DNA of 64,000 nucleotides from a virus: positions 1 through 64,000 of IMG/VR virus record IMGVR_UViG_3300035670_012065; one strand, given 5' to 3'. The position numbers were made by a program, and so were the translations under genes. Within the stretch, counting starts at the first letter, position 1. Every line of letters starts with the position of its first letter. Of this stretch, positions 1-64,000 are shown one piece after another. Below the pieces are notes generated by a model that was given only the letters and a program-made list of their open reading frames with translations, was not told the origin of the DNA and made no database searches.

Positions 1-2
1 AA

Positions 3-1280
3 ACTATTAATGCTGATGGTATTAAAAATTTAATAGCAAGAGAAAAAGCTATAGCAATTAGTAAGAATACTAGTGGCGAAATCCCTGAAAATGATTTAAA
101 AAATCTTGATCTTGAAGCAAGCAAAACCAAACTATATAGTATTGGTGCTGATGGAAAGAAAACAGAAATTAGTTCGGAGAATATAAAAAATCCCAAAACA
201 GTACAAGATGTTGAAAAAATAGCGCTTGTTCCAGAAAACTTATTTGAAAATAACGAAAAAAGACAGAGCTATCTTAAAGTTTTGTCTGATTATTTTACTA
301 GTAATAATTTGCCAGAATTTAGTGGAGCTGTCAATAGTTTAAAAACATGGTACGGCGCACAAGATTCTTTACTCAATACATCATTAGATCAGGCTCAACT
401 AGATAATAGATTAAATGCTATTAATGGCGGTGAAGGAGATGCTGTTAAAATTATAGAATCTAAAGCGGATTATGATCCAGCAAATATTTTATTAACTGGA
501 GAAAAGTATGGATCTCTTCCAGATAAAAATAGAATGATAGATTTAATTAAAGTTAGAAAAGAAGAAGCTAAAACTGAAGAAAATAAACAAAAAGCTGAAG
601 ACGCTGGAAACTTTGCTACTGGTGGTATGGTTTATGCAAGTGGGGGGAGATTGATCAATTTTCAACCAAGAGGCACAGATACTGTTCCAGCCATGTTGAC
701 TCCTGGTGAATTTGTAATAAATAGAGAGTCAACTCAAAAATATAAGCCAGTATTAGAGGCTATAAACAATGGTAATTATAGTAGAGGTGGAATAGTTAAT
801 TATCTTAGTAATGGTGGCTATTTGCCACTATACAGAGAAGGCGGAGGAGGAACACCAGCCGGATCCGGTTTCGATTTCACATCTTTTATGAATAATATTG
901 TAGGTTCAGTTGCTAGTAGTATAACACAAGCTTTCGACAAGGCATTATCTGGACTAAAACAATCAAACAATGCTACTAGTGGTGTATCTAATAATAACGC
1001 AGATCTTGCTAGTATTGATAATTTTGTTAACAGATTAAACAATATTGCTAATATTCTTAGTAATATTTATATACCTCCACAAATTACTATTACAGGAAAA
1101 CATGATGTTGTTGTTACAATCAACGGAGACACAGTTTTGAATCAATTACGACCAGATTTAGCTGGAATTGTTATCGCTGGAATAAAAGGTGCTTTTAGAG
1201 ATCTTAAGGCAAAGAATCCAGAAAATAATACTATTAATTTTGATGTAGATATTAATACAGGCATATTTGAAAATCAATAA
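3..1280 (+). CDS. Tail tape-measure protein, C-terminal part (5' end outside window)
   Basis: The reading frame is already open at the first base and has no stop until 1278-1280, so the gene begins upstream of the window; about 425 residues are visible. A TTG at 282 could be called as a start but is internal. The Gly-rich stretch with GTDTVPAMLTPGEFVINRES (about nt 690-735), followed by a second Gly-rich patch, is the signature seen at the C-terminal end of many phage tape-measure proteins, which set tail length and occupy the tail lumen. The N-terminal visible part is charged and probably helical. The last about 90 residues are Asn/Ile-rich and beta-like. It heads the tail module, directly before the fibre-like genes. 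The family call is fairly safe; the full length is unknown. Confidence 0.8.
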   Translation, partial: TINADGIKNLIAREKAIAISKNTSGEIPENDLKNLDLEASKTKLYSIGADGKKTEISSENIKNPKTVQDVEKIALVPENLFENNEKRQSYLKVLSDYFTSNNLPEFSGAVNSLKTWYGAQDSLLNTSLDQAQLDNRLNAINGGEGDAVKIIESKADYDPANILLTGEKYGSLPDKNRMIDLIKVRKEEAKTEENKQKAEDAGNFATGGMVYASGGRLINFQPRGTDTVPAMLTPGEFVINRESTQKYKPVLEAINNGNYSRGGIVNYLSNGGYLPLYREGGGGTPAGSGFDFTSFMNNIVGSVASSITQAFDKALSGLKQSNNATSGVSNNNADLASIDNFVNRLNNIANILSNIYIPPQITITGKHDVVVTINGDTVLNQLRPDLAGIVIAGIKGAFRDLKAKNPENNTINFDVDINTGIFENQ

Positions 1281-1281
1281 T

Positions 1282-4200
1282 ATGAATAAAATAACTAAAA
1301 TTTTTAATAATATAGGTTTTTATTGTTCTATAAATGATAATATCTTTGTGCCAAATAAACCTATTAATGGATATTCCGTATTAGATCAAAATGGAGTTGG
1401 ATACTATATTCCTTATTTAGTTAGAAATTTTACAGACAATTACAAATGGGAAATTGGGACCGGAGAAATTAAATATCGTGACGGCAATATTGTTGTTGAA
1501 AGACTTGAAATATCTAGTTCTTCCAACAATAATAAAAAGGTTAATTTCATAGGCAATCAAAATGAGTTTTATCTGTTTGTAAACAATGTTAATTTTAATA
1601 GTAGTTTTAACAATGTTATATTAAAAAATGATCATTTTAATGTAGATAATGTTACTAGTATCTGTTTAGTTGATAATAGTGAAAAAACCATAGACTGTGT
1701 TTTACCACCAGCAAACGACGCAAGAAATGTCGTGATTGATGTTAAGGCTTTAAGTTCTAATCATAATGTGAAGGTAAGATGTTGTGCCGGTGAAATATTA
1801 GGATCAACAAACGACTCAATCAGATTGGTTTCGGATGGACAGTCCTGGTATGTTATGAATAGTTTTGATGCTACTATTAATTTTGGAACCTTGACCGATG
1901 ATTCATCTTTTTCGTCTCAGTCTGTTCCTGCTGGCAACGAATATTCTTTTCAGTATAAAGATGGTAACGATTTTGCTGGATCAAATTTATATTGGAGTTC
2001 TGGCAACTCTAATAAATTATTATTGGGGGCAGATAACGAAAATAATGCCCACACCATTATCCCCACCTCTGGATCACAACCAACAATTTTTAATCAAGAT
2101 CTTCAAGCAAGTGATTTTATAGTTTATGGTAGTGGTAATCCTAATCGTAATTTATTTTTCGCTTACGATGGAAGAGTTGGAATAAATATTCCTAGTGGTT
2201 CTCGTCCGCAGACTATTTTTCATATTGTTAATACTAGTTGCAGCGAAATTTTACGGCTAGAAAATAGAACAACATGCCAACCGGCTAAATTAACAATTTT
2301 TAATAAACCATCAGGATTAGTAAATAATTCGGTTTGTTCTATACTAAATCTAGCTGGTAGAGATTCTGCTGGTAATCAAAAAGATTATGCTACTATCACT
2401 AGTATATCAAAAGATGTTTCTAGCGGTTTTGGAGGATTGGATATTAGCATATCTTCTGGTAATATTCAACAAAGCTTGATATCTGGGGATTTAAATAATA
2501 TAAATATCGGATATTCAGATAATAGAAAATTAAACATAAATAATAGTGATGGATCTATTTCTTTATCTGGCTCTAATATAAACGCAAGAGCTATTAATAA
2601 CGTATCAATAAATACTAATAATGCTTCTATTGATCTAAATAATAATAATATAGTATTATCTCATACCTCTTTGAATCTAGGTAACGGAACCATAGCTGTT
2701 GGAGGAAATACTACCTTTAATAATACTGTTAATGTTGTTAATAACATTAGATTACCAAATATAGCCCCAAGCAGTTTATTGAGTATTGACAGCGATAATA
2801 GAATTGTTCCTATTAGTGGTATTAATATTTCTAGTGGTAATATTGTTTTAAATAATGTAGCCTCAAATAAATTTTTAAGCTTAGACGATAACAAAAATAT
2901 TGTCGGATTATATGATTTAAATGATTATTTCTTAACAGAAAGAGATATCATCTGGAATAAATATGAATCTAGACCAGCAACAATATGTTTAAAGCAAGTA
3001 GTTTTTGATCCTGTTGTTCCAGCAGAAGAATTTTCTATCGGAGATCAGATAGAAATACAAACAGATAATATATTTATATATAGAACTATAGAAAATATTG
3101 TTTTTGCAGATAATAATATTTCTCAACTTTTATTAGATCAAAATGTAACATCAGAAATTACAAGCAATATTACTATTAAATCTATAACAAAAGGTGGATA
3201 TTTATTAATACAAAAAAATGTTAGTGGTGCCGTTAGCGACAGCACAAGCAATATCCTTAGCGTTAGACCAAATACCGAAACAGTATTTAATACTGCACAA
3301 AAAGATATAAACTTTACAGTTTATGGAACTGATATTAAACCAGCATTAAAAGTTCATGCAAATGTTGGTTCAGTTACTAGAGCTTCTGGAATATACCATA
3401 TTTTTGCTACAAGAGAAGATACTATCAACCCTATATTGATTAATAGCGTTGGTGCTGGTATTAGTAATACTTTCAGCACAGCTAATTACGCTTACAACCC
3501 AACAGACAACCTATTTTCTGCAAGAGTTTCTAATGTAGGATCTAATGGTAAGAGTAGCTATTATGGCACTTATGATCAAAACGGCAATGTTAAAGAATGG
3601 CTTGAATCAGAATCATTAGAGGAATTAACACAACAACGATATGTGGCTGGTGGATCATTTGATACTTTGGTCACTAGCGATTCTATAGGATTAAGAAGTA
3701 TAGAAAGTTTAATAGCTAGTAATAGTTATAATAATGTTGGTTTTAGAGTTGCTAGCTTAACTAATATATCTGACAATTTATCAGCAATTAATTTGAGTTT
3801 CATTAATATTACCAATCCAAATAATATAGCAGACACTAGTAGTATTTTGATGAATAATTCATTAACAACTTTAGACAATTTGGGAGTTGTGGATAAAAAC
3901 TACAGAATATGTGTTAATGAAATTACTAATAATCAATATATGACATTTTTGAATAGTATTGCTACTGGTGTTAACGATCCTGTTACTTCTGGACTTTATG
4001 ATCCTGGAATGAGCGGAACATTTGGAGGAATAGATAAATTATCTGGTGATATTTCTGTTTCATATTCTATTAAAAATAATATGACTAATAAGCCTGTTAA
4101 TTTTGTAAGCTATATTAATAGTTTACGTTTTATTAATTGGCTAGAAAATGGAGCACCAAGTAATATTGATCCTAATAATGCTGATGAAATAATAAACCAA

Positions 4201-4836
4201 GGAGCATATCAAATTTTATTAGCCGGTAGTAACTATTATATCAGTACTAATAAAAACAGAAAATATTTTCTACCATCATTAAATCAATGGCATAAAGCAG
4301 CTTATTTCGAATATAAAGAATCTGTTCTGGTTAGTGGATCTCCTGTTGTTACTATAGGAACAGAAGACCCTTATATAGTAGCCACAGAAAAATTAGCAGA
4401 TATTGGAGGACTATCAACAGAGATAACGCAAAATCCAAGACAAACATTAGCTAATTTAACAGTTAGTGGTTGGTTAGTGGTTGATAAAATTGTTGTTAGA
4501 GATGGAACTTTACGATCTAGATTACCTGATGGTTTTGAAGATCCAGAAAATCCTGATTCTGAAGATGAAGATTTTGGAAGCGAACAAAGTGTTGGTTCTG
4601 GATTATCTCCACCTCCGACAGGAGAATCTAAAAAAAATACATATTGGAATCCATCTAGCACAGTTATGCCAAGACTTGATGGTGTTTATGGAGAAAAAAC
4701 ACCACCTTTAATTCCCGATGGTACAGAAGAGATGTCTGATTTATCTTGTGATGATGATGAACTAATTGCTAACAATAATGTGCCTTTCTGGTGTGAGCCT
4801 AACGGAAAAGAAAAAGGTCCTAGATTTTATCCATAA
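1282..4836 (+). CDS. Large tail fibre/virion protein with permuted FGE-sulfatase-like domain
   Basis: 1184 residues from ATG 1282, two bases after the tape-measure stop; an in-frame TTG at 1267 is less likely as start. The N-terminal two thirds are Asn/Ser/Ile-rich and beta-like, with a fibre-type segment (VYGSGNPNRNLFFAYDGRVG). Residues about 755-1015 resemble the formylglycine-generating-enzyme/SUMF1 fold of the PEP-CTERM-associated type. The C-terminal FGE half (GNVKEW, GGSF, NVGFRVAS, nt 3590-3760) comes before the N-terminal half (NEITNNQYMTFL, PVNFVSYINSLRFINWL, FLPSLNQWHKAAYF, nt 3895-4320). The catalytic cysteines expected after GGSF are absent, so a binding rather than enzymatic role is inferred. 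The last 170 residues are acidic and Pro-rich. A segment around VRPNTETVFNTA is shared with the next gene. Confidence 0.65.
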   Translation: MNKITKIFNNIGFYCSINDNIFVPNKPINGYSVLDQNGVGYYIPYLVRNFTDNYKWEIGTGEIKYRDGNIVVERLEISSSSNNNKKVNFIGNQNEFYLFVNNVNFNSSFNNVILKNDHFNVDNVTSICLVDNSEKTIDCVLPPANDARNVVIDVKALSSNHNVKVRCCAGEILGSTNDSIRLVSDGQSWYVMNSFDATINFGTLTDDSSFSSQSVPAGNEYSFQYKDGNDFAGSNLYWSSGNSNKLLLGADNENNAHTIIPTSGSQPTIFNQDLQASDFIVYGSGNPNRNLFFAYDGRVGINIPSGSRPQTIFHIVNTSCSEILRLENRTTCQPAKLTIFNKPSGLVNNSVCSILNLAGRDSAGNQKDYATITSISKDVSSGFGGLDISISSGNIQQSLISGDLNNINIGYSDNRKLNINNSDGSISLSGSNINARAINNVSINTNNASIDLNNNNIVLSHTSLNLGNGTIAVGGNTTFNNTVNVVNNIRLPNIAPSSLLSIDSDNRIVPISGINISSGNIVLNNVASNKFLSLDDNKNIVGLYDLNDYFLTERDIIWNKYESRPATICLKQVVFDPVVPAEEFSIGDQIEIQTDNIFIYRTIENIVFADNNISQLLLDQNVTSEITSNITIKSITKGGYLLIQKNVSGAVSDSTSNILSVRPNTETVFNTAQKDINFTVYGTDIKPALKVHANVGSVTRASGIYHIFATREDTINPILINSVGAGISNTFSTANYAYNPTDNLFSARVSNVGSNGKSSYYGTYDQNGNVKEWLESESLEELTQQRYVAGGSFDTLVTSDSIGLRSIESLIASNSYNNVGFRVASLTNISDNLSAINLSFINITNPNNIADTSSILMNNSLTTLDNLGVVDKNYRICVNEITNNQYMTFLNSIATGVNDPVTSGLYDPGMSGTFGGIDKLSGDISVSYSIKNNMTNKPVNFVSYINSLRFINWLENGAPSNIDPNNADEIINQGAYQILLAGSNYYISTNKNRKYFLPSLNQWHKAAYFEYKESVLVSGSPVVTIGTEDPYIVATEKLADIGGLSTEITQNPRQTLANLTVSGWLVVDKIVVRDGTLRSRLPDGFEDPENPDSEDEDFGSEQSVGSGLSPPPTGESKKNTYWNPSSTVMPRLDGVYGEKTPPLIPDGTEEMSDLSCDDDELIANNNVPFWCEPNGKEKGPRFYP

Positions 4837-4849
4837 GGAATAATATAAA

Positions 4850-7357
4850 ATGTTGTGGTATAATATACTAAATCCAAGAGAATGGCCAGGAGTTAATATT
4901 AAAAGTGGTAACAATAAAATAGATGGAGTATATTCCAATCTTTTAAGTAGTAATCATGTTAGTTTTGCTGCTAGCGGAAGCATGTTTTTAGTAGCAAATA
5001 GCGGTATTAAATTAATAAGTCCATCGTTTGTTGATACTAGTGGATTTAGAGCAAATAGGATTTTATCAGAAAATTATTTTAAAATAGATAATATAGGAAA
5101 TATTATTCCGCTATACTCTGGAGCTAACAACGGTCTTTTATTAAAACTAGATGACAATACCGCCTATTCTACAAATATTATCTCCTACGATAGTGAAGAA
5201 GATGTACTAAGATTTCCTTCTGCTTCACCAGGAGCTGTATTATACTCAAAATCTCCTAATAAAGAAATAGCATCTTACGACAACATACTACTAAACCCGC
5301 CGTCTACTCAACAAGATGCGTCTATAGTATTAAGCGCTAAGGTTTTTGCTAATAGTGGCATAAACTTAGGACCAAATAATAATCTAGATAGCTATAAAGG
5401 ATTTATATTAACGCATGATGGTTCTGGAAATGTTGCGCAATGGAGACCAGCAACATATTTGAGAGAAAATTATGATACTCAATTAGCTTTTGATGGTTTA
5501 GAAAGAATAGGTATTAATTGGATAAGATATCCTAAAAGACCAGCAATATTGTCTAATGGAAAAATATACTTTTATAAAATCGATAGATCATGGTCTCCAT
5601 ATGGAGTTTTTTCTAGTCTAGATCAAATCAAAGAAGAATTAGGATCCGGCGAAGATACTCTTTGTGTCGAAACGGTCAAAGGAGATGTTGTTGTTGGATA
5701 CACTAAATTTGCTTTCGTAGAAAAAGCAGCTAGTCAACAAACCATAGACACTGGATTTCAAAATTTTGACAATAGAATAGATCCAGATGCTAGAATAGTA
5801 GATCCAGACAATACTAATCCCAATGAAACTGATGCTGCTTGCTGGGCTATAGATATAGCTCCAGAAAATCCTAATGGAATTCCAGATAGATCGCCCGGCG
5901 GTCCCACCAATGTTTTTGTGTTTTCTGTTACTAAGGGTGCTTATTTCCCGATGCAACTAGAATCAGAAGCAACAGGACCCATAACATTAAGGCATAATGA
6001 TAATAATATTTTGTCCGAAATAGTACAAAATAAAGACGATGGAACAGAATTAGACAATGCTATTCAGGTAAATCTTACATTTAAGCCCAGTACTGCAAAT
6101 AATATTAGTGTTAGACCAAATATTCATACGGCTTTTAATATGTTGGGAGAAAATATAGATTTTGTAATTTATGGCAAAGAAAATACTTTATTCAATAATT
6201 ATAGTTCGGTTTTTAATTTAAATGAAAATTTTATCCCACAAGGCTTGGTACCGGTCTTTAAGATAGATGCTACTATACCTAATAGTATAAGTGGGTCTCC
6301 AACTGGGATTTTTTATAGTAAATTTACAGATAGAGAAAAAACAAAACCCATAGGATGGAATTTTGACTATAGTGGTAAAGTATGTATAAAAACTCATGAT
6401 TCTTATGTCATGTCTTCTTTGCCAAGTGGAACAGGATTGTTAAATTCTTATGCTGACTTAACAGTAGATGGATATACATATAGTAAAGGACTAATAACAG
6501 AAGATATTTTTCTTAAGCCAATACCATCTTCGGACAATACTGGTAAATATGTTAGAAATGCATTACTTACTATAAATAATGAAGGACAAATTATTTCCAG
6601 AACTCCTAGAGTAAACCCTACCGTTCCAGATGCTCCTTCTGGTGTTGTTGGTATAAATAATGGATATGGCGGAATGGGAAACAATGAATATTCGATACAG
6701 TGGACACCTCCAGAAAATGATGGTAGATCCAAAATTATCAATTATATTATTCAATTTTCTTCTAATAACGGAGAAAACTGGACAAATCTTCCTACAGATA
6801 CTATAGATGTATTGAAAGGATTTCCATCACAAACATCAGCAACAATTTTTCAATTACCAGTATCATCCATATTCAGAGTAGCAGCCCAAAATGGTGTTGG
6901 TATAGGCGCTTATTCAGAAGCTACAGAGAATACTTTTGTTAGCAATACAGGATTGCCACAATTACCTACAAATTTTACAGCAACAAGAAATATAGATAGT
7001 TTAGATTTATCAGATATTTCTTTTTCTTGGTCTGCTAGCAATTCATGGGGATCATATGCTCCTAGTGGATATTTAATAGAAGAATCAACAGACAATGGAC
7101 AAATATGGTTTAATATTGCCTTTTTGGAATCAAATATACTATCTTATAATGAAACAGGATTAGATGGGGTAACTAATTATTTATATAGAATAAGCGCTAT
7201 CAATACTAATAATGGAAAAAGCGCATATAATTATGTATATTCTACCGGACTATTATTGATCGATCAAGACCTAGAAGAAGAAGAAAACAAGAGACAAGAA
7301 GAACTTAGTAATTTTGATTTTGGTCAAATTTTATTCACAGGAATATGTAGCATATAG
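4850..7357 (+). CDS. Tail fibre-like protein with two C-terminal fibronectin type III domains
   Basis: 835 residues; an AAGGAA ribosome site precedes ATG 4850, 13 bases after the previous gene. The N-terminal and central part is paralogous to the preceding protein: both carry a WxxYxxRPA-type segment and a VRPNxxTxFN segment followed by a DFxxYG or NFTVYG strand. Residues about 585-690 and 695-800 look like two fibronectin III modules. The first has a proline-rich lead-in, IQWTPPENDGRSKIINYIIQ and a VAAQNGVGIGAYSEA end strand. The second has SFSWSASNSW, GYLIEESTDNG and YRISAINTNNGKS. FnIII modules are common in phage tail tips and fibres, where they can contact host surface carbohydrate. The C-terminus ends in an acidic helix. 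The role as structural or host-contact protein is inferred from domain content and position. Confidence 0.6.
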   Translation: MLWYNILNPREWPGVNIKSGNNKIDGVYSNLLSSNHVSFAASGSMFLVANSGIKLISPSFVDTSGFRANRILSENYFKIDNIGNIIPLYSGANNGLLLKLDDNTAYSTNIISYDSEEDVLRFPSASPGAVLYSKSPNKEIASYDNILLNPPSTQQDASIVLSAKVFANSGINLGPNNNLDSYKGFILTHDGSGNVAQWRPATYLRENYDTQLAFDGLERIGINWIRYPKRPAILSNGKIYFYKIDRSWSPYGVFSSLDQIKEELGSGEDTLCVETVKGDVVVGYTKFAFVEKAASQQTIDTGFQNFDNRIDPDARIVDPDNTNPNETDAACWAIDIAPENPNGIPDRSPGGPTNVFVFSVTKGAYFPMQLESEATGPITLRHNDNNILSEIVQNKDDGTELDNAIQVNLTFKPSTANNISVRPNIHTAFNMLGENIDFVIYGKENTLFNNYSSVFNLNENFIPQGLVPVFKIDATIPNSISGSPTGIFYSKFTDREKTKPIGWNFDYSGKVCIKTHDSYVMSSLPSGTGLLNSYADLTVDGYTYSKGLITEDIFLKPIPSSDNTGKYVRNALLTINNEGQIISRTPRVNPTVPDAPSGVVGINNGYGGMGNNEYSIQWTPPENDGRSKIINYIIQFSSNNGENWTNLPTDTIDVLKGFPSQTSATIFQLPVSSIFRVAAQNGVGIGAYSEATENTFVSNTGLPQLPTNFTATRNIDSLDLSDISFSWSASNSWGSYAPSGYLIEESTDNGQIWFNIAFLESNILSYNETGLDGVTNYLYRISAINTNNGKSAYNYVYSTGLLLIDQDLEEEENKRQEELSNFDFGQILFTGICSI

Positions 7358-7368
7358 GAGTTTAAGTT

Positions 7369-7956
7369 ATGAAATTATTGTTAAAAAGACATCCACCAGA
7401 AGGAATTGTTTTAACACCAGAACAAGAAAACGCTTTTCCTTCTGTAGATCAGCTAGATGTAGGAGAGCTTGTAATTAATGCTGTCACTGGTAAACTTTAT
7501 ACCAAATTATTAGATGGTAGTGTTGTTGAATTTGTTAGTCAAAAAATATGCTTTGATCCTATTCCCGAAATATTATTTTTTTATGAGAATAATCCGATAT
7601 CGCCTCCTAGTTATTTGGTTAATAATTTTTGTTGCGCTGGAGGATTATTTACTATAGTTGTTGATAAATTAAAACCATCGCCAGCCGATTATTCTTTTAA
7701 TTTGACAGAATTAACAAACAATACTGTTAAAGAAAATATATCATTATCACCCCCAAGCTATACAACATATTCTGTTACACAAAATGACGAATCTATTATT
7801 TATAGAAAAGCGACCATACCAGCCAGTATATCTATCACAGATACAAACTATAATAATATTAGTTTATTTCAATTTAGTGTTTCTGATAATATAACAGGAA
7901 GAATAGTTCGTGGTGGTGAAAGAATATTAACCATTAAATGCTTAGAAGGTAATTAA
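7369..7956 (+). CDS. Small tail fibre/collar-like protein
   Basis: 195 residues with a strong AGGAG site before ATG 7369. Residues 25-55 contain DVGELVINAVTGKLYTKLLD, a motif widespread near the N-termini of phage tail fibre and collar proteins (GELxINxxxGKLYxK). The rest is beta-like with an unusual FCCAGG pair and a single Cys near the C-terminus (TIKC). Its stop overlaps the next start (TAATG), which suggests translational coupling. It is probably a fibre or adaptor component of the tail tip; no enzymatic motif is seen. Confidence 0.5.
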   Translation: MKLLLKRHPPEGIVLTPEQENAFPSVDQLDVGELVINAVTGKLYTKLLDGSVVEFVSQKICFDPIPEILFFYENNPISPPSYLVNNFCCAGGLFTIVVDKLKPSPADYSFNLTELTNNTVKENISLSPPSYTTYSVTQNDESIIYRKATIPASISITDTNYNNISLFQFSVSDNITGRIVRGGERILTIKCLEGN

Positions 7957-8906
7957 TGAGCACAACAGAATCACAAGATCTAAAAAGAATAACAGTTTCG
8001 TTAGAGGAGGGAGACAAAGGTTTTCTACTAACATTTCCTCCGCCTCCATCAGGGTCTGTGGCCATAAAAGATCGATACGTTTTTGAATTTGATACTGTGT
8101 TTAAACTACCATTAGATCCACAATCCACAATTATTTTTAATCCTGATAACGACAATAATCCTTCAAAAGAAAGATACCTACAATCTTCTGTTGAGATTAG
8201 CCCACAAATTGGCATAGCTATTAAATCTATACATAAAGCAGAAACACAAACATTGGTTAGATTACAAATTAAAGATATATATAATAATGTATTATACACA
8301 GACTATATCTTAGTTATATGTTCTCCTCAAAGAACTTTCACTTTAAGGGGATCTATTATTGCTGGATCGAGTATAGAAGGAATAGGCAATAATAATGGCC
8401 GTATACTAAGAATAGATACTGGAGAAGATTCTATCAACACAGCATCTCAAATTTTAACAAGAATGAGGGTTACTGGGCCAGGAATACCAACAGATACTAT
8501 AGTGACAGTGGGCTCTTTTAAAGACGATAATAGATCAGATGTTGAATTATTACCATTTTTTATTCTGGCTGGAGCAGGAGTTAATGATACTGCTAGAGGA
8601 CTGTATACCTTCACACAAATTTCGTCATGTCCGTCACCAGAAGATTTAAAAGAAATACAATTCAATAATAGATTTTTGGTATTGGATAAAAATAATAATT
8701 GGTCTTATTTTTTTAGAGAAAAATTAGTTGCTCAATTTATTCCAAAAACAAATATTAGTAATTATGAAGAAATAGCCATTTTGTTAGAAATTAAAAATTT
8801 TGACGCTTTAATAAGAGAAAACTCATTTTCAAATATACCAAATATATCACTGGTATTAGCTGGAGGCAGAGTCATTGGTGATAGTTTCTGCATAGAGGAA
8901 TTTTAA
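7956..8906 (+). CDS. Predicted virion protein, unknown function
   Basis: 316 residues, start ATG overlapping the previous stop codon. The composition (Ile/Asn/Ser-rich, low Cys, alternating hydrophobic residues) suggests an all-beta virion protein. No family is recognised. A short region around residues 125-215 has Gly-rich turns (GSIIAGSSIEGIGNNNGR). It lies between the small fibre protein and the cysteine-repeat genes, all on the same strand, so a tail-tip or fibre role is inferred from context only. Confidence 0.45.
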   Translation: MSTTESQDLKRITVSLEEGDKGFLLTFPPPPSGSVAIKDRYVFEFDTVFKLPLDPQSTIIFNPDNDNNPSKERYLQSSVEISPQIGIAIKSIHKAETQTLVRLQIKDIYNNVLYTDYILVICSPQRTFTLRGSIIAGSSIEGIGNNNGRILRIDTGEDSINTASQILTRMRVTGPGIPTDTIVTVGSFKDDNRSDVELLPFFILAGAGVNDTARGLYTFTQISSCPSPEDLKEIQFNNRFLVLDKNNNWSYFFREKLVAQFIPKTNISNYEEIAILLEIKNFDALIRENSFSNIPNISLVLAGGRVIGDSFCIEEF

Positions 8907-8922
8907 TTGGTGTATTATATAG

Positions 8923-8940
8923 TAAAATAATATTATTTTA
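8923..8940. repeat. 18-bp perfect AT palindrome in an intergenic gap
   Basis: TAAAATAAT followed directly by its reverse complement ATTATTTTA, within the 44-base gap between two plus-strand genes, one of the few non-coding gaps in the tail module. It could form a cruciform, act as a weak transcript end, or be a chance result of AT-richness. No GC stem or T-tract is present, so a classical terminator is not claimed. Confidence 0.4.
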
Positions 8941-8950
8941 TGGATTTTCT

Positions 8951-10156
8951 ATGATCATAGATAAAAAATTTACACTAATAACATATGTTGGGTCCAAACC
9001 ATTAAATTTAATGGCAAAAGACGCAGACATAGCAAGCGACCCTGTAAAAAATAATGAGTGGGATAGACTGATGCAGTCTATAGACACCATATATGGTAGT
9101 CAAAATATTGATGATACCATACCGGTTTTTTGGACCAGAAGATTTTCTATCAACGATAGATTTGGGAATACTTCCTATAGATATGCCGCTCATCCAGAAA
9201 GTACATTAAAACAATTGGATTCTAAAATAGCATATTATTGTATATTAAGAGATACATCTTTAGCCCCCATAAGAATACCAGCACATGGCACTTTGGTATT
9301 AGGATACTCTGATGATACTGATCTTCCATACGTTTTTCCACCATTAGAAGATTCTACATTAGATAAAGAATCTTTTAAATATTCTTTTAAACCACAAATT
9401 ATTAATCTTAAGCCTTTTGAAACCTATACCTATATTTGGAAAGTAATATCTAGTAATTGGCCAGTTGCAACAAATGCTATATCTGGCATACTAAAACCAG
9501 CATCTCCCACAGGCACCATTAATACTACTATGGCATTTTGTCCTACAACAGGATTATGCTCAGACAAAACACTTAGCTATACACTACCAGGAGAATGTTC
9601 ACTAGAGACTTTGGATAATCCATATATTACTTTGCAGTTATCAATAACATCATCATCTGCATCTATTTCGGCCGAATCTCTTAGTGATCCATTTACTATT
9701 ACTTGTGATGACTGTTTACCAAAACCCAAAATTTTTATAGAAAGTATTAGCAATACAAATGTAGTTGAGCCAGAATCAGACGACGCCCCTACTCCATATT
9801 TTGATTTTAAGCTTAATTTTAATAATTTAGAAATGGATCAAGAATATTCTTACAGTATTAATACTGTTTATTCTGAGTGGCCGATTGTTTTTAGTTCACC
9901 TGTTAGTGGATCTTTTGTTGTAAAATCTTCTAGTCCACCTCCTGTGTTTGGTAAACTATTCTTTTGTCCAGCAACTGGTTTGTGTATACCGAATAGTGAT
10001 AATATTCCCAATTACACTATACCAAACTATCCTAAATTTTTGACCAGCGATTTTGTTCATAATATAACTTTGCAAGCCTCATTAACTTATACTAATAATT
10101 GTATTAATTCTGTATTTAATAGCGATCTAACAACAATAACATATAAAAAATCATGA
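8951..10156 (+). CDS. Virion protein with two cysteine-motif repeat domains (first of three such genes)
   Basis: 401 residues. The first about 130 residues (WDRLMQSIDTIYG, then VFWTRRF) form a distinct N-terminal domain. From about residue 140 there are two copies of a beta-sandwich-like repeat also found in the next two genes. Each has an aromatic-rich strand (ETYTYIWKV), a WPV/WPI strand, SGxL or SGSF, then FC-x5-C and, in copy 1 only, a CDDCLPKP end. Copy 2 lacks the final CxxC and ends with the protein. The neighbours and repeat build suggest an extended fibre or tail-surface protein. No known family is recognised. No ribosome site is obvious before ATG 8951. Confidence 0.5.
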   Translation: MIIDKKFTLITYVGSKPLNLMAKDADIASDPVKNNEWDRLMQSIDTIYGSQNIDDTIPVFWTRRFSINDRFGNTSYRYAAHPESTLKQLDSKIAYYCILRDTSLAPIRIPAHGTLVLGYSDDTDLPYVFPPLEDSTLDKESFKYSFKPQIINLKPFETYTYIWKVISSNWPVATNAISGILKPASPTGTINTTMAFCPTTGLCSDKTLSYTLPGECSLETLDNPYITLQLSITSSSASISAESLSDPFTITCDDCLPKPKIFIESISNTNVVEPESDDAPTPYFDFKLNFNNLEMDQEYSYSINTVYSEWPIVFSSPVSGSFVVKSSSPPPVFGKLFFCPATGLCIPNSDNIPNYTIPNYPKFLTSDFVHNITLQASLTYTNNCINSVFNSDLTTITYKKS

Positions 10157-11769
10157 TATCTAATACTACAAATAAAGATCAACCAAATAATTATGCATCG
10201 CTATCAAATACCTCTTATATCAAAGAGGCTAAATTTTCAATCAATAAGTTGATTAAAACTTTAGAATATGAGTATGAGATAGAAGTAGATGGAACTCCTG
10301 GTAATTGGCCTGTTGTTGCTATTCCTAAAAGCGGTAATTTTATAGCTGATAGTCGAAGTAGAGAAATTGATGCAAGAATAATATTCTGTCCAAACACTGG
10401 AATATGCAATGAAAATAATCCTGATGTTTTGCCATATAATTTAGATTATAGTTGTGGATTTAAAAACAAAGATTTATTATTTACTAATTTAAGATTAAAA
10501 GTTAATGAAAAGGGATCCTCAGATTTTTCATACAGCCCAATACAACACATAGAATGTTCAGATTGCTTAACTTCTTCTGTGGCTTCTTTTTCTGGAAATA
10601 CAAATCTAAATGAGTCCACAAAAAATACCACTAAAATAACAACCAATTTATCAAATCTATTACCTGGACAACATTACTTTTGGAGTTTTGGAAAACAGGC
10701 TTCTAACTGGCCAGTTACAGTTTATCCTTCTAGTGGCTCTTTTATTTCTCCAGATACTTCTTACAGTATAGATACTATCATTACTTTCTGTAAGGATACT
10801 AGTGGTTGTTCCGGATCTCCAGGCTATCTATCACACACGCAAGATCACTTATCCGATCTGCATAAATACATTAATCTTAATTTTACAATCAATAATAGCG
10901 AACATTGTTATTTTGATGATGCTGATTATAATCTTAATATATATTGTGACGACTGTATACTTCCAACAACAATAACTAATTTTGATAATACTATCAATGA
11001 TGATGAAATTATAATGCTTTCTGGAGCTATTTCAGAATTGGTTCCTAATAGATCCTATTCTTATATTTTTGAGTCTTTGGGTGGCAACTACCCATTGATT
11101 GTGCAAAATATTTCGGGATCTTTTATAGCAGAGAATACCGATGAGAGCATAGTTACAAATGCCAAGTTTTGCTGTCCTTCTGGATCCTGCTCTGGAACAA
11201 TATTTCCAAAAACACATTCTTCTTTTGTGGATAATATCTTATTTCAGAATGTTAAGTTAACATTGACAGATAATCTTTCCAATACTAGTAAATATAAAAG
11301 TACAAAAGTAGAACAAAAAAAACTGGATCCATTTTTTGTTGTTCCATCTAATATTACTCTTTCCGAAGAGAGCAGAGGTTGTACTAAACTAAATGTCTCA
11401 TTGAACGATTGCTTAAAAGATCATACATATTATTACTCTTATAAAATTAAAGATAGTAATTGGCCAGTATATTTAGATAATATTTCCGGTGTTATCTCGA
11501 ATGTTTCTGGAACAATTGATATTGGTTCTAATCTAACATTTTGTGCTTCTTCTGGATTATGTTCGGGCTTGTCTGGGGTATTTGATTCTACCAAATCAGA
11601 AGCACGTAAAATAGATAATTATTGTTTTAATCAAAAATATGTTTCTTTATATTTAGAAGTTATTCCAAATTGCTATCCTAACGATATGGTTTTTTCTAGT
11701 GACACAATAATAGTGTATTGTGAAAATTGCTTAGGTTCGCCATCCATCACAGCTGTTAAACAAGATTAA
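10153..11769 (+). CDS. Cysteine-motif repeat virion protein, four repeats
   Basis: 538 residues, starting inside the previous stop (ATGA overlap), so probably co-translated. It consists almost wholly of four repeats of about 120-135 residues. Each has a Y-rich strand, NWPV or NYPL, SGxF/SGV, FC-x5-C (CPNTGIC, CKDTSGC, CPSGSC-like, CASSGLC), and usually a CxxC end (CSDC, CDDC, CENC). The third copy lacks the terminal CxxC. The four conserved cysteines per unit could form two disulfides after release or one tetra-cysteine metal site; the sequence cannot decide. The domain is not one I recognise. A structural, surface-exposed rod is the best inference. Confidence 0.5.
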   Translation: MISNTTNKDQPNNYASLSNTSYIKEAKFSINKLIKTLEYEYEIEVDGTPGNWPVVAIPKSGNFIADSRSREIDARIIFCPNTGICNENNPDVLPYNLDYSCGFKNKDLLFTNLRLKVNEKGSSDFSYSPIQHIECSDCLTSSVASFSGNTNLNESTKNTTKITTNLSNLLPGQHYFWSFGKQASNWPVTVYPSSGSFISPDTSYSIDTIITFCKDTSGCSGSPGYLSHTQDHLSDLHKYINLNFTINNSEHCYFDDADYNLNIYCDDCILPTTITNFDNTINDDEIIMLSGAISELVPNRSYSYIFESLGGNYPLIVQNISGSFIAENTDESIVTNAKFCCPSGSCSGTIFPKTHSSFVDNILFQNVKLTLTDNLSNTSKYKSTKVEQKKLDPFFVVPSNITLSEESRGCTKLNVSLNDCLKDHTYYYSYKIKDSNWPVYLDNISGVISNVSGTIDIGSNLTFCASSGLCSGLSGVFDSTKSEARKIDNYCFNQKYVSLYLEVIPNCYPNDMVFSSDTIIVYCENCLGSPSITAVKQD

Positions 11770-11782
11770 AAGGAATAAATAG

Positions 11783-13651
11783 ATGTTATTACAATCTTTT
11801 AGTTATAATTTATCTGGAATTATTCCTTATGAAAATTATATTTATGAAATAGAAAATATAAATGCTAATTGGCCAGTTAAAATATTGCCTTTAAGTGGTA
11901 TTATTAATTCGCCAACAAATAATGCTACTATAGATAGCAAAATTATTTTTTGTGAAAATTTAAATTCTTGTTCCGGATATATGAGCTATAGTAATGATTT
12001 GTATCAGCTAGGAGAGGATCCTTTTATTGATTTGAGAGTAAAATTAACAGCTGATAGTTTAGACTATCCTATATATAGTGATCTTACATCTATTGTTTGT
12101 TCGGGATGTTTTGTTGTTCCTTCTATAAATATAAATCCTAATACAATAAGTTTAGAAGATAATAATTCTACTGAATTAGCTATAACATTTAATAATTTAA
12201 AACCATATACAGAATATTTTTATGTTTTTAATGATGTAAATTCTAATTATCCAGTATCTTTAACGAATATTCCTAAAAGTGGTTCTTTTATATCTGATTC
12301 TACAGATAGCTATGATCTTCGAGCAAATTTAGTATTCTGTTATTATGAAGATTGTTCGTCTCCAACTTTTGGTTCTGGAAACATACAGAAAATAGAACAA
12401 CAACAATGTGAAAAATATTATAGTAATTTTAATTTGTCTTTAACCTCAAACTATTTGATTTCTTCTATCGTTAGTGATACGACAACATTGGAATGTGATA
12501 ATTGTTTACCAAAAACAACAATTTCTACACCAACACTCGTTATCTTAAATGATGCATCTAATAAATATTCTTTAACTGGCACTTTTGATGGATTAAAACC
12601 ATATAATAGATACGAATATTCTATATTATTTAAAGAAGCAAATCATAGAGTTTCTTTTAGTAATATAAGTGGTTATTTTTATACGAAAAATGAAACTAAT
12701 AAAAATATTGAAACCACACTAGCGTTTTGTGAAAGTTCAGGACTGTGCGAATATGATAATAATTTAGGAGATATTATAGATTATGATTGTGTAAAGAAAA
12801 AGTTTATAGAATTTAGTATACAATTAGACTCTGATTGTTTAGACAATAGTATTATGGGAGATATGGTAAGAGTTGATTGTGATAACTGTTTGCCAATGGT
12901 GAGTGTATCCCTACCAACAAGTATTAATACTTTAACATCAACAAATTTAATATCAATAACAGGTCTAGTTTCAGGACTTAAACCTTTTCAAAGCTATAGT
13001 TATTATTTTACAGGAGATAACAACTGGCCAATTGTATTAGATAATATCTCTGGTTCTTTTACTCCTAAAACAACTAGCTCAAGTATAGTTACTAAGCTTT
13101 TATTTTGTTCTCCATCAGGATCTTGTTCTAATGAAAACGGATTATTATCATATCAGCCTAGCACACCAGCACAAAAAGCAATAAATAATAATTTCTTATA
13201 TGGGAAATTAAAACTTAATGTTAAATCATTAAATTGTAGCGATATAGAATACTCAAGTAATACATACAATATAAATTGTGACGACTGCTTACCATGTTTA
13301 ACTTATGCTAATGCTGTTATTAGCGGATCTCCAACAATCATATTAGACGATGGATGTTGTGTTGGACAACAGTTATTAACTGTTAATATAACTAATGCTA
13401 TTCCCGGAGATCAGTATATTTACGAATTTAGTACTAGTAGTGGGGTTGGAATAAATAGTATAGTATTTAATCCAGTTTCTGGAGAAATGTATTTTGGTAG
13501 CGGTGGGGCTGGAACAATTAATACTATTTGTAGCGTTGATCTTGCTGATTATTCCCAAACATTAATTAATTTTGAATTAACTAATACAAATACTAATTTT
13601 AAAGTTTTCGATACTGTTGGTTTAGTGTGTAATACAGGATCCTGCTATTAG
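11783..13651 (+). CDS. Cysteine-motif repeat virion protein, four to five repeats
   Basis: 622 residues with an AAGGAA site before ATG 11783. It has four clear repeats of the same domain as the two preceding genes: NWPV, NYPV, HRVS and NWPI variants, each followed by SGxx, FC-x4/5-C, and a CxxC end (CSGC, CDNC, CDNC, CDDC). A fifth C-terminal unit is degenerate: it keeps the Y-rich strand and SGEMYF but has lost NWPV, and it ends in CNTGSCY. The phrases GLKPF and NLKPY recur before the aromatic strand. Runs of repeats across gene borders imply growth by duplication. The function is unknown; a fibre or tail-surface structural role is inferred. Confidence 0.5.
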   Translation: MLLQSFSYNLSGIIPYENYIYEIENINANWPVKILPLSGIINSPTNNATIDSKIIFCENLNSCSGYMSYSNDLYQLGEDPFIDLRVKLTADSLDYPIYSDLTSIVCSGCFVVPSININPNTISLEDNNSTELAITFNNLKPYTEYFYVFNDVNSNYPVSLTNIPKSGSFISDSTDSYDLRANLVFCYYEDCSSPTFGSGNIQKIEQQQCEKYYSNFNLSLTSNYLISSIVSDTTTLECDNCLPKTTISTPTLVILNDASNKYSLTGTFDGLKPYNRYEYSILFKEANHRVSFSNISGYFYTKNETNKNIETTLAFCESSGLCEYDNNLGDIIDYDCVKKKFIEFSIQLDSDCLDNSIMGDMVRVDCDNCLPMVSVSLPTSINTLTSTNLISITGLVSGLKPFQSYSYYFTGDNNWPIVLDNISGSFTPKTTSSSIVTKLLFCSPSGSCSNENGLLSYQPSTPAQKAINNNFLYGKLKLNVKSLNCSDIEYSSNTYNINCDDCLPCLTYANAVISGSPTIILDDGCCVGQQLLTVNITNAIPGDQYIYEFSTSSGVGINSIVFNPVSGEMYFGSGGAGTINTICSVDLADYSQTLINFELTNTNTNFKVFDTVGLVCNTGSCY

Positions 13652-13661
13652 GACAAAACTG

Positions 13662-15275
13662 ATGAGTGAAAATGCATTATATACAACAGATGTTATTAAA
13701 GCTCAATTACAGGACTTAGTAGTTTGTCATGACTATAGAGTTTTTTATAAGTTGCATTACTCTAATAAAAATTTTACTGCTTATTTGGACAAAGAAACTC
13801 TAGATTTTACAGCTAATAACACTATTCAAAATATTTTTGTGGTTTTGACTAAAGATGTTAATATTAAAAATGTTTTGTTAGAAATTAAAGCTATAGATCT
13901 AACAAATGGATCAGCTCTAATCCATAGTAGTTTTGTTAATTGTGATAATTTTGATAAGTGTGAGAATCCTTATCCAAGCCCAACCCCGAGTAATACTGTG
14001 ACTCCAACCAATAGTGTTACCCCCACTGTTACACCGACCAACACCGTAACACCATCGGTCTCACCAACTAACACAGTTACCGCAAGTGTAACACCAACTA
14101 TAACCCCAACAAATACCGTAACTCCGTCGGTTTCTCCAACAAATACCGTAACTCCGTCGGTTTCTCCAACAAATACCGTAACTCCGTCGGTTTCTCCAAC
14201 AAATACTGTCACCCCAACCGTAACACCAACAATAACTCCTACCAAGAGCATAACACCAACTAATACAAGAACTCCTACCGTTACTCCTAGTATTAGTGTT
14301 TCTAGGACTCCTACTAGAACTCCGACACCAACCCCAACTAGCTTTGTTTCCAGACAATTTAGATCGATAGGAATTAACTCTTCTGGATCTCATATGATGG
14401 CTACAGAAATAACAAGCTTTGGAGCTACCCTGTATAAGTTTTGGGCGTCAACAGATTTTGGAGCCACTTGGTCTTTAAGGTCTGGTACAATATATAGCGA
14501 GTATGTGGAATTTTTTGGTTCTGAATTTTTTGGATCATCACTACTATCATTTTCTGGAATATCAACTATAAATTTAGTTAGCACATATAATCTGTCGGAT
14601 TCTAGAAAGTTTTATTTTAGCGATGATAATAATAGCAGTCTAGCAGAAAGAGCATTTGCTGATCGTTTTCAAGATGTTTCTGGTAGTTCAGATTTATCTA
14701 AATTGATTACTTGTGTTCCTAATGGTTTTATATATACTAGTACAAATACCGGTGTCACTTGGACACTAAGAGATAACAATCGAAATTGGATTAGTGTTGC
14801 TAGTAATAATGATGGTACAAAATATATAGCAGCTGTAGATAATGGTTATTTATATATTAGCAACGATGGCGGTGTGTCGTGGTCATTAACTAATAGTATA
14901 AGAAATTGGAAAAAGGTAGCTAGCAGCTTTGATGGTAATATTTTAGCGGCAGTAGCCAGTAATGATAATATCTATATTAGCAATGACGGCGGTACTAGCT
15001 GGACATCAAGAGAGTCACAAAGAGCTTGGGGTGATATTGCTATGAATAATAGTGGCGTAGTTATTGCAGCAATACCTTCTACCGCCTCCGGAGTTTCTGC
15101 GCAAATATATATTAGTACTAATAGTGGGACCTCTTGGACAGCAAGAGGACCAACAAAAACTTGGCGCGGTATAAAAGTATCTAGAAGTTCCTCAACAACA
15201 CATATGTTAGCATACACAAAAGACGAAATATATATATCGAATGACGATGGGACAACATGGACCAGAAAACTTTAA
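13662..15275 (+). CDS. Adhesin: repeat-like head, PT-rich linker, Asp-box (sialidase-type) beta-propeller
   Basis: 537 residues with an AGGA site before ATG 13662. Residues 1-100 look like a shortened version of the cysteine repeats of the previous genes, ending in CDNFDKC. Residues about 104-227 are a Pro/Thr/Ser linker of TPTNTVTPSVSP-type units. Residues about 228-537 carry at least five Asp-box/BNR-like motifs (S-N-D-G-G-x-S-W and close variants such as STDFGATWS, SNDGGTSWT, STNSGTSWT, SNDDGTTWT). These alternate with W-x-x-(V/I)-A-x-S strands, as in sialidase/Ycf48-type propellers. Asp boxes mark the fold, not catalysis, and no sialidase active-site arginine triad can be assigned. A receptor- or glycan-binding tail tip is the likely role. 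Confidence 0.7.
   Translation: MSENALYTTDVIKAQLQDLVVCHDYRVFYKLHYSNKNFTAYLDKETLDFTANNTIQNIFVVLTKDVNIKNVLLEIKAIDLTNGSALIHSSFVNCDNFDKCENPYPSPTPSNTVTPTNSVTPTVTPTNTVTPSVSPTNTVTASVTPTITPTNTVTPSVSPTNTVTPSVSPTNTVTPSVSPTNTVTPTVTPTITPTKSITPTNTRTPTVTPSISVSRTPTRTPTPTPTSFVSRQFRSIGINSSGSHMMATEITSFGATLYKFWASTDFGATWSLRSGTIYSEYVEFFGSEFFGSSLLSFSGISTINLVSTYNLSDSRKFYFSDDNNSSLAERAFADRFQDVSGSSDLSKLITCVPNGFIYTSTNTGVTWTLRDNNRNWISVASNNDGTKYIAAVDNGYLYISNDGGVSWSLTNSIRNWKKVASSFDGNILAAVASNDNIYISNDGGTSWTSRESQRAWGDIAMNNSGVVIAAIPSTASGVSAQIYISTNSGTSWTARGPTKTWRGIKVSRSSSTTHMLAYTKDEIYISNDDGTTWTRKL
13975..14337 (+). repeat. PT-rich coding repeat, including three identical 30-bp units
   Basis: Low-complexity coding sequence for the Pro/Thr/Ser linker of the propeller adhesin. 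Units at 14108-14137, 14138-14167 and 14168-14197 are identical at the DNA level and encode PTNTVTPSVS-type decapeptides; flanking units are diverged. Exact tandem identity implies recent duplication or slippage and predicts length variation among relatives. Related PT repeats lie at 62250-63150 and 63430-63740 on the opposite strand. Confidence 0.85.
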
Positions 15276-15284
15276 TTTAAAGAT

Positions 15285-17249
15285 ATGATTTATAATCAAT
15301 TAAATTTACAGAATCAGGATTTTGTTAATCAGAGTATAGGGAACTCTCCAAAAATTATTGTAGAATACAATGGAACAGGTATTCATACCATAACAGGTCC
15401 TGTTCCTGTTGTTGATATAAGCTATAGTTTTAATAACAATAACAATAATTTACCAGAAAATATTACTACTAGTATTAATTTAAATGGTAAAATTTTAAGA
15501 CACCCAGAAGCTGGAAATATAGTTGGTGTTGATAGCAATATGAGTATGCCAGGATTTAGTGGTATAATAGCAGGAGTTAGTGGATTAAAAACATTATTTA
15601 ACAGTTGTCCATATGGTACTCTAAAATTTAGATGCGACAATAATACTTTATATGAGATCAGTGGACTAAGAGTTACTAATATACAATTTAATAACACCGA
15701 AGACAATTGGGTTCAAACAGCAGATTATAGCATTTCCCTTGAGGTTACTAATAGTTTGTTTAGCGGAACCGGATCAGATCTTATAGAGCAATATGTCACT
15801 GATCGGTCTGATACCTGGAACATAGAACCTGTTGATGATGCTACCTATGTTAATTTTAATAGATCGGTAACTAATAAGTTTGAATACAGCAATCCAAAAC
15901 TGAATAGAATTAATCAGACACCAACCAATACTGTTACAGAAAATAATGATCTTAAAATTATTAATATTCCTCAATTTAGAATAACACGAAGATTATCGGC
16001 GAAAGGACTATTGCCCGATAAAAACCAAATCTGTCGATCAGAGCTATATAACGAAAATACAAAACCATATGTTTTTGCCAAAACATGGGTAGAGAATATG
16101 AGCAAAAAGGGATTCAGAACAAATTCCTCTGCTCCAGACAATAGTTCTCCTTATTTTAAAAATCCATTTGATCAAAATTTATTTGCTTTTAATCATAATC
16201 GAACAATTAATATTGATATTTTTAATGGATCGTACGAAATTAATGATACTTGGCTAGCTATGCCTAGTGGTATTCCTTATACAGAAACATATAGTGTTGA
16301 AACATCCAGTGGAGAAGATTATGTAAAAACTGTTAGGATTCAGGGTAATATTATTGGTCTATCTATTACAAATCAGGGATTGATGACAAATAGCGGAGTT
16401 CTTCCAACTGGTACTGGTAACAATGGGGTTATCGATGGTCAACTTAAATTAGATAGTTATAATACTAACAACCAAATTAATAGCACATCCTACGGAACCC
16501 TTGATTCTGCTACCCCAGGAAATAATGCACCTCCTCAACAAACTATAACATCAGAAAAATATAATAATGCTTTAAATGCCTGGACCAATCATATTAAGCC
16601 ATATTTATATAGAAGAGCTAGTTTGGTATTAAATAGTTCGGATAGAACATTAGACTATATACCACCATATGCAGTAAATCCGCCTTTAGCCCCAAACAAT
16701 CCTATATATAGCAGAGAAACATTATTAAGTACTATTCCCGTTGGGACAAGTGAAGGACATGATCCTAGGAAGGGAACAATAAGTTATAGTTATGAATATA
16801 CTAATAGGCTCACTATAATTAGTGGTGTTATTACGGAAAATATTAATGTAAATTATGAAAACCCAACGGATAGTACTAGCGAAATACAAATAATAGGTCG
16901 TGCTCTAGGCCCAGTTATTCAAAGAACTGGTAGATCGAATCCCAAAAAAACCATAAGCATAGAAATAGGTATTCCTCCAGTAACTAGTATTTCCAACATG
17001 TCAATAAACAGCACGACGTGCCCCCTGCATAAAAGTGGATATTTATTTCAAACAATAGAAAAAATTATAGAAGCACATAGACCATATTCTCCTAGTACAT
17101 TTTTTCCTAATGAGCCTATTCAAACAGAGGGTTTGGTGTATACATCTAGCGATAGTGAGCAATGGAGTCCAACAACAGGAAAATATTCTCGTAATGTTAG
17201 CTGGATATATCAGCAGGCTAATTTAGGAAGAGATTTTAGAGACCATTAA
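15285..17249 (+). CDS. Predicted tail/baseplate virion protein, unknown family
   Basis: 654 residues. The ATG at 15285 follows the adhesin stop by nine bases. The composition is Asn/Ser/Thr-rich and beta-like. The first about 170 residues (GTGIHTITGPVPVVDISYSF, then MSMPGFSGIIAGVSGLKTLF) form a compact domain. A later strand pattern (GTISYSYEYTNR) recalls distal tail or hub proteins, but no family is certain. A short SINSTTCPLHKSGYL patch holds the few cysteine and histidine residues. It is followed three bases later by the 1995-residue protein, and they probably form one structural operon. The role is inferred from position. Confidence 0.45.
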   Translation: MIYNQLNLQNQDFVNQSIGNSPKIIVEYNGTGIHTITGPVPVVDISYSFNNNNNNLPENITTSINLNGKILRHPEAGNIVGVDSNMSMPGFSGIIAGVSGLKTLFNSCPYGTLKFRCDNNTLYEISGLRVTNIQFNNTEDNWVQTADYSISLEVTNSLFSGTGSDLIEQYVTDRSDTWNIEPVDDATYVNFNRSVTNKFEYSNPKLNRINQTPTNTVTENNDLKIINIPQFRITRRLSAKGLLPDKNQICRSELYNENTKPYVFAKTWVENMSKKGFRTNSSAPDNSSPYFKNPFDQNLFAFNHNRTINIDIFNGSYEINDTWLAMPSGIPYTETYSVETSSGEDYVKTVRIQGNIIGLSITNQGLMTNSGVLPTGTGNNGVIDGQLKLDSYNTNNQINSTSYGTLDSATPGNNAPPQQTITSEKYNNALNAWTNHIKPYLYRRASLVLNSSDRTLDYIPPYAVNPPLAPNNPIYSRETLLSTIPVGTSEGHDPRKGTISYSYEYTNRLTIISGVITENINVNYENPTDSTSEIQIIGRALGPVIQRTGRSNPKKTISIEIGIPPVTSISNMSINSTTCPLHKSGYLFQTIEKIIEAHRPYSPSTFFPNEPIQTEGLVYTSSDSEQWSPTTGKYSRNVSWIYQQANLGRDFRDH

Positions 17250-17251
17250 TT

Positions 17252-20200
17252 ATGCGAATTGTAGGACAAACATTATTTTTAGGCGCTAGCGTAATTAGTT
17301 TTAGCACTAATATAGGATGGGGAGGTAATAATAGTTCTTTAACAGTAGAACTGATGGAGGACGTTCAGCCTTTTGGTAAAGTTCCTTTTAGGAAATTTTA
17401 TCAAAACCAACCAGCAGATTATGGACATCTTCCTTTGCCGGATGAACCAGGAATATCTCCGTTGCCTAGTGGTCATAGTGGAAATACTAATCTAGGTCGA
17501 AATTTTTATGATATTCCACATTACAATAATAATTTATCTTATTTGCCTAATCATTACTATGAATGCTCTGGTGATGATTGTTATGTCGATGAATTAGGAA
17601 ATGTTTATAATCCTAATAGAACCAAAGACGATGGTACTCCTGATCCACCAAAAGAAAGAAATATTCCTGGTAAAATATATTACGAATGGATAAATAACAA
17701 ATTTGTTTCTAGATATTGGGTGTGGGAGGATCCAGGATTTTTTGCAACAGGTACTAGGGTACAGCCGGATGGTACAGTATCTATGGACGCCGGTCATAAT
17801 GCACGACCTCTTAATACACCCGGTGGTTTATGGACCTACGATATTATTAATACTCCAGTATATTTTAAGTTTGATAATTTTGAATTTATAGGATTGGTTA
17901 AAAGTTGGGAAAGAAATAATAGACCAGGAGGTATCACATACAGTGTTACAATAGAAGGTTTTGATGAATTGTTGGATAATTGTCATTTAATTTTACAATC
18001 TTTTAATGGAGCGATTTTCAATATAAACTCGTCCGCATTACAAGATATTCTTGATGATTTAGGAGATGCCAATATAGTATCTACCAGCAATCTATTGAAT
18101 AACAATCAAATCGGTGGGCCTATTAATTTTCCAGCACCAACAGGAATAGCTACAACAAATAATTTTGACGAAAAAATTAAACGAGGAAATTTACCCAATA
18201 TTTTTAATGTTTTTGGATTTTTAGAAAGCATGGGTAGTAATGGTTTTGGTGGATCAAAATTAAATAGCGAAGGATTAAGAGCTAGTGATATTATTGATGC
18301 TACGCATGTATTAACTTCCAGTGAAAATTTTGATAATAGAGCCTTGGATAAGGCGTTTTCTCCTTTTGGTAGAATTATTACAAAAAATATTTCTAATGCT
18401 AGAAATTTTAGTGTCTGTAGAGATTTGAAGTCTTTTGGCATTATCTGTTCTAACGGACCAGTAAGAAAACCAATAAATCCAGCACAAAACTATAATAGTT
18501 TTAGATTAGATTTAAGTAGTCTACCAAGGCCACCTGACAGTTATCGCATTCAGGGAAATCCTAGTTTAAGTATAACTTCTTTAATAAGACAAATATCTGA
18601 TGATACTGGTGTTGATTTTTTATCTGTTGTTGTCCCAATACATGAAAATGGATTCACCGACTTTGTTATAAAAATACTTACAGTAGATAGAACAAACTAT
18701 AATCCTTTATATCAAATACCACAGGTTGTTACTACCTTAGAACGAAATAATTTTTCTGTTGAAAATAGTAGTTTTGGGCAAGAAAAAAATAATAATTATA
18801 TTAGGAAATTAATTTTTGGAGGTAATCAACAAAGATTATATCAGGTTAAAAACTATAGATTATCATATAGTCAAACTAATTTAGTATATAATTCTATCAC
18901 TAAACAATTTGTTAATTTGTCTTCTAATTTAAGTAAAAATAAAGTAAATAAAATTCGTAATCCTGAATTATCTTCAACTAGAAATAAAATTTTATCAGAT
19001 TTTGTTAATCGTCAAGAAAGCGATATTTTTCTAAGAGATGATGAAGATAAAAATATAAGATTTAGCACAACAATAACCAACTGGTCGGATACAGAACTAG
19101 GTCGGGTAGAAGATATAGTTCGTGGAAATTATAAAGACACAATATTACAATTGGATACCTCAACAAATTCACCAAGATATATATCTTTGTTAAACGATGT
19201 TATTAGTCCTTATTTTGGATTAAAAAGTGAAACAAAAGTTCCAATAGGCGATGATACAAATGAATTTAGATCTCCCAGACCGGTCCTACTAGACACTTGG
19301 ACCAATCAAATAACCATAGTTTTTGATATTGATGAATTGCCTATTTTATCTATTGGTGAACCACTAAGCTTATATAATCCTCAGTTATTTACACAACAAA
19401 CAGGGGTTGGTCAGCTCGGAGAGGGATTAGCCGGTACTTCCTCTAGCATAACCTCTAATCAAACACCTACTCCTAATCCAACAGATTTTGGAGGACCTGC
19501 TTCTAGCGGTATTAATCCTACTAGAACATTATCTTATACATATGCTGGGTTTACAATCAAAGAAACTGAATTAAGATGTCCTAATTTTGATAGTTATTTA
19601 ACATATTGTTTAGGAAAATCTATTTATAGTAAACCAGACTTGTTTGTAATGTTAACAAATGCTTATAAAGATAAAGGTATTTTTATATCTGCTCCTTCTG
19701 GATCTCCATCTGTTGTTCCAGGAGATGGTTTGGCTGGAGTGGGCGGAAATTTAACATCAAACGCAAATGTCTCACAAAACGGAATACCTTCAAGTCCCAT
19801 CCCTGGACTAAGAACAAAAATGGATATGAATTGGGATATATATTTAAATCACAATTTTATTAAAGATCTACAAATATTATTCAATTTTATCAAAAATATA
19901 AGCGATACATATTATGGTAAAAAATATGCAGTAAAAGCCCCTGCTTTATATTCCTACAAAGATACACAGTATGCTAATGCTCAGATACCATCAACTCTTG
20001 GCAACATATCTATTTTTCAAGGTAGTAACGAAATTTTTTACGATTACGAAACTGTAGACGGGGCCTGGGAAGAATATGGGAATTATATTGATGATAGTAT
20101 AGTGTGTGGAGATGCTAATTGGCATGTATTAAGAAATGATCAGGGTCTGATACCAACCATTTTAGGATATAATAGTAGTTCCAATATAGATGATCTTACT

Positions 20201-23200
20201 AGATTTTGGTGTCAGCTATCTTTAGAAGAAAAAACACAATCTTTACAATTCATTATAGATCCACAGTTAAGTTCCAGAGTATTTATGGCTAGTACCCCCT
20301 TTGCAAGTTCTGAGCAAAGAGCGAAACAAACTCGCCAGATTGCTAAATTAAGGGCTGAAACATTACGAAGATTAGCTAGAGAAAATTTCGATTGCGTTGA
20401 TCCTAATAAAATTATGATTCCGTCTTTAGATATTTCTAGTTTGGATCCTGGTTCATATGTAATAATAAATAAAAATATACCAAATAACGATAGTTTTGGA
20501 AGAATAACAACCTCGTCCAAACTATACACCAAGTCTAATTCTGATAAAATTGTTTTTTTAAATCCTGTTCGTTTATCTGATCCTAGAATTATTGTAGATG
20601 CCCCAGGAATAAACTTGGCAAATGCTAGTTATAGCTATACAACTGATCCAAATTTATCCGTTATTACTAACATAGCTATTGAAGATTATTGCATATTAGC
20701 CAATATGAATAATTTTATCTTAGGAAATTCTAATAGCGTTGACAGAAGATTGTCAAATTCCATACCCAGCAAAGAATTGCAATATTTAGAATATTTGCTA
20801 AGTTTTGTGACACCGCTATCTACAGATGTAAGAAGACTTGTTGCTCAGGGACCATCTATTAATAGTTCTCCTGTTAATGAATCTATTAATCCCAAAATGG
20901 CAATTCCATTTTTTATAGGCGTTCCTATAAAAAGTAATAGAACAGTATACGGACCTTGGACCAATTATCCTGGATTGGTTATGAATCAGAATTTAGCAGA
21001 TAATTTAATTGGGAATATAAAGATAGAACAAAATAGTGATTACGTTCCTTGGAATTATGGAGGAATGTCATATTTAGATAAAATTATTTCATATAGTATG
21101 AATGTTGATGTTAATTATCAAAATATTATAGAAAATGGTCGTGTTTCCATATTAGGTCCGCCTATTTTTGGTATAGGAGGAGTATTTTCATATGAGAGAT
21201 TTTCTGTATTAGGTTCTTATCGTACAAATAATGGTTTTGTTGTATATGATAATAATTATTATGAAAATCAAAATGATAATATTATTTTTATAGATGCTAA
21301 TAGTACAAATAATCCCATATCGTCTTATAGAATTAAAAGGCTAAAACAAGAAACTTATGGGTCAAGTGCTTTAATAAGCAATATTAGTATTCAAACATCT
21401 AGCGAAGGAATAAAAACAACATATAGTTTTCAAACATACAATCCCAAAACAGGACTATTTAATAAACAGATTAGTGACAATATTAAAAAACAAAATGATC
21501 AACTATTAAAATTTAATAAATTATTTTTTGATAAAACAAACTTAGTATCTAATAAAGATATAAAAAATATCACTTCTATATTAGAAACCGCAAAAACATC
21601 AAGAGAACCATATAGTATAAGCAAAAATGCTACTAAGCTTTTTGGAACAAGTCCAGTTGAATTAATAATAGGGCAAGCTACCGAGTTTGTTCCAATACCA
21701 TCAGGTAATTTTAGCATAGAATCGTTCAATAATTTGAAAAGACATCATCATTGGGCTGGGATTATTCCGGCTAATGAGATTGGATCTGAGCTTATTAATG
21801 ATTATGATAGCAAATCGGCTATGAGTTTAGATGGTATATTATCTCCAATTTCTTTTTATCCAACAAGGTTGAATACCACATATGGTATAAGCGATCATTC
21901 TATAAAAAGTTCCGGTTCTATTGTTCCCATATGTCCAAGATGCGGAAATACTAGAAAAATAAACGCCAAATTTGTGGATTACAACTCAGACAGTAGAGCT
22001 GATACAGAAATAGAACTAGCATGTCCAGTTTGTTCAAAATCACAATTTAAGATTCTAAAAGAAGATAAAAATCCCAATAGGGAAACTGGTTTTCCAGATA
22101 TTAACATTTATAGTTTAAATCCAATTGTTGTTTCTCAGGGTGAATTTAAAAATCCTTATGCTGTTTCTGGAGATATTCCTAAACACTCTATTATGGCTTT
22201 AGGAAGAGGTATTAATTTACCAACAGATAATAATAATTTTTTGTTATCAATTAATAATAATTCTTCCGATTATTCTGAGTTTGATGGTTCTACATTAAGT
22301 AATAATTCTGGCATATTAATGAATCAAAGATTTTTTGCCATGAGAGGCCCGTTGATGCTACACGGTTGGGGTTTTGACACTGATGGATATCCAGTACCGA
22401 ATGCTACAGGACAACCGTACTCTATAGACCAATACAATAGACCATTAAGATTTGTTCTTAACACAGGAAATATGACCAATGATCTTTCCAAGCAGGGCCA
22501 ATACATACCATCCGAAACAAATCCTAGGCTTGGAGATATAATTACTAAAGACTATAATTTTAGTGGTAATACATGGAGGAAAAATTCTAATAAAAAATCA
22601 AAATTTTTCCATCCCAAGTGGGCAGAAAGACCGGACTTATGGCCAATAGGCCCAATAGATTTGAGATGGGATAATAATAGAAAAGTATGGGACGCTAGTG
22701 GAGGATGCAAAGAAGAAATACTTCCTCCTTTTATAGTAAGTAACAAGAATGATATTAGTACATTGCAAGAATTTTTAAATAACAGAACAGAAAATAAGTG
22801 CCCATATAGAAATGTTTATATAACATTAGAGAACGATATGATAAAAGAAGATGACTATGATAGTACATATTCTACAAGAGGATTTATTGATGATGTAGAA
22901 TACAATAAAGAACCATTGCAAAATGGATATCGAAGATTAGTATATGTAGTAGATAAAACAGGATATACTGCTCCTAAAGGGACAAAGCTTTTGTGCAGAT
23001 ACGATAGATTAAGTGGTTTTTATGAACCTCTAAGCAAACCTTCTGTAACAGCAGTAGGTCGTATTGGAAGCTCCAATTCCGCCAGAATAACAGGTCATTA
23101 TATACAAGGACGTCGTGCTGGAATATCTCCAAATTTTGTTGTAACTTATGATAATCCTTTGGGACTAAATATAACATCAGGAAATAATGGAATTTTTATC

Positions 23201-23239
23201 TTTATAAATGGAAAATGGACATTGTCCGCTACTAAATGA
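17252..23239 (+). CDS. Giant tail hub/baseplate-like protein with internal zinc-ribbon motif
   Basis: 1995 residues. Around residues 200-245 the pattern VYFKFDNFEFIGLVKSWERN followed by GITYSVTIEG resembles the beta-barrel strands of phage hub proteins (gpD/gp27-like), so a hub or baseplate role is plausible but unproven. Near residue 1560 (nt 21930-22050) two CPxC knuckles, CPRCGNTRKI and CPVCSKSQF, about 30 residues apart, form a probable structural zinc ribbon; this is unusual inside a virion protein. The region around residues 725-755 is a Gly/Ser/Thr/Pro-rich linker. The next gene starts inside its stop (ATGA). No lysozyme or peptidase motif was identified by eye. Confidence 0.5.
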   Translation: MRIVGQTLFLGASVISFSTNIGWGGNNSSLTVELMEDVQPFGKVPFRKFYQNQPADYGHLPLPDEPGISPLPSGHSGNTNLGRNFYDIPHYNNNLSYLPNHYYECSGDDCYVDELGNVYNPNRTKDDGTPDPPKERNIPGKIYYEWINNKFVSRYWVWEDPGFFATGTRVQPDGTVSMDAGHNARPLNTPGGLWTYDIINTPVYFKFDNFEFIGLVKSWERNNRPGGITYSVTIEGFDELLDNCHLILQSFNGAIFNINSSALQDILDDLGDANIVSTSNLLNNNQIGGPINFPAPTGIATTNNFDEKIKRGNLPNIFNVFGFLESMGSNGFGGSKLNSEGLRASDIIDATHVLTSSENFDNRALDKAFSPFGRIITKNISNARNFSVCRDLKSFGIICSNGPVRKPINPAQNYNSFRLDLSSLPRPPDSYRIQGNPSLSITSLIRQISDDTGVDFLSVVVPIHENGFTDFVIKILTVDRTNYNPLYQIPQVVTTLERNNFSVENSSFGQEKNNNYIRKLIFGGNQQRLYQVKNYRLSYSQTNLVYNSITKQFVNLSSNLSKNKVNKIRNPELSSTRNKILSDFVNRQESDIFLRDDEDKNIRFSTTITNWSDTELGRVEDIVRGNYKDTILQLDTSTNSPRYISLLNDVISPYFGLKSETKVPIGDDTNEFRSPRPVLLDTWTNQITIVFDIDELPILSIGEPLSLYNPQLFTQQTGVGQLGEGLAGTSSSITSNQTPTPNPTDFGGPASSGINPTRTLSYTYAGFTIKETELRCPNFDSYLTYCLGKSIYSKPDLFVMLTNAYKDKGIFISAPSGSPSVVPGDGLAGVGGNLTSNANVSQNGIPSSPIPGLRTKMDMNWDIYLNHNFIKDLQILFNFIKNISDTYYGKKYAVKAPALYSYKDTQYANAQIPSTLGNISIFQGSNEIFYDYETVDGAWEEYGNYIDDSIVCGDANWHVLRNDQGLIPTILGYNSSSNIDDLTRFWCQLSLEEKTQSLQFIIDPQLSSRVFMASTPFASSEQRAKQTRQIAKLRAETLRRLARENFDCVDPNKIMIPSLDISSLDPGSYVIINKNIPNNDSFGRITTSSKLYTKSNSDKIVFLNPVRLSDPRIIVDAPGINLANASYSYTTDPNLSVITNIAIEDYCILANMNNFILGNSNSVDRRLSNSIPSKELQYLEYLLSFVTPLSTDVRRLVAQGPSINSSPVNESINPKMAIPFFIGVPIKSNRTVYGPWTNYPGLVMNQNLADNLIGNIKIEQNSDYVPWNYGGMSYLDKIISYSMNVDVNYQNIIENGRVSILGPPIFGIGGVFSYERFSVLGSYRTNNGFVVYDNNYYENQNDNIIFIDANSTNNPISSYRIKRLKQETYGSSALISNISIQTSSEGIKTTYSFQTYNPKTGLFNKQISDNIKKQNDQLLKFNKLFFDKTNLVSNKDIKNITSILETAKTSREPYSISKNATKLFGTSPVELIIGQATEFVPIPSGNFSIESFNNLKRHHHWAGIIPANEIGSELINDYDSKSAMSLDGILSPISFYPTRLNTTYGISDHSIKSSGSIVPICPRCGNTRKINAKFVDYNSDSRADTEIELACPVCSKSQFKILKEDKNPNRETGFPDINIYSLNPIVVSQGEFKNPYAVSGDIPKHSIMALGRGINLPTDNNNFLLSINNNSSDYSEFDGSTLSNNSGILMNQRFFAMRGPLMLHGWGFDTDGYPVPNATGQPYSIDQYNRPLRFVLNTGNMTNDLSKQGQYIPSETNPRLGDIITKDYNFSGNTWRKNSNKKSKFFHPKWAERPDLWPIGPIDLRWDNNRKVWDASGGCKEEILPPFIVSNKNDISTLQEFLNNRTENKCPYRNVYITLENDMIKEDDYDSTYSTRGFIDDVEYNKEPLQNGYRRLVYVVDKTGYTAPKGTKLLCRYDRLSGFYEPLSKPSVTAVGRIGSSNSARITGHYIQGRRAGISPNFVVTYDNPLGLNITSGNNGIFIFINGKWTLSATK

Positions 23240-26200
23240 ACAATTGCACAATTTATAATAAAAGTTTTTTAGATGATCTTATAGATATCAAAAATTCTAT
23301 TAATAATGCTTCTATTCTAGAAACAAAATTAAGCGAACTAATTTCTGCATCACCTCATGAAGATAATATTTGGACACCCTTGATTTTAGATTCTAGTTTA
23401 TCGAATATTAATAAAAAATTAGTGCTAGATAATGGAACAGCAACAGGATACAATAATTTACCTAGTATTCTTGGTATTCAAGATTTTTTAACCATAAATA
23501 ATCCTACTTTTAATTTTTGGAATGTTACAAATGGCGTTATGGTTACAGATTGGATATTGAATAATCCAAATTCTTCTTATATACCAATATTTGGTTTATT
23601 GTGCTGGTTTAAAAAAATAACACCAACACAAAATTATAGACTTATTTCTACAATCCCAAATAATAGTAGAGTTCTATTGTCTGGAACATCTAGGGTTTTT
23701 ATAAAAATAGATAATGATATTTTATACGAAATTAATGATAGCAATAAAAATTCTGCGAGATTTACAACTAGTTCTATAAATTTTGCTTTCAATGAAAATA
23801 ATAGTAATAATAATTATGTAAAAATCTCTGATTTAGGAAATAATCCTCAATTTATTGTTGCTAATACGTTTTTAACAGAGAATAGGGGTCTAGACGCTAC
23901 TAACTTAACAGAAAATATATATAGTGAAATAGCTATAGGTGAAAATAGATATTTATTGTGGGTGCCAAATGGAGACGTATATACTTATTATCTTAATCTT
24001 GACGAAAGATTCAAACAGAACAACGTTGTGGCCCCAAGATCATTTGTCTCATCTGCTTTATACCAAAACTATAATGCTATTTATCATCAATTAAATATAG
24101 ATAATATTAAAACATTTAATAGAAGATCCACTCATATTGCTAGATGTTATAAAAATTTAGCAAAATATTTGGCGTCTAGTCCATATATAGATGAATTTTC
24201 TATTAGTAGATTTTCTGATGATGATGTTAAAAATTTCGTTAATGCTTTTATCTCAACTAATGGAGATAAAAACAACACATTGTCTTGTTTGAATAATATT
24301 AGTATATATCTAAAAAATACAATATTTGAAAATGATATATCTAATATAAACAATAATATTATATATAGTTATAATAGCTTAAAACAAAAAATAGTTCAAA
24401 AGTATGGTTCTAAATTATCTTTAAGCGGTAATGCTTCCATTACTACAAAAAATAACCTATCTAATGGAGCAAATATAGTTGTTGGACAAATTGGTGAATA
24501 TTATGTTGGATTAGACACAGTTGATACCACTATATCCTGCAATCAAACAATAGGTGTTGGATCTTTAGAGGTAAAAACAAATTTTACAAATTCTTCCTCA
24601 ATGGTTGAATTGTTGTCTCCTATACCTCCCGGTATAGATCCACAATTTTTGGGTGAAAATAAAATATACTTATATAATGGATATAAAGCTGTTATATCTA
24701 AAGATAATAATAATTTTGTTAATCTTGTAATGGAAAAAACAACGAATAATCCTGAATTACCAGAATTTAATGATGCTTCTTTAATTAACAATTCAGATAA
24801 TGTTATTTTTAAATATGTTCAATTTACCTCAAGATCAAGAGGTTCTCTTGGTAGAGATCCTTTCATAACAGATTTTATTAAATTTAATGTTGTTTTAGAT
24901 GATTTTAAATTGAATACATACAGAGGATCGGAAGATGCTTTTAATCCATTTTCCGTTATAGCCAAAGAAGAAATATTGTGTTCGTGGGAACAAGTTAGTG
25001 GACCTCCTCTAAAATTTATTAATATTAATTTATTTTATCAAAGTCCTAATCAGGGGCCGATAGTAAAAATAGGTCCAGAAAACAGAGACAAGTTTAAGAT
25101 TTTGGACACCAGTAATACAGAAATAGCTTTTTCAAAATTAAGTGGACCAACAGAGGTTTATGTTGTTCCCTCTATTCCTGGTAGATATCAAATAAAATGT
25201 ACCATGTCAACTCCTTTTGGTGCGTTTACTAAGATTAAAACTTTTTATGTTGTTTATGGTCAAGATTTTTTAATTGCAAAATCAGGATCCATGATTCCAT
25301 CATATGCTTATGAAGAATATTCCAATGTTGGATATGGGTCTTTTAATACGGGAGTAGATAGAAGCGATTCGGTAACTCCCAATGCGGAGGATGTTGAATA
25401 TATTCGGACAAGAGAATCCAATCCGATTTATCTAAATAATGATAATTTAAGAGTAAATGTTCCATATTTACGTAAAATAGCTTTAAATGCTAATGGTTTA
25501 TTTTGGCCAATAAATACTAATTTGTATGTAAAACCAGTAAGAAGCAGACCCTTTCTATTAAATAATAATTCTATATATCAGTTCCCATTTAGAACGCGAG
25601 GTTCTTCTGCACCAAGCTTATTGTCTATTAATTATAGCTTAAATAATTTAACTTATAAATTAGATAGAATAATTTTAGAAAAAACAAGAGTCCCCAACGA
25701 CCCATCTTGCTATAACTGTTTGAGTTTTTATAATCCTCAATTATATGGCAGTAACGGAAGATGGTATAGAAAAAAATCAGTATCGATTGAATCTTTTGAT
25801 GTAGAATCTGCTGTTTATTTTCAACAAAGTTTTAGATTACCAGATATTTCTACAGACTATAGTCCTCCAATCAAACCCTATGGAGGGTATGGTACAAAAA
25901 TTATTAATGATGTGGGCGTTATATTTCCTGATCATTCGGCTCCTGGTGAAATCTTTCCATATATTACAGGACAACCTCTTGACTATAAATCAGATAATCC
26001 AACATCAGATCCTCCATTTTATACCGATGATAGTCGTAAATTTTGTTTCGAACAATTATTACCACAACCAACCAATAATTACTTAACTTTTGAAAAAGGT
26101 GTTTTTCATCCTTATAGTGGATGGATTCAAAATAATAGCCCATTATATAGTGATGTAAAAAATCTTTCTAGTGTTTTAAAATTTAATCCTGGTGCCAGAG

Positions 26201-29200
26201 ATTCTTTTAGTTTTAATGGTCCTAGTATAGAAAATTTAACAAATGACAGCTATATTTATGATAGCAATATTACATATATTATACCTAAAAATTATAAATC
26301 TACCATAGATCTTTCTATTTCTGTTGGAGCACAATGGATACAATGGGGTAAAAATTGTAGCGAAACAAGAAGACCGGGACAAAGACTAGGATCTCCACCG
26401 GACTGGAAATGGAGGAATCAGATACACAGAGAAATTACAGATCAATTAACAATGAATATAGGAGAATATACTAATCATGGATATAGAATATTAGAAGGGG
26501 GTAGACCCAAGTGGATAGAATTTAATAATCAACAAAATTTTTTACCTGTTATGGACGAATTTGGTGTGGATAACGATGAAAATCAGAATAAATTCTCCTA
26601 CAGATTTCCTACTTCTGGGCCTCACTATCCTATTGACGCAATACCTAGTTTTGTTACAGAATACTGGGATAGGTTATCTCAACAGCCTGCTGATGATCAA
26701 CCTGGAGCTAATTTTGGAGATATAAACTATGCAGGATTAGATGATCCTGATCCATCGCAAACATGGGTTGGTATTAAAAATCCAAGAGTATTAGGTTTTA
26801 ATATCAAAGACCTGGAGGTAAAATTAAATTTTCTAAATTATATAAACACTAAAGATTTAAGTATTAGTTTTGAATCTATTCCCGCTCCAGATGAACAATT
26901 GAGGATTTCACCATTTGGAAGAAGACCTCTGGATACACCAATACAACCACAAATTAGTTTTATTGATCAAACAATACCTTATGATATTTTTTCTAGAAAT
27001 TTTAATGAAAATATTTTTATTAATAACGGGGGACTATCATCGTATTTAAGAGAACTAAACAGAATGAATACGAGATATTTAAATGGAGAAACAAATGTAT
27101 CAGCTCCATTAAGATTATATCTATTAAATCAAGAATATATTCAAAACCATAGTGTAAATTTGAGTTTAAAATTTTCTGATAATGCTGATAAGAATACTGT
27201 TTTTTGTGATCAAAAATTTTCAAGAGATAGCTATTTTTTAAATGGTATCGATATTAAATTTACAAATGATCGAAGATCTTATGAGTCTCAACAGATAATT
27301 CATAATAATGAAAGTATTAGACCATCTACTAGCCCCAATAATCATAGCGATAGAGAATCTTATCTTTATAATAAAATTGCAACAAAAAATAAATTAAATA
27401 TTATTAATAATACCTTTAGTAAATACAAGGGTAAGACACTATTCAATAGTACACCTCCTTGCGTGAGTGAAAATTCACCAACAACAGAATCTCCTAACAA
27501 TGATGGTGTTTCAACATTTAGTTGTAATATCACACTTTATGATGAACACGATGATATGCTATTTAATGACAATACTATAGATTCTCAAATGTTTACCAAT
27601 GCCTATGACTTTGATGGTAAAATTAATACTAGTCAATTTGTTAATTCTTTGTGTAGTTGGGAACTTATATTACATATTTCTGATACGACTAAGCCGACAG
27701 CAACCAATTTAAGTTCTTTACATTCTTATGGTAATAATGAAGCGCTTAGTTTAATAGATTATGGAAGACCACCATCATATCCTGGTTATAGTTTTATTGC
27801 TAATCTTAGAAATTATAAACATTTACTACCCTTTGTCAATATTAATGCTCCAAATATATTTTTTCAAGATTATAGTTTATGTGAAAGTTCTATTACTAAA
27901 AATGTTGGTAAATCATCTAAATCATATAATTTAGAATATCCTTCGTTGGCAGTTATACAAATATTGGGGGCTATGGCTCAAGCAGCAGGTATGGTTGCTG
28001 CTGGCGGATTAGCTGGTGTTGGTCCCGGGTTGGCGCTGGGTGCTGCTGGAGCAGCAGCAGGATATGCTGCTATAGTTGGATTTTTTAATGACGCAAGACA
28101 ACAGAGATTTGAACAAGCAGTGGCGAATGAGGCATACCATCAAGAATATGGAGGATATCCTTTTGGAAGTCCAGAAAAAATACTTATTAATTTTAGCAAA
28201 GATAATGTCTTTTGGTATAAGGCCGAAGCTTCTATTTTTAAATACCAGCATACTCCAGTTTTAAAGTATAAACAATACAACTATATTAGATTAAATAAAA
28301 ACTCTTTCCCTTTGTTGTCTAGATTTACTTTTGATATAGTAAAAAATATTGAAGAATTAATCGATGAGTCTTATGTTCAAAACCTATCCATAAAATGTTC
28401 AAAATATAATCTTTTAAATGGCCCACAAAATATAAACAATGTTAGTTACTATAAAGATAGTCTAGTAAGAGTATCTTTTGAACAAGATACAGACGAGCCT
28501 TGTCCAGACGGATTATATATTGTCAATGAGGTTGATAATCAATGGATACCAGTTTCTGGCGATCCTTTATCTGTCTATAAAAACACAGAATATATATTAC
28601 AAAATCATGTGATGTATTATGATACAATATCAACCGATAATAGCATATTTAAAAACTTTGATCAATATTCTAGCTTAAATAAAATTATTATACTTGATAA
28701 TGATATACCCTATAATATTTTTGATATAAATGAACAAGTAATAATTAGTGGAGAAAATATAGAATCTACCGCGACAGTCCTAGGTAAAGCTTTAATATAC
28801 AAGGATAAAAAACCCTATAGTATATTAAAATTAGACACAGATATGTCTGATATAGATCTTATTAGTCCAGATAATAATGTTGTTGTAATGTTTGATTTAT
28901 CATCTTCGTCAGATATAACAAATAATCCAATTAATATGTATGGTTTTGAAAAAGAAAGCATAAATACTCAAATTATACCAGAAATATTTTCCACAACGAA
29001 CAGCGTTGGTTCTTATGGAGACGGATCTCAGAATCTTGATAAAAAACTATTATCTGTTGCTCCTTCTTATAATAATTTATCAAAACTTTATAATACATTT
29101 AATAATAAGCTTAATGATAAATTTAAATATAATAATATGGTATTTAGTACAAATGACTCTCATATTGATTATGTTAGACCTGGCACCTTATTAAGATCAG

Positions 29201-31188
29201 ATATTCAGTCTGATCAAATTAAATATATAGGTAAGTCAAAAGCATTTGCCTACAACATAAAAGATATTAACATTTTTATCGATAAAACCAATAACTATAT
29301 CATTAATAATCCATCAGATGAATTGATAGATATTATAAATAAAGAATTGATATATAATAATATTACTAATAATAGTTATCATTTTATCTATGTAAAAAAT
29401 AATAATTTCAAAGAAAATAGTATTATTTCTAATGATTTTGGTTTTGTTAGCATAGAAGATGATTATGAGATTAAAAATCCAATTCAAGCAATAGATAATA
29501 ATGGAAATATAATATCTGATGAAATATTTTTAAATTTAATTACTAAATTAAATAAGTTAGAAGATTTATCAAAAAATGAATTTCTGGAAAGTATGGTAGG
29601 AAAAGAAAGAGATACGAATAGTATAATTTTATCGTATAATTTAAATTATTTATTTCAACATTATGAATCTTTAACAGAATATAACCAAGCTAAACAAAGA
29701 ACAGAATTCGCATTAAGGGTTTTGTATAAAGAGCGTGATGATATATTGGAACTGCTAGGAAGAATTAGTTCTTATCAAACGGCTATTATAACTTTATTAG
29801 ATGATAGTTCTGTTGGTGGTAAGATATTATCAGAAAATAATGAAAAAATTATTATAGACAATAATGGGGAAAAGAGAAATTTAGATAAAACTAATATTAA
29901 AAACATTGTAAGAAATTTTAATAGAAATTTAGATCTAAATTACATTAGACCAAAAGAAAAAGCTATTGTTGGTATTAAAACAGGAAATGATAGTGTTTTT
30001 GCATGGCTGTCATCGTCTTCGGTATATGATATATCCTATGAAGAAAATAACGATGACTATTGGATTAATTTAGATCCGAATCAAGCATGTAGTATAGCAG
30101 AAGAATTAAGACCAAAGGTTTTAAAAGAAATTAGCTATATTTGTAGACCACTAAATTATCAGCAAACTATTTTTGGTACTCCATTTTTATCCGAAAATAA
30201 TATTTGTGCAAGAAAACGTGGTGGTTCATTAAATACACAGGATCCGGTTATGGACGGGGTAGGATTTACAACATCCTCGATAAGACTACGTGGCGAATTA
30301 TATGAAATGTATACATATACTATGAATCCAAATGACGTGGATAGCCAAAAGACAGATATAGAAAATAAAGCGAGGGCCGCTAATCTTGCCATAAAATGGG
30401 ATACTAAAAATATTAGAAGAGATTACCATATTAATGGAGAAAATAGTTTCGATTATTATAACAACCAAGAAGTTTTGGTAGCTGTTATAGAAACATACGA
30501 AATACTATTAGCTCCTCACGAAATAACAGATGGTAAAATTAATGTTTCTAATAGAATGGACGCAGATGTCTCTACTATAGGAACAGGAGAAAATGCCACC
30601 GTTCCATCATTATTAGAGGGATATAATTCTGCTAGACGTCCATCAGATTCTCCAGACGGTTTTGGATTATTAGATGGTATACAAGGAGGATTCTATTACG
30701 ATAATAGAACAGAACAATCTGTTAAAATATACAATGTTTGTAATCTTGATGAAATCAATACTTTACAGGTTAAAATTAGAAAAATACCAAGACAATTAAG
30801 AGGTATCGATTTATTATCTTCTATATATAGATATGGTGCAACAATACCTTTTTCTCCATTTCCAAGAAGAACAAATGCTGATCCATTGAACCCAGAAGCT
30901 CCGGCAGGCGCAGGAATTTTTGGTTCATCAAAATTTCAGCCTCATTTTCCAATAGTTAATAATAATTTTTATTATTGGAAATGCATGGAACTAAATGGGG
31001 CTGGCGATAGATTAATTGAATCTACCACCCCATTATTTTTTCAACTAATGAATGAAATGATGTATAGAACCTTTTATGGTTCGGTTGACAAGATAGAAAA
31101 TAAATATGATCAACTTGTTAGTCAATTTTTATGGGAACTTATTCCTTATGAGTATTTTACCAAGCCTCCGCCAGAACCTCAACAATAG
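23236..31188 (+). CDS. Giant virion protein (2650 aa) with PKD/Ig-like domain and Ala/Gly-rich hydrophobic segment
   Basis: This is the largest gene of the window, starting inside the stop codon of the 1995-residue gene. Residues about 575-675 look like a PKD/Ig-type domain: CSWEQVSGPPLKF, then VYVVPSIPGRYQIKCTMS and FTKIKTFYVVYG. Residues about 1575-1625 are strikingly Ala/Gly-rich and hydrophobic (AMAQAAGMVAAGGLAGVGPG and following GAAGAAAGYAA), followed by a charged helix (FNDARQQRFEQAV). A membrane-inserting or pore-lining role is possible. The rest is Asn/Ser/Tyr-rich beta-like sequence with several conserved Trp/Cys spots. It probably forms a tail-tip, baseplate-wedge or long-fibre component. 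No known family is recognised along its length. Confidence 0.55.
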   Translation: MNNCTIYNKSFLDDLIDIKNSINNASILETKLSELISASPHEDNIWTPLILDSSLSNINKKLVLDNGTATGYNNLPSILGIQDFLTINNPTFNFWNVTNGVMVTDWILNNPNSSYIPIFGLLCWFKKITPTQNYRLISTIPNNSRVLLSGTSRVFIKIDNDILYEINDSNKNSARFTTSSINFAFNENNSNNNYVKISDLGNNPQFIVANTFLTENRGLDATNLTENIYSEIAIGENRYLLWVPNGDVYTYYLNLDERFKQNNVVAPRSFVSSALYQNYNAIYHQLNIDNIKTFNRRSTHIARCYKNLAKYLASSPYIDEFSISRFSDDDVKNFVNAFISTNGDKNNTLSCLNNISIYLKNTIFENDISNINNNIIYSYNSLKQKIVQKYGSKLSLSGNASITTKNNLSNGANIVVGQIGEYYVGLDTVDTTISCNQTIGVGSLEVKTNFTNSSSMVELLSPIPPGIDPQFLGENKIYLYNGYKAVISKDNNNFVNLVMEKTTNNPELPEFNDASLINNSDNVIFKYVQFTSRSRGSLGRDPFITDFIKFNVVLDDFKLNTYRGSEDAFNPFSVIAKEEILCSWEQVSGPPLKFININLFYQSPNQGPIVKIGPENRDKFKILDTSNTEIAFSKLSGPTEVYVVPSIPGRYQIKCTMSTPFGAFTKIKTFYVVYGQDFLIAKSGSMIPSYAYEEYSNVGYGSFNTGVDRSDSVTPNAEDVEYIRTRESNPIYLNNDNLRVNVPYLRKIALNANGLFWPINTNLYVKPVRSRPFLLNNNSIYQFPFRTRGSSAPSLLSINYSLNNLTYKLDRIILEKTRVPNDPSCYNCLSFYNPQLYGSNGRWYRKKSVSIESFDVESAVYFQQSFRLPDISTDYSPPIKPYGGYGTKIINDVGVIFPDHSAPGEIFPYITGQPLDYKSDNPTSDPPFYTDDSRKFCFEQLLPQPTNNYLTFEKGVFHPYSGWIQNNSPLYSDVKNLSSVLKFNPGARDSFSFNGPSIENLTNDSYIYDSNITYIIPKNYKSTIDLSISVGAQWIQWGKNCSETRRPGQRLGSPPDWKWRNQIHREITDQLTMNIGEYTNHGYRILEGGRPKWIEFNNQQNFLPVMDEFGVDNDENQNKFSYRFPTSGPHYPIDAIPSFVTEYWDRLSQQPADDQPGANFGDINYAGLDDPDPSQTWVGIKNPRVLGFNIKDLEVKLNFLNYINTKDLSISFESIPAPDEQLRISPFGRRPLDTPIQPQISFIDQTIPYDIFSRNFNENIFINNGGLSSYLRELNRMNTRYLNGETNVSAPLRLYLLNQEYIQNHSVNLSLKFSDNADKNTVFCDQKFSRDSYFLNGIDIKFTNDRRSYESQQIIHNNESIRPSTSPNNHSDRESYLYNKIATKNKLNIINNTFSKYKGKTLFNSTPPCVSENSPTTESPNNDGVSTFSCNITLYDEHDDMLFNDNTIDSQMFTNAYDFDGKINTSQFVNSLCSWELILHISDTTKPTATNLSSLHSYGNNEALSLIDYGRPPSYPGYSFIANLRNYKHLLPFVNINAPNIFFQDYSLCESSITKNVGKSSKSYNLEYPSLAVIQILGAMAQAAGMVAAGGLAGVGPGLALGAAGAAAGYAAIVGFFNDARQQRFEQAVANEAYHQEYGGYPFGSPEKILINFSKDNVFWYKAEASIFKYQHTPVLKYKQYNYIRLNKNSFPLLSRFTFDIVKNIEELIDESYVQNLSIKCSKYNLLNGPQNINNVSYYKDSLVRVSFEQDTDEPCPDGLYIVNEVDNQWIPVSGDPLSVYKNTEYILQNHVMYYDTISTDNSIFKNFDQYSSLNKIIILDNDIPYNIFDINEQVIISGENIESTATVLGKALIYKDKKPYSILKLDTDMSDIDLISPDNNVVVMFDLSSSSDITNNPINMYGFEKESINTQIIPEIFSTTNSVGSYGDGSQNLDKKLLSVAPSYNNLSKLYNTFNNKLNDKFKYNNMVFSTNDSHIDYVRPGTLLRSDIQSDQIKYIGKSKAFAYNIKDINIFIDKTNNYIINNPSDELIDIINKELIYNNITNNSYHFIYVKNNNFKENSIISNDFGFVSIEDDYEIKNPIQAIDNNGNIISDEIFLNLITKLNKLEDLSKNEFLESMVGKERDTNSIILSYNLNYLFQHYESLTEYNQAKQRTEFALRVLYKERDDILELLGRISSYQTAIITLLDDSSVGGKILSENNEKIIIDNNGEKRNLDKTNIKNIVRNFNRNLDLNYIRPKEKAIVGIKTGNDSVFAWLSSSSVYDISYEENNDDYWINLDPNQACSIAEELRPKVLKEISYICRPLNYQQTIFGTPFLSENNICARKRGGSLNTQDPVMDGVGFTTSSIRLRGELYEMYTYTMNPNDVDSQKTDIENKARAANLAIKWDTKNIRRDYHINGENSFDYYNNQEVLVAVIETYEILLAPHEITDGKINVSNRMDADVSTIGTGENATVPSLLEGYNSARRPSDSPDGFGLLDGIQGGFYYDNRTEQSVKIYNVCNLDEINTLQVKIRKIPRQLRGIDLLSSIYRYGATIPFSPFPRRTNADPLNPEAPAGAGIFGSSKFQPHFPIVNNNFYYWKCMELNGAGDRLIESTTPLFFQLMNEMMYRTFYGSVDKIENKYDQLVSQFLWELIPYEYFTKPPPEPQQ

Positions 31189-31197
31189 TGTGTTCTT

Positions 31198-31560
31198 ATG
31201 TTTTGCGAATTTATTCAACAGTCCAATGCTTCTTATAAATGTAATAAGTGTGGGATAGAAATATCTACTAATGATGATCAACCACCAATTTTTCCTTGTA
31301 GAATAACTAATCTATCCTCGAAAGAGCCTGATTTAGCAACAAAAGTAAAAAACTTTTCCGGTAGTTTTTTCAATCACGCTAAAAATAATTTTAAACTAGC
31401 ATCTGATAGCACCATAGAAAAAAGATTTAAGATTTGTGAATCTTGTGATTCTTTTAGGGGAGGTTCTTGTTTAGAGTGTGGATGTCCTATAGTACGAACC
31501 AGAAACTATATTAGCAAATTAAGCTGGGATAGTGAAAAATGCCCATTAAATAAATGGTAA
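31198..31560 (+). CDS. Small cysteine-rich zinc-binding protein
   Basis: 120 residues, last gene of the plus-strand module. The N-terminus has a CxxC knuckle (YKCNKCGIEIS) with a following Cys (FPCR). The C-terminus has CESCDSFRGGSCLECGCPI and a final CPLNKW, a pattern seen in small proteins of tail modules in large phages. About ten cysteines suggest two zinc sites. The function is unknown. It could be a virion or chaperone component, judged from its place after the giant structural genes. Confidence 0.55.
   Translation: MFCEFIQQSNASYKCNKCGIEISTNDDQPPIFPCRITNLSSKEPDLATKVKNFSGSFFNHAKNNFKLASDSTIEKRFKICESCDSFRGGSCLECGCPIVRTRNYISKLSWDSEKCPLNKW
31543..31557. terminator. Possible weak bidirectional terminator at the convergent junction
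   Basis: CCATT-AAATA-AATGG forms a 5-bp stem with a 5-base loop. On the plus strand it is followed by a T-rich stretch (TAATTTATTCTTT). On the minus strand it is followed by GC and then a run of five T. It sits inside the last codons of the plus-strand gene, exactly where two opposing transcription units meet with one base between their stop codons. The stem is short and half AT, so this is tentative. Confidence 0.3.
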
Positions 31561-31561
31561 T

Positions 31562-31885
31562 TTATTCTTTATCTTTAACCCACTTATGCCATCCGTTATG
31601 AGGTAGATAATTTCCATTATCGTCTTTACGTTTTGGAAATAGAGTACCTCCTTTTTTATGTTGACCAAATGTTAAAATGGCTCCACAGTCGGAACACCTT
31701 AATTCATAATAATCATTTCCATCAACGCTTCTAACAATAAATTTAATATTAGTTTTATTACACATACCACATTTTGCTTCGCCAAAAATTTCTTGAATTA
31801 ATGCTAGTTCTTTAAAAATTTCTTTTTGTCCACTAGCTTCCAATTCGAATTGTAATTTTTCATTGGCTTTGTATAAAACTTTCAT
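31562..31885 (-). CDS. Zinc-ribbon protein, possibly recombination-associated
   Basis: 107 residues. A zinc ribbon is formed by CGMCNK (residues about 43-48) and CSDCGA (about 68-73). The C-terminal part has GGTLFPKR, then NGWHKWVKD. The helical N-terminus (residues 1-40) may pair or bind a partner. It ends one base from the stop of the convergent plus-strand gene and is preceded by the possible annealing protein only three bases away, so the two are probably co-expressed. The function is not established. Confidence 0.5.
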   Translation of the reverse strand: MKVLYKANEKLQFELEASGQKEIFKELALIQEIFGEAKCGMCNKTNIKFIVRSVDGNDYYELRCSDCGAILTFGQHKKGGTLFPKRKDDNGNYLPHNGWHKWVKDKE

Positions 31886-31888
31886 AAA

Positions 31889-32617
31889 TTATTTCCATTC
31901 GTTAGAGTAGCCTTTAATATTATCAGAAATACTATCCATATTTTGTTGATATTTGGATAACATTCTTATAATGTCTACTGCGCTTTCATGTGTCAAGCTA
32001 TAAATATTATCTATTTTTATATTATTTTCTTCTAGTAGTTTAATAACATTAATATTAAGTCTTTGAGCAAGAACATCTATGAAGTTGATTTGTTGATTGC
32101 TTATTTTATTAACACTATTATTATCCGGGTGATCTTCTATTTCTTTTGCTATTTCTTCTGCGGCAACAACTTTTCTTAATCTTAGGGCTCTTCTTAATGC
32201 TCTTCCTTCTGCTCTGGTTTCTGCAACTGCGACCGGATGGTTTCGATATACCTTGTCGCAGTTTCCCCAGTAAACGTCCGCAGAGCCATCTACGGTGATC
32301 ATATTAATATCATGGGTGTCAGGAGAGTCTGGGTTTAAACAGTATGTTAGGGAGTGAACAACGGTGGCTCTTTTCTCATTATTTGGATCAGGAGTTTGAA
32401 CAACACTAGATGTTGATGATATTAGCCTACAGTTTAGTACTGTTTCGAAAATTCTTCTAAGTCCATCTGTTGTTGGGTTGTCGCTTATTTTTTCATCTTC
32501 ACTTAGCAGGCCCAAAACATAATCGGTCCATTCTAAATCAGAAATTTTAGGAATTTTTTTATCAACAATTTCTATAGTATTTTCATTAGAAGCATCAACT
32601 TTATCTTTTTTAGCCAT
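31889..32617 (-). CDS. Possible phage recombination/ssDNA-annealing-type protein
   Basis: 242 residues. The core (about 80-150) contains VHSLTYCLNP, DGSADVYWGN, then PVAVAETRAEGRALRRALRL. Helices of the type AxTRAxGRALRxAL occur in Rad52/Sak-like and other phage DNA-annealing proteins. The C-terminal part (NKISNQQINFIDVLAQRLNI onward, ending in a helix with DIIRMLSKYQ) matches the accessory tail found on several phage recombination proteins. Assignment by eye is tentative. It could instead be an unrelated conserved phage protein. It overlaps the upstream homing endonuclease by eight bases. Confidence 0.4.
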   Translation of the reverse strand: MAKKDKVDASNENTIEIVDKKIPKISDLEWTDYVLGLLSEDEKISDNPTTDGLRRIFETVLNCRLISSTSSVVQTPDPNNEKRATVVHSLTYCLNPDSPDTHDINMITVDGSADVYWGNCDKVYRNHPVAVAETRAEGRALRRALRLRKVVAAEEIAKEIEDHPDNNSVNKISNQQINFIDVLAQRLNINVIKLLEENNIKIDNIYSLTHESAVDIIRMLSKYQQNMDSISDNIKGYSNEWK

Positions 32618-33422
32618 TAGAATCCCTTATTGTAAATGTTTGTTGTCCAGCTAATAGGTTATTATTTTGTGTTCTTATAATGTCGATAAGCTCATTATAT
32701 ACCAACGAAGCTCTACTCTCAGAAAAATCTTTGGTTTGTATTATTCTTATCAAATTCCACCCTTTTCCAAGAATCAAACCCTCTTTTTTGGAATCATATT
32801 TTTTATTTCTGTTCAAAGAATCTTCACCCCATACTGGGGCCCAATGAGAAGGTCCATCCACCTCTATAGCTAAATTGATAGTAGGCACGAACAGATCAAT
32901 CTGCAACTTGGTATTGAGTAAGGTTTGTTCCTTGTGGAACTCTACTTTGAATCCATCTGATAATAGTTTTTTTTGTAGGTATTTTTCTAATTTTGATCCA
33001 ACTTTACTAGATTGTCTAACGGCCGTATTGGCGGATTTTAGTATATTTTGTTTGATATTATCGTCTAAATTTTCCCAATTTTGTTTGGCTTTTAGTTTTC
33101 TTTTGTTTATTTCATCGTCACCCAAATTCTCCCAAGAGTTAAGAACAGAAAGCCCTATTTTTTGTTTAGTATTTTCTGATCTTTCTTTGCCCTTGGTTGG
33201 ATGAGAATGCTTACCTGTTTTTAAAGCATTTTTTTGAGCTTCGCTTTTATCTCTAATTTTAATGTTATATTTTTTAGCATCTCTGCGTATTCTGTTGGCA
33301 TAAGTATCATACAAAGACGCTATATCCGCAAAACTTTTGCCTTGTGTTGAATAAAGATCAATTATAAGATTTTTTTTGTCTTGCTCAGACAACAGGTTGT
33401 AGGATGTGTTGTATTTTTTCAT
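32610..33422 (-). CDS. Homing endonuclease, Vsr-like (EDxHD-type) with NUMOD3-like DNA-binding segments
   Basis: 270 residues. Residues about 10-50 look like a helix-turn-helix (GKSFADIASLYDTYANRIRR). Residues about 65-125 hold NUMOD3-like modules (GKERSENTKQKIGLS, then two WENL repeats). Residues about 140-245 form a Vsr/DUF559-like nuclease: GSKLEKYLQKKL supplies a Glu, LQIDLFVPTINLAIEVDGPSHW supplies Asp, Glu and Asp-x-x-x-His, and GWNLIRI ends the core. Such proteins cut a target site and drive their own spread. Here it lies free-standing between the possible annealing gene and the sugar cassette, overlapping both neighbours (8 and 38 bases), an odd degree of integration for a mobile gene. 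Confidence 0.7.
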   Translation of the reverse strand: MKKYNTSYNLLSEQDKKNLIIDLYSTQGKSFADIASLYDTYANRIRRDAKKYNIKIRDKSEAQKNALKTGKHSHPTKGKERSENTKQKIGLSVLNSWENLGDDEINKRKLKAKQNWENLDDNIKQNILKSANTAVRQSSKVGSKLEKYLQKKLLSDGFKVEFHKEQTLLNTKLQIDLFVPTINLAIEVDGPSHWAPVWGEDSLNRNKKYDSKKEGLILGKGWNLIRIIQTKDFSESRASLVYNELIDIIRTQNNNLLAGQQTFTIRDSNG

Positions 33423-33852
33423 GATTAAAATTTTCCATTATATCTAAAGGTTTTTTCCAGCATAAATTATATACATCATATAAATACTCGCTTGAAGTTA
33501 CAAAATCTGTATCTAGATAAAGCTTAGTCCATTCATTATAATGGTTATTTCTATTTTTTATCCAAGGTATATCGTTAACATAAAGTATTCTTTTACTAAG
33601 ATTTGTAAAATTTTTACTAAAAATTAATCCTGTAATATCAAATAACCAAAGATCACCATTAAAAAATTTAGCATGATTGATATGTAATATTGGTATGTTG
33701 TAGGTATTGATTTTATCACAATTATTGGTAAAAATTACAATATCACTATAGTAATTTGCTTTAATTAATTTAGATATGGTATATAAAATAATCTCATAAG
33801 CTTCACTATTATCAATATTAAACAATAAAAACCCAACGCTATTTTTTAGCAT
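33385..33852 (-). CDS. Unknown protein of the sugar-transfer cassette, possible glycosyltransferase fragment
   Basis: 155 residues. It starts with a hydrophobic strand (NSVGFLLFNIDN). It contains a DIVIFTNNCD strand-loop and NGDLWLFDITGLIF, then RILYVNDIPW, resembling Rossmann-type strands of a GT-B or GT-A domain without a complete fold. It is shorter than any usual glycosyltransferase. It overlaps both neighbours (14 and 38 bases) and is AT-rich like the rest of the cassette. No catalytic residue is assigned. Confidence 0.4.
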   Translation of the reverse strand: MLKNSVGFLLFNIDNSEAYEIILYTISKLIKANYYSDIVIFTNNCDKINTYNIPILHINHAKFFNGDLWLFDITGLIFSKNFTNLSKRILYVNDIPWIKNRNNHYNEWTKLYLDTDFVTSSEYLYDVYNLCWKKPLDIMENFNHEKIQHILQPVV

Positions 33853-34513
33853 TTAATAGTACCTTTAAAAAGTTGGAATATGACTGAAAACTTTTTTTGT
33901 GTTTGTATCTAGATGGACATAATGACTCTAGATCTTCGATAGTTAAAACATCACAACCACAAGCCCAGGCTTCTGCCACATAATCTTCATCCAATGCTAG
34001 ATAGTATCGACTATTTTGTAGTAATACAGCTTTGTCATTTTCATATAATAAACCAAGATTTTGCGGATGTATAATATTTTGATTATTAAATAATTTTATA
34101 GGTAATTTAGAATTTGGGTATAAATATGAATTTAATAAAGGTGGTAAAATTTCTATTTTATCTAGGAATGATACTATTAGATTTTCTTTAATATTATTAT
34201 TACTATAGAACAGGTTATTATTCACCAGTGTTGGAATATTAATATTTTTTTTGGAACTACAATTAATTAGTATATTTTTTATTTCGTCGTATACATATAA
34301 ATGCACAGTATCAGAAAACTCATCAATAAATTGTAGCTCTTCGCCTGTTAATAAAGACTTTATAAAAATAGCATGAGTAAATTTATAGGAATAATATATT
34401 TTATATAGTTGATCTTTTGTATCGATAACTAATTGGTCGCAAAAGTTATGTTTAGAGAACTTAATATTGTTAACAAATTTATTATTGATATATTGTACTA
34501 GTAATTTATTCAT
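33839..34513 (-). CDS. Putative GT-B-type glycosyltransferase, C-terminal-domain-like
   Basis: 224 residues. The C-terminal part (about 155-205), with LGLLYENDKAVLLQNS, YYLALDEDYVAEAWACGCDV and LTIED, resembles the nucleotide-sugar-binding domain of GT-B enzymes, where an E-A-x-A-C-G motif holds the donor. The N-terminal half has strand-loop repeats but no clear acceptor-binding motif. Its size is about half a normal GT-B, so it may be reduced or act with a partner from the same cassette. Starts and stops overlap its neighbours by 8-14 bases. Confidence 0.45.
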   Translation of the reverse strand: MNKLLVQYINNKFVNNIKFSKHNFCDQLVIDTKDQLYKIYYSYKFTHAIFIKSLLTGEELQFIDEFSDTVHLYVYDEIKNILINCSSKKNINIPTLVNNNLFYSNNNIKENLIVSFLDKIEILPPLLNSYLYPNSKLPIKLFNNQNIIHPQNLGLLYENDKAVLLQNSRYYLALDEDYVAEAWACGCDVLTIEDLESLCPSRYKHKKSFQSYSNFLKVLLNAKK

Positions 34514-35174
34514 AAAATATTTTTGCTGAATGTAAATCTTTTAAATTTTGTATTTTTGTAATATTTTTTTTATCTATATATATCTTTTCAAAGTATATAT
34601 TTTTTTGTAATAAAAAGTTTATAGTTTCAAACAGGTACATTTGTTCAAATACCTTAGCGTCGTAATTTAGTAATAAGTCTATTGTCTTTTCATTTAAATA
34701 AACTATTTCTGACCATGGCTGGGGCATATCATAAAACAAATATTCTATATTTTCTGTTTCTGAACATCCTATATCAAAATTATTTTTAGTTTTATTTAAC
34801 AAGAATATTTTTGATGATCCTGCTAAATAGGTTTTTGATATTATATTATTTTTTATAAGTATCCCATTATTTATAACTAGTAAAGATTTAGGATTGTTTT
34901 GTTTTATATATGATATTAAATTGCTAGACTGATTTGTTTGCTCATAGTTGTTATTGACTAAAAAATTAATAGTTTTATACCTATTTAGAGTTTTTCGTAT
35001 TTTATCAGCATCAAATCCTATGTTTATAGTAATTTTTGACGGTTTAATTTTTTGTAATTGTGATATTTGATACTCTATGACAGTTAGATTCTTACGCAAA
35101 GGTAGTAGGCATTTGGATCCTACTGATTTCATACCTTTTGTAATTTCTGGACTAATTAATAATATATCAATCAT
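34506..35174 (-). CDS. Nucleotidyltransferase-like protein (sugar-phosphate NTP-transferase fold)
   Basis: 222 residues. The N-terminus (ILLISPEITKGMKSVGSKCL, then PLRKNLTVIEYQISQLQKI) follows the pattern of sugar-nucleotide pyrophosphorylases: a first strand, a glycine-lysine loop, and P-L-x-x-x-x-x-I-E-Y-Q. The usual GxGTRL loop is degenerate (ITKGMKSVGSKC). A second strand-loop (ITINIGFDADKIRKTL) and LLVINNGILI, in place of the D-G-D motif, support the fold but suggest altered or lost chemistry. In family terms it would activate a sugar phosphate for the neighbouring transferases. Confidence 0.55.
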   Translation of the reverse strand: MIDILLISPEITKGMKSVGSKCLLPLRKNLTVIEYQISQLQKIKPSKITINIGFDADKIRKTLNRYKTINFLVNNNYEQTNQSSNLISYIKQNNPKSLLVINNGILIKNNIISKTYLAGSSKIFLLNKTKNNFDIGCSETENIEYLFYDMPQPWSEIVYLNEKTIDLLLNYDAKVFEQMYLFETINFLLQKNIYFEKIYIDKKNITKIQNLKDLHSAKIFYE

Positions 35175-35889
35175 ATGATATTACAAGAGTGTTTTCGTTA
35201 TTTTCTATTTCGTAATTAATTGTGCGTGATAAATTCCAATAATTATTAGTATTAATAAAAACTCCATTAAATTGAGAATTTAGTTTTTTACAGTTATAAT
35301 AATGCGCCGGTTTTTGCACAACGTTTATAAGGTAGTTAATATTTTGAATGCTATCCTCTTCTATCGCATGGTCTAGTCCTGTCTCGTCTAGTATCCACAT
35401 TAAATTACCAATTTTATTTTTATTAGTTTCCAAGGCAATATGCAAAGCTTGGGGTGGGGATATATCTTCTAAAAATTTGTGTATTTTATATGGAATATAA
35501 TCTTCTTTAGACTGTAAAATTTTATGTAAGCTTTCTGCTTTTTCATAACATATTATTGTTATATAATAGGGCAAAATAGATAATTGATTTATTTTTTGAC
35601 AAATTTGTTCGGGGTTGTAGTCTTTTACAATTAAAGATAAAGAATACTGAACAATATTATTTTTCTTTACATACTCTATCATATCCAAATCGCTAAGCTT
35701 ATCTATATTTTCTTGATATTTTACTTTACTAAACCCATATCTACAACTATAATTATTAATCTTAATATAGTCGTTTTCAATCTCTATCGAATGAAAATCT
35801 TTAATAATATTTGGTATATCAAAAACACAAGATTTATTTGATGAAGCTTTTTGTGAGAAATAGCATTTTTCACATAATGTATTTTTCAT
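35167..35889 (-). CDS. Possible GT-A-like glycosyltransferase with N-terminal cysteine motif
   Basis: 240 residues. Residues 5-50 contain CEKC, SC and SC pairs that may bind zinc or iron. From about residue 75 the pattern is GT2-like: a strand (YSLSLIVKD), helix, second strand (YYITIICYEKAE), then SPPQALHIALETNKN and LMWILDETGLD, where GT-A enzymes place the N-x-A-x-x-x-A helix and the D-x-D region. A genuine D-x-D is not seen. It overlaps the methyltransferase-like gene by four bases. It is likely part of glycan assembly, but activity is uncertain. Confidence 0.4.
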   Translation of the reverse strand: MKNTLCEKCYFSQKASSNKSCVFDIPNIIKDFHSIEIENDYIKINNYSCRYGFSKVKYQENIDKLSDLDMIEYVKKNNIVQYSLSLIVKDYNPEQICQKINQLSILPYYITIICYEKAESLHKILQSKEDYIPYKIHKFLEDISPPQALHIALETNKNKIGNLMWILDETGLDHAIEEDSIQNINYLINVVQKPAHYYNCKKLNSQFNGVFINTNNYWNLSRTINYEIENNENTLVISYD

Positions 35890-36293
35890 ATATGTTTTCT
35901 TTCAATAACAAGTTTGATTGTATTGTTGTTGATATCTAGATCTATAATATCAAAAAATTCAAAATCAATCATAGTATAAAGAGACTCTAAAGACACTAAG
36001 CTTTGTTTGTTAGCAAAAAACTTTAAAAAAGATTCATGAGAAATAGAAGAATTTACAAACTGCTGAGCAATACACATAGCATTATTTGCAGCTAATATTA
36101 ATCTACCACCTGGTCGTAATTTTTCTAACAAAGACTTAACCAAAATTATGTGGTCTTTTTCTTTTAAATATTCCAAAACATATAAAGATATTGAATCACA
36201 AGAATAGTTTACTATTGAAGATAAATTATTGACATGAACATGATCCTCATCGTCTATTGAGTTGTCTATTGTAACAACAATATTACGCTTCAT
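35886..36293 (-). CDS. Reduced SAM-methyltransferase-like protein
   Basis: 135 residues. The centre (about 35-75), with SISLYVLEYLKEKDHIILVK and then LEKLRPGGRLILAANN, matches the post-motif region of class I methyltransferases (E-Y/H-L helix, L-x-P-G-G-x-L strand). The AdoMet-binding G-x-G-x-G loop that should precede it is missing; the protein begins directly with a strand (NIVVTIDNS). It could be a non-catalytic remnant or partner. It is embedded in the sugar cassette with 4- and 11-base overlaps, and the reading frame is intact. Confidence 0.5.
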   Translation of the reverse strand: MKRNIVVTIDNSIDDEDHVHVNNLSSIVNYSCDSISLYVLEYLKEKDHIILVKSLLEKLRPGGRLILAANNAMCIAQQFVNSSISHESFLKFFANKQSLVSLESLYTMIDFEFFDIIDLDINNNTIKLVIERKHI

Positions 36294-37122
36294 GCTTATA
36301 AGCCTTTGCTGAAAAATTAGATAAAATTAATTTCATAGAATCTATAAAAGTTTCGAGTTTATAATTATTGTTTAGATAGTCTATAGTAGAATATAAGTTG
36401 TTATCTCTGTTGTCCAAAATAGTGGTTATGTTGGGTATGATACTATCATAATCATTAATAGACAATACGCTAGATAAACTATTATTAGTATTAATATTAG
36501 TTATAACTTTACATTCGGCAGAACAACAACATAGTACATCATAAAAGTTTTCTAAACATATTGCTATTTTATAGTTTCCAATAAGTTCCAAAACATTATC
36601 ATAATCATCAAACACAGTTAGCATATCACAATTATTAATAGTATTTTTAATGTGCTGATATATATTTTTAATATTGGGATTATTGCTGCTATTTAATACT
36701 ATAACATCTTGGGTTTTTGTAGTTTTTTTGTGTTCTACTCCATAAGATATGGTGTGACAATTATCGTCCGTTAATCCCCAAGAATTCCTAATATTGCTAT
36801 CAAAAAAAACCTTGATAGTATTACTTAATTTTTGAGATAAAATATACTTGTCTTCTTTTTTTAATGCTTTAGGAGATTCGTTGTGGAAAAATAACAATGC
36901 AGGAACATGGTACTGCAAGTGTAGGTTATTAATTTTTTGAGAAAAGTCTATAGGATTATCATTTAACATACCAATAAATGGAGATGATGCTAATTTGGTA
37001 ATATTATATGTATCAATTTTAGTAAGTAGAAGATTGAACAGATTATTTGAACACAAATTTAAAAATGTATTATTATTTAGAACATTGTTAATAATATTGG
37101 AAACCGCTATTTGACTAAACAT
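36283..37122 (-). CDS. Possible GT-B-type glycosyltransferase, diverged
   Basis: 279 residues, Asn/Ile/Leu-rich. Features that recall a GT-B fold are VPALLFFHNESPKALKK, KVFFDSNIRNSW (acceptor-domain end), TQDVIVLNSSNNPNIKNIYQ (hinge strand), and KIAICLENFYDVLCCCSAEC (donor-domain helix). The conserved E-x7-E is not present in canonical form. Neighbours overlap by 8-11 bases. Assignment is by pattern and context only. Confidence 0.35.
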   Translation of the reverse strand: MFSQIAVSNIINNVLNNNTFLNLCSNNLFNLLLTKIDTYNITKLASSPFIGMLNDNPIDFSQKINNLHLQYHVPALLFFHNESPKALKKEDKYILSQKLSNTIKVFFDSNIRNSWGLTDDNCHTISYGVEHKKTTKTQDVIVLNSSNNPNIKNIYQHIKNTINNCDMLTVFDDYDNVLELIGNYKIAICLENFYDVLCCCSAECKVITNINTNNSLSSVLSINDYDSIIPNITTILDNRDNNLYSTIDYLNNNYKLETFIDSMKLILSNFSAKAYKHEA

Positions 37123-38080
37123 ATTTTTCTACCACTTGTGATAAGCTAATATTGTGTAAAGAGTTTTGATTATTAGATGATCCCAAGTTAAACCCTCCAG
37201 ATCTTACTAAAGAAAGAGTGTTTGATAAATTTTGTGGATCATATTGAGTTTTTAATGACGATGAATTATATATTATAGATTTTTTATATTTATGGGCATA
37301 ATTTGCATGAATATCTTCATTTAAATCGATATAAACTGAGCCAGTATTATGTATAGCTGGTATAATTTCATTATTAATTTCTACAGGTGAGATGATGATC
37401 TTATTGATACTAAAATTAATATCAAAAAATGAATATGTTTTTTTAATGAATTTATTGTATGAATCTAATATTGATTGGGTAACATTCGTCATAAATAAAA
37501 CCAAACAATTTTGTTCAAGATGATGGATTGAGATAAAGTCTACAATTAATTGTTCTAATTTAGTTCTATCAGAACTATCAACTATAGTATAGTATTTTTT
37601 ATAATTGTTATATAATCCAAAATTAAAGACTCCTGCGGAAGTAACGGCTAATTTATTGCTAATGAAATTTGTTATGCGAATTTTATTTTTAACAGAACAG
37701 TCTGACAATATGTATTCTTGAAAATCATTGGTATATAAGAAAGAAACCTTTTGATCTAGGAATTGATACTTTTGTTTTTGATATAATTTACAAAGCCTAT
37801 TACTAGTTATGGGAATAAACAAGTGGCGAAGATATTTAGTATTATATGTTAAGCTATCAATATCAGAGTGTTGAATGATAATATCTATTTTAGATAAAGA
37901 TTTATTTTCTATTGTATTTAAAAGAGAAGACGTCTGGTCATCCTTAATAGAGTTTATTTGATTATATAATGGGCGTGAAATAATATTTTTATAATTCTCA
38001 ATTAACTCTAGTAGGAAGTTTAATGATTCATACCCTATGGAATTGTTTAGTCTATATGGACCAACATATAAAATATTCAT
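37115..38080 (-). CDS. Putative glycosyltransferase-like protein, unknown specificity
   Basis: 321 residues. The start (MNILYVGPYRLNNSIGYESL) is the classic first strand and glycine loop of GT-B enzymes. A later CLVLFMTNVTQSILDSYNKF plus IIISPVEINNEIIPAIHNTG resembles the second Rossmann domain. VYIDLNEDIHANYAHKYKKS occupies the donor-site position but lacks the acidic pair in standard spacing. It follows the confident GT4-family gene by a 4-base overlap. Function in glycan building is inferred. Confidence 0.45.
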   Translation of the reverse strand: MNILYVGPYRLNNSIGYESLNFLLELIENYKNIISRPLYNQINSIKDDQTSSLLNTIENKSLSKIDIIIQHSDIDSLTYNTKYLRHLFIPITSNRLCKLYQKQKYQFLDQKVSFLYTNDFQEYILSDCSVKNKIRITNFISNKLAVTSAGVFNFGLYNNYKKYYTIVDSSDRTKLEQLIVDFISIHHLEQNCLVLFMTNVTQSILDSYNKFIKKTYSFFDINFSINKIIISPVEINNEIIPAIHNTGSVYIDLNEDIHANYAHKYKKSIIYNSSSLKTQYDPQNLSNTLSLVRSGGFNLGSSNNQNSLHNISLSQVVEKYV

Positions 38081-39729
38081 GTTCTATTCTTTAGATGGGC
38101 GTACTGAATAAAATCTTCTTCAAAAGTTTTGTTAGATTTTCTTGCTATTTCCGAATTGTTATTATTTTCTACCACAGTATTAACATAATCATACATATTA
38201 TCTATAGAGGAACCAGTAATATTGGTTGGCCCAGCATATGCGAAGCCATAATCGGCATTTTGTAAAAGTTGTAAAAATCTATTGGAGCTTAAAAGATCAG
38301 CATTTTTTAATGCATTATTACATAACGAAATAGTTTCTAATAAGTTACTTCTATTTTCAGAATTTTTTGGTTTAGATATTGAAGACAATATTGGTAATGG
38401 CTTAGTCCAATCGGATCTAAAATCTAAGTTATCAAAATAATTTTCCCATTTTTTAGCTATAATGTCCCAATCATAATATTTTGTTGTTAATTCTCTTGTT
38501 CTATATCTTTCTTGGTTTCGTATCGATAATGGTTTGTGTATTTGGTCGATAATAATCCTCACAAGATCATCATTGTCCGGATAAACCCTAACGGCTTTTG
38601 TTTCTAATTCTTTATAGTAAGTTTTTACTTTTATCGGATAAGCCTGTAGTTTATTTATTATATCTACCATAGCACTATAGTTTACTGTTGCTATAGGTAC
38701 TCCACAAGCACCTGCTTCCACTTGAGGCATACCAAAACCTTCGCAAATAGCATATTGTACATATATATCAAATAGATTATAAATATCGCTTAACTGCTCC
38801 TCAGATACTCCTTGCGAAACAGAGGGAAAGGCTGATGATTTATTTAAGCATTTCGAACAAACCCTTTGAGGTCCGCAAAAGGTTGAACATTCTATATGGC
38901 CACAATTTTTGCATAAGTAAGAGAATAGGACCCTATTGGACACGCCAGATCTGCTTAATAATTCTGGAATATCCCACCCCATGTCCGGATATGTTGTATG
39001 GAGATACAAATATATCGGTTGTGAATAACCCTGGTTTGATAGTTTGTTCGATAGGTCTTTAAAAGATACTAATAATTCTGGTATTAGTTTACGTTTTTGA
39101 TTTCTCATCACCGAACCAATAACAAAAGCATCTTGCTCTATATTATATTTTGAACGTAAAGCATTTTTATCTTTGATATAAAAGATATCTAAATTAACGC
39201 CTGGGGATGTAGTTTCTATATATTTTACATTATTGTTTGTTTGTTTTTTAAGTACTTGCGCCCCCCAATCACTATAGGTAAAAATAGCATCTGCTGATAA
39301 AAATGTGTCTACCCATTCTTCTTGCTGGGGTGCAGAATCTACAGTTGGCATTAATATATGATGAAAATATTTTCTTAATGGAGATATTGGTTGGTAATTA
39401 GTCATCCAATAATCACGAACATCAACAACAATATCGCATTTAAAATCCAGAAGAACTTTTTCAAATCTCCATCTACCGAATTGATTATCGGTTCGTGACA
39501 TATATTCTTTATATCTAGGATCGTTCTCCCTAACAGCATTTGCATAATATTTCCATTCTATGTTTTTATCTCTAGGGTCATTCACAAAACCATAAGATGC
39601 AAACTCTGCTATCTCATATTTTCCTGTTTTGTGTAATCTAGAAAGAAACTCATAGGCATATTTGCCAAATCCAGAATTAATAAAACTGGCTTCCGAGCAC
39701 ATTAAGATTTTAAGTTTGGATTTTGGCAT
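38077..39729 (-). CDS. Glycosyltransferase family 4-type (GT-B) with zinc-ribbon insertion
   Basis: 550 residues and the first gene of the sugar cassette. The N-terminus (KILMCSEASFINSGFGKYAY) is the acceptor-side Rossmann domain. The donor domain has FVIGSVMRNQKRKLIPELL (about 205-225), then CEGFGMPQVEAGACGVP (about 330-347), the E-G-F-G-x-P-x-x-E-A-x-A-C-G signature of retaining GT4 enzymes. Between them (nt about 38838-38915) lies an inserted cysteine cluster: CKNC, CSTFC, CSKC. About 125 extra residues follow the GT fold. It transfers a sugar from a nucleotide donor; acceptor and sugar are unknown. A strong hairpin separates it from the upstream ssb gene. Confidence 0.75.
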   Translation of the reverse strand: MPKSKLKILMCSEASFINSGFGKYAYEFLSRLHKTGKYEIAEFASYGFVNDPRDKNIEWKYYANAVRENDPRYKEYMSRTDNQFGRWRFEKVLLDFKCDIVVDVRDYWMTNYQPISPLRKYFHHILMPTVDSAPQQEEWVDTFLSADAIFTYSDWGAQVLKKQTNNNVKYIETTSPGVNLDIFYIKDKNALRSKYNIEQDAFVIGSVMRNQKRKLIPELLVSFKDLSNKLSNQGYSQPIYLYLHTTYPDMGWDIPELLSRSGVSNRVLFSYLCKNCGHIECSTFCGPQRVCSKCLNKSSAFPSVSQGVSEEQLSDIYNLFDIYVQYAICEGFGMPQVEAGACGVPIATVNYSAMVDIINKLQAYPIKVKTYYKELETKAVRVYPDNDDLVRIIIDQIHKPLSIRNQERYRTRELTTKYYDWDIIAKKWENYFDNLDFRSDWTKPLPILSSISKPKNSENRSNLLETISLCNNALKNADLLSSNRFLQLLQNADYGFAYAGPTNITGSSIDNMYDYVNTVVENNNNSEIARKSNKTFEEDFIQYAHLKNRT

Positions 39730-39744
39730 ATATAAAATGGAATA

Positions 39745-39775
39745 GAATAAGGGGGATATTTCACCCCCATTATTC
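39745..39775 (-). terminator. Hairpin terminator downstream of ssb
   Basis: The arms GAATAAGGGGG and CCCCCATTATTC (one bulged A) pair around an 8-base loop, giving five GC and six AT pairs. On the minus strand it lies 18 bases after the ssb stop and is followed by a moderately T-rich stretch (TATTCCATTTTATA). It is the only strong GC hairpin noticed in an intergenic gap and probably ends the ssb transcript or limits read-through into the sugar cassette. Confidence 0.65.
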
Positions 39776-39793
39776 TAATTTCTCCGATTCGTA

Positions 39794-40162
39794 TCAGAAA
39801 GCTACTGACTCTGGCTCTTCCGACTTTGCCCTACTGAGCTTGGTAATCTTAGAAAAGTTATTAACTCTAACCTTTAGACTACTATGCTTAACGCCATCCT
39901 TTTCCCAACTATCGTTTCGTAATGATCCTTCTACCATTACCAAATCACCCTTTTTTAGGCTTTCAGCAATAGTTTCTGCTCCACTATCCCAGGCTTCGCA
40001 ATTAATGAAAGATGTAATCTTATCTCTTTCTCCATTAGCCTTAACATAATCCCTATTGACAGCGATAGTAAAATTTACTACACTTGTTTGCTTTCCGTTA
40101 GGATTAACTACTCTTAGTTCTGGGTCTCTAGCAAGATTACCTTTCAATAACGTAATATTCAT
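39794..40162 (-). CDS. ssb: Single-stranded DNA-binding protein
   Basis: 122 residues from ATG 40162, chosen because an AGGAG site lies 10 bases upstream; an in-frame TTG at 40171 lacks this spacing. The OB fold is clear: NITLLKGNLARDPELR (strand 1), VVNFTIAVNRDY, FINCEAWDSGAETIAESLKK, GDLVMVEGSLRNDSWEKDG. The linker is very short, and the acidic tip ends in EEPESVAF, keeping the terminal Phe of bacterial SSB tips that dock replication partners. It coats single strands at the phage fork. It has its own consensus promoter and a downstream hairpin, so it can be made in high amounts independently of the polymerase genes. Confidence 0.93.
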   Translation of the reverse strand: MNITLLKGNLARDPELRVVNPNGKQTSVVNFTIAVNRDYVKANGERDKITSFINCEAWDSGAETIAESLKKGDLVMVEGSLRNDSWEKDGVKHSSLKVRVNNFSKITKLSRAKSEEPESVAF

Positions 40163-40203
40163 ATAAATCAATCTCCTAAAAAGTTAAAAGGTCACAACAG
40201 TAT

Positions 40204-40231
40204 ATTATAAATGATCCTGGTCGTTTGTCAA
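40204..40231 (-). promoter_or_regulatory. Consensus sigma70-type promoter for ssb
   Basis: On the minus strand a perfect -35 TTGACA (40226-40231) and a perfect -10 TATAAT (40204-40209) are separated by 16 bases. Transcription would start near 40197, giving a leader of about 35 bases with AGGAG (40173-40177) before ATG 40162. The -35 box overlaps the TGA stop (40228-40230) of the polymerase C-half gene. Two perfect hexamers in a short intergenic gap before an abundantly needed protein make this convincing; it implies recognition by a host housekeeping sigma factor. Confidence 0.85.
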
Positions 40232-41841
40232 GATCTCGGAACAAAGCATTTTTCTACGACAAAAGAGTCTTTTTTGGGGCTTTTATTGCCAACAAATATT
40301 AAAACATTTCCTTCAAAAAGATAATTTCTATATATAGATAGTTGTTCAGGAAATACTATTACACTGTCTAGGCTAGAGAATTGATCTTCTATTGTTAAAA
40401 AGGCCATATCAGATCCTGCATATTTACCCTTTTTTGTTTTCACAAAATTAATATAGCTTATTTCGCCAGCTAAAATAATATTTTTAGTAGAATTAGTATT
40501 CTTGAAGGTTTTGCAATCACAATTTGTCATGCTAATATCGTAGGAATCTATTTTGAAACAAGTTATTGAGGCTCCTAATAATGAATTTTCCGTATCAGAT
40601 AGCCATTCTATTTTGTCTGTTAGGGAGTATGGTGGATTATTATAAAGATTTATTAAATTTTGAATTGAATTTTTACGTTTTATATTAATCTTATTTTTTG
40701 TCAATAGGTTTTCCAAACATTCTTTTAATGAATAAGAATCAAGCTCTATTAGCTCCAATTCTCTTGATGTTAACTCCGAAACTATATCATAATCAAACAA
40801 CATTTTTGTTCTTGATATATTATAATAGTCTAATGCCCCGGAACTAATAAGAGCTTTGGCTGCTGTGGAATTAATTTTGGTCAAGAGTTTTACCAATGAT
40901 GTATTCCAAGAAATATTATTAATGTCAAGATCTTCACAAAGTTTTACTATTTTATCGTAAACAGAAAAACCAACACCTTTTATATCTGTCAAGCCGAAAT
41001 ATATCTTATTATCGGCAATTATAAAATGTTTATTTAGCTTTCTTAGATCCGGGACACAAACAACAACATCCATTTCTGTTGCATTTCTTATCAATTCTTT
41101 TATTTCTTTTTGTGGATCCATTTTATCTTTAGCAAATTTTAAATACGATGCAAAGAATGGTTTTGCAAAATGAGCTTTGGCGTATGCTGATGAGTATGCG
41201 TTCATAGCATATGAAACAGCATGAGACGCATTGAATGAATATCTTTGTGATTTTTCAACCCAACCAAAAATTTCTTCAGACTCTTCATCATTAACAATAT
41301 TTATTTTTTTTGTGCCTTCTTTAAATTTTATTTTAACCTTTGCCATTTCTTCTGGTTTCTTTTTACCTATGGCTTTTCTTAACATATCAGCCTCTTGTAA
41401 ATCAAAACCAGCTATTATTTGTGCTATCTGCATAGCTTGTTCCTGATAAATCATTTCTCCATAGGTAGATTTTAGTATTGGCTTAAGAGCCGGATGAAAA
41501 TAATCGATACTTTCTTGACCATTTTTTTTATCAATATAATGATCACTAACGCTTTTGCCGTCTCTAATAGCCTCCAAAGATCCTGGTCTCATTATGCTAA
41601 TCAAAGCTGATAATTGTTCTATGTTTTGTGGCTTTAATTTCTTTGCCATGCTAGAACCTAGTCTTGATTCAAGCTGAAATACCCCCTTTGTATTTCCCTC
41701 GCTGATTAAATCCCATGTTTTTGAACAATTAAGATTTAGGTCATCGAGCTTTCCACTAAAATAGATTTTTGGATGTTTTTTATCGTCGCAATCGATAATT
41801 GGAAATTTACATCCACATTCAAAAGAGTAATATTGGTTCAT
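40228..41841 (-). CDS. dnaE: DNA polymerase III alpha subunit, C-terminal half (split gene)
   Basis: 537 residues. After an N-terminal cysteine patch (FECGCKFPIIDC) it enters the DnaE fingers at TWDLISEGNTKGVFQLESR, then ALISIMRPGSLE, EMIYQEQAMQIAQIIAGF, AIGKKKPEEM and YSFNASHAVSYAMNAYSSAY. These are followed by helix-hairpin-helix-like sequence (TDIKGVGFSVYDKI) and a C-terminal OB domain (FLTIEDQFSSLDSVIVFP). It continues exactly where the 43433-45253 product ends relative to full-length DnaE. The catalytic aspartates are in the other half, so the two chains must associate. It starts by a 4-base overlap with the exonuclease stop. Confidence 0.9.
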   Translation of the reverse strand: MNQYYSFECGCKFPIIDCDDKKHPKIYFSGKLDDLNLNCSKTWDLISEGNTKGVFQLESRLGSSMAKKLKPQNIEQLSALISIMRPGSLEAIRDGKSVSDHYIDKKNGQESIDYFHPALKPILKSTYGEMIYQEQAMQIAQIIAGFDLQEADMLRKAIGKKKPEEMAKVKIKFKEGTKKINIVNDEESEEIFGWVEKSQRYSFNASHAVSYAMNAYSSAYAKAHFAKPFFASYLKFAKDKMDPQKEIKELIRNATEMDVVVCVPDLRKLNKHFIIADNKIYFGLTDIKGVGFSVYDKIVKLCEDLDINNISWNTSLVKLLTKINSTAAKALISSGALDYYNISRTKMLFDYDIVSELTSRELELIELDSYSLKECLENLLTKNKINIKRKNSIQNLINLYNNPPYSLTDKIEWLSDTENSLLGASITCFKIDSYDISMTNCDCKTFKNTNSTKNIILAGEISYINFVKTKKGKYAGSDMAFLTIEDQFSSLDSVIVFPEQLSIYRNYLFEGNVLIFVGNKSPKKDSFVVEKCFVPRS

Positions 41842-42533
41842 GTTTTACTAAAAGCGTTTTTAAATTTTACCTTGTTAGAGAGATTCCTATGTAATTTCAT
41901 AAATCTAATTAATATATCTGCTGTTGCTTTGACGTCGTTTAATGCGTCGTGAGAGCCTTTATTTCCTAAGCCTAAATACTCTCTAACATTATCCAACGTA
42001 TAGTTCTTAAGTTCGCTATTTCCTTCAAACCAATAGAAAATAATATTCATAAGGTCGATAACGTCTCGTGGATAAAAAAGAGATGTTCTTCCTTCCTTAT
42101 TGAGATTGTTGTACTTTACACTAAGTCTTTCTATAATACGTAAATCAAACCTATTTATATTATATCCAGCAGCAATAGGCGCTGTGAAACATGACTTTTT
42201 ATCAGATCTTATGTGATATTGCTCTAGATAAGAGACAAACATCTTCCATCCACTATCTTGTTGTTGGTAATTTTTCCAATCTTCTAAAATTTTTGTTTTT
42301 TCACAACCCCTAACCTTAGCGTGAAAATCTAAAACATCGGTATCATCATATATGTATTCGGAATTTTCTTCTAACGCATATGGTTTTAGATTTATATTAA
42401 ATTCTGAGTCTTTAATAATTTCTAGTTTATACGGATCTATCATTAATGCAGCGATTTGAACTGGACTACAAGAATCGGGATTTACCCCGTCTGTTTCCAA
42501 ATCAAAAACACAAATTTTTTGTAAATTAGCCAT
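41838..42533 (-). CDS. DnaQ-like 3'-5' exonuclease (proofreading type)
   Basis: 231 residues. The DEDD motifs are complete: ExoI VFDLETDG (residues about 9-16), ExoII AAGYNINRFDLRI (about 120-132), and ExoIII GSHDALNDVKATADIL (about 193-208), with His giving the DEDDh type. The sequence between ExoI and ExoII is slightly expanded. Lying between the two halves of PolIII alpha, it most likely proofreads for that polymerase as the epsilon subunit does. It overlaps both neighbours (4 and 8 bases), indicating tight co-translation. Confidence 0.88.
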   Translation of the reverse strand: MANLQKICVFDLETDGVNPDSCSPVQIAALMIDPYKLEIIKDSEFNINLKPYALEENSEYIYDDTDVLDFHAKVRGCEKTKILEDWKNYQQQDSGWKMFVSYLEQYHIRSDKKSCFTAPIAAGYNINRFDLRIIERLSVKYNNLNKEGRTSLFYPRDVIDLMNIIFYWFEGNSELKNYTLDNVREYLGLGNKGSHDALNDVKATADILIRFMKLHRNLSNKVKFKNAFSKT

Positions 42534-42708
42534 TTGTCTCCACTACTGTGTTTCCTGGGAAAAAAGTCCTTTGTTTAGTGTCGTTAGAAACATGACAATT
42601 TACGCTTCTACAACAGCTTACTCTAGTTTCTTGTATTTTAGTATACTCGATATTATTTACTTTAAAATTTTCACCAACTGCTACTTGATCTAAAGTTTTT
42701 GTTAGCAT
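42526..42708 (-). CDS. Small conserved-type phage protein, unknown
   Basis: 60 residues with a strong GGAGG site five bases before ATG 42708. It contains VAVGENFKVNNIEYTKI, a CCRSVNC cysteine cluster and ends in RTFFPGNTVVETN. It looks like a compact beta protein. The start overlaps the stop of the HNH gene by one base (ATG/TAA) and its end overlaps the exonuclease start by eight. The excellent ribosome site and coupling argue it is real. Function unknown. Confidence 0.6.
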   Translation of the reverse strand: MLTKTLDQVAVGENFKVNNIEYTKIQETRVSCCRSVNCHVSNDTKQRTFFPGNTVVETNG

Positions 42709-43403
42709 TATAGGCCTCCATCTAATAGATTTTTATATAACGTTATTTTTTTACACCAATTTAAAAAGTCTTTTTCTGGCATATTTCTTTTCATAAAATT
42801 CAAATCCTTATGAATCCATTGTATATTATTCTTCTCATAACCTAGATCAGAATCTATCCTATCCAAAGAAGCATTACTATATTTTCTCGTTTTTACAGTA
42901 TACGGGAAATGTAAGATTTCACCACTTAAAGCACAGCGCCTATTTTGTTTCAAAAAAACATCCCAAGCTTCTTCTATGGTTATATTTACCTTTATCTCTC
43001 TATCTTTAGCTCCACGCAAAATCCTACTCCAATACTCAGCTCTAATTTCTTCGTATCCGCAATATGATTTGTGTTCTTTTCCTCTTTTTCTAGATTTACA
43101 TCCACAACTTTTGGTATTCCCATTATAGAGAGAATTTCCTAGAACTTCTATTGTTTTGCCGCAATCACAAGCGCATAAAAATAGCGCATGACTATGTCTG
43201 TCTTTTCCTGCATATTTGATTGGTTTAAGCGAGCCAAATTTTTTTCCGATAAAAGAATTAGAGATATCTTTTCGTATATTGTATTTTTTAAGCTTCAAAC
43301 TAATCCATGCCTCAGAACATCTGTAAATTTTAGCTATTTCTCTTTGTTTTTTATTTTCTTTGTATATCATTCTTTCCAAATCTTTTTTCGTAATTTTTTG
43401 CAT
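42708..43403 (-). CDS. HNH-type homing endonuclease between the PolIII alpha halves
   Basis: 231 residues. Residues 1-50 form a helix-turn-helix (KKQREIAKIYRCSEAWISLK). Residues about 52-105 are a zinc-containing DNA-binding module (FLCACDCGKTIEV, then KSCGCKSRKRGKEH) as in AP2/HNH homing enzymes. The C-terminal nuclease core has RCALSG, NASLDRIDSDLGYEKNNIQW and LNFMKRNM, a diverged HNH/His-Me finger arrangement. It sits immediately downstream of the N-half of the split polymerase gene, the place expected if a mobile endonuclease caused or exploited the split. Confidence 0.78.
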   Translation of the reverse strand: MQKITKKDLERMIYKENKKQREIAKIYRCSEAWISLKLKKYNIRKDISNSFIGKKFGSLKPIKYAGKDRHSHALFLCACDCGKTIEVLGNSLYNGNTKSCGCKSRKRGKEHKSYCGYEEIRAEYWSRILRGAKDREIKVNITIEEAWDVFLKQNRRCALSGEILHFPYTVKTRKYSNASLDRIDSDLGYEKNNIQWIHKDLNFMKRNMPEKDFLNWCKKITLYKNLLDGGL

Positions 43404-43432
43404 AATCCTACCTACTAAAAATTGATATAATC

Positions 43433-45253
43433 CTATACACCATTTTTTAAAATGTCAGAAATATGCATTATCTTGTCCAAAAAAGCTATGCCTAATACAT
43501 CGAATTTTATTAAACCTAAACTTTCTAGATCGTTCATCTCCATGCCTGCTATTAGCTGATCATTTTTGTTATCATAAACCATTGGGCATAAGGTGGAAAG
43601 ATCTTGAGTTCCTATAATTACACCAGCCGCATGTTTGCTTTGATTAGATTTTGTTCCTTCCAGCCTAATAGCTTGTTCAAATCTTTTAGACAAGGGTCCT
43701 ACAAGAGAGCCGTCATCAGATATATAGCACCATTCTTTGAGTTTGTCAACATTATTTTCTAGTGCCCATCTAATAATTGATGCTTCTCCGGTATCCTCTT
43801 TCATTTCTTGTAATTCGTCTGCTATCTTGGCTTCATCGGGAATAAATTTTGTGATGGTGTTCATTTCTTCGAAGCTTATATTGCCGTAAACTCTTAGTAC
43901 GTCTTTAAGAGCGCCTCGACCTTTCATAGTATTAAATGTGATCATTTGCGAAACTTTATTTTGACCATATTTATTTTTTATGTAGTCTAATACATTTTCT
44001 CTTTTATCAATTGGTATATCCATGTCAATATCTGGCATTGAGACCCTATCTTTCGTATTTCTTCCACTATTATAGAATCTTTCGAATAACAAATTATACT
44101 TAATGGGATCAATATCTGTTATGCCAACCAAATAAGAAACCAAACAACCAGCACAACTACCTCTTCCTGGACCAGGGAGCCAATCCTTATTCCTAACATA
44201 ATTCACTATATCTTGCACAATAAGAAAGTAGCTACTAAGCCCAGCGCCTTGCAGTATTTCTAATTCATGTTTTATTCTATCCACATATATATTTTGATTT
44301 TCTTTTGATATTGTTGTGGCTATTCTATTTTTCCAACCGTTTCTACATAATTCTCTCAAATATTCATCCGCATCGAATCCTTTTGGACAATCAAACATAG
44401 GTAATTTAGGAGCAGATAATATATCGAATTCTTGAATTAGATTATCTATTAAGCATGTATTTTGTATTTCTTCTTCATTATGAAGATTTTTCATTTCTCC
44501 AGGAGAAAGTATATAGTATTTGTCGCTTTTGAAAAAACACTCCATAGGAACATCCTTATCATTTAATAATTTTGTATTAATATCTGATAAAGTTGTTTTT
44601 AAATTATTACATAACAATATTCTTTGATCTACCGCATCATCTTGAGAGACATAATGGGCATCAGGAGTACAAACCGCTTTTATTTTACTTAATTCTGATA
44701 ATCTCCTTATTGTTTGAGTAAGATATTCTTGTTGTTTTAAGGCATCTTTATCAAACAATTGTGTCTCTAAATAAAAATTATTATTACCAAAAATCTCTAC
44801 CATATGGTCTATGAAAGATAGTCCATTTTTTATAGCACTATCTTGATCTCCCAATAAAGTATCCGAAAGGGTTGATCCAAGATGGCCGCATATTCCTATG
44901 ATATTACCGTCCAATAACTTTGATAGGTTGTCTATGCTTAGTCTTGGTTTATGATAAAAATATTCTGGCTTATTAGATTCTGAAACTATTTTTATTAGCG
45001 TTTTCCATCCCTCTAAATTTTTTGCTAAAACTAAAAAATGACTTAGTTTAGAGTTTTCTTTCGTTTTTATAGAGGCATCTTCTTTGCATATATAAAGTTC
45101 GCAGCCTAAAATAGGCTTAATATTTTTTGATTTTAATTTTTGATAAAACTGAACGGTTCCTGCTATACTTCCATGGTCTGTTATTGCACAAGACTTTATG
45201 TCAAAATCTTGGCATCTAGATGCTATTTTTTCCGGTTTGCTTAATCCATCCAA
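43433..45253 (-). CDS. dnaE: DNA polymerase III alpha subunit, N-terminal half: PHP domain and palm
   Basis: 606 residues counted from TTG 45253, an in-frame codon that is probably not the true start (see 45254-45318). PHP motifs: CAITDHGSIAG (about 17-27), HLGSTL and CTPDAHYV. The polymerase palm has PGPGRGSCAGCLVSYLVGI, MPDIDMDIPIDKR with two catalytic Asp, HAAGVIIG, and LIKFDVLGIAFL with the third. The chain ends just after this motif (ILKNGV), so it contains all three catalytic aspartates but lacks fingers, HhH and OB, which are in the 40228-41841 product. No intein-like sequence is present at either broken end, so splicing in trans is not indicated. Confidence 0.88.
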   Translation of the reverse strand: MDGLSKPEKIASRCQDFDIKSCAITDHGSIAGTVQFYQKLKSKNIKPILGCELYICKEDASIKTKENSKLSHFLVLAKNLEGWKTLIKIVSESNKPEYFYHKPRLSIDNLSKLLDGNIIGICGHLGSTLSDTLLGDQDSAIKNGLSFIDHMVEIFGNNNFYLETQLFDKDALKQQEYLTQTIRRLSELSKIKAVCTPDAHYVSQDDAVDQRILLCNNLKTTLSDINTKLLNDKDVPMECFFKSDKYYILSPGEMKNLHNEEEIQNTCLIDNLIQEFDILSAPKLPMFDCPKGFDADEYLRELCRNGWKNRIATTISKENQNIYVDRIKHELEILQGAGLSSYFLIVQDIVNYVRNKDWLPGPGRGSCAGCLVSYLVGITDIDPIKYNLLFERFYNSGRNTKDRVSMPDIDMDIPIDKRENVLDYIKNKYGQNKVSQMITFNTMKGRGALKDVLRVYGNISFEEMNTITKFIPDEAKIADELQEMKEDTGEASIIRWALENNVDKLKEWCYISDDGSLVGPLSKRFEQAIRLEGTKSNQSKHAAGVIIGTQDLSTLCPMVYDNKNDQLIAGMEMNDLESLGLIKFDVLGIAFLDKIMHISDILKNGV

Positions 45254-45318
45254 AAGTGAAAAATGTGATTCACTTAAGAATGGACGTGCAACGGCACATA
45301 ATTGCGTTCCACGCCCAT
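45254..45318 (-). other. Out-of-frame true N-terminus of PolIII alpha with hairpin: possible translational bypass site or frameshift
   Basis: On the minus strand an AAGGAG site precedes ATG 45318, which opens a 14-codon frame MGVERNYVPLHVHS followed by TAA (45274-45276). NYVPLHVHS is the expected DnaE beginning, with HVH as PHP metal motif I. The matching continuation HFSLLDG lies in another frame starting 11 bases after the Ser codon. A 7-bp stem (AAGTGAA 45275-45269 with TTCACTT 45260-45254, 8-base loop) spans the gap. The codon before the stop is TCT (Ser) and the codon just before the resumed sequence is TCA (Ser). Skipping from one to the other restores the family consensus exactly. A mutation or assembly error is the alternative. 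Confidence 0.6.
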
Positions 45319-45334
45319 ACTTTAAAATCTCCTT

Positions 45335-46378
45335 TCAGGTTGCCCCAGGGGCCTGATAATGGCCTACTGTGTGATTGGGATGTTTGTACATATCCATTGT
45401 AGCATCGATCCCATAAAGTTCAAGATCGTGCTTCACTTGTTCACATTTTGTCATAATGCTATCTTTTTTGCATGTTTGACCGTCTCTATATTCTTGTATT
45501 GGTTCTATGTGTGTGTTTTCGAATGTGGTTTTTCCGAAATGACATAGCTTGCTGCACATCCAGCTCTTATTTAGTTTTGGTCTACGGGTATTCTTAATAA
45601 CTTCAAATTTTCTACGCAACATATCTTCTGTTTCTTGTAAATCACTATCATGAAATACCATAGAAAATGGTCCGCCATCATTAATAAAATATATCGTAAA
45701 AATTACTGTATCTAAATAAGGATATAATTTTTTAACAGCATAATGGTATATTCTTAATTGGGCGTCTTTCTCTAGTTTTTCTTGAGTTTTTTCTTTTCCT
45801 GTTGCCCAATCCAATCTTTTACCGGTTTTATAGTCTACTACCTCAACAGTGGTATCATTAACTTTAGTGATCAAGTCTATAGTACCCTTCATACCCAAAT
45901 AACCATCTACTATTTTTCCATCGATATTATATTCGTATCTAGCCCAAGGCTTGTCTATAATAAAATCGAACTTCTGCTCTGGTTGCAAAATAATGCAATT
46001 CCTAGGATCGAACATCCCATCATTGAATTGTATAGCTTTATAAATCCATCCATAACATTCTTTATAGTCTTTTACGGCCCATGTGTGCTGACTATTGGCT
46101 TCGCTATAGTGTTTATAAACCCTTTCTATTATCACATTTAAATTATAATCATCAACGCTAATATCTCCTAAAATTTCATCATCATGTACAGATGATAAGT
46201 TATCCTGTTTAGCTTTTTTAATAATAGCTAATATCTCTAACACTTTATGAACAATCGTTCCTTTGACAGCCTTAAAACCCGAAGGTCCACGCCAACCAAG
46301 GACATATTCAAAAAAAAATTGTTGTTCGCACATATTATGAGTATTATATGATGAGCTTCTAAAGTATGTTATAATCAT
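45335..46378 (-). CDS. RecB/Cas4-like PD-(D/E)XK nuclease
   Basis: 347 residues. The N-terminus (YFRSSSYNTHNMCEQQFFFEY) is the conserved first helix of the family, followed by KGTIVHKVLE with the His. The nuclease core is GTIDLI (Asp) and TVEVVDYKTGK (Asp, Lys), with QLRIYHYAVKK as the Q-x-x-x-Y helix. Cysteines at MCEQQ, MCSKLCHFG and TCKK are placed as in iron-sulfur members (AddB/Cas4 type). It probably processes DNA ends during replication or recombination. Its 3' end lies 17 bases before the polymerase ATG and overlaps the upstream kinase stop by four bases. Confidence 0.85.
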   Translation of the reverse strand: MIITYFRSSSYNTHNMCEQQFFFEYVLGWRGPSGFKAVKGTIVHKVLEILAIIKKAKQDNLSSVHDDEILGDISVDDYNLNVIIERVYKHYSEANSQHTWAVKDYKECYGWIYKAIQFNDGMFDPRNCIILQPEQKFDFIIDKPWARYEYNIDGKIVDGYLGMKGTIDLITKVNDTTVEVVDYKTGKRLDWATGKEKTQEKLEKDAQLRIYHYAVKKLYPYLDTVIFTIYFINDGGPFSMVFHDSDLQETEDMLRRKFEVIKNTRRPKLNKSWMCSKLCHFGKTTFENTHIEPIQEYRDGQTCKKDSIMTKCEQVKHDLELYGIDATMDMYKHPNHTVGHYQAPGAT

Positions 46379-46980
46379 GATGATTTTTCTATTGGTAATA
46401 TGTTAAAATGTAACATAAGTTTTTTTAATTTTTCATATTGTTCTCTAACCGTCATATGCTCATTATTAATTATTGCATCAAAGTTTTTCCAATCATAACA
46501 ATGAGAGTCTAATATAGATTCACTAATATGGTCAGAATGATATGGATTTCTGTTTAATCTAAATACCAGTCCATTATTATTTTTAATCGCTTCAATCTCA
46601 TTAGGAAAACGACAATCAGAAACTATTACAATTTCGTGATTTGTTTTTTTGATCTTATTGATTAAAGCATTTACCCACACATTTTTATTTAGTTTTCTAA
46701 AGAGATCAGTACCTATTAGTTGCATCAAATCTCTGGCGGACAGCTGTTTATCTTCCCAATAAGCATCGACTAATTCATTTTTACTATGATCTTCACCGTA
46801 ACACTGAGTATACGTTAAATTAAACATATTCATACAAATATCTTCTTTTAAAGGATCAGCAAAATTAAATATTTCAACATCTTTGTAACCATTACTTAAC
46901 AATAAACCCTTTAAAAATTCACTACAAACTGTTTTACCAGCCTGTTTTCTTCCAGAAAAAGCTATAATTTTTGTAAGCAT
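46375..46980 (-). CDS. Deoxynucleoside monophosphate kinase
   Basis: 201 residues from ATG 46980, whose A is the last base of the primase TGA; an in-frame TTG three bases earlier is less likely. P-loop FSGRKQAGKT (about 7-16), FADPLKEDIC, then QLSARDLMQLIGTDLFRKLN and a Walker-B-like IVIVSDCRFPNEIEAI followed by VFRLNRNP fit the phage dNMP kinase family (T4 gp1-like). It phosphorylates dNMPs for dNTP supply. It is located between primase and nuclease in the replication operon, coupled to both. Confidence 0.88.
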   Translation of the reverse strand: MLTKIIAFSGRKQAGKTVCSEFLKGLLLSNGYKDVEIFNFADPLKEDICMNMFNLTYTQCYGEDHSKNELVDAYWEDKQLSARDLMQLIGTDLFRKLNKNVWVNALINKIKKTNHEIVIVSDCRFPNEIEAIKNNNGLVFRLNRNPYHSDHISESILDSHCYDWKNFDAIINNEHMTVREQYEKLKKLMLHFNILPIEKSS

Positions 46981-48146
46981 CAATACTTATCCTTAATTTG
47001 TGGAGATATAATATCTTTCACCTCAGACACACTCATCTCTGCAACATCATTATGGTCGATCTCAATATTAAAGACATTATACGTTTTATAACATTTATCA
47101 AAAATATTTTGTGAAGCTTTTTTGCCAGCCTCGTCATTATCCATTAAAACATAAATACTCATAGCTCCAGATAGATCTATTAATAATTTTTGTTTTTCGT
47201 GTAAAGAGGAACCGAATAAAGCTACGCTATTATGTATACCGCTTTCTTCTAGTCTCCATACATTTCCTGGACTCTCTACTAAAACTATGCTTTTGCTTTT
47301 CTGTATATGATCTTTAGCAAACCATAGATTGTATAGGTGCTCTTGTGTTTTGAATCCTTTATTGTGTTTCCATTTTGAGTATTGCCATTTATAGTCTTCG
47401 TTTGGGCAATTTTCTATAGAATCATGATAGCTTTTACATTTTTCACAAGATTTATACAAACTTCTACCAGAACACCCAACCATATACGAATATGATTCAT
47501 CGTAAACGGGCACAACGGCTCGCCCATACATTTCTTTACCTTGAACTTCGCATTCACCAACATCGTATTTACTTAATATTTCTTTGGTAAAACCTCTATC
47601 TAAAAAATATAGTGATGGTATATTTAGATTTTTAATAATAGTTGATCTAGAAACTTTAGGGATATCTTCTTTACTTTTTAAATCAGATTGAATATTATTG
47701 ACAATATTTACAAAATTATTTTTTTCTATTTCTTTCCTATTAATTTTTACATCTTTTAGATTTTGTTTACTAAATTTAATACTATAATCAACAGCATCCT
47801 CAAAAGATACCATAGGATCTCCAGGACCTGTCCATCCCTGTTGTTTCGATAAACAACCTCTAACAAAACCTATAATAGACCCTTTAAATGTTTCCTCACA
47901 TTGATGAGTTCTACATTTCCAATTACCTCTGTAATTATCCCCCTTATAATATAGATTTAATGCAGAGTTGTTGTCTCCTCCGTGAATGGGACATCTCATA
48001 GCTATCATCCGATCAAATATTCTATAATCGGTAACATTTAAACTGTCCAATAGATTATCGATATCTTCGCACAAATAATCAGACAAAACTTTTAATTGAT
48101 GCTGACTATATGAACGGGATTTCTTGATCGTCATCGTTTTGCTCAT
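46980..48146 (-). CDS. DNA primase with zinc motif and TOPRIM domain
   Basis: 388 residues. A zinc-binding region (about 52-85) has MRCPIHGGDN and WKCRTHQCEETF. The TOPRIM core has SIVLVESPGNVWRLEESG (catalytic Glu) and SIYVLMDNDEAGKKAS (Asp-x-Asp). An additional cysteine set (CEKCKSYHDSIENC) follows a G-R-x-V-x-P-V-Y-D strand in the middle. It makes RNA primers at the phage fork. The gene overlaps the 3' end of the helicase gene by 41 bases, implying coordinated synthesis of the primase-helicase pair as two chains rather than a fusion. Confidence 0.9.
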   Translation of the reverse strand: MSKTMTIKKSRSYSQHQLKVLSDYLCEDIDNLLDSLNVTDYRIFDRMIAMRCPIHGGDNNSALNLYYKGDNYRGNWKCRTHQCEETFKGSIIGFVRGCLSKQQGWTGPGDPMVSFEDAVDYSIKFSKQNLKDVKINRKEIEKNNFVNIVNNIQSDLKSKEDIPKVSRSTIIKNLNIPSLYFLDRGFTKEILSKYDVGECEVQGKEMYGRAVVPVYDESYSYMVGCSGRSLYKSCEKCKSYHDSIENCPNEDYKWQYSKWKHNKGFKTQEHLYNLWFAKDHIQKSKSIVLVESPGNVWRLEESGIHNSVALFGSSLHEKQKLLIDLSGAMSIYVLMDNDEAGKKASQNIFDKCYKTYNVFNIEIDHNDVAEMSVSEVKDIISPQIKDKY

Positions 48147-49572
48147 CGTTAATTATGAATCCTTTATCAGAATTTTTATTGTTACTAACCAATTCTAGTC
48201 TAGTTTTACCTTCTTCAATTTTAGCGCACCAACCCTTCATGTGGCAGTTGATGTAGTCATTATCATCTAGACCGCCACCGTGTCTACTTATTAAAGGAAC
48301 AAGCTTTCTATTTCCATTAGTTGGTCCATCTTCAGCCATTTCTTCGTCACTTTTACGTTTAAAAATAGTGAAGTTGCTACAGAGCCATATTATTCTGTCT
48401 GATCCGCTAGCGGTATCTGTGCTTTCTTTAGTAATACCATCCCTATTCAATTGAATAAATCCTAAAATAGGAACTTTGTATCTAACAGCAAAATTATGTA
48501 GACTGGTCATCATGAAACCAAGAACTTGGTATTCTTTCATATCCTGACTAATACCGGCGCTATCCATAAGTTTGAGATAGTCGTAAATGATAACACAATC
48601 TTTTGCTGTTCCATCTGGGTGTAATCCGACCTCTTTAACAAGCCATCTTCTCATAATCGCTAATTGTTCTTCAAACGGTTTGCCCGCTATGGATTTATAA
48701 TACAACTTTATATCTTTTAATTCTTTTTGAGCATTCTGTAATCTATTGTTTTTATCGGGCGAATCGAAAGCGTGTCCAGTTTCAATGGTATTAATTTCTA
48801 TCTCGGTCATCATAGCTAATAATCTATTTATATGATCTTCTGTACTCATTTCTGTGTCCATATTTAATACAGGAAGCTTTGCATTTTTTGCTATATGCAA
48901 ACCTATGTTATCTGCTAAAAGTGTTTTTCCAGTTTTGGGTCTAGCAGCAATAATACTAACACTTCCTTTTCTTAAGCCACCACCAATAGAATGATCATAA
49001 ACATGAAATCCTGTTGGAACACCAATTTGATCTATAGGATTTTCCTTAATATTATTTATGTAATCATCTATAATATTTGACACACACACAGGATTATTAT
49101 CGGTATCATTAAGCAGTGAAGAGAAGTTGAATACGCTATCTTCTGCGATTCCTATAATTGAGGAAATGGGCTCCTGTCCGCTCACATCTAATAGTTTTTC
49201 TTTCGCACTTTCTAGCTGATCTCTTAATAGCCTAGCGATCTGTAGCTTACGAATTTTGGCCGCAAACTTTCTTACATTCTCTAGGTTAACTGGAAAATCA
49301 ATTATTGCTCTCAAATGTTGAGTTTCGTTCTTTTGAGATAATATATGTGCAAAATTTAATGATTGACTAGTTGATAGTATTGATGCTATATCTATAGATG
49401 GACTATGCTCTTTTTCACAAATTTCTTTGAGCACAGTAAAAATCATAACATTACTATCTACTGTAAATGTTGATGGCTGTAAAATATCGGCAATATCCAG
49501 ATATGCATTTTCACCGTGTTTACATATGCCAGCCAAAACCGCTCTTTCGGCGGCGGGATCACAAAGTATCAT
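48106..49572 (-). CDS. DnaB-like replicative helicase
   Basis: 488 residues. The N-terminal helical domain (AAERAVLAGICKHGENAYLD, through ILSTSQSLNFAHIL) is DnaB-type. The RecA-like motor has Walker A SIIAARPKTGKTLLADNIG (about 203-221), LPVLNMDTEMSTEDHINRLL, Walker B DCVIIYDYLKLMD, and VPILGFIQLNRD. Unlike the RecA and NrdA genes nearby, its P-loop carries no intein, although helicase P-loops are frequent intein sites. It unwinds DNA ahead of the polymerase and partners the adjacent primase. Confidence 0.92.
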   Translation of the reverse strand: MILCDPAAERAVLAGICKHGENAYLDIADILQPSTFTVDSNVMIFTVLKEICEKEHSPSIDIASILSTSQSLNFAHILSQKNETQHLRAIIDFPVNLENVRKFAAKIRKLQIARLLRDQLESAKEKLLDVSGQEPISSIIGIAEDSVFNFSSLLNDTDNNPVCVSNIIDDYINNIKENPIDQIGVPTGFHVYDHSIGGGLRKGSVSIIAARPKTGKTLLADNIGLHIAKNAKLPVLNMDTEMSTEDHINRLLAMMTEIEINTIETGHAFDSPDKNNRLQNAQKELKDIKLYYKSIAGKPFEEQLAIMRRWLVKEVGLHPDGTAKDCVIIYDYLKLMDSAGISQDMKEYQVLGFMMTSLHNFAVRYKVPILGFIQLNRDGITKESTDTASGSDRIIWLCSNFTIFKRKSDEEMAEDGPTNGNRKLVPLISRHGGGLDDNDYINCHMKGWCAKIEEGKTRLELVSNNKNSDKGFIINDEQNDDDQEIPFI

Positions 49573-49575
49573 ATT

Positions 49576-50007
49576 TTATCCAGCTTGAGTTGAACAATTG
49601 TTACACTTATATCGTGAAGGCCCCTCATGTACCAATGAGGGACTAACAGTTTCTTTTTTTCCACATATTCTACAAACGACAGATACCGGCTCGAACTCTC
49701 TTGTTCTAGCCACCGGAGGATGTTTTGCAAGTTTTTTATCCACCTCGCCATCATCTTTATGCATTCTAAATTCGCTCATTTGTTCGAATTTATTGACAGA
49801 GGGTGCCCTAACAGGTCTTTTATTTTTAGTCTTAATTTTTTCATTAAAAAATGATTCATCTATTTGGGTTTGTGTTTCTTTTTTATTTTGTTTTTTTCTT
49901 TTTGATGTCGCTTTGGTTTCTTGATTAGGTTCTGGTAATAAAGATTGTAGCGCAGATATCAAATTTTTTATTTGTTCCGGGTCTTTCAGTAAGTCTTTAG
50001 GATCCAC
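49576..50007 (-). CDS. Small protein with C-terminal zinc knuckle, unknown
   Basis: 143 residues starting at GTG 50007, preceded by an AAGGTGA ribosome site. The middle is Lys/Arg/Thr-rich and probably disordered (ATSKRKKQNKKETQTQ, TKNKRPVRAPSV). The C-terminus has SVVCRICGKKE and YKCNNCSTQ, a four-Cys zinc finger. A basic tail with a zinc finger suggests nucleic-acid binding, maybe at the replisome since it precedes the helicase gene by three bases. The exact role is unknown. Confidence 0.55.
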   Translation of the reverse strand: MDPKDLLKDPEQIKNLISALQSLLPEPNQETKATSKRKKQNKKETQTQIDESFFNEKIKTKNKRPVRAPSVNKFEQMSEFRMHKDDGEVDKKLAKHPPVARTREFEPVSVVCRICGKKETVSPSLVHEGPSRYKCNNCSTQAG

Positions 50008-50488
50008 TTTTCACCTTTGTTTTTTGAATAGATAACATAACATCCGATAAATTTTTTATACTATTGGCTAAATATTGTAATCTATCGCTTCGTTGTTTGG
50101 CATATTTTTTAATACTATTTAATCCACTAGCTTTTTCGTTATGTTTAATAGCTTGTAAAGATTTTTCTATGTATCCGTATCCTTTGTAGTTATTGATTTC
50201 ATCAGCTATAACCTCTTTGATATTTTCTTCCGCCCAATTATATCGTGCTAGTTCTCTATTTAAACTTCTTTGTAGATAAAAAGCAAATTGAGATAATCTA
50301 TATGATATTTGAGCACAATCTTCCGGACTAAGTTTTTCTATTTCATCTCTAGTCATGCTAGTATATTTATTGATTTCTTCATTGTTTATAACATTTTGTG
50401 AGTATTCGGATAAACCAATAGTGTTTTCATACTCATCTAGTATTTTGTCCCAATGTTGAAGTTCTTCTTTAGAGGATTTATGACTCAT
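49997..50488 (-). CDS. Helical protein of unknown function
   Basis: 163 residues, almost entirely helical by pattern: HWDKILDEYENTIGL, TRDEIEKLSPEDCAQISYRL, YLQRSLNRELARYNWAEENI, a YKGYGYIEKSL hinge and QRSDRLQYLANSIKNL. No catalytic motif or cysteine cluster is seen. It may be a DNA-packaging-like or replication-associated accessory protein, but there is no direct evidence. It overlaps both neighbours by about 11 bases and so belongs to the same operon as RecA and helicase. Confidence 0.5.
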   Translation of the reverse strand: MSHKSSKEELQHWDKILDEYENTIGLSEYSQNVINNEEINKYTSMTRDEIEKLSPEDCAQISYRLSQFAFYLQRSLNRELARYNWAEENIKEVIADEINNYKGYGYIEKSLQAIKHNEKASGLNSIKKYAKQRSDRLQYLANSIKNLSDVMLSIQKTKVKSGS

Positions 50489-50888
50489 AACTTATTTTGG
50501 CTTTCCATTGTTCAATGTTTTCATTATATGGTAGTTCTATGTATTTGATATTATTAAGTTCGCACCACTCTTTTTTTTCTTTATCTTTTTTTTGGCTTTT
50601 TAGAAAGCTCATCATATTACCATGATAGTATGGTACAAATTTATAGTGTTGTTCTCCATGAACCTCAACACACCATTTTGGTAGTGGAAGATAAAAATCT
50701 AAATACGCTATTTGTCCTTTCCTTATAGGAACAGTTACTTCTTCTAGAATTTGTAGGGTTGGGTGCAAAGAAGACAGTAGATCTCTGGCCTGTAGATGAT
50801 ACGACGACTTGTTATGTATTCTACCTTTTGCAACATATCCTGTCAAGCTCCAAGCTACGGAGTCTCCATCCAAATTAATAGTGTTCAT
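50478..50888 (-). CDS. Vsr/DUF559-like endonuclease-fold protein
   Basis: 136 residues. The core EVTVPIRKGQIAYLDFYLP (Asp), then KWCVEVHGEQHYKFVPYYH (Glu, His-Gly-Glu-Gln-His) and a final strand NNIKYIELPYNENIEQW match very-short-patch-repair-like nucleases, where a charged D...E-x-x-G-x-x-H set forms the active site. There is no extra DNA-binding module, so it looks less like a homing enzyme than the 32610-33422 product and may be a repair or recombination nuclease. Its start codon overlaps the recA stop region. Confidence 0.6.
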   Translation of the reverse strand: MNTINLDGDSVAWSLTGYVAKGRIHNKSSYHLQARDLLSSLHPTLQILEEVTVPIRKGQIAYLDFYLPLPKWCVEVHGEQHYKFVPYYHGNMMSFLKSQKKDKEKKEWCELNNIKYIELPYNENIEQWKAKISYES

Positions 50889-52930
50889 TATTTTTTAATA
50901 CCCAGTAATGTTTTAACAGAATCCTCCACTTCTTTTGCTATTTCTGGATTTTCCATTAAAAATATTCTGGTTTTTTCAGCGCCTTGAAACTTATGAGAAT
51001 CCTTGCTGGTTTTAATCGTGTACCATGCGCCACCTTTACTTATAACTCCCACGTCAGAAGCCAAATTAACCAGCTCTGTGAGCTTATCTATGCCCTCACC
51101 ATAACGAATAAAACTCTTGGCAACACCACCAGGAGGGCCAAGAGCAGAACAAATAACTTGCCATTCAACCTCTTGACCAATTTGAGTATCGTCGGCCCCC
51201 AAAGACCATGGTTTAGAACTTTTTGCTCTTAATTTAATATCAGTTTGATATGCTATTCCTTGTCCACTTTTTTCCTTAAATTCAGCACCGTATCCTGTTG
51301 GATTACCCATTAAATGAGTAATGCCTATTACAATATTTTTATTAACAGGAATAACATTGCTAACTTTTCTACAAAATTTAGCTAATAACTTAGCACCATC
51401 TGCTCTTTGCATTTTATCCATATCGCTTGTTATCTCTGCTTCTGTACATAAGGCAGAATACGAGTCTATTATTACTATCGATCCTGGAACTTCATTAATA
51501 ATTCTTTCAGCTATTTGTAAATATTCTTCGCCATGTAAAATTTTACCTTGTTGAGAACCTATTATATGAAATCTTGATAGATCAAGTCCTTTGATACCTA
51601 ATAGGTCTCTTTGTTTTAGTCTACCTTCTATGTTTAGGTAGTACACTTCTCTGGGATTTTTAAGATCTCCTTGATAATCTGGTTTTTGTGCTGTTGCTGT
51701 AAAGTCCAGAGATGTAGTAGTGTTATGAGTAATAATAAAATTATTTGTAAGATATAAACCATCTGGATGATCGATTTCTATACAAACAGCTTCTTCTGGT
51801 TTGGTTTTTTTTACTCCAACTATTGTTCTACAAAGATCGGGTTTGGTTCTCTTATGCCCACTTTTCTTTCTTGGTAAACTAAATAATTTATCAATATCAT
51901 TACCATGGATATATAGTCTATATGACGGAAATTTTTTACCATCTTTACCATTATATCCAGTATATCTGTGTTTAATTCTACAGGTATATCCTAGGCTTTC
52001 TACGACTTCTTGAAAATCTCTTGCCAATGTTTTAGATACTGTGGTATATTCAGCTCGTAGTCCAGCATCATTGGATCCGTCTGTGTCCATTAAGCCACTA
52101 ATTAGTTTCCATCTATTACTAATAGACGCATACTTATATTCTTTTGGAATAAATTTAGTGTGTCCATTATGGCCATATAACTTTAGTTTTTTAAGGTCTC
52201 TGGTCAACGTATTTTTAACTAAAGTATCAGAGTCTATTCTACCACTAATACGGTGTTCCTTATAAGAATAACTCTTAAAAGACAGTCCTCGCTTGGCACA
52301 AAAACTTTTCATTTTATCTATAATATATTCATCGGTATTAGAAAAAGATGTAGCCTTTGTAAAACATCCGTCTCCAATTAAACATCCTAAAATATATGGA
52401 TCTATAGCCAGTTTTTTCTTTTGTTGAAAATAAACCGGTTTAGTTACAGGTATTTTCCACTTCCATCTATCGCTATATTTTAGTCCTTCTTTTAGAATTT
52501 CTCCCAGTGTCATTGTAACATAATTAGTTTTTCGATTATTCTTAGAGACTGTCCAGTTATGCTCTAATCCACAATATGTTTTTGAACCATCATTAAATTT
52601 GACTTCATATATATCTTTTATTCCTTGTGGATAAATACCTGTTACTTTCGATACAGATCCGTTAGGATGACATATTGTATCTCCTATTTTTAAGGATCCG
52701 ATCATCGTTGGACCATTGGGTGTATAAACTAAATCGATCAATCGTTGTAATTTCCCACATTTTGGTTGTCCAGTAAAAATAACGAAACTACCCTCCGGTA
52801 TACCGCCACCTAAAACAATATCCAAAGCTGGACTAACTGGTATTGTTAGTATTTTTTTTTCAACCAATGAATTTCCAGATAAGATAATATCATCTCCAAA
52901 ATTTTTAACTATATCTTCTTTAAGACTCAT
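50888..52930 (-). CDS. recA: RecA/UvsX-type recombinase interrupted by an intein
   Basis: 680 residues before splicing, starting at ATG 52930 (an in-frame TTG lies six bases earlier). The N-extein ends in the P-loop FTGQPKCGK. The 343-residue intein follows, then the C-extein begins TTTSLDF, so splicing rebuilds GQPKCGKT. After it come GSIVIIDSYSAL (Walker B), KNIVIGITHLMGNPTGYG and FKEKSGQGIAYQTDIKLR (loop L1/L2 area), then GVISKGGAWYTI at the C-terminal domain. The mature protein is about 337 residues, a normal RecA length. It drives strand exchange; splicing is needed for ATP binding. It overlaps the next upstream gene by 11 bases. Confidence 0.93.
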   Translation of the reverse strand: MSLKEDIVKNFGDDIILSGNSLVEKKILTIPVSPALDIVLGGGIPEGSFVIFTGQPKCGKLQRLIDLVYTPNGPTMIGSLKIGDTICHPNGSVSKVTGIYPQGIKDIYEVKFNDGSKTYCGLEHNWTVSKNNRKTNYVTMTLGEILKEGLKYSDRWKWKIPVTKPVYFQQKKKLAIDPYILGCLIGDGCFTKATSFSNTDEYIIDKMKSFCAKRGLSFKSYSYKEHRISGRIDSDTLVKNTLTRDLKKLKLYGHNGHTKFIPKEYKYASISNRWKLISGLMDTDGSNDAGLRAEYTTVSKTLARDFQEVVESLGYTCRIKHRYTGYNGKDGKKFPSYRLYIHGNDIDKLFSLPRKKSGHKRTKPDLCRTIVGVKKTKPEEAVCIEIDHPDGLYLTNNFIITHNTTTSLDFTATAQKPDYQGDLKNPREVYYLNIEGRLKQRDLLGIKGLDLSRFHIIGSQQGKILHGEEYLQIAERIINEVPGSIVIIDSYSALCTEAEITSDMDKMQRADGAKLLAKFCRKVSNVIPVNKNIVIGITHLMGNPTGYGAEFKEKSGQGIAYQTDIKLRAKSSKPWSLGADDTQIGQEVEWQVICSALGPPGGVAKSFIRYGEGIDKLTELVNLASDVGVISKGGAWYTIKTSKDSHKFQGAEKTRIFLMENPEIAKEVEDSVKTLLGIKK
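51722..52750 (-). mobile_element. Class 3-type LAGLIDADG intein in the RecA P-loop
   Basis: 343 residues between Lys of GQPKCGK and Thr of TTTSLDF. The first residue is Leu, not Cys or Ser. Block A resembles LVYTPNGPTMIGSLKIGD. Block B has GLEHNW. Two LAGLIDADG-type motifs are YILGCLIGDG and LISGLMDTDG. Block F is VCIEIDHPDGLYL and block G is IITHN followed by Thr. The Trp of block B, Cys of block F and Thr before His-Asn form the WCT triplet that defines class 3 inteins, which start splicing from the block F cysteine. The endonuclease domain appears intact. Confidence 0.85.
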
Positions 52931-53336
52931 TATCAATGTCCTCTAGGGTTGAAAGTATATTTTTTGATGATTTGTTTTTTTGATATGTTTTTTGATTTGA
53001 TCGATCTATGTTCTTAGAGTATTCTTTATTTTGTGACTCTAAGATTTTTTGATGATGCTCTATAATAGCTATAAGGAATGGTGCTCGCAACGAATAGGTT
53101 TTTGATGTTTTGTCATCTTGAAGAGCTTTTACAATAGCTATTGGATTATATTTTTTAACAAGCTTATGGGCTGTGGCTATTTGATTTTTATAATACTTTT
53201 CCCATTCTTTTGTTAACCAAAATCTATAATGTAAATCTTTTTTTTCCAGTTTAGCCTTTTTTTCACAGATTAGTTCAACAATATATTGAGCTGGTGATAC
53301 TTCTTTGTTATTCGAATATCTCGAAATGAATTTCAT
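52920..53336 (-). CDS. Unknown helical protein upstream of recA
   Basis: 138 residues. The N-terminal part (VSPAQYIVELICEKKAKLEK, then KDLHYRFWLTKEWEKYYKNQ) and the centre (YNPIAIVKALQD, SLRAPFLIAIIEHHQKILES) look like helical pairs. The C-terminal part is Lys/Ser/Asn-rich and disordered. It ends inside the recA start region, so translation is probably coupled. It may be an accessory of recombination or replication, but no family is recognised. Confidence 0.5.
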   Translation of the reverse strand: MKFISRYSNNKEVSPAQYIVELICEKKAKLEKKDLHYRFWLTKEWEKYYKNQIATAHKLVKKYNPIAIVKALQDDKTSKTYSLRAPFLIAIIEHHQKILESQNKEYSKNIDRSNQKTYQKNKSSKNILSTLEDIDNES

Positions 53337-53641
53337 TTTTTGAATGGATTGAAAATGTGACTTGGTGCTTCTTTTTTATGGTCTATTTTTGATCTATTGT
53401 GATCATTCATCATGGATGCTTCCTGAGTCATAATAGAAACACTATTAGTTTTTTTGACAGCTGTTTTGTTAATCATAAGATCTTTAGCTGATGGTGTTGC
53501 TATTTTTAGATTTTCTGATTCTATTACTGATTGAATATTTTCTACGGACAAATTAAGCTCATCACTCATTTGTTCAGCATTTAATCCTTGAGCGAACAAA
53601 TATTTTATTGCATAAACGTTATTTTTTGAAATTTTCGCCAT
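53333..53641 (-). CDS. Small protein with helix-turn-helix-like N-terminus
   Basis: 102 residues. Residues 5-45 (NVYAIKYLFAQGLNAEQMSD, then ELNLSVENIQSVIES) fit a helix-turn-helix of the type found in resolvase/sigma-like DNA-binding proteins. The remainder is polar, Lys/Asn/Met-rich and likely disordered, ending in HIFNPFKK. It could be a phage transcription regulator, though the second half offers no support. It overlaps the next gene's start by four bases and abuts the previous one. Confidence 0.45.
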   Translation of the reverse strand: MAKISKNNVYAIKYLFAQGLNAEQMSDELNLSVENIQSVIESENLKIATPSAKDLMINKTAVKKTNSVSIMTQEASMMNDHNRSKIDHKKEAPSHIFNPFKK

Positions 53642-54021
53642 TACATCCTCTCTCTTTCTGCTCTATTAAGCCATGCATTATTTTGCGTCAGTAAAAATTT
53701 TAAGTAGTATGTAAAAACAGTTTTATTAACATTAGTAAACTTATCCGATGGTCTCACAACATTATCTAAAAAACTATAGCTTTTTTCTCTATCGAATTTG
53801 CTAAAAGGATTAAATAATTGATTATTATGAGATGTTTTTATTTGATAAAATAGATTGTCTTCTTTATTTAAGGTTTTAGCTAGCGTTCTAGAGTTCTCTG
53901 ATACTGTTTGTCCATTTCCATTATCATCAAAAAACTCAGCATCTTTAGATAAACAAAAATATTGAGAGACTATCTGTTGATTTGACTTTAATGTTGGGTT
54001 AAAAATAAACTCATTCTTCAT
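53641..54021 (-). CDS. Unknown protein, paralogue of the 54726-55130 product
   Basis: 126 residues. It shares with the protein encoded at 54726-55130 a strand (FYQIKTSHNNQLFNPFSKFD versus YYIKLDPNSKVFNPKQILSS) and a C-terminal helix (YYLKFLLTQNNAWLNRAERE versus KYITFLKTQNLSWLKDAQRD). These are followed at once by a stop in both cases. The pattern T-Q-N-x-x-W-L-x-x-A-x-R looks like a conserved binding helix. Function unknown; the pair probably arose by duplication, with two genes now between them. Confidence 0.5.
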   Translation of the reverse strand: MKNEFIFNPTLKSNQQIVSQYFCLSKDAEFFDDNGNGQTVSENSRTLAKTLNKEDNLFYQIKTSHNNQLFNPFSKFDREKSYSFLDNVVRPSDKFTNVNKTVFTYYLKFLLTQNNAWLNRAERERM

Positions 54022-54394
54022 TAGGTTTTTCCTCGGCCGATGAAGCTGATGAACTCATGCAATTCTCTACATAGTCAAAAAAAGCTTTTAAATATTCATG
54101 ATGGTTATGACCAGAAGGAACAGGAATAAAATAATTATTTGTGCAAACGCTTTTTGAGTCTGGAAATTCTGTTCCTGGGACATTCTCCAACACATTGGCT
54201 GTCAAGTTTATATGAATTTCATATTGGGTATCTGTTTGTTTTTTAACCTTATTAGGATCATCAAAGATATATTTATATTCTGACAAATCCACATTAGGAA
54301 TATCTTTAAGATCTTCAATTTGTTTTTTAAGTAATTCTATTGTTTCGGCAGAAAATTCTTGCCCTTGAGTTTCATTTTCCATATTCATGTCCAT
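54011..54394 (-). CDS. Unknown acidic protein
   Basis: 127 residues, acidic at both ends (EEKPNEE at the C-terminus), with a helix FSAETIELLKKQIEDLKDIP, a beta stretch YEIHINLTANVLENVPG and YFIPVPSGHNHHEYLKAFFD in the last third. GHNHHEY could bind a metal, but there is no supporting family. It overlaps neighbours on both sides by about ten bases. Function unknown. Confidence 0.45.
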   Translation of the reverse strand: MDMNMENETQGQEFSAETIELLKKQIEDLKDIPNVDLSEYKYIFDDPNKVKKQTDTQYEIHINLTANVLENVPGTEFPDSKSVCTNNYFIPVPSGHNHHEYLKAFFDYVENCMSSSASSAEEKPNEE

Positions 54395-54726
54395 TTTGTC
54401 TTGGGTGGTTTCTTTATTCTATTCATGCCTTTTGGTAACGGTTTGTTTGAAGATTCTCTGTAAGAGTTGTGTTTATTGTGAAGCGCTATTTTTTTGTCTT
54501 CGCTCATACGATCACGATTTCTATTGGCTAAATCTCCTATAGTTTTAAGTTCGCTATCATGCTTGATAATTGATCCTTGGATTGATCCTATATCGTCTTG
54601 ATAACTTCTGCATGTTTTGACACCAGAACAGAATGAACATATTGGTGATGGTTTATAATCATTGATATAAAAAAACATCTCAAATTTTTTATTGCAGGAT
54701 TCGCAATAATAGGTATATGTCGGCAT
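54385..54726 (-). CDS. FmdB-like zinc-ribbon protein
   Basis: 113 residues from ATG 54726, whose first base is the last base of the upstream TAA; a TTG start 33 bases earlier would add residues not seen in the family. MPTYTYYCESCNKKFEMFFY and then SPICSFCSGVKTCRSYQDD form the characteristic N-terminal zinc ribbon of FmdB-type small proteins. The C-terminal half is polar and basic. Such proteins are frequent in phages and bacteria without a firm role; a nucleic-acid or protein-binding function is likely. Confidence 0.65.
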   Translation of the reverse strand: MPTYTYYCESCNKKFEMFFYINDYKPSPICSFCSGVKTCRSYQDDIGSIQGSIIKHDSELKTIGDLANRNRDRMSEDKKIALHNKHNSYRESSNKPLPKGMNRIKKPPKTKWT

Positions 54727-55130
54727 TACTTTAAATCTCTTTGAGCGTCCTTTAGCCAACTAAGATTTTGTGTTTTTAAAAAAGTTATATATTTTTGAAA
54801 GATTTGTGGGGTTACTTCTTTAAAAGACCATTCTTGTTTGCAGGTATTATTAATAAAATTTAAGGAATCTTTATCTTTCACAGAAGATAGGATCTGTTTT
54901 GGATTAAAAACTTTAGAGTTTGGGTCCAATTTAATGTAATAACGACCATATGATTTATTTGAGTCTGCAAAGTGTTTGGTTTTTTTAGAAAAAATAATTT
55001 TTGCGACAACATTTTCATTTTCATCATATGTTCTCGGAAATCCATGCTTATCTAAGTAATCTTGATAACCCAATAAACAATAAAACTCGTCATCTTTCAG
55101 ATTTGATGTTTGTGAATTAAAAATAGCCAT
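54726..55130 (-). CDS. Unknown protein, paralogue of the 53641-54021 product
   Basis: 134 residues. The N-terminal part contains DDEFYCLLGYQDYLDKHGFP and a strand VVAKIIFSKKTKHF. The C-terminal part has IFQKYITFLKTQNLSWLKDA, shared with the 53641-54021 protein. Its stop is fused to the start of the FmdB-like gene (TAATG). It is probably a small phage protein acting with the FmdB-like product; no function can be assigned. Confidence 0.5.
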   Translation of the reverse strand: MAIFNSQTSNLKDDEFYCLLGYQDYLDKHGFPRTYDENENVVAKIIFSKKTKHFADSNKSYGRYYIKLDPNSKVFNPKQILSSVKDKDSLNFINNTCKQEWSFKEVTPQIFQKYITFLKTQNLSWLKDAQRDLK

Positions 55131-55704
55131 CTATATATTTTATCCATTGTTTGTGATCTGGATCAGTCGTCTCTTTTATACTAAGAAGCTCGTTGATAAC
55201 AGGCAAGTATTTTGGTTCATAAAGGGGTTTTTTAGGAGTATTTAATAATTTCATACGTGCTTGATCTGGTGTTTTATTGGATTTTTTTCTATTACAGATT
55301 ACACAAGCCGTGGCTATATTTAGCCAATTTGTAGCGGATCTAGAATCAGGAATGTATTGACTTTTTGGTATGATATGATCATAAGTTAATTCATTATAAT
55401 TAAAATTTTGTCCGCAATATTGACAAGTATAACCATCTCTTAAAAAGAGATTATGTCGTGAAAATTTTAAAGATCTATTATAGATATTGAAATATTTAAA
55501 AGTTTTGGCTATTAAAGGAACAGGATATTGTTTATTAGTACCCTGAATAAATTTATCTTTATAATATTGTATGATTTCTATAGAACAACTATAATTATTT
55601 GAATACCTCAATGACCAAACTATGGCTTTTTGCCAAGAGATTAATTTTAATGGGGTATAATCAGCATTAAGCAATAAGCATTTGCTATTTTCTGCCTTGT
55701 TCAT
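55117..55704 (-). CDS. HNH endonuclease (bacterial free-standing type)
   Basis: 195 residues. The N-terminal NADYTPLKLISWQKAIVWSL is typical of a widespread family of bacterial and phage HNH proteins. The nuclease core has FLRDGYTCQYCGQNF, LTYDHIIPKSQ, NIATACVICNRKKSNKTPDQ: two CxxC zinc knuckles framing D-H and N residues of the HNH motif. It lacks the extra DNA-binding modules of homing enzymes, so a role in host DNA breakdown, packaging or repair is equally possible. It overlaps the PhoH-like gene by 20 bases. Confidence 0.8.
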   Translation of the reverse strand: MNKAENSKCLLLNADYTPLKLISWQKAIVWSLRYSNNYSCSIEIIQYYKDKFIQGTNKQYPVPLIAKTFKYFNIYNRSLKFSRHNLFLRDGYTCQYCGQNFNYNELTYDHIIPKSQYIPDSRSATNWLNIATACVICNRKKSNKTPDQARMKLLNTPKKPLYEPKYLPVINELLSIKETTDPDHKQWIKYIDGYF

Positions 55705-56422
55705 AGCTATCTAATCTGGCGAGGATTTTAGCAATAATTGGGTTTCTAACAATATCGCTATCACCAAGAGTACTAATTCCTATACCTTCTAAATTATTTA
55801 GATTATTCATCATCTCATAAAAGCCACCTTGTAGGTGTCTAGCAAGATCTGATTGTGATATATCTCCTGTTAGAACCATTTTACTTTCTCGTCCAATCCT
55901 TGTCAACAGCATTTTAAGTTGTTCGTATGATGAATTTTGACATTCGTCAGCAACAATAAAACAGTCATGAAAATTACGGCCTCTCATCAACCCTAGTGGA
56001 ACAACTTCTATTTTATTATTTGTTTTAAGACCAGTATATTCCGCAACAGAGATAAAATAATTTATTTCGTCTAGTATTGGTAATAAATACGGATGTAGTT
56101 TTTCTTCAGCTGATCCTGGCAGATAGCCTATTTTCTCTCCGGACTCTACCACTGGTCGTGTTATAACAATTTTTTTAACCTTACCTTCTAATAGATATTC
56201 TAATGCCATACCAATTGCGATATGGGTTTTTCCACTTCCGGCAACACCATGGCAAAAAGTTATAGTATTCTCGGCTATGGTTCTAATATATTCTTTTTGA
56301 TTTTCGCTTCTTGGTTTTAACCTATTCCTATAAGAAGGTTTATTTTCATTAATATTAAAAGGCTCATTGGTAAGATCGATAATTTTATTGTTTTTTGAGT
56401 TGGCATTTTTTTTCTTTCTCAA
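55685..56422 (-). CDS. phoH: PhoH-like ATPase
   Basis: 245 residues starting at TTG 56422, chosen since AAAGGG lies six bases upstream and a stop closes the frame just before. Walker A FCHGVAGSGKTHIAIGMALE (about 53-72), ITRPVVESGEKIGYLPGSAE (about 85-104), Walker B FIVADECQNSSYEQLKMLL and MVLTGDISQSDL are all canonical PhoH motifs. PhoH proteins are common in large phage genomes; an RNA helicase/ribonuclease-linked role is suggested for bacterial homologues. The basic, Asn-rich N-terminal extension is short. Confidence 0.9.
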   Translation of the reverse strand: MRKKKNANSKNNKIIDLTNEPFNINENKPSYRNRLKPRSENQKEYIRTIAENTITFCHGVAGSGKTHIAIGMALEYLLEGKVKKIVITRPVVESGEKIGYLPGSAEEKLHPYLLPILDEINYFISVAEYTGLKTNNKIEVVPLGLMRGRNFHDCFIVADECQNSSYEQLKMLLTRIGRESKMVLTGDISQSDLARHLQGGFYEMMNNLNNLEGIGISTLGDSDIVRNPIIAKILARLDSYEQGRK

Positions 56423-56452
56423 GATAAGCCCTTTATATTAAAGTAAATATAT

Positions 56453-56470
56453 TATCTAATTATTTAGATA
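56453..56470. repeat. AT-rich hairpin between MazG-like and phoH genes
   Basis: TATCTAA and TTAGATA form a perfect 7-bp stem around a 4-base loop in the 55-base gap. On the minus strand it comes just after the MazG-like stop and before the PhoH ribosome site. The stem is nearly all AT. It could slow transcription or protect an mRNA end, or be fortuitous. Confidence 0.4.
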
Positions 56471-56477
56471 TACACCA

Positions 56478-56843
56478 TCATATAATATAAGGCTTTAGAT
56501 TTGGTGGTTGCCATCCTTCTGGTTTTAATACTTTGCCGTCCTCTCTTTTTCTAACCTTACCTGTTACATTATCTATTTTTTCAAAGTTAGTTCGCATTAC
56601 CTCATTCCACGCAGCTTCGCCACTAGCGCCCATACTATTAATAGCTCCTACTGTCACAACTATAATATCTATTAAGGCATCTAAAATTTCTATTCTATCA
56701 TTATTAGAGAAAGCCTCTTGCAATTCCTGTACTTCTTCTTTGATAAGAGAGTGATACATATCCAACTGTTTTTTATTCCATTCACACACAGTTTGATCAC
56801 AAGCTACCATAAACTTGGTTTGGTCATCAAATACATTTCCCAT
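56478..56843 (-). CDS. MazG-like nucleotide pyrophosphohydrolase
   Basis: 121 residues. The helix SLIKEEVQELQEAFSNNDRI supplies the E-E-x-x-E metal ligands and EILDALIDIIVVTVGAINSM the D-x-x-x-D set, matching the all-alpha NTP pyrophosphatase (MazG/HisE-like) fold. ASGEAAWNEVMRTNFEKIDN and GKVRKREDGKVLKPEGWQPP are typical of the phage subgroup. It would hydrolyse NTPs or dNTPs to monophosphates, perhaps cleaning the nucleotide pool, in keeping with the adjacent ribonucleotide reductase genes. Confidence 0.8.
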   Translation of the reverse strand: MGNVFDDQTKFMVACDQTVCEWNKKQLDMYHSLIKEEVQELQEAFSNNDRIEILDALIDIIVVTVGAINSMGASGEAAWNEVMRTNFEKIDNVTGKVRKREDGKVLKPEGWQPPNLKPYII

Positions 56844-56852
56844 ATATTCTCC

Positions 56853-59633
56853 TTATGATTCGCAACTACTACAACTTAAAATATTTCTTGCTAATTCTTG
56901 TGCCGGATTGGCACTTCTTTGGTAATAAAAAGTTTTGATTCCTAATTTCCATCCTTCGATTAGTAAATCACTAACTTGTTTTGGTGGGGTGTCTGGAGGC
57001 ACCATAAGATTAAGAGATTGAGATTGATCTATGTATTTTTGTCTTTGAGATGCTTGTATTACAATTTCTTTTTGACTAATCTCACCAAAAGTTTTAAATA
57101 CTTCTTTTTCTTCATTAGGTAAAAACTTTAAGTGTTGTACAGATCCTCCTTTGACTAAAATACTTTTCCATGTATCGTCATCGTTTTTTTCATACTTTTT
57201 AAGTGTTTCTTTAAGGTGAGGATTCTTGTATGTAAATTTGCCTTTTGCTAAATTTTTAACAAAGTAGTTGCTGTTGAGTGGTTCTATACTTGGGCTTACC
57301 TGACCCAATATAAAACTACTACTAGTAGTAGGAGCAATGGCCAAAGTTGTCACATTACGTCTACCATATCCTTCTAATATTGGGGCTTCTCCAAATTTTT
57401 CTGCTAACTCTGTAGTGGCTTTATCGGATCGTTCTCTAATAATCTTCCATATGTTAGCATTCAATAGTTTGGCTTGCATACTCTCAAAGCCTATCATTTT
57501 ACTTTGTAAATAAGAATGCCAACCTAAAACCCCCATACCTAGAGCTCTTTGATTAAGAGCGAAGTTTCTGGCGCTTTTCATAAATCTAATATTTGTTGTT
57601 TTGTCTATAAATTCTTGATTTACACTATCAAGAAAATAGATAAGAATTTCTATAGCATCTGTTTGTTCTATTTCATCCCAATGTAGCAAATTAAGGGAGC
57701 TTAGAACGCAAACAAAACTGTTATTTTCATCGGAACTAAGAGTTATTTCTGAACAGTTATGTGTTACAACACCATTACAGACCCATAGATGGTCGGGGCT
57801 ATCTACCTTACAGCAATAGACGTCTTCTTTTCCAATATATTCTATATTTACTATTTTATAGAATTTTTTAGTATTATTGCGGTATTGTCTATTCTCTACA
57901 ACAACCCCCTTCCTATCTAAAAATCCAGTATGTTTATTAAAAATTAACGCATCGTTTTTGTTGCCAATAATCAATCTCCAACAATCTTTGGTATTATAAA
58001 ATTTATAACCACCTTTACCATCTGGTAAATATTGTTTTCCAGCTTTCCTTAAGATACGAATAGAAGACTGCATACCTAAATTTGCTAATATTAATTGCAC
58101 TTCTTGCAAAAATCTTTTATTTATATTTGCTAATGATATAGCTATGGGTTCGCCTAAAGACTTGGCTTTAAAAACTGTGCCGTCGGCATAATATAATCCT
58201 TTGATATATTGCCATTGTGTTTTTTCATTAGATTCCCATATCCAATTTGGAACAGAACCCTTTTGAAAATTTAAGCTTTTCTTCAAAGCTTTACTACATA
58301 ATCGTTTTTTTTGAATTTTACTTTGGTTTACAACGCAAGTATGAAATTTTGCATTATTATATAATCTATTATTTTTAGAAGAATATTGCGTTTTATATTT
58401 TTTACATACATAATCATGATGGGACTGAATCGTTGTTAGTAAATCAAAATCTTTTTCCCAAATATCTATCATAATTTGATCTTTGTTTTGCGTACCATCA
58501 GCTTGATACAGACCTAATAGGAAAGCTTCTTTGCTCATGTTTTTGCAGCCAAAAATACCCTTATTGGTTTGTATGGCTACCTTGTCTCCAATTTTTAGGT
58601 CTTTACATTCTATATTTTTTGTAAGTACTTTACGTTTATTGGTAAAATTAGTCTGATATGAATAGTCAAAAACACAAACTTTATGATACTTAGTTATCGT
58701 ATGACTCATACCATTATCCAGAGTAATTCGATAAACATCTGTATTTTTTTCTATTAGCTGCATAGGAGAAGCATTTACTTGTTTATTATTGTCAAATAAT
58801 ATAAGTTTATCTCCAATATCATATAACTCCTTAGCTGTTAATAGACCAAAATTAGAAACAACTCTTTGATCTCCTGTAACACACAAATTACTCGAATTAA
58901 TTTTAAGTTTTTTGTCTTTATACACTTGTGGGGCATTATTATTTATATTATCACTAAAGAAAATATATGGATATCCACTCTCAAATCTTTTTTGTATGAT
59001 TTTTGCCCAAATCTTTCTTTTGTTCTTATCTCCATCAATCATACTTTTCATCCACTCGTCACTAATAGTAACTCCAATACTCATATTTTGGATAGGATGC
59101 CCCTCATTTCTTATTTGTAAGAATTCTTCAATATCAGAATGTTCTACAGGTAAATAAGCGGCAAAACTCCCTCTGCGAGCAGACCCTTGACTAATAACAT
59201 CAGCAACCTTATCAAATAGCTCCATAAAATGGACAGGTCCACTACTTTCGCCACCAACACTGATAGAGACTCCTCGCCCTCTTAAGTCTCCAAAATATCC
59301 ACTAGTTCCTCCACCAAGTTTGCTCATCATACCAACTTCTGCTACTTTATATAGAATGCTATCCATACGATCACTAATATGGGAATTAAAACAACTAACC
59401 GGGAGTCCTCTTGAGTTGCCATAATTGGTCCATACAGGAGTGGAGAGAGAATAATATCCCAAACTCATATAGTGCTCAAATTTTTCGGCAAAGTTTTTAA
59501 TGCCAAGCAATTTTTCTGCATTAACTGCTATATCTTTTATTCTTTCTTCAGGACTCTTACCGTTTTCGAGATATCCTCTTTCTAAGAATAATCTACTATG
59601 AGAATTTAGCCAATAATAGGGTTTGGTGGTCAT
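56853..59633 (-). CDS. nrdA: Ribonucleotide reductase large subunit interrupted by an intein
   Basis: 926 residues before splicing and about 550 after, shorter than the usual 750 because the N-terminal ATP cone is absent. LPVSCFNSHI holds the first redox Cys. GGGTSGYFGDLRGRG and SQGSARRGSFAAYLP are core motifs. SSNL joined to CSEI across the intein rebuilds N-L-C-x-E with the thiyl-radical Cys. FVCVLSSLNL holds the second redox Cys. APTTSSSFILGQVSPSIEP and KTFYYQRS (radical-transfer Tyr pair) follow, and CSSCES is the C-terminal redox tail. It reduces ribonucleotides with NrdB, encoded 30 bases upstream. An AAGGAT site precedes ATG 59633. Confidence 0.94.
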   Translation of the reverse strand: MTTKPYYWLNSHSRLFLERGYLENGKSPEERIKDIAVNAEKLLGIKNFAEKFEHYMSLGYYSLSTPVWTNYGNSRGLPVSCFNSHISDRMDSILYKVAEVGMMSKLGGGTSGYFGDLRGRGVSISVGGESSGPVHFMELFDKVADVISQGSARRGSFAAYLPVEHSDIEEFLQIRNEGHPIQNMSIGVTISDEWMKSMIDGDKNKRKIWAKIIQKRFESGYPYIFFSDNINNNAPQVYKDKKLKINSSNLCVTGDQRVVSNFGLLTAKELYDIGDKLILFDNNKQVNASPMQLIEKNTDVYRITLDNGMSHTITKYHKVCVFDYSYQTNFTNKRKVLTKNIECKDLKIGDKVAIQTNKGIFGCKNMSKEAFLLGLYQADGTQNKDQIMIDIWEKDFDLLTTIQSHHDYVCKKYKTQYSSKNNRLYNNAKFHTCVVNQSKIQKKRLCSKALKKSLNFQKGSVPNWIWESNEKTQWQYIKGLYYADGTVFKAKSLGEPIAISLANINKRFLQEVQLILANLGMQSSIRILRKAGKQYLPDGKGGYKFYNTKDCWRLIIGNKNDALIFNKHTGFLDRKGVVVENRQYRNNTKKFYKIVNIEYIGKEDVYCCKVDSPDHLWVCNGVVTHNCSEITLSSDENNSFVCVLSSLNLLHWDEIEQTDAIEILIYFLDSVNQEFIDKTTNIRFMKSARNFALNQRALGMGVLGWHSYLQSKMIGFESMQAKLLNANIWKIIRERSDKATTELAEKFGEAPILEGYGRRNVTTLAIAPTTSSSFILGQVSPSIEPLNSNYFVKNLAKGKFTYKNPHLKETLKKYEKNDDDTWKSILVKGGSVQHLKFLPNEEKEVFKTFGEISQKEIVIQASQRQKYIDQSQSLNLMVPPDTPPKQVSDLLIEGWKLGIKTFYYQRSANPAQELARNILSCSSCES
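57756..58883 (-). mobile_element. Class 1 LAGLIDADG intein at the NrdA catalytic cysteine
   Basis: 376 residues. It begins CVTGDQRVVSN after SSNL and ends GVVTHN before Cys of CSEI. Block A has Cys1 and DQRV; block B is ISHTITKYHKV-like (T-I-T-x-x-H); block F is YCCKVDSPDHLWVCNG; block G ends His-Asn with Cys+1. LAGLIDADG motifs are FLLGLYQADG and YIKGLYYADG, both with the catalytic Asp, so an active homing endonuclease is likely. The +1 Cys is the thiyl-radical Cys of the host protein, so only exact removal gives active enzyme. Confidence 0.92.
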
Positions 59634-59663
59634 TTAAAATCCTTGATTCGAGCCATTGTTCTT

Positions 59664-60635
59664 TTAAAATAGGGCTTCTGCGTCAAAAGACAAAGCCTTT
59701 TTGGAGTATTCTACGGGACGAGAATGAAAGAAATCCGTCATGTTATTTCCTAGTATCTGCTCATCAAACCAATGTGTTTTGGTCAGCAAATCGATGTCGA
59801 TCTCGAATACAGAATCATATCCTATTTGATTTAATGATTCATTAAGACGATGTTTAATAAACTCTTTCAAAATTGGAGAGTTGAGATTTTCGTCAGAATA
59901 TCCGTTGATAATCCAGTCTATAATTTCGCATTCGTATTTGACGGCTTCTTTGGACTCGTATAGTATTTTAGCTTCTAGTTCTTCATCGAAAAGATCCGGA
60001 TATTCTTGTTTGATGGTATTAATAATTTTTATACCAATCATAGCATGAAGATTTTCTTCTCGACTGGTATATTCAACTTGTTTATTAGTATCCTTTAACA
60101 GGTTTAAGAATCTGCCGAAATAGTTGATAGTATAAAACTGAGAAAATAAAGCAATATTTTCAACAAATAAAGTGAATAGTATTAAAGAATAAATAAATTG
60201 TTTCTTGTTATCATTATGAAATTTATGAAGATGTTTACGCAAATAGTTGACGCGACCTTTGATGATATCTAATTCAAGAATTTTTTCAAAGTTATCATCT
60301 ATACCTAAAACCTCTAGTAGTCTTTCGTAAGCATCTCCATGAATAACTTCTACATGAGCCATTGTATATCCCAAGTCATTTAATGACGGATGAGGAAGAT
60401 TATCTCCTAATTTGGCCCAAAATTTCTTCACACTAATCTCTAGTTGTCCGATGGTGGATAATGCTCTGATAATAATTTGTTTTTGTTGTTCTGTTAAACT
60501 TACCCTAAAATCTTGAATATCACTACTAAAATTAAATTCTCTATGAGTCCAAAATCCGTTGTGCATAGCCTCTATAAAGTCTTGAGTCCAAGGATAGTTA
60601 TCGGGTTTACGACTTATTTGTTCATCAAAAATCAT
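59664..60635 (-). CDS. nrdB: Ribonucleotide reductase small subunit (class I)
   Basis: 323 residues with GGAG eight bases before ATG 60635. Di-iron ligands are visible in AHVEVIHGDAYERLLE (E-x-x-H, then Tyr four residues on, matching the radical tyrosine) and TSREENLHAMIGIKIIN (E-x-x-H), with SLILFTLFVENIALFSQFYT as the second ligand helix. The C-terminal end (KKALSFDAEALF) is the peptide that docks the large subunit. It generates the tyrosyl radical for NrdA and is co-transcribed with it. Confidence 0.93.
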   Translation of the reverse strand: MIFDEQISRKPDNYPWTQDFIEAMHNGFWTHREFNFSSDIQDFRVSLTEQQKQIIIRALSTIGQLEISVKKFWAKLGDNLPHPSLNDLGYTMAHVEVIHGDAYERLLEVLGIDDNFEKILELDIIKGRVNYLRKHLHKFHNDNKKQFIYSLILFTLFVENIALFSQFYTINYFGRFLNLLKDTNKQVEYTSREENLHAMIGIKIINTIKQEYPDLFDEELEAKILYESKEAVKYECEIIDWIINGYSDENLNSPILKEFIKHRLNESLNQIGYDSVFEIDIDLLTKTHWFDEQILGNNMTDFFHSRPVEYSKKALSFDAEALF

Positions 60636-60647
60636 AAATAGACTCCA

Positions 60648-60785
60648 TTATTTCTTTTGTAGTAATATATAAAAACCCAATATAACTAAACCTGTAAACT
60701 CTTTACCGACAGGATTAAAATGCTCAAAAAAATATAATTGTATCAAATACATAAGGCCCAAGATATTAAAGATGGTAACTATCAT
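60648..60785 (-). CDS. 45-residue predicted membrane protein
   Basis: ATG 60785 overlaps the deaminase TGA (ATGA), and the TAA lies 12 bases before the nrdB start, so the frame fills the intergenic gap exactly. The peptide begins MIVTIFNILGLMYLIQLYFF (first hydrophobic segment), continues with a polar turn EHFNPVGKEFTG and ends with a second hydrophobic stretch LVILGFYILLQKK. Two short membrane helices with a Lys-rich tail suggest a small inner-membrane protein. No family is recognised. Position and coupling support it as real. Confidence 0.55.
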   Translation of the reverse strand: MIVTIFNILGLMYLIQLYFFEHFNPVGKEFTGLVILGFYILLQKK

Positions 60786-61267
60786 AGTACACCAGCAACC
60801 TGTCTCAGCCACTCTAGATTTGGTTCTATATAATAGATTTTTATCTTGCTCATTTCTACAAAAAGATCAAACCTTTTCTTTGCGTCGTCATCAAATAAAA
60901 CTGTTCCGTGAGAGTCTATCATATAAACCGTATCTATCCCAGCTTGATATAAGCTCATAATACAATCATTGCAGCATTGACCAGTGACATAGGCTGTTCC
61001 GTTATCTGGCCTAACCACACAGTTGCTTAGAGCATTACGTTCGCTATGGGCCATCCAAAAATATTTTTCTGGTCTAGTTAATGGTAATTTATTATCATCT
61101 AAGCCTTTTGGAAAACCATTATATCCTGTGCCCAAAATTCTATTCTGTTTATCTGTTATAACACAACCATGCTTAGTGTGAACGTCATGACTTCTTAAAG
61201 AAATTACTTTTGCTAGTCCTAGAAAATAGCTAGTCCAGTCGGGTCTGTTTTGTTCTGTTGTGCTCAT
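60782..61267 (-). CDS. dCMP deaminase-like zinc protein
   Basis: 161 residues from ATG 61267; a TTG at 61294 would add nine residues of no family resemblance. Zinc motifs are MAHSERNALSN (His and catalytic Glu) and TGQCCNDCIMSLYQAGIDTV (Cys-x-x-Cys), with RILGTGYNGFPKG as the substrate-side strand. The fold is the deoxycytidylate/ComEB-type deaminase, giving dUMP for dTMP synthesis or altering the pyrimidine pool. It is the most upstream gene of the ribonucleotide reductase cluster. Its substrate is inferred from family. Confidence 0.85.
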   Translation of the reverse strand: MSTTEQNRPDWTSYFLGLAKVISLRSHDVHTKHGCVITDKQNRILGTGYNGFPKGLDDNKLPLTRPEKYFWMAHSERNALSNCVVRPDNGTAYVTGQCCNDCIMSLYQAGIDTVYMIDSHGTVLFDDDAKKRFDLFVEMSKIKIYYIEPNLEWLRQVAGVL

Positions 61268-61297
61268 CTCAATATAGTACGTGATGCCACACAAAAG

Positions 61298-62218
61298 TCA
61301 AGCAGCGCCTTGGATGATTGTGTGCTTATTAATTTTTTTATATTTTTGAACAGGATTATTTTCTAAGTGAAGCCAACGTATTACTAGTGAATCGTTGTTT
61401 TCCGATAAAATATTTCCATAAACATTAATGTCTTCAGTTAAATAACAATCATTACCATATAATTTGACAAGATGAAATTTTCCTTTTGGAGCCTTATCGT
61501 TCAAAATTTTGATGGTATGGTTTCTAACACAAGAAAACTTTAAATTATTTAGTGATATTACATATCCAAATAGTCTTTCTAAGCTGTGGGAATATGTTCC
61601 GTCGAAAGTTTCGTCCACCTTTCCCTTTTCATTTTTTAATAGATCTAATAGTTCATTTTTGTATGGTAAAAAATATTGTTGAAACAACTCTGTTCTGCTC
61701 AAAAACATATTTCCACCAAAAAAATTTTTGGGTTTTATTTTGTTGTATTCCCAATGTATAAGGTCGCATAAAGTTTGAATTTTTATAGAATGAGTATTTT
61801 CATTATTATTTAACAATAAATTTTTATTACCAATTATTCCTATTTTAGAATTTTGTGATATTTTTTTAAGATTATTATAGAATAAGTTTTTAGATCCTAA
61901 TAAATCATGTAATAGTATTTTTCTCCAATTTATTTGATTATAAGCTCCATAAAGGCTTTTTTTGCTATGAATTTTAATGAAATATTTTGTATTTACAAGA
62001 GATAGCTGATTTAGAAAAGGAGCAACATCAGCTCCATAATTATCATGATATGTTACTGTACAATCAAATATCTTTTTGGCTTCAGTTTCTATGTTTTTAG
62101 ATTTTTGTGTTGACGATAAGCCTAAATAAAGTTTAATATCTCCTTTAAATGGAAATAATAAAGTTTTAAATTCATCCCAAAGATCAGAATGATAAAGATA
62201 TAATATTACTGCTATCAT
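61298..62218 (-). CDS. RgpF-like (rhamnan synthesis F type) glycan protein
   Basis: 306 residues. Residues about 55-95 have YHDNYGADVAPFLNQL (the N-x-G-x-D-x-x-P-F-L motif) and KYFIKIHSKKS, followed by NWRKILLHDLLGSKNLFYNN, then IGIIGNK and NFFGGNMFLSRTELFQQYF. This is the pattern of RgpF family proteins that act in rhamnose-rich polysaccharide assembly. It stands alone, away from the sugar cassette, next to the PT-repeat protein, and so may modify that protein or a cell-surface glycan. The acceptor is unknown. Confidence 0.75.
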   Translation of the reverse strand: MIAVILYLYHSDLWDEFKTLLFPFKGDIKLYLGLSSTQKSKNIETEAKKIFDCTVTYHDNYGADVAPFLNQLSLVNTKYFIKIHSKKSLYGAYNQINWRKILLHDLLGSKNLFYNNLKKISQNSKIGIIGNKNLLLNNNENTHSIKIQTLCDLIHWEYNKIKPKNFFGGNMFLSRTELFQQYFLPYKNELLDLLKNEKGKVDETFDGTYSHSLERLFGYVISLNNLKFSCVRNHTIKILNDKAPKGKFHLVKLYGNDCYLTEDINVYGNILSENNDSLVIRWLHLENNPVQKYKKINKHTIIQGAA

Positions 62219-62224
62219 TATTTA

Positions 62225-63193
62225 TTATGGAATAAAACTGAATCCTTGACCACTGATATAAGATGTGCTTGGAGTAACAGTGCTAGTTGGTGTTGTTGTG
62301 GGAGTCACTGTTGGTGTTTCGCTGGGTGTAACCGAACTTGTTGGGGTGTTGGTCGGAGTTGTGGTCGGAGTCTCAGTTGGAGTTTCAGTTGGAGTAACCG
62401 AACTTGTTGGAGTGTTGGTTGGTGTTTCTGTTGGTGTTGTTGTTGGAGTCTCAGTTGGAGTCTCGGTTGGAGTAACCGAACTTGTTGGAGTGTTGGTTGG
62501 TGTTTCGGTTGGTGTTGTTGTTGGAGTCTCAGTTGGAGTTTCAGTTGGAGTAACCGAACTTGTTGGAGTGTTGGTTGGTGTTTCTGTTGGTGTAGGTGTT
62601 ACAGTAGGCGTGGTCGATGGTGATAGGCCGGGCGTATTTGTTGGTGTTGTGGTTGGGGTTGTGGTCGGAGTTTCAGTTGGAGTAACAGAGTTTGTTGGAG
62701 TGTTGGTTGGTGTTGTGGTTGGAGTCTCAGTTGGAGTCTCGGTTGGAGTAACCGAACTTGTTGGAGTGTTGGTTGGTGTTTCGGTCGGTGTTGTTGTTGG
62801 AGTCTCAGTTGGAGTAACTGAACTTGTTGGAGTAACTGTTGGTGTTTCGGTCGGTGTTGTTGTTGGAGTTTCGCTGGGTGTAACCGAGTTTGTTGGAGTG
62901 TTGGTTGGAGTCTCGGCTGGAGTCTCAGTTGGAGTAACCGAGTTCGTTGGGGTGTTGGTTGGAGTTTCTGTTGGAGTAACCGAATTTGTTGGAGTGTTGG
63001 TTGGAGTTATTGTTGGAGTTGCTGTTATCGTTTTAGAAGGTGTTACTGTTGGTGTTAAGCTATTTGTTGGACTTATACTTGGTGTTATACTATTTGTTGG
63101 GGTGGTTGTGTTTGTGGGAGTAATTGATGATGTTGGTGTTGGAGATGGTATTACTGGACAACACTTGATATGAATTGCTCCTGCAAAACTCAT
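62225..63193 (-). CDS. PT-repeat (mucin-like) protein with short unique ends
   Basis: 322 residues. A short head ([17 protein letters not shown]) is followed by about 290 residues of Thr/Pro/Ser/Glu repeats, with units such as [16 protein letters not shown] recurring about ten times, and a short tail ([12 protein letters not shown]). The head's CC pair and the tail may anchor or assemble it. No folded domain is present, so it is probably an extended linker, stalk or decoration of the virion and a possible substrate for O-glycosylation. The antisense strand is also open over this region because of the repeat codon pattern. Length variation is expected. Confidence 0.65.
62265..63150 (-). repeat. 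Long PT-coding tandem repeat array
   Basis: Coding array of mixed 6-codon and longer units; GGAGTAACCGAACTTGTTGG (plus-strand view) recurs several times with near-identical flanks, and larger blocks of about 78 bases repeat (for example from 62390, 62468 and 62546). The array is interrupted once by a diverged block near 62625. High internal identity suggests slippage or recombination and may cause assembly collapse. Confidence 0.8.
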
Positions 63194-63204
63194 AGCTTAT
63201 ACCC

Positions 63205-64000
63205 TTAAATATTATTTGAAGTTGATGGAGTAGGAGTAGGAGTAGGAGTCAAACTAGAAGTTGGAGTAACACTCACATCTGGTCCCTCGGTAAAAATCAC
63301 AATTTTATCGTTTAATTTACCATCTAATACGAAACCCTTATGTAATATTTTAATGTTTTCATTATTATAAACAATAGGATTATATAACAATTGTCCTAAC
63401 ATAACATTTCCACAAAGACTTTTGCTAGGAGACGGAGTAACCGTTCTTGTAGGAGTTAGTGTTGGAGTAACACTAGGAGAAACACTAATACTAGGAGTAA
63501 CTGTTGGAGTTCTAGTGGGAGTTCTTGTTGGTGTTCTTGTTGGTGTTCTTGTTGGAGTAACTGTGCGCGTAATCGAAGGAGTTATTGTTGGCGTAACCGA
63601 AGGAGTAACTGTTGGTGTTACTGTGCTGGTTGGAGTTGTTGTTAATGTTGGAGTAATAGTGTTAGTTGGTGTTGTTGTATTAGTTGGTGTTAATGTTGGT
63701 GTCGGGGTATTAGTTCGTGTAACACTAGGAGTTGGAGTTGGACTCAAACAACTACCAAGATTATCTGGAGTATCATTAGCTATACCTTCAGAATTAGAAC
63801 TAACAAAGTTAGGAGTAGAGTCACTATTAGTAGCATAAAGATAGTATCCGCCAGTTCCATTTTTTGTTGGATCATAATAAGCAGCTTTTATCCATTCGTT
63901 TCTATTAGGAATCCAATAATTATTTTTATTAGAAGCATTAGGAATTACTGTTGGATTAGTAAAATTTAAAGAGTATATTCCAGTCTCTGTTGAATTAGAA
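63205..64000 (-). CDS. PT-linker virion protein with half of an FGE-sulfatase-like domain (5' end outside window)
   Basis: The frame is open to the right edge, so the N-terminus is missing; about 264 residues are visible. A TTG near 63747 could be miscalled as the start. The first visible residues (YWIPNRNEWIKAAYYDPTKN, then GGYYLYATNSDSTPN) are the end of the N-terminal half of a PEP-CTERM-type FGE fold. The usual continuation with GNVWEW and GGS is absent; instead a PT-rich linker (about nt 63430-63740) follows. A small C-terminal beta piece (LCGNVMLGQLLYNPIVYNNE, then GFVLDGKLNDKIVIF) and a short PT tail end the protein. It is probably an adhesin or fibre protein related to the 1282-4836 product. 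Confidence 0.65.
   Translation of the reverse strand, partial: SNSTETGIYSLNFTNPTVIPNASNKNNYWIPNRNEWIKAAYYDPTKNGTGGYYLYATNSDSTPNFVSSNSEGIANDTPDNLGSCLSPTPTPSVTRTNTPTPTLTPTNTTTPTNTITPTLTTTPTSTVTPTVTPSVTPTITPSITRTVTPTRTPTRTPTRTPTRTPTVTPSISVSPSVTPTLTPTRTVTPSPSKSLCGNVMLGQLLYNPIVYNNENIKILHKGFVLDGKLNDKIVIFTEGPDVSVTPTSSLTPTPTPTPSTSNNI

Follow-up and report, generated by a model that had tools for sequence, protein, structure and literature searches.

Known bypassing systems

To our knowledge, efficient programmed translational bypassing in phages has so far been represented largely by one example, gene 60 of phage T4, and Bonocora et al. are said to have described the T4 39/60 homing-endonuclease cassette in 2011. 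In gene 60, according to two accounts, a stem-loop on the 5' side forms again behind the ribosome, exerting a pull on the mRNA, and the take-off codon sits together with the stop codon in a take-off stem-loop (PMC5009743, PMC11194080). Magnusiomyces mitochondria have byp elements at 81 sites in one genome, reported to be independent of mRNA context, and a bypass is suspected in the terminase gene of Streptomyces phage Hau3 (PMC5009743). In the open-access literature, no description of bypassing was found for any DNA polymerase gene.

The element described here interrupts dnaE, the gene of DNA polymerase III alpha, and is best read as programmed translational bypassing carried by a mobile HNH cassette that is independent of T4 gene 60 and built like it, a reading to which we assign a probability of about 0.8. 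The elements shared with gene 60, some of which a preliminary description of this DNA had named, include a short ORF1, a take-off codon followed by a stop and a take-off stem-loop (hairpin B below) containing both, as gene 60 is portrayed in parts of PMC5009743, PMC3014915 and PMC11194080. A separate 5' stem-loop (hairpin A) lies upstream of the take-off site and could re-form behind the ribosome, coding resumes in another frame, an HNH endonuclease gene adjoins, and the distribution among related phages is patchy.

The two differ in other respects. Gene 60 is a topoisomerase gene with a gap of 50 nt and the Gly codon GGA, whereas the present gaps of 8-12 nt follow a Ser codon, TCY, in Pol III alpha; the landing codon is at times mismatched at position 1, hairpin A contains the start codon, the HNH gene overlaps the dnaE start, and many natural variants cover all three frames. 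No sequence relation to gene 60 was seen, nor a KKYK-type nascent peptide about 30 residues before take-off, ORF1 having only 13-15 codons; since it is too short for KKYK, the element is filed not as a gene 60-type member but only as working like one. In contrast to the Magnusiomyces byp elements, it occupies one site and has a strong conserved structure and an HNH gene. The Hau3 terminase likewise is a phage gene with a short gap, but it is linked to a UUA codon, and no such hairpin pair or endonuclease is described in the part of the source that covers it (PMC5009743).

The interrupted polymerase gene

The window, that is, the whole stretch of 64,000 nt that was analysed, is part of a 65.7-kb virus record. 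The interrupted gene comprises the following features.

45329 to 45334, minus strand: Shine-Dalgarno AAGGAG of ORF1, 10 nt 5' of ATG 45318, by direct reading
45274 to 45318, minus strand: ORF1, MGVERNYVPLHVHS followed by TAA; the first 14 DnaE residues, including PHP motif I (HVH)
45277 to 45279, minus strand: take-off codon TCT (Ser); TCT or TCC in 41/41 distinct hairpins
45266 to 45276, minus strand: 11-nt non-coding gap TAAGTGAATCA, with the stop TAA at 45276-45274 and the landing codon TCA at 45268-45266
43433 to 45265, minus strand: ORF2, HFSLLDG..., the remaining DnaE N-half (PHP and palm/NTPase domains)

From ATG 45318 the codons of ORF1 are ATG GGC GTG GAA CGC AAT TAT GTG CCG TTG CAC GTC CAT TCT, then TAA (45276-45274); ORF2 is entered at 45265 with CAT TTT TCA CTT TTG GAT GGA in a different frame, in which TTG 45253 is the earliest conventional start codon. 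Direct reading of the minus strand bears out the preliminary description in its main elements: AAGGAG, ATG 45318 and a DnaE start with HVH before TAA; HFSLLDG resuming 11 bases on in another frame, open to 43433; skipped bases that end in TCA, synonymous with TCT; and a 7-bp stem over the gap (45275-45269 with 45260-45254). It contained neither the longer hairpin B nor the second, upstream hairpin, the variation in gap length or the HNH association. With the ORF1 residues joined on, the Pfam PHP match scores 124.5 bits, compared with 101.5 without them, and its start moves from profile position 11 back to 2. No tRNA genes were found in the window.

Recurrence among viral relatives

The same interruption at the same codon occurs in about 77 other viral contigs (48 distinct 5' ends), and contiguous dnaE relatives (69 distinct) also exist. 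When relatives were fetched by the protein 3' of the gap, which places no selection on the 5' end, 18 of the 88 distinct loci were interrupted after HVHS and the remainder were contiguous through HxHSxxSLLDG; the same break in loci fetched regardless of their 5' end is not due to chance. Among 2.9 million viral contigs, the DNA pattern for PLHVHS followed by TAA or TAG gave 74 matches, 72 of them the dnaE site. As this set was selected for GTCCATTCYTAR, the invariance of those letters is to be judged on the 18 unbiased loci, in which it also holds. Further patterns added L223/L237, L238 (the only real match of the pattern for the TGC/TGT variant) and the TGA variants L248/L249. A Shine-Dalgarno sequence is present in 48/48 distinct interrupted loci. 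A pattern scan of a genome collection gave one true match and six unrelated ones, and the GenBank phage collection, searched with the element by blastn, gave no match. The true match (RFVO01000077.1, 8130 bp) is a contig with the element that binning had assigned to a Chitinophagia MAG, which hints weakly at a Bacteroidota host.

The comparison with dnaE relatives proposed in the preliminary description gave a divided picture, many sharing the break and the hairpins and others being contiguous and devoid of hairpin A. The close contiguous relatives L001 and L002 are 82-83% identical. L002 is contiguous, yet it retains GTCCATTC, GGATGGAC and a 15-nt spacer, and thus appears to have lost the gap precisely and not long ago.

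Two overlapping hairpins

Two stem-loops are predicted around the interruption.

45280 to 45318, minus strand: hairpin A, predicted 5' stem-loop; ATGGGCGTG (45318-45310) with CACGTCCAT (45288-45280), plus an inner stem
45244 to 45285, minus strand: hairpin B, predicted take-off stem-loop; outer stem GTCCATTC (45285-45278) with GGATGGAT (45251-45244)
45275-45269 with 45260-45254, minus strand: upper stem of hairpin B, AAGTGAA with TTCACTT; apical loop TCACATTT

Hairpin B exceeds the 7-bp stem by 8 bp beneath it (GTCCATTC with GGATGGAC, GGATGG..); it encloses the take-off codon, the stop and the gap, is predicted in all interrupted sequences and covaries. Hairpin A, whose 3' arm ends directly 5' of the take-off codon, pairs the start region (ATGGRCRTG) with the HVH codons (CAYGTCCAT), and 44/48 sequences form 9/9 pairs of its lower stem. 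Columns 7/33 show R/Y covariation, with G-C in 27, A-U in 18 and G-U in 3 sequences (n=48), or 26/14/3 among 43 distinct rows. ORF1 of the interrupted genes has a mean MFE of -17.9 kcal/mol, compared with -7.1 for synonymous-codon shuffles (mean z -4.9), and the 5' end of contiguous relatives has -1.6 compared with -1.7 kcal/mol after recoding, that is, no hairpin A signal; we regard synonymous recoding as the strongest control for this predicted structure. Cognate halves formed stronger pairs than halves re-dealt among sequences: in this test, which kinship inflates, 0/1000 permutations reached the observed mean for hairpins A and B alike. Three of the five measures of covariation in hairpin A were reached by 0/500 shuffles. 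The measures "both sides changed" and "pair types" were not above shuffles in the covariation tests of either hairpin, because most stem columns are invariant and the gap placement of MAFFT is not structural; alignment in structural register shows AU/UA and UA/CG/AU exchanges. L238, which has no GTCCAT, keeps hairpin A through replacement of ATGGAC/GTCCAT by ATGGCA/TGCCAT, and the TGA variants carry compensatory GAGTG/CACTC.

Folding the region with hairpin A or with hairpin B gave nearly equal means (-28.4 and -27.2), and since both need GTCCAT the two folds are nearly isoenergetic and compete for one strand. The overlap of the hairpins with codons of a conserved motif limits the independent evidence that their covariation provides, and since the start codon lies within hairpin A, control of initiation may account for some of the conservation of this hairpin.

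Protein-coding constraint on both sides of the gap

The gap is followed by H or M and then by Y or F (D in one case), residues that contiguous relatives also have there; the dipeptide equals that of the nearest contiguous relative in 21/31 lineages against 14.1 expected (p=0.001). These residues follow the polymerase family tree, which argues that their codons are translated as DnaE; since they sit upstream of TTG 45253, a start at this TTG cannot explain their conservation. The PHP metal-site motifs TDHG, GCE and PDAHY are kept in 47/47 interrupted proteins. Judged from these sequences, ORF1 and ORF2 are probably made as one protein. Another candidate landing site, the TCN of YSLL, is the next Ser codon at a distance of 17-21 nt and would always match; it was rejected because the preceding H/M and Y/F evolve as protein.

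The same observations weigh on termination followed by reinitiation, in which ORF1 would be a leader peptide, the polymerase would arise from an internal start (TTG/CTG in LLDG, or an ATG/GTG) and the hairpins would regulate the coupling. Reinitiation near stops is common in phage operons, and a start-like codon does follow shortly after the stop in all loci, including an in-frame ATG 7-8 nt past the stop codon in one subclass. This ATG, however, was rejected as a reinitiation start, since it corresponds to a Met that is the normal residue in contiguous relatives (HVHSMYSLLDG). By eye, no Shine-Dalgarno sequence lies at a fitting distance before the LLDG leucine codon, which is CTG in 3/48 loci, and about half of the loci are without any other start codon in the ORF2 frame. 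Reinitiation would also have to accommodate residues 5' of TTG that evolve as protein, and an ORF1 that retains the PHP motif sequence while the rest of the PHP site is fully conserved, and we consider it improbable.

Gap lengths, stop and landing codons

Counted from the Ser codon to the next DnaE residue, the gap measures 8, 9, 10, 11 and 12 nt in 3, 8, 13, 16 and 1 of the 41 distinct hairpins, respectively, and all three frames are represented. At the level of sequence, the layout is one of two ORFs for one protein, constrained on both sides of a gap of 8-12 nt that may fall in any frame. Directly 3' of TCY stands TAA or TAG, in 41/41 distinct hairpins, where the pattern required it, and in 18/18 unbiased loci; L243/L247 have TGA. 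The landing codon is TCN (TCT, TCA or TCC) in 27/41 distinct hairpins, thus in the same TC- box as the take-off codon, and ACT, GCT or GCC, with a different first base, in 14/41; in L223/L237 it is TTT. Re-pairing with a matched codon is therefore not universal. The proposal in the preliminary description of a TCT-to-TCA bypass over the stop gains comparative support as the best reading, while the T4-like relatedness of take-off and landing codons that it supposed, generalized as TCT to TCN, holds in only about two-thirds of the variants.

Gap lengths of 8-12 nt could all be served by a slide, by reinitiation or by removal of RNA, but not by a single frameshift or readthrough. In removal at the RNA level, an RNA-processing enzyme would cut the hairpin and ligate the ends, deleting 8-12 nt before translation. 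Such a process would work in any frame, RNA ligases can be phage-carried, and the near-invariant C and free first base of the landing codon would fit a junction between CATT and CN. The interrupted region has no match in Rfam, however, we know of no element that excises 8-12 nt from bacterial mRNA, and the presence of a stop directly after the Ser codon in every copy, as well as hairpin A, would be left unexplained; this makes RNA removal less probable still than reinitiation. Restoration of the frame by frameshifting or stop readthrough seems to us highly improbable: readthrough alone would join the frames in the 9-nt and 12-nt variants, but those of 8, 10 and 11 nt need different shifts at the same codon, there is no slippery heptamer, and extra residues would be added. 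Since all three frames occur, neither sequencing error nor readthrough nor simple frameshifting can be the common explanation. A real lesion or an assembly or sequencing error in a dead gene, a caveat of the preliminary description that the existence of contiguous relatives (the close L001 and L002 included) might favour, is contradicted by the presence of the same feature, with covarying stems and flanked by conserved ORFs, in dozens of contigs that were assembled independently, and is practically negligible.

The HNH gene and a probable mobile cassette

The window itself contains an HNH gene at another position.

42708 to 43403, minus strand: HNH endonuclease gene placed directly 3' of the DnaE N-half, an insertion seen in this window only; distantly related (about 37% identical) to the HNH gene adjoining ORF1 elsewhere

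Elsewhere, an HNH gene, identified by PHROG profile matches to HNH endonucleases, lies directly upstream of dnaE in six interrupted loci, with a remnant in three more; full or remnant copies adjoin 9/47 interrupted genes compared with 0/69 contiguous ones (Fisher 1.8e-4). An independent search for the HNH family gave 9 loci, 9/9 with an interrupted dnaE immediately downstream, most on contigs already in the set and two, L243 and L247, new. The end of the HNH gene of L177 (1627-2343) falls within ATGGACATGA, and the gene overlaps dnaE, which starts there at 2334. Its codons N-K-E supply the Shine-Dalgarno AAGGAG, a motif that in cassette-bearing relatives belongs to the 3'-terminal part of the HNH gene. 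Contiguous dnaE genes overlap the upstream nuclease gene by 4 nt in 56/69 cases, and interrupted ones have a spacer of 11-108 nt in 34/44 measurable loci, which is what an insertion would leave behind on later losing its HNH gene. Interrupted genes are scattered over the dnaE tree, with 21 changes, at least 11 of them on well-supported branches of this quick tree. In L014/L088 the pre-gap residues are PLHVHS and those of the nearest contiguous relatives VLHAHS, which suggests that ORF1 travels with the cassette. As in a cassette, an endonuclease gene stands beside the proposed bypass element and is missing from empty alleles. The element would have arrived with an HNH gene inserted before dnaE, which would keep or spread it; this unit is probably a cassette, and the gap would shield its own copy from the predicted HNH cleavage.

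More HNH genes of the same broad family lie about 1.1-1.7 kb upstream of dnaE in L045, L047 and L061; such farther-upstream genes were found in interrupted and contiguous phages alike.

A model of bypassing in dnaE

Comparative sequence evidence lends strong support to bypassing, through the many lineages, the three frames, the covarying hairpins, the evolution of the post-gap residues as DnaE and the mobile HNH gene. In the proposed mechanism, the ribosome would start at ATG 45318, read 14 codons and stall with Ser-tRNA on TCY, the A site being occupied by the stop codon. At this stage the P site would hold TCY, and the inner-stem arm (CCNYT) would lie about 11-15 nt upstream, near the mRNA exit. 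The mRNA would then be released, and the ribosome would slide 8-12 nt and land on an NCN codon (TCA in the window), translation resuming at H/M-Y/F-S-L-L-D-G to give an uninterrupted DnaE N-half with its PHP motif intact. Hairpin A would re-form behind the ribosome and hairpin B be unwound ahead of it; since they need the same GTCCAT and differ little in energy, a switch between the two folds could draw the mRNA forward, as has been proposed for gene 60 of T4. At odds somewhat short of even, this may be a second, independent kind of bypass, in which two near-isoenergetic hairpins exchanging GTCCAT drive a short slide, with no long nascent-peptide signal and with tolerance of 8-12 nt gaps and imperfect landing codons, the element being spread as an HNH-linked mobile unit that, in a large clade of uncultured phages, repeatedly entered or left the gene of the replicative polymerase.

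If the bypassing reading is true, dnaE would provide a second phage example, with about 50 natural variants of a divergent family in an essential gene and in three frames; evolution could then reveal the rules of take-off, landing and mRNA refolding and make them open to testing. The idea of cassettes in which a homing endonuclease and a bypass element move as one would also gain support. Genes of this kind are likely to be annotated as truncated or misstarted.

Polymerase split and other inserts

Pol III alpha (40228-45318 in the window) is split clade-wide into an N-half (PHP and palm) and a C-half, between which lie a 60-aa ORF and a DnaQ-like exonuclease.

40228 to 41841, minus strand: DnaE C-half (finger, HHH), a separate gene throughout the clade

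The statement of the preliminary description that all other genes are intact is thus true only loosely. No intein was seen at the N/C split in the window. Other mobile elements also interrupt the polymerase. Inserts in or near its catalytic region occur at about residue 411 of the N-half in L022, L023, L025, L027, L028 and L212, and the polymerase inserts gave no Rfam intron match. At about residue 370 of the N-half, L147, L156 and L188 carry inserts with intein-like Hint sequences, and the insert of L022 carries a LAGLIDADG-like ORF (AYWLGFIFGDGN).
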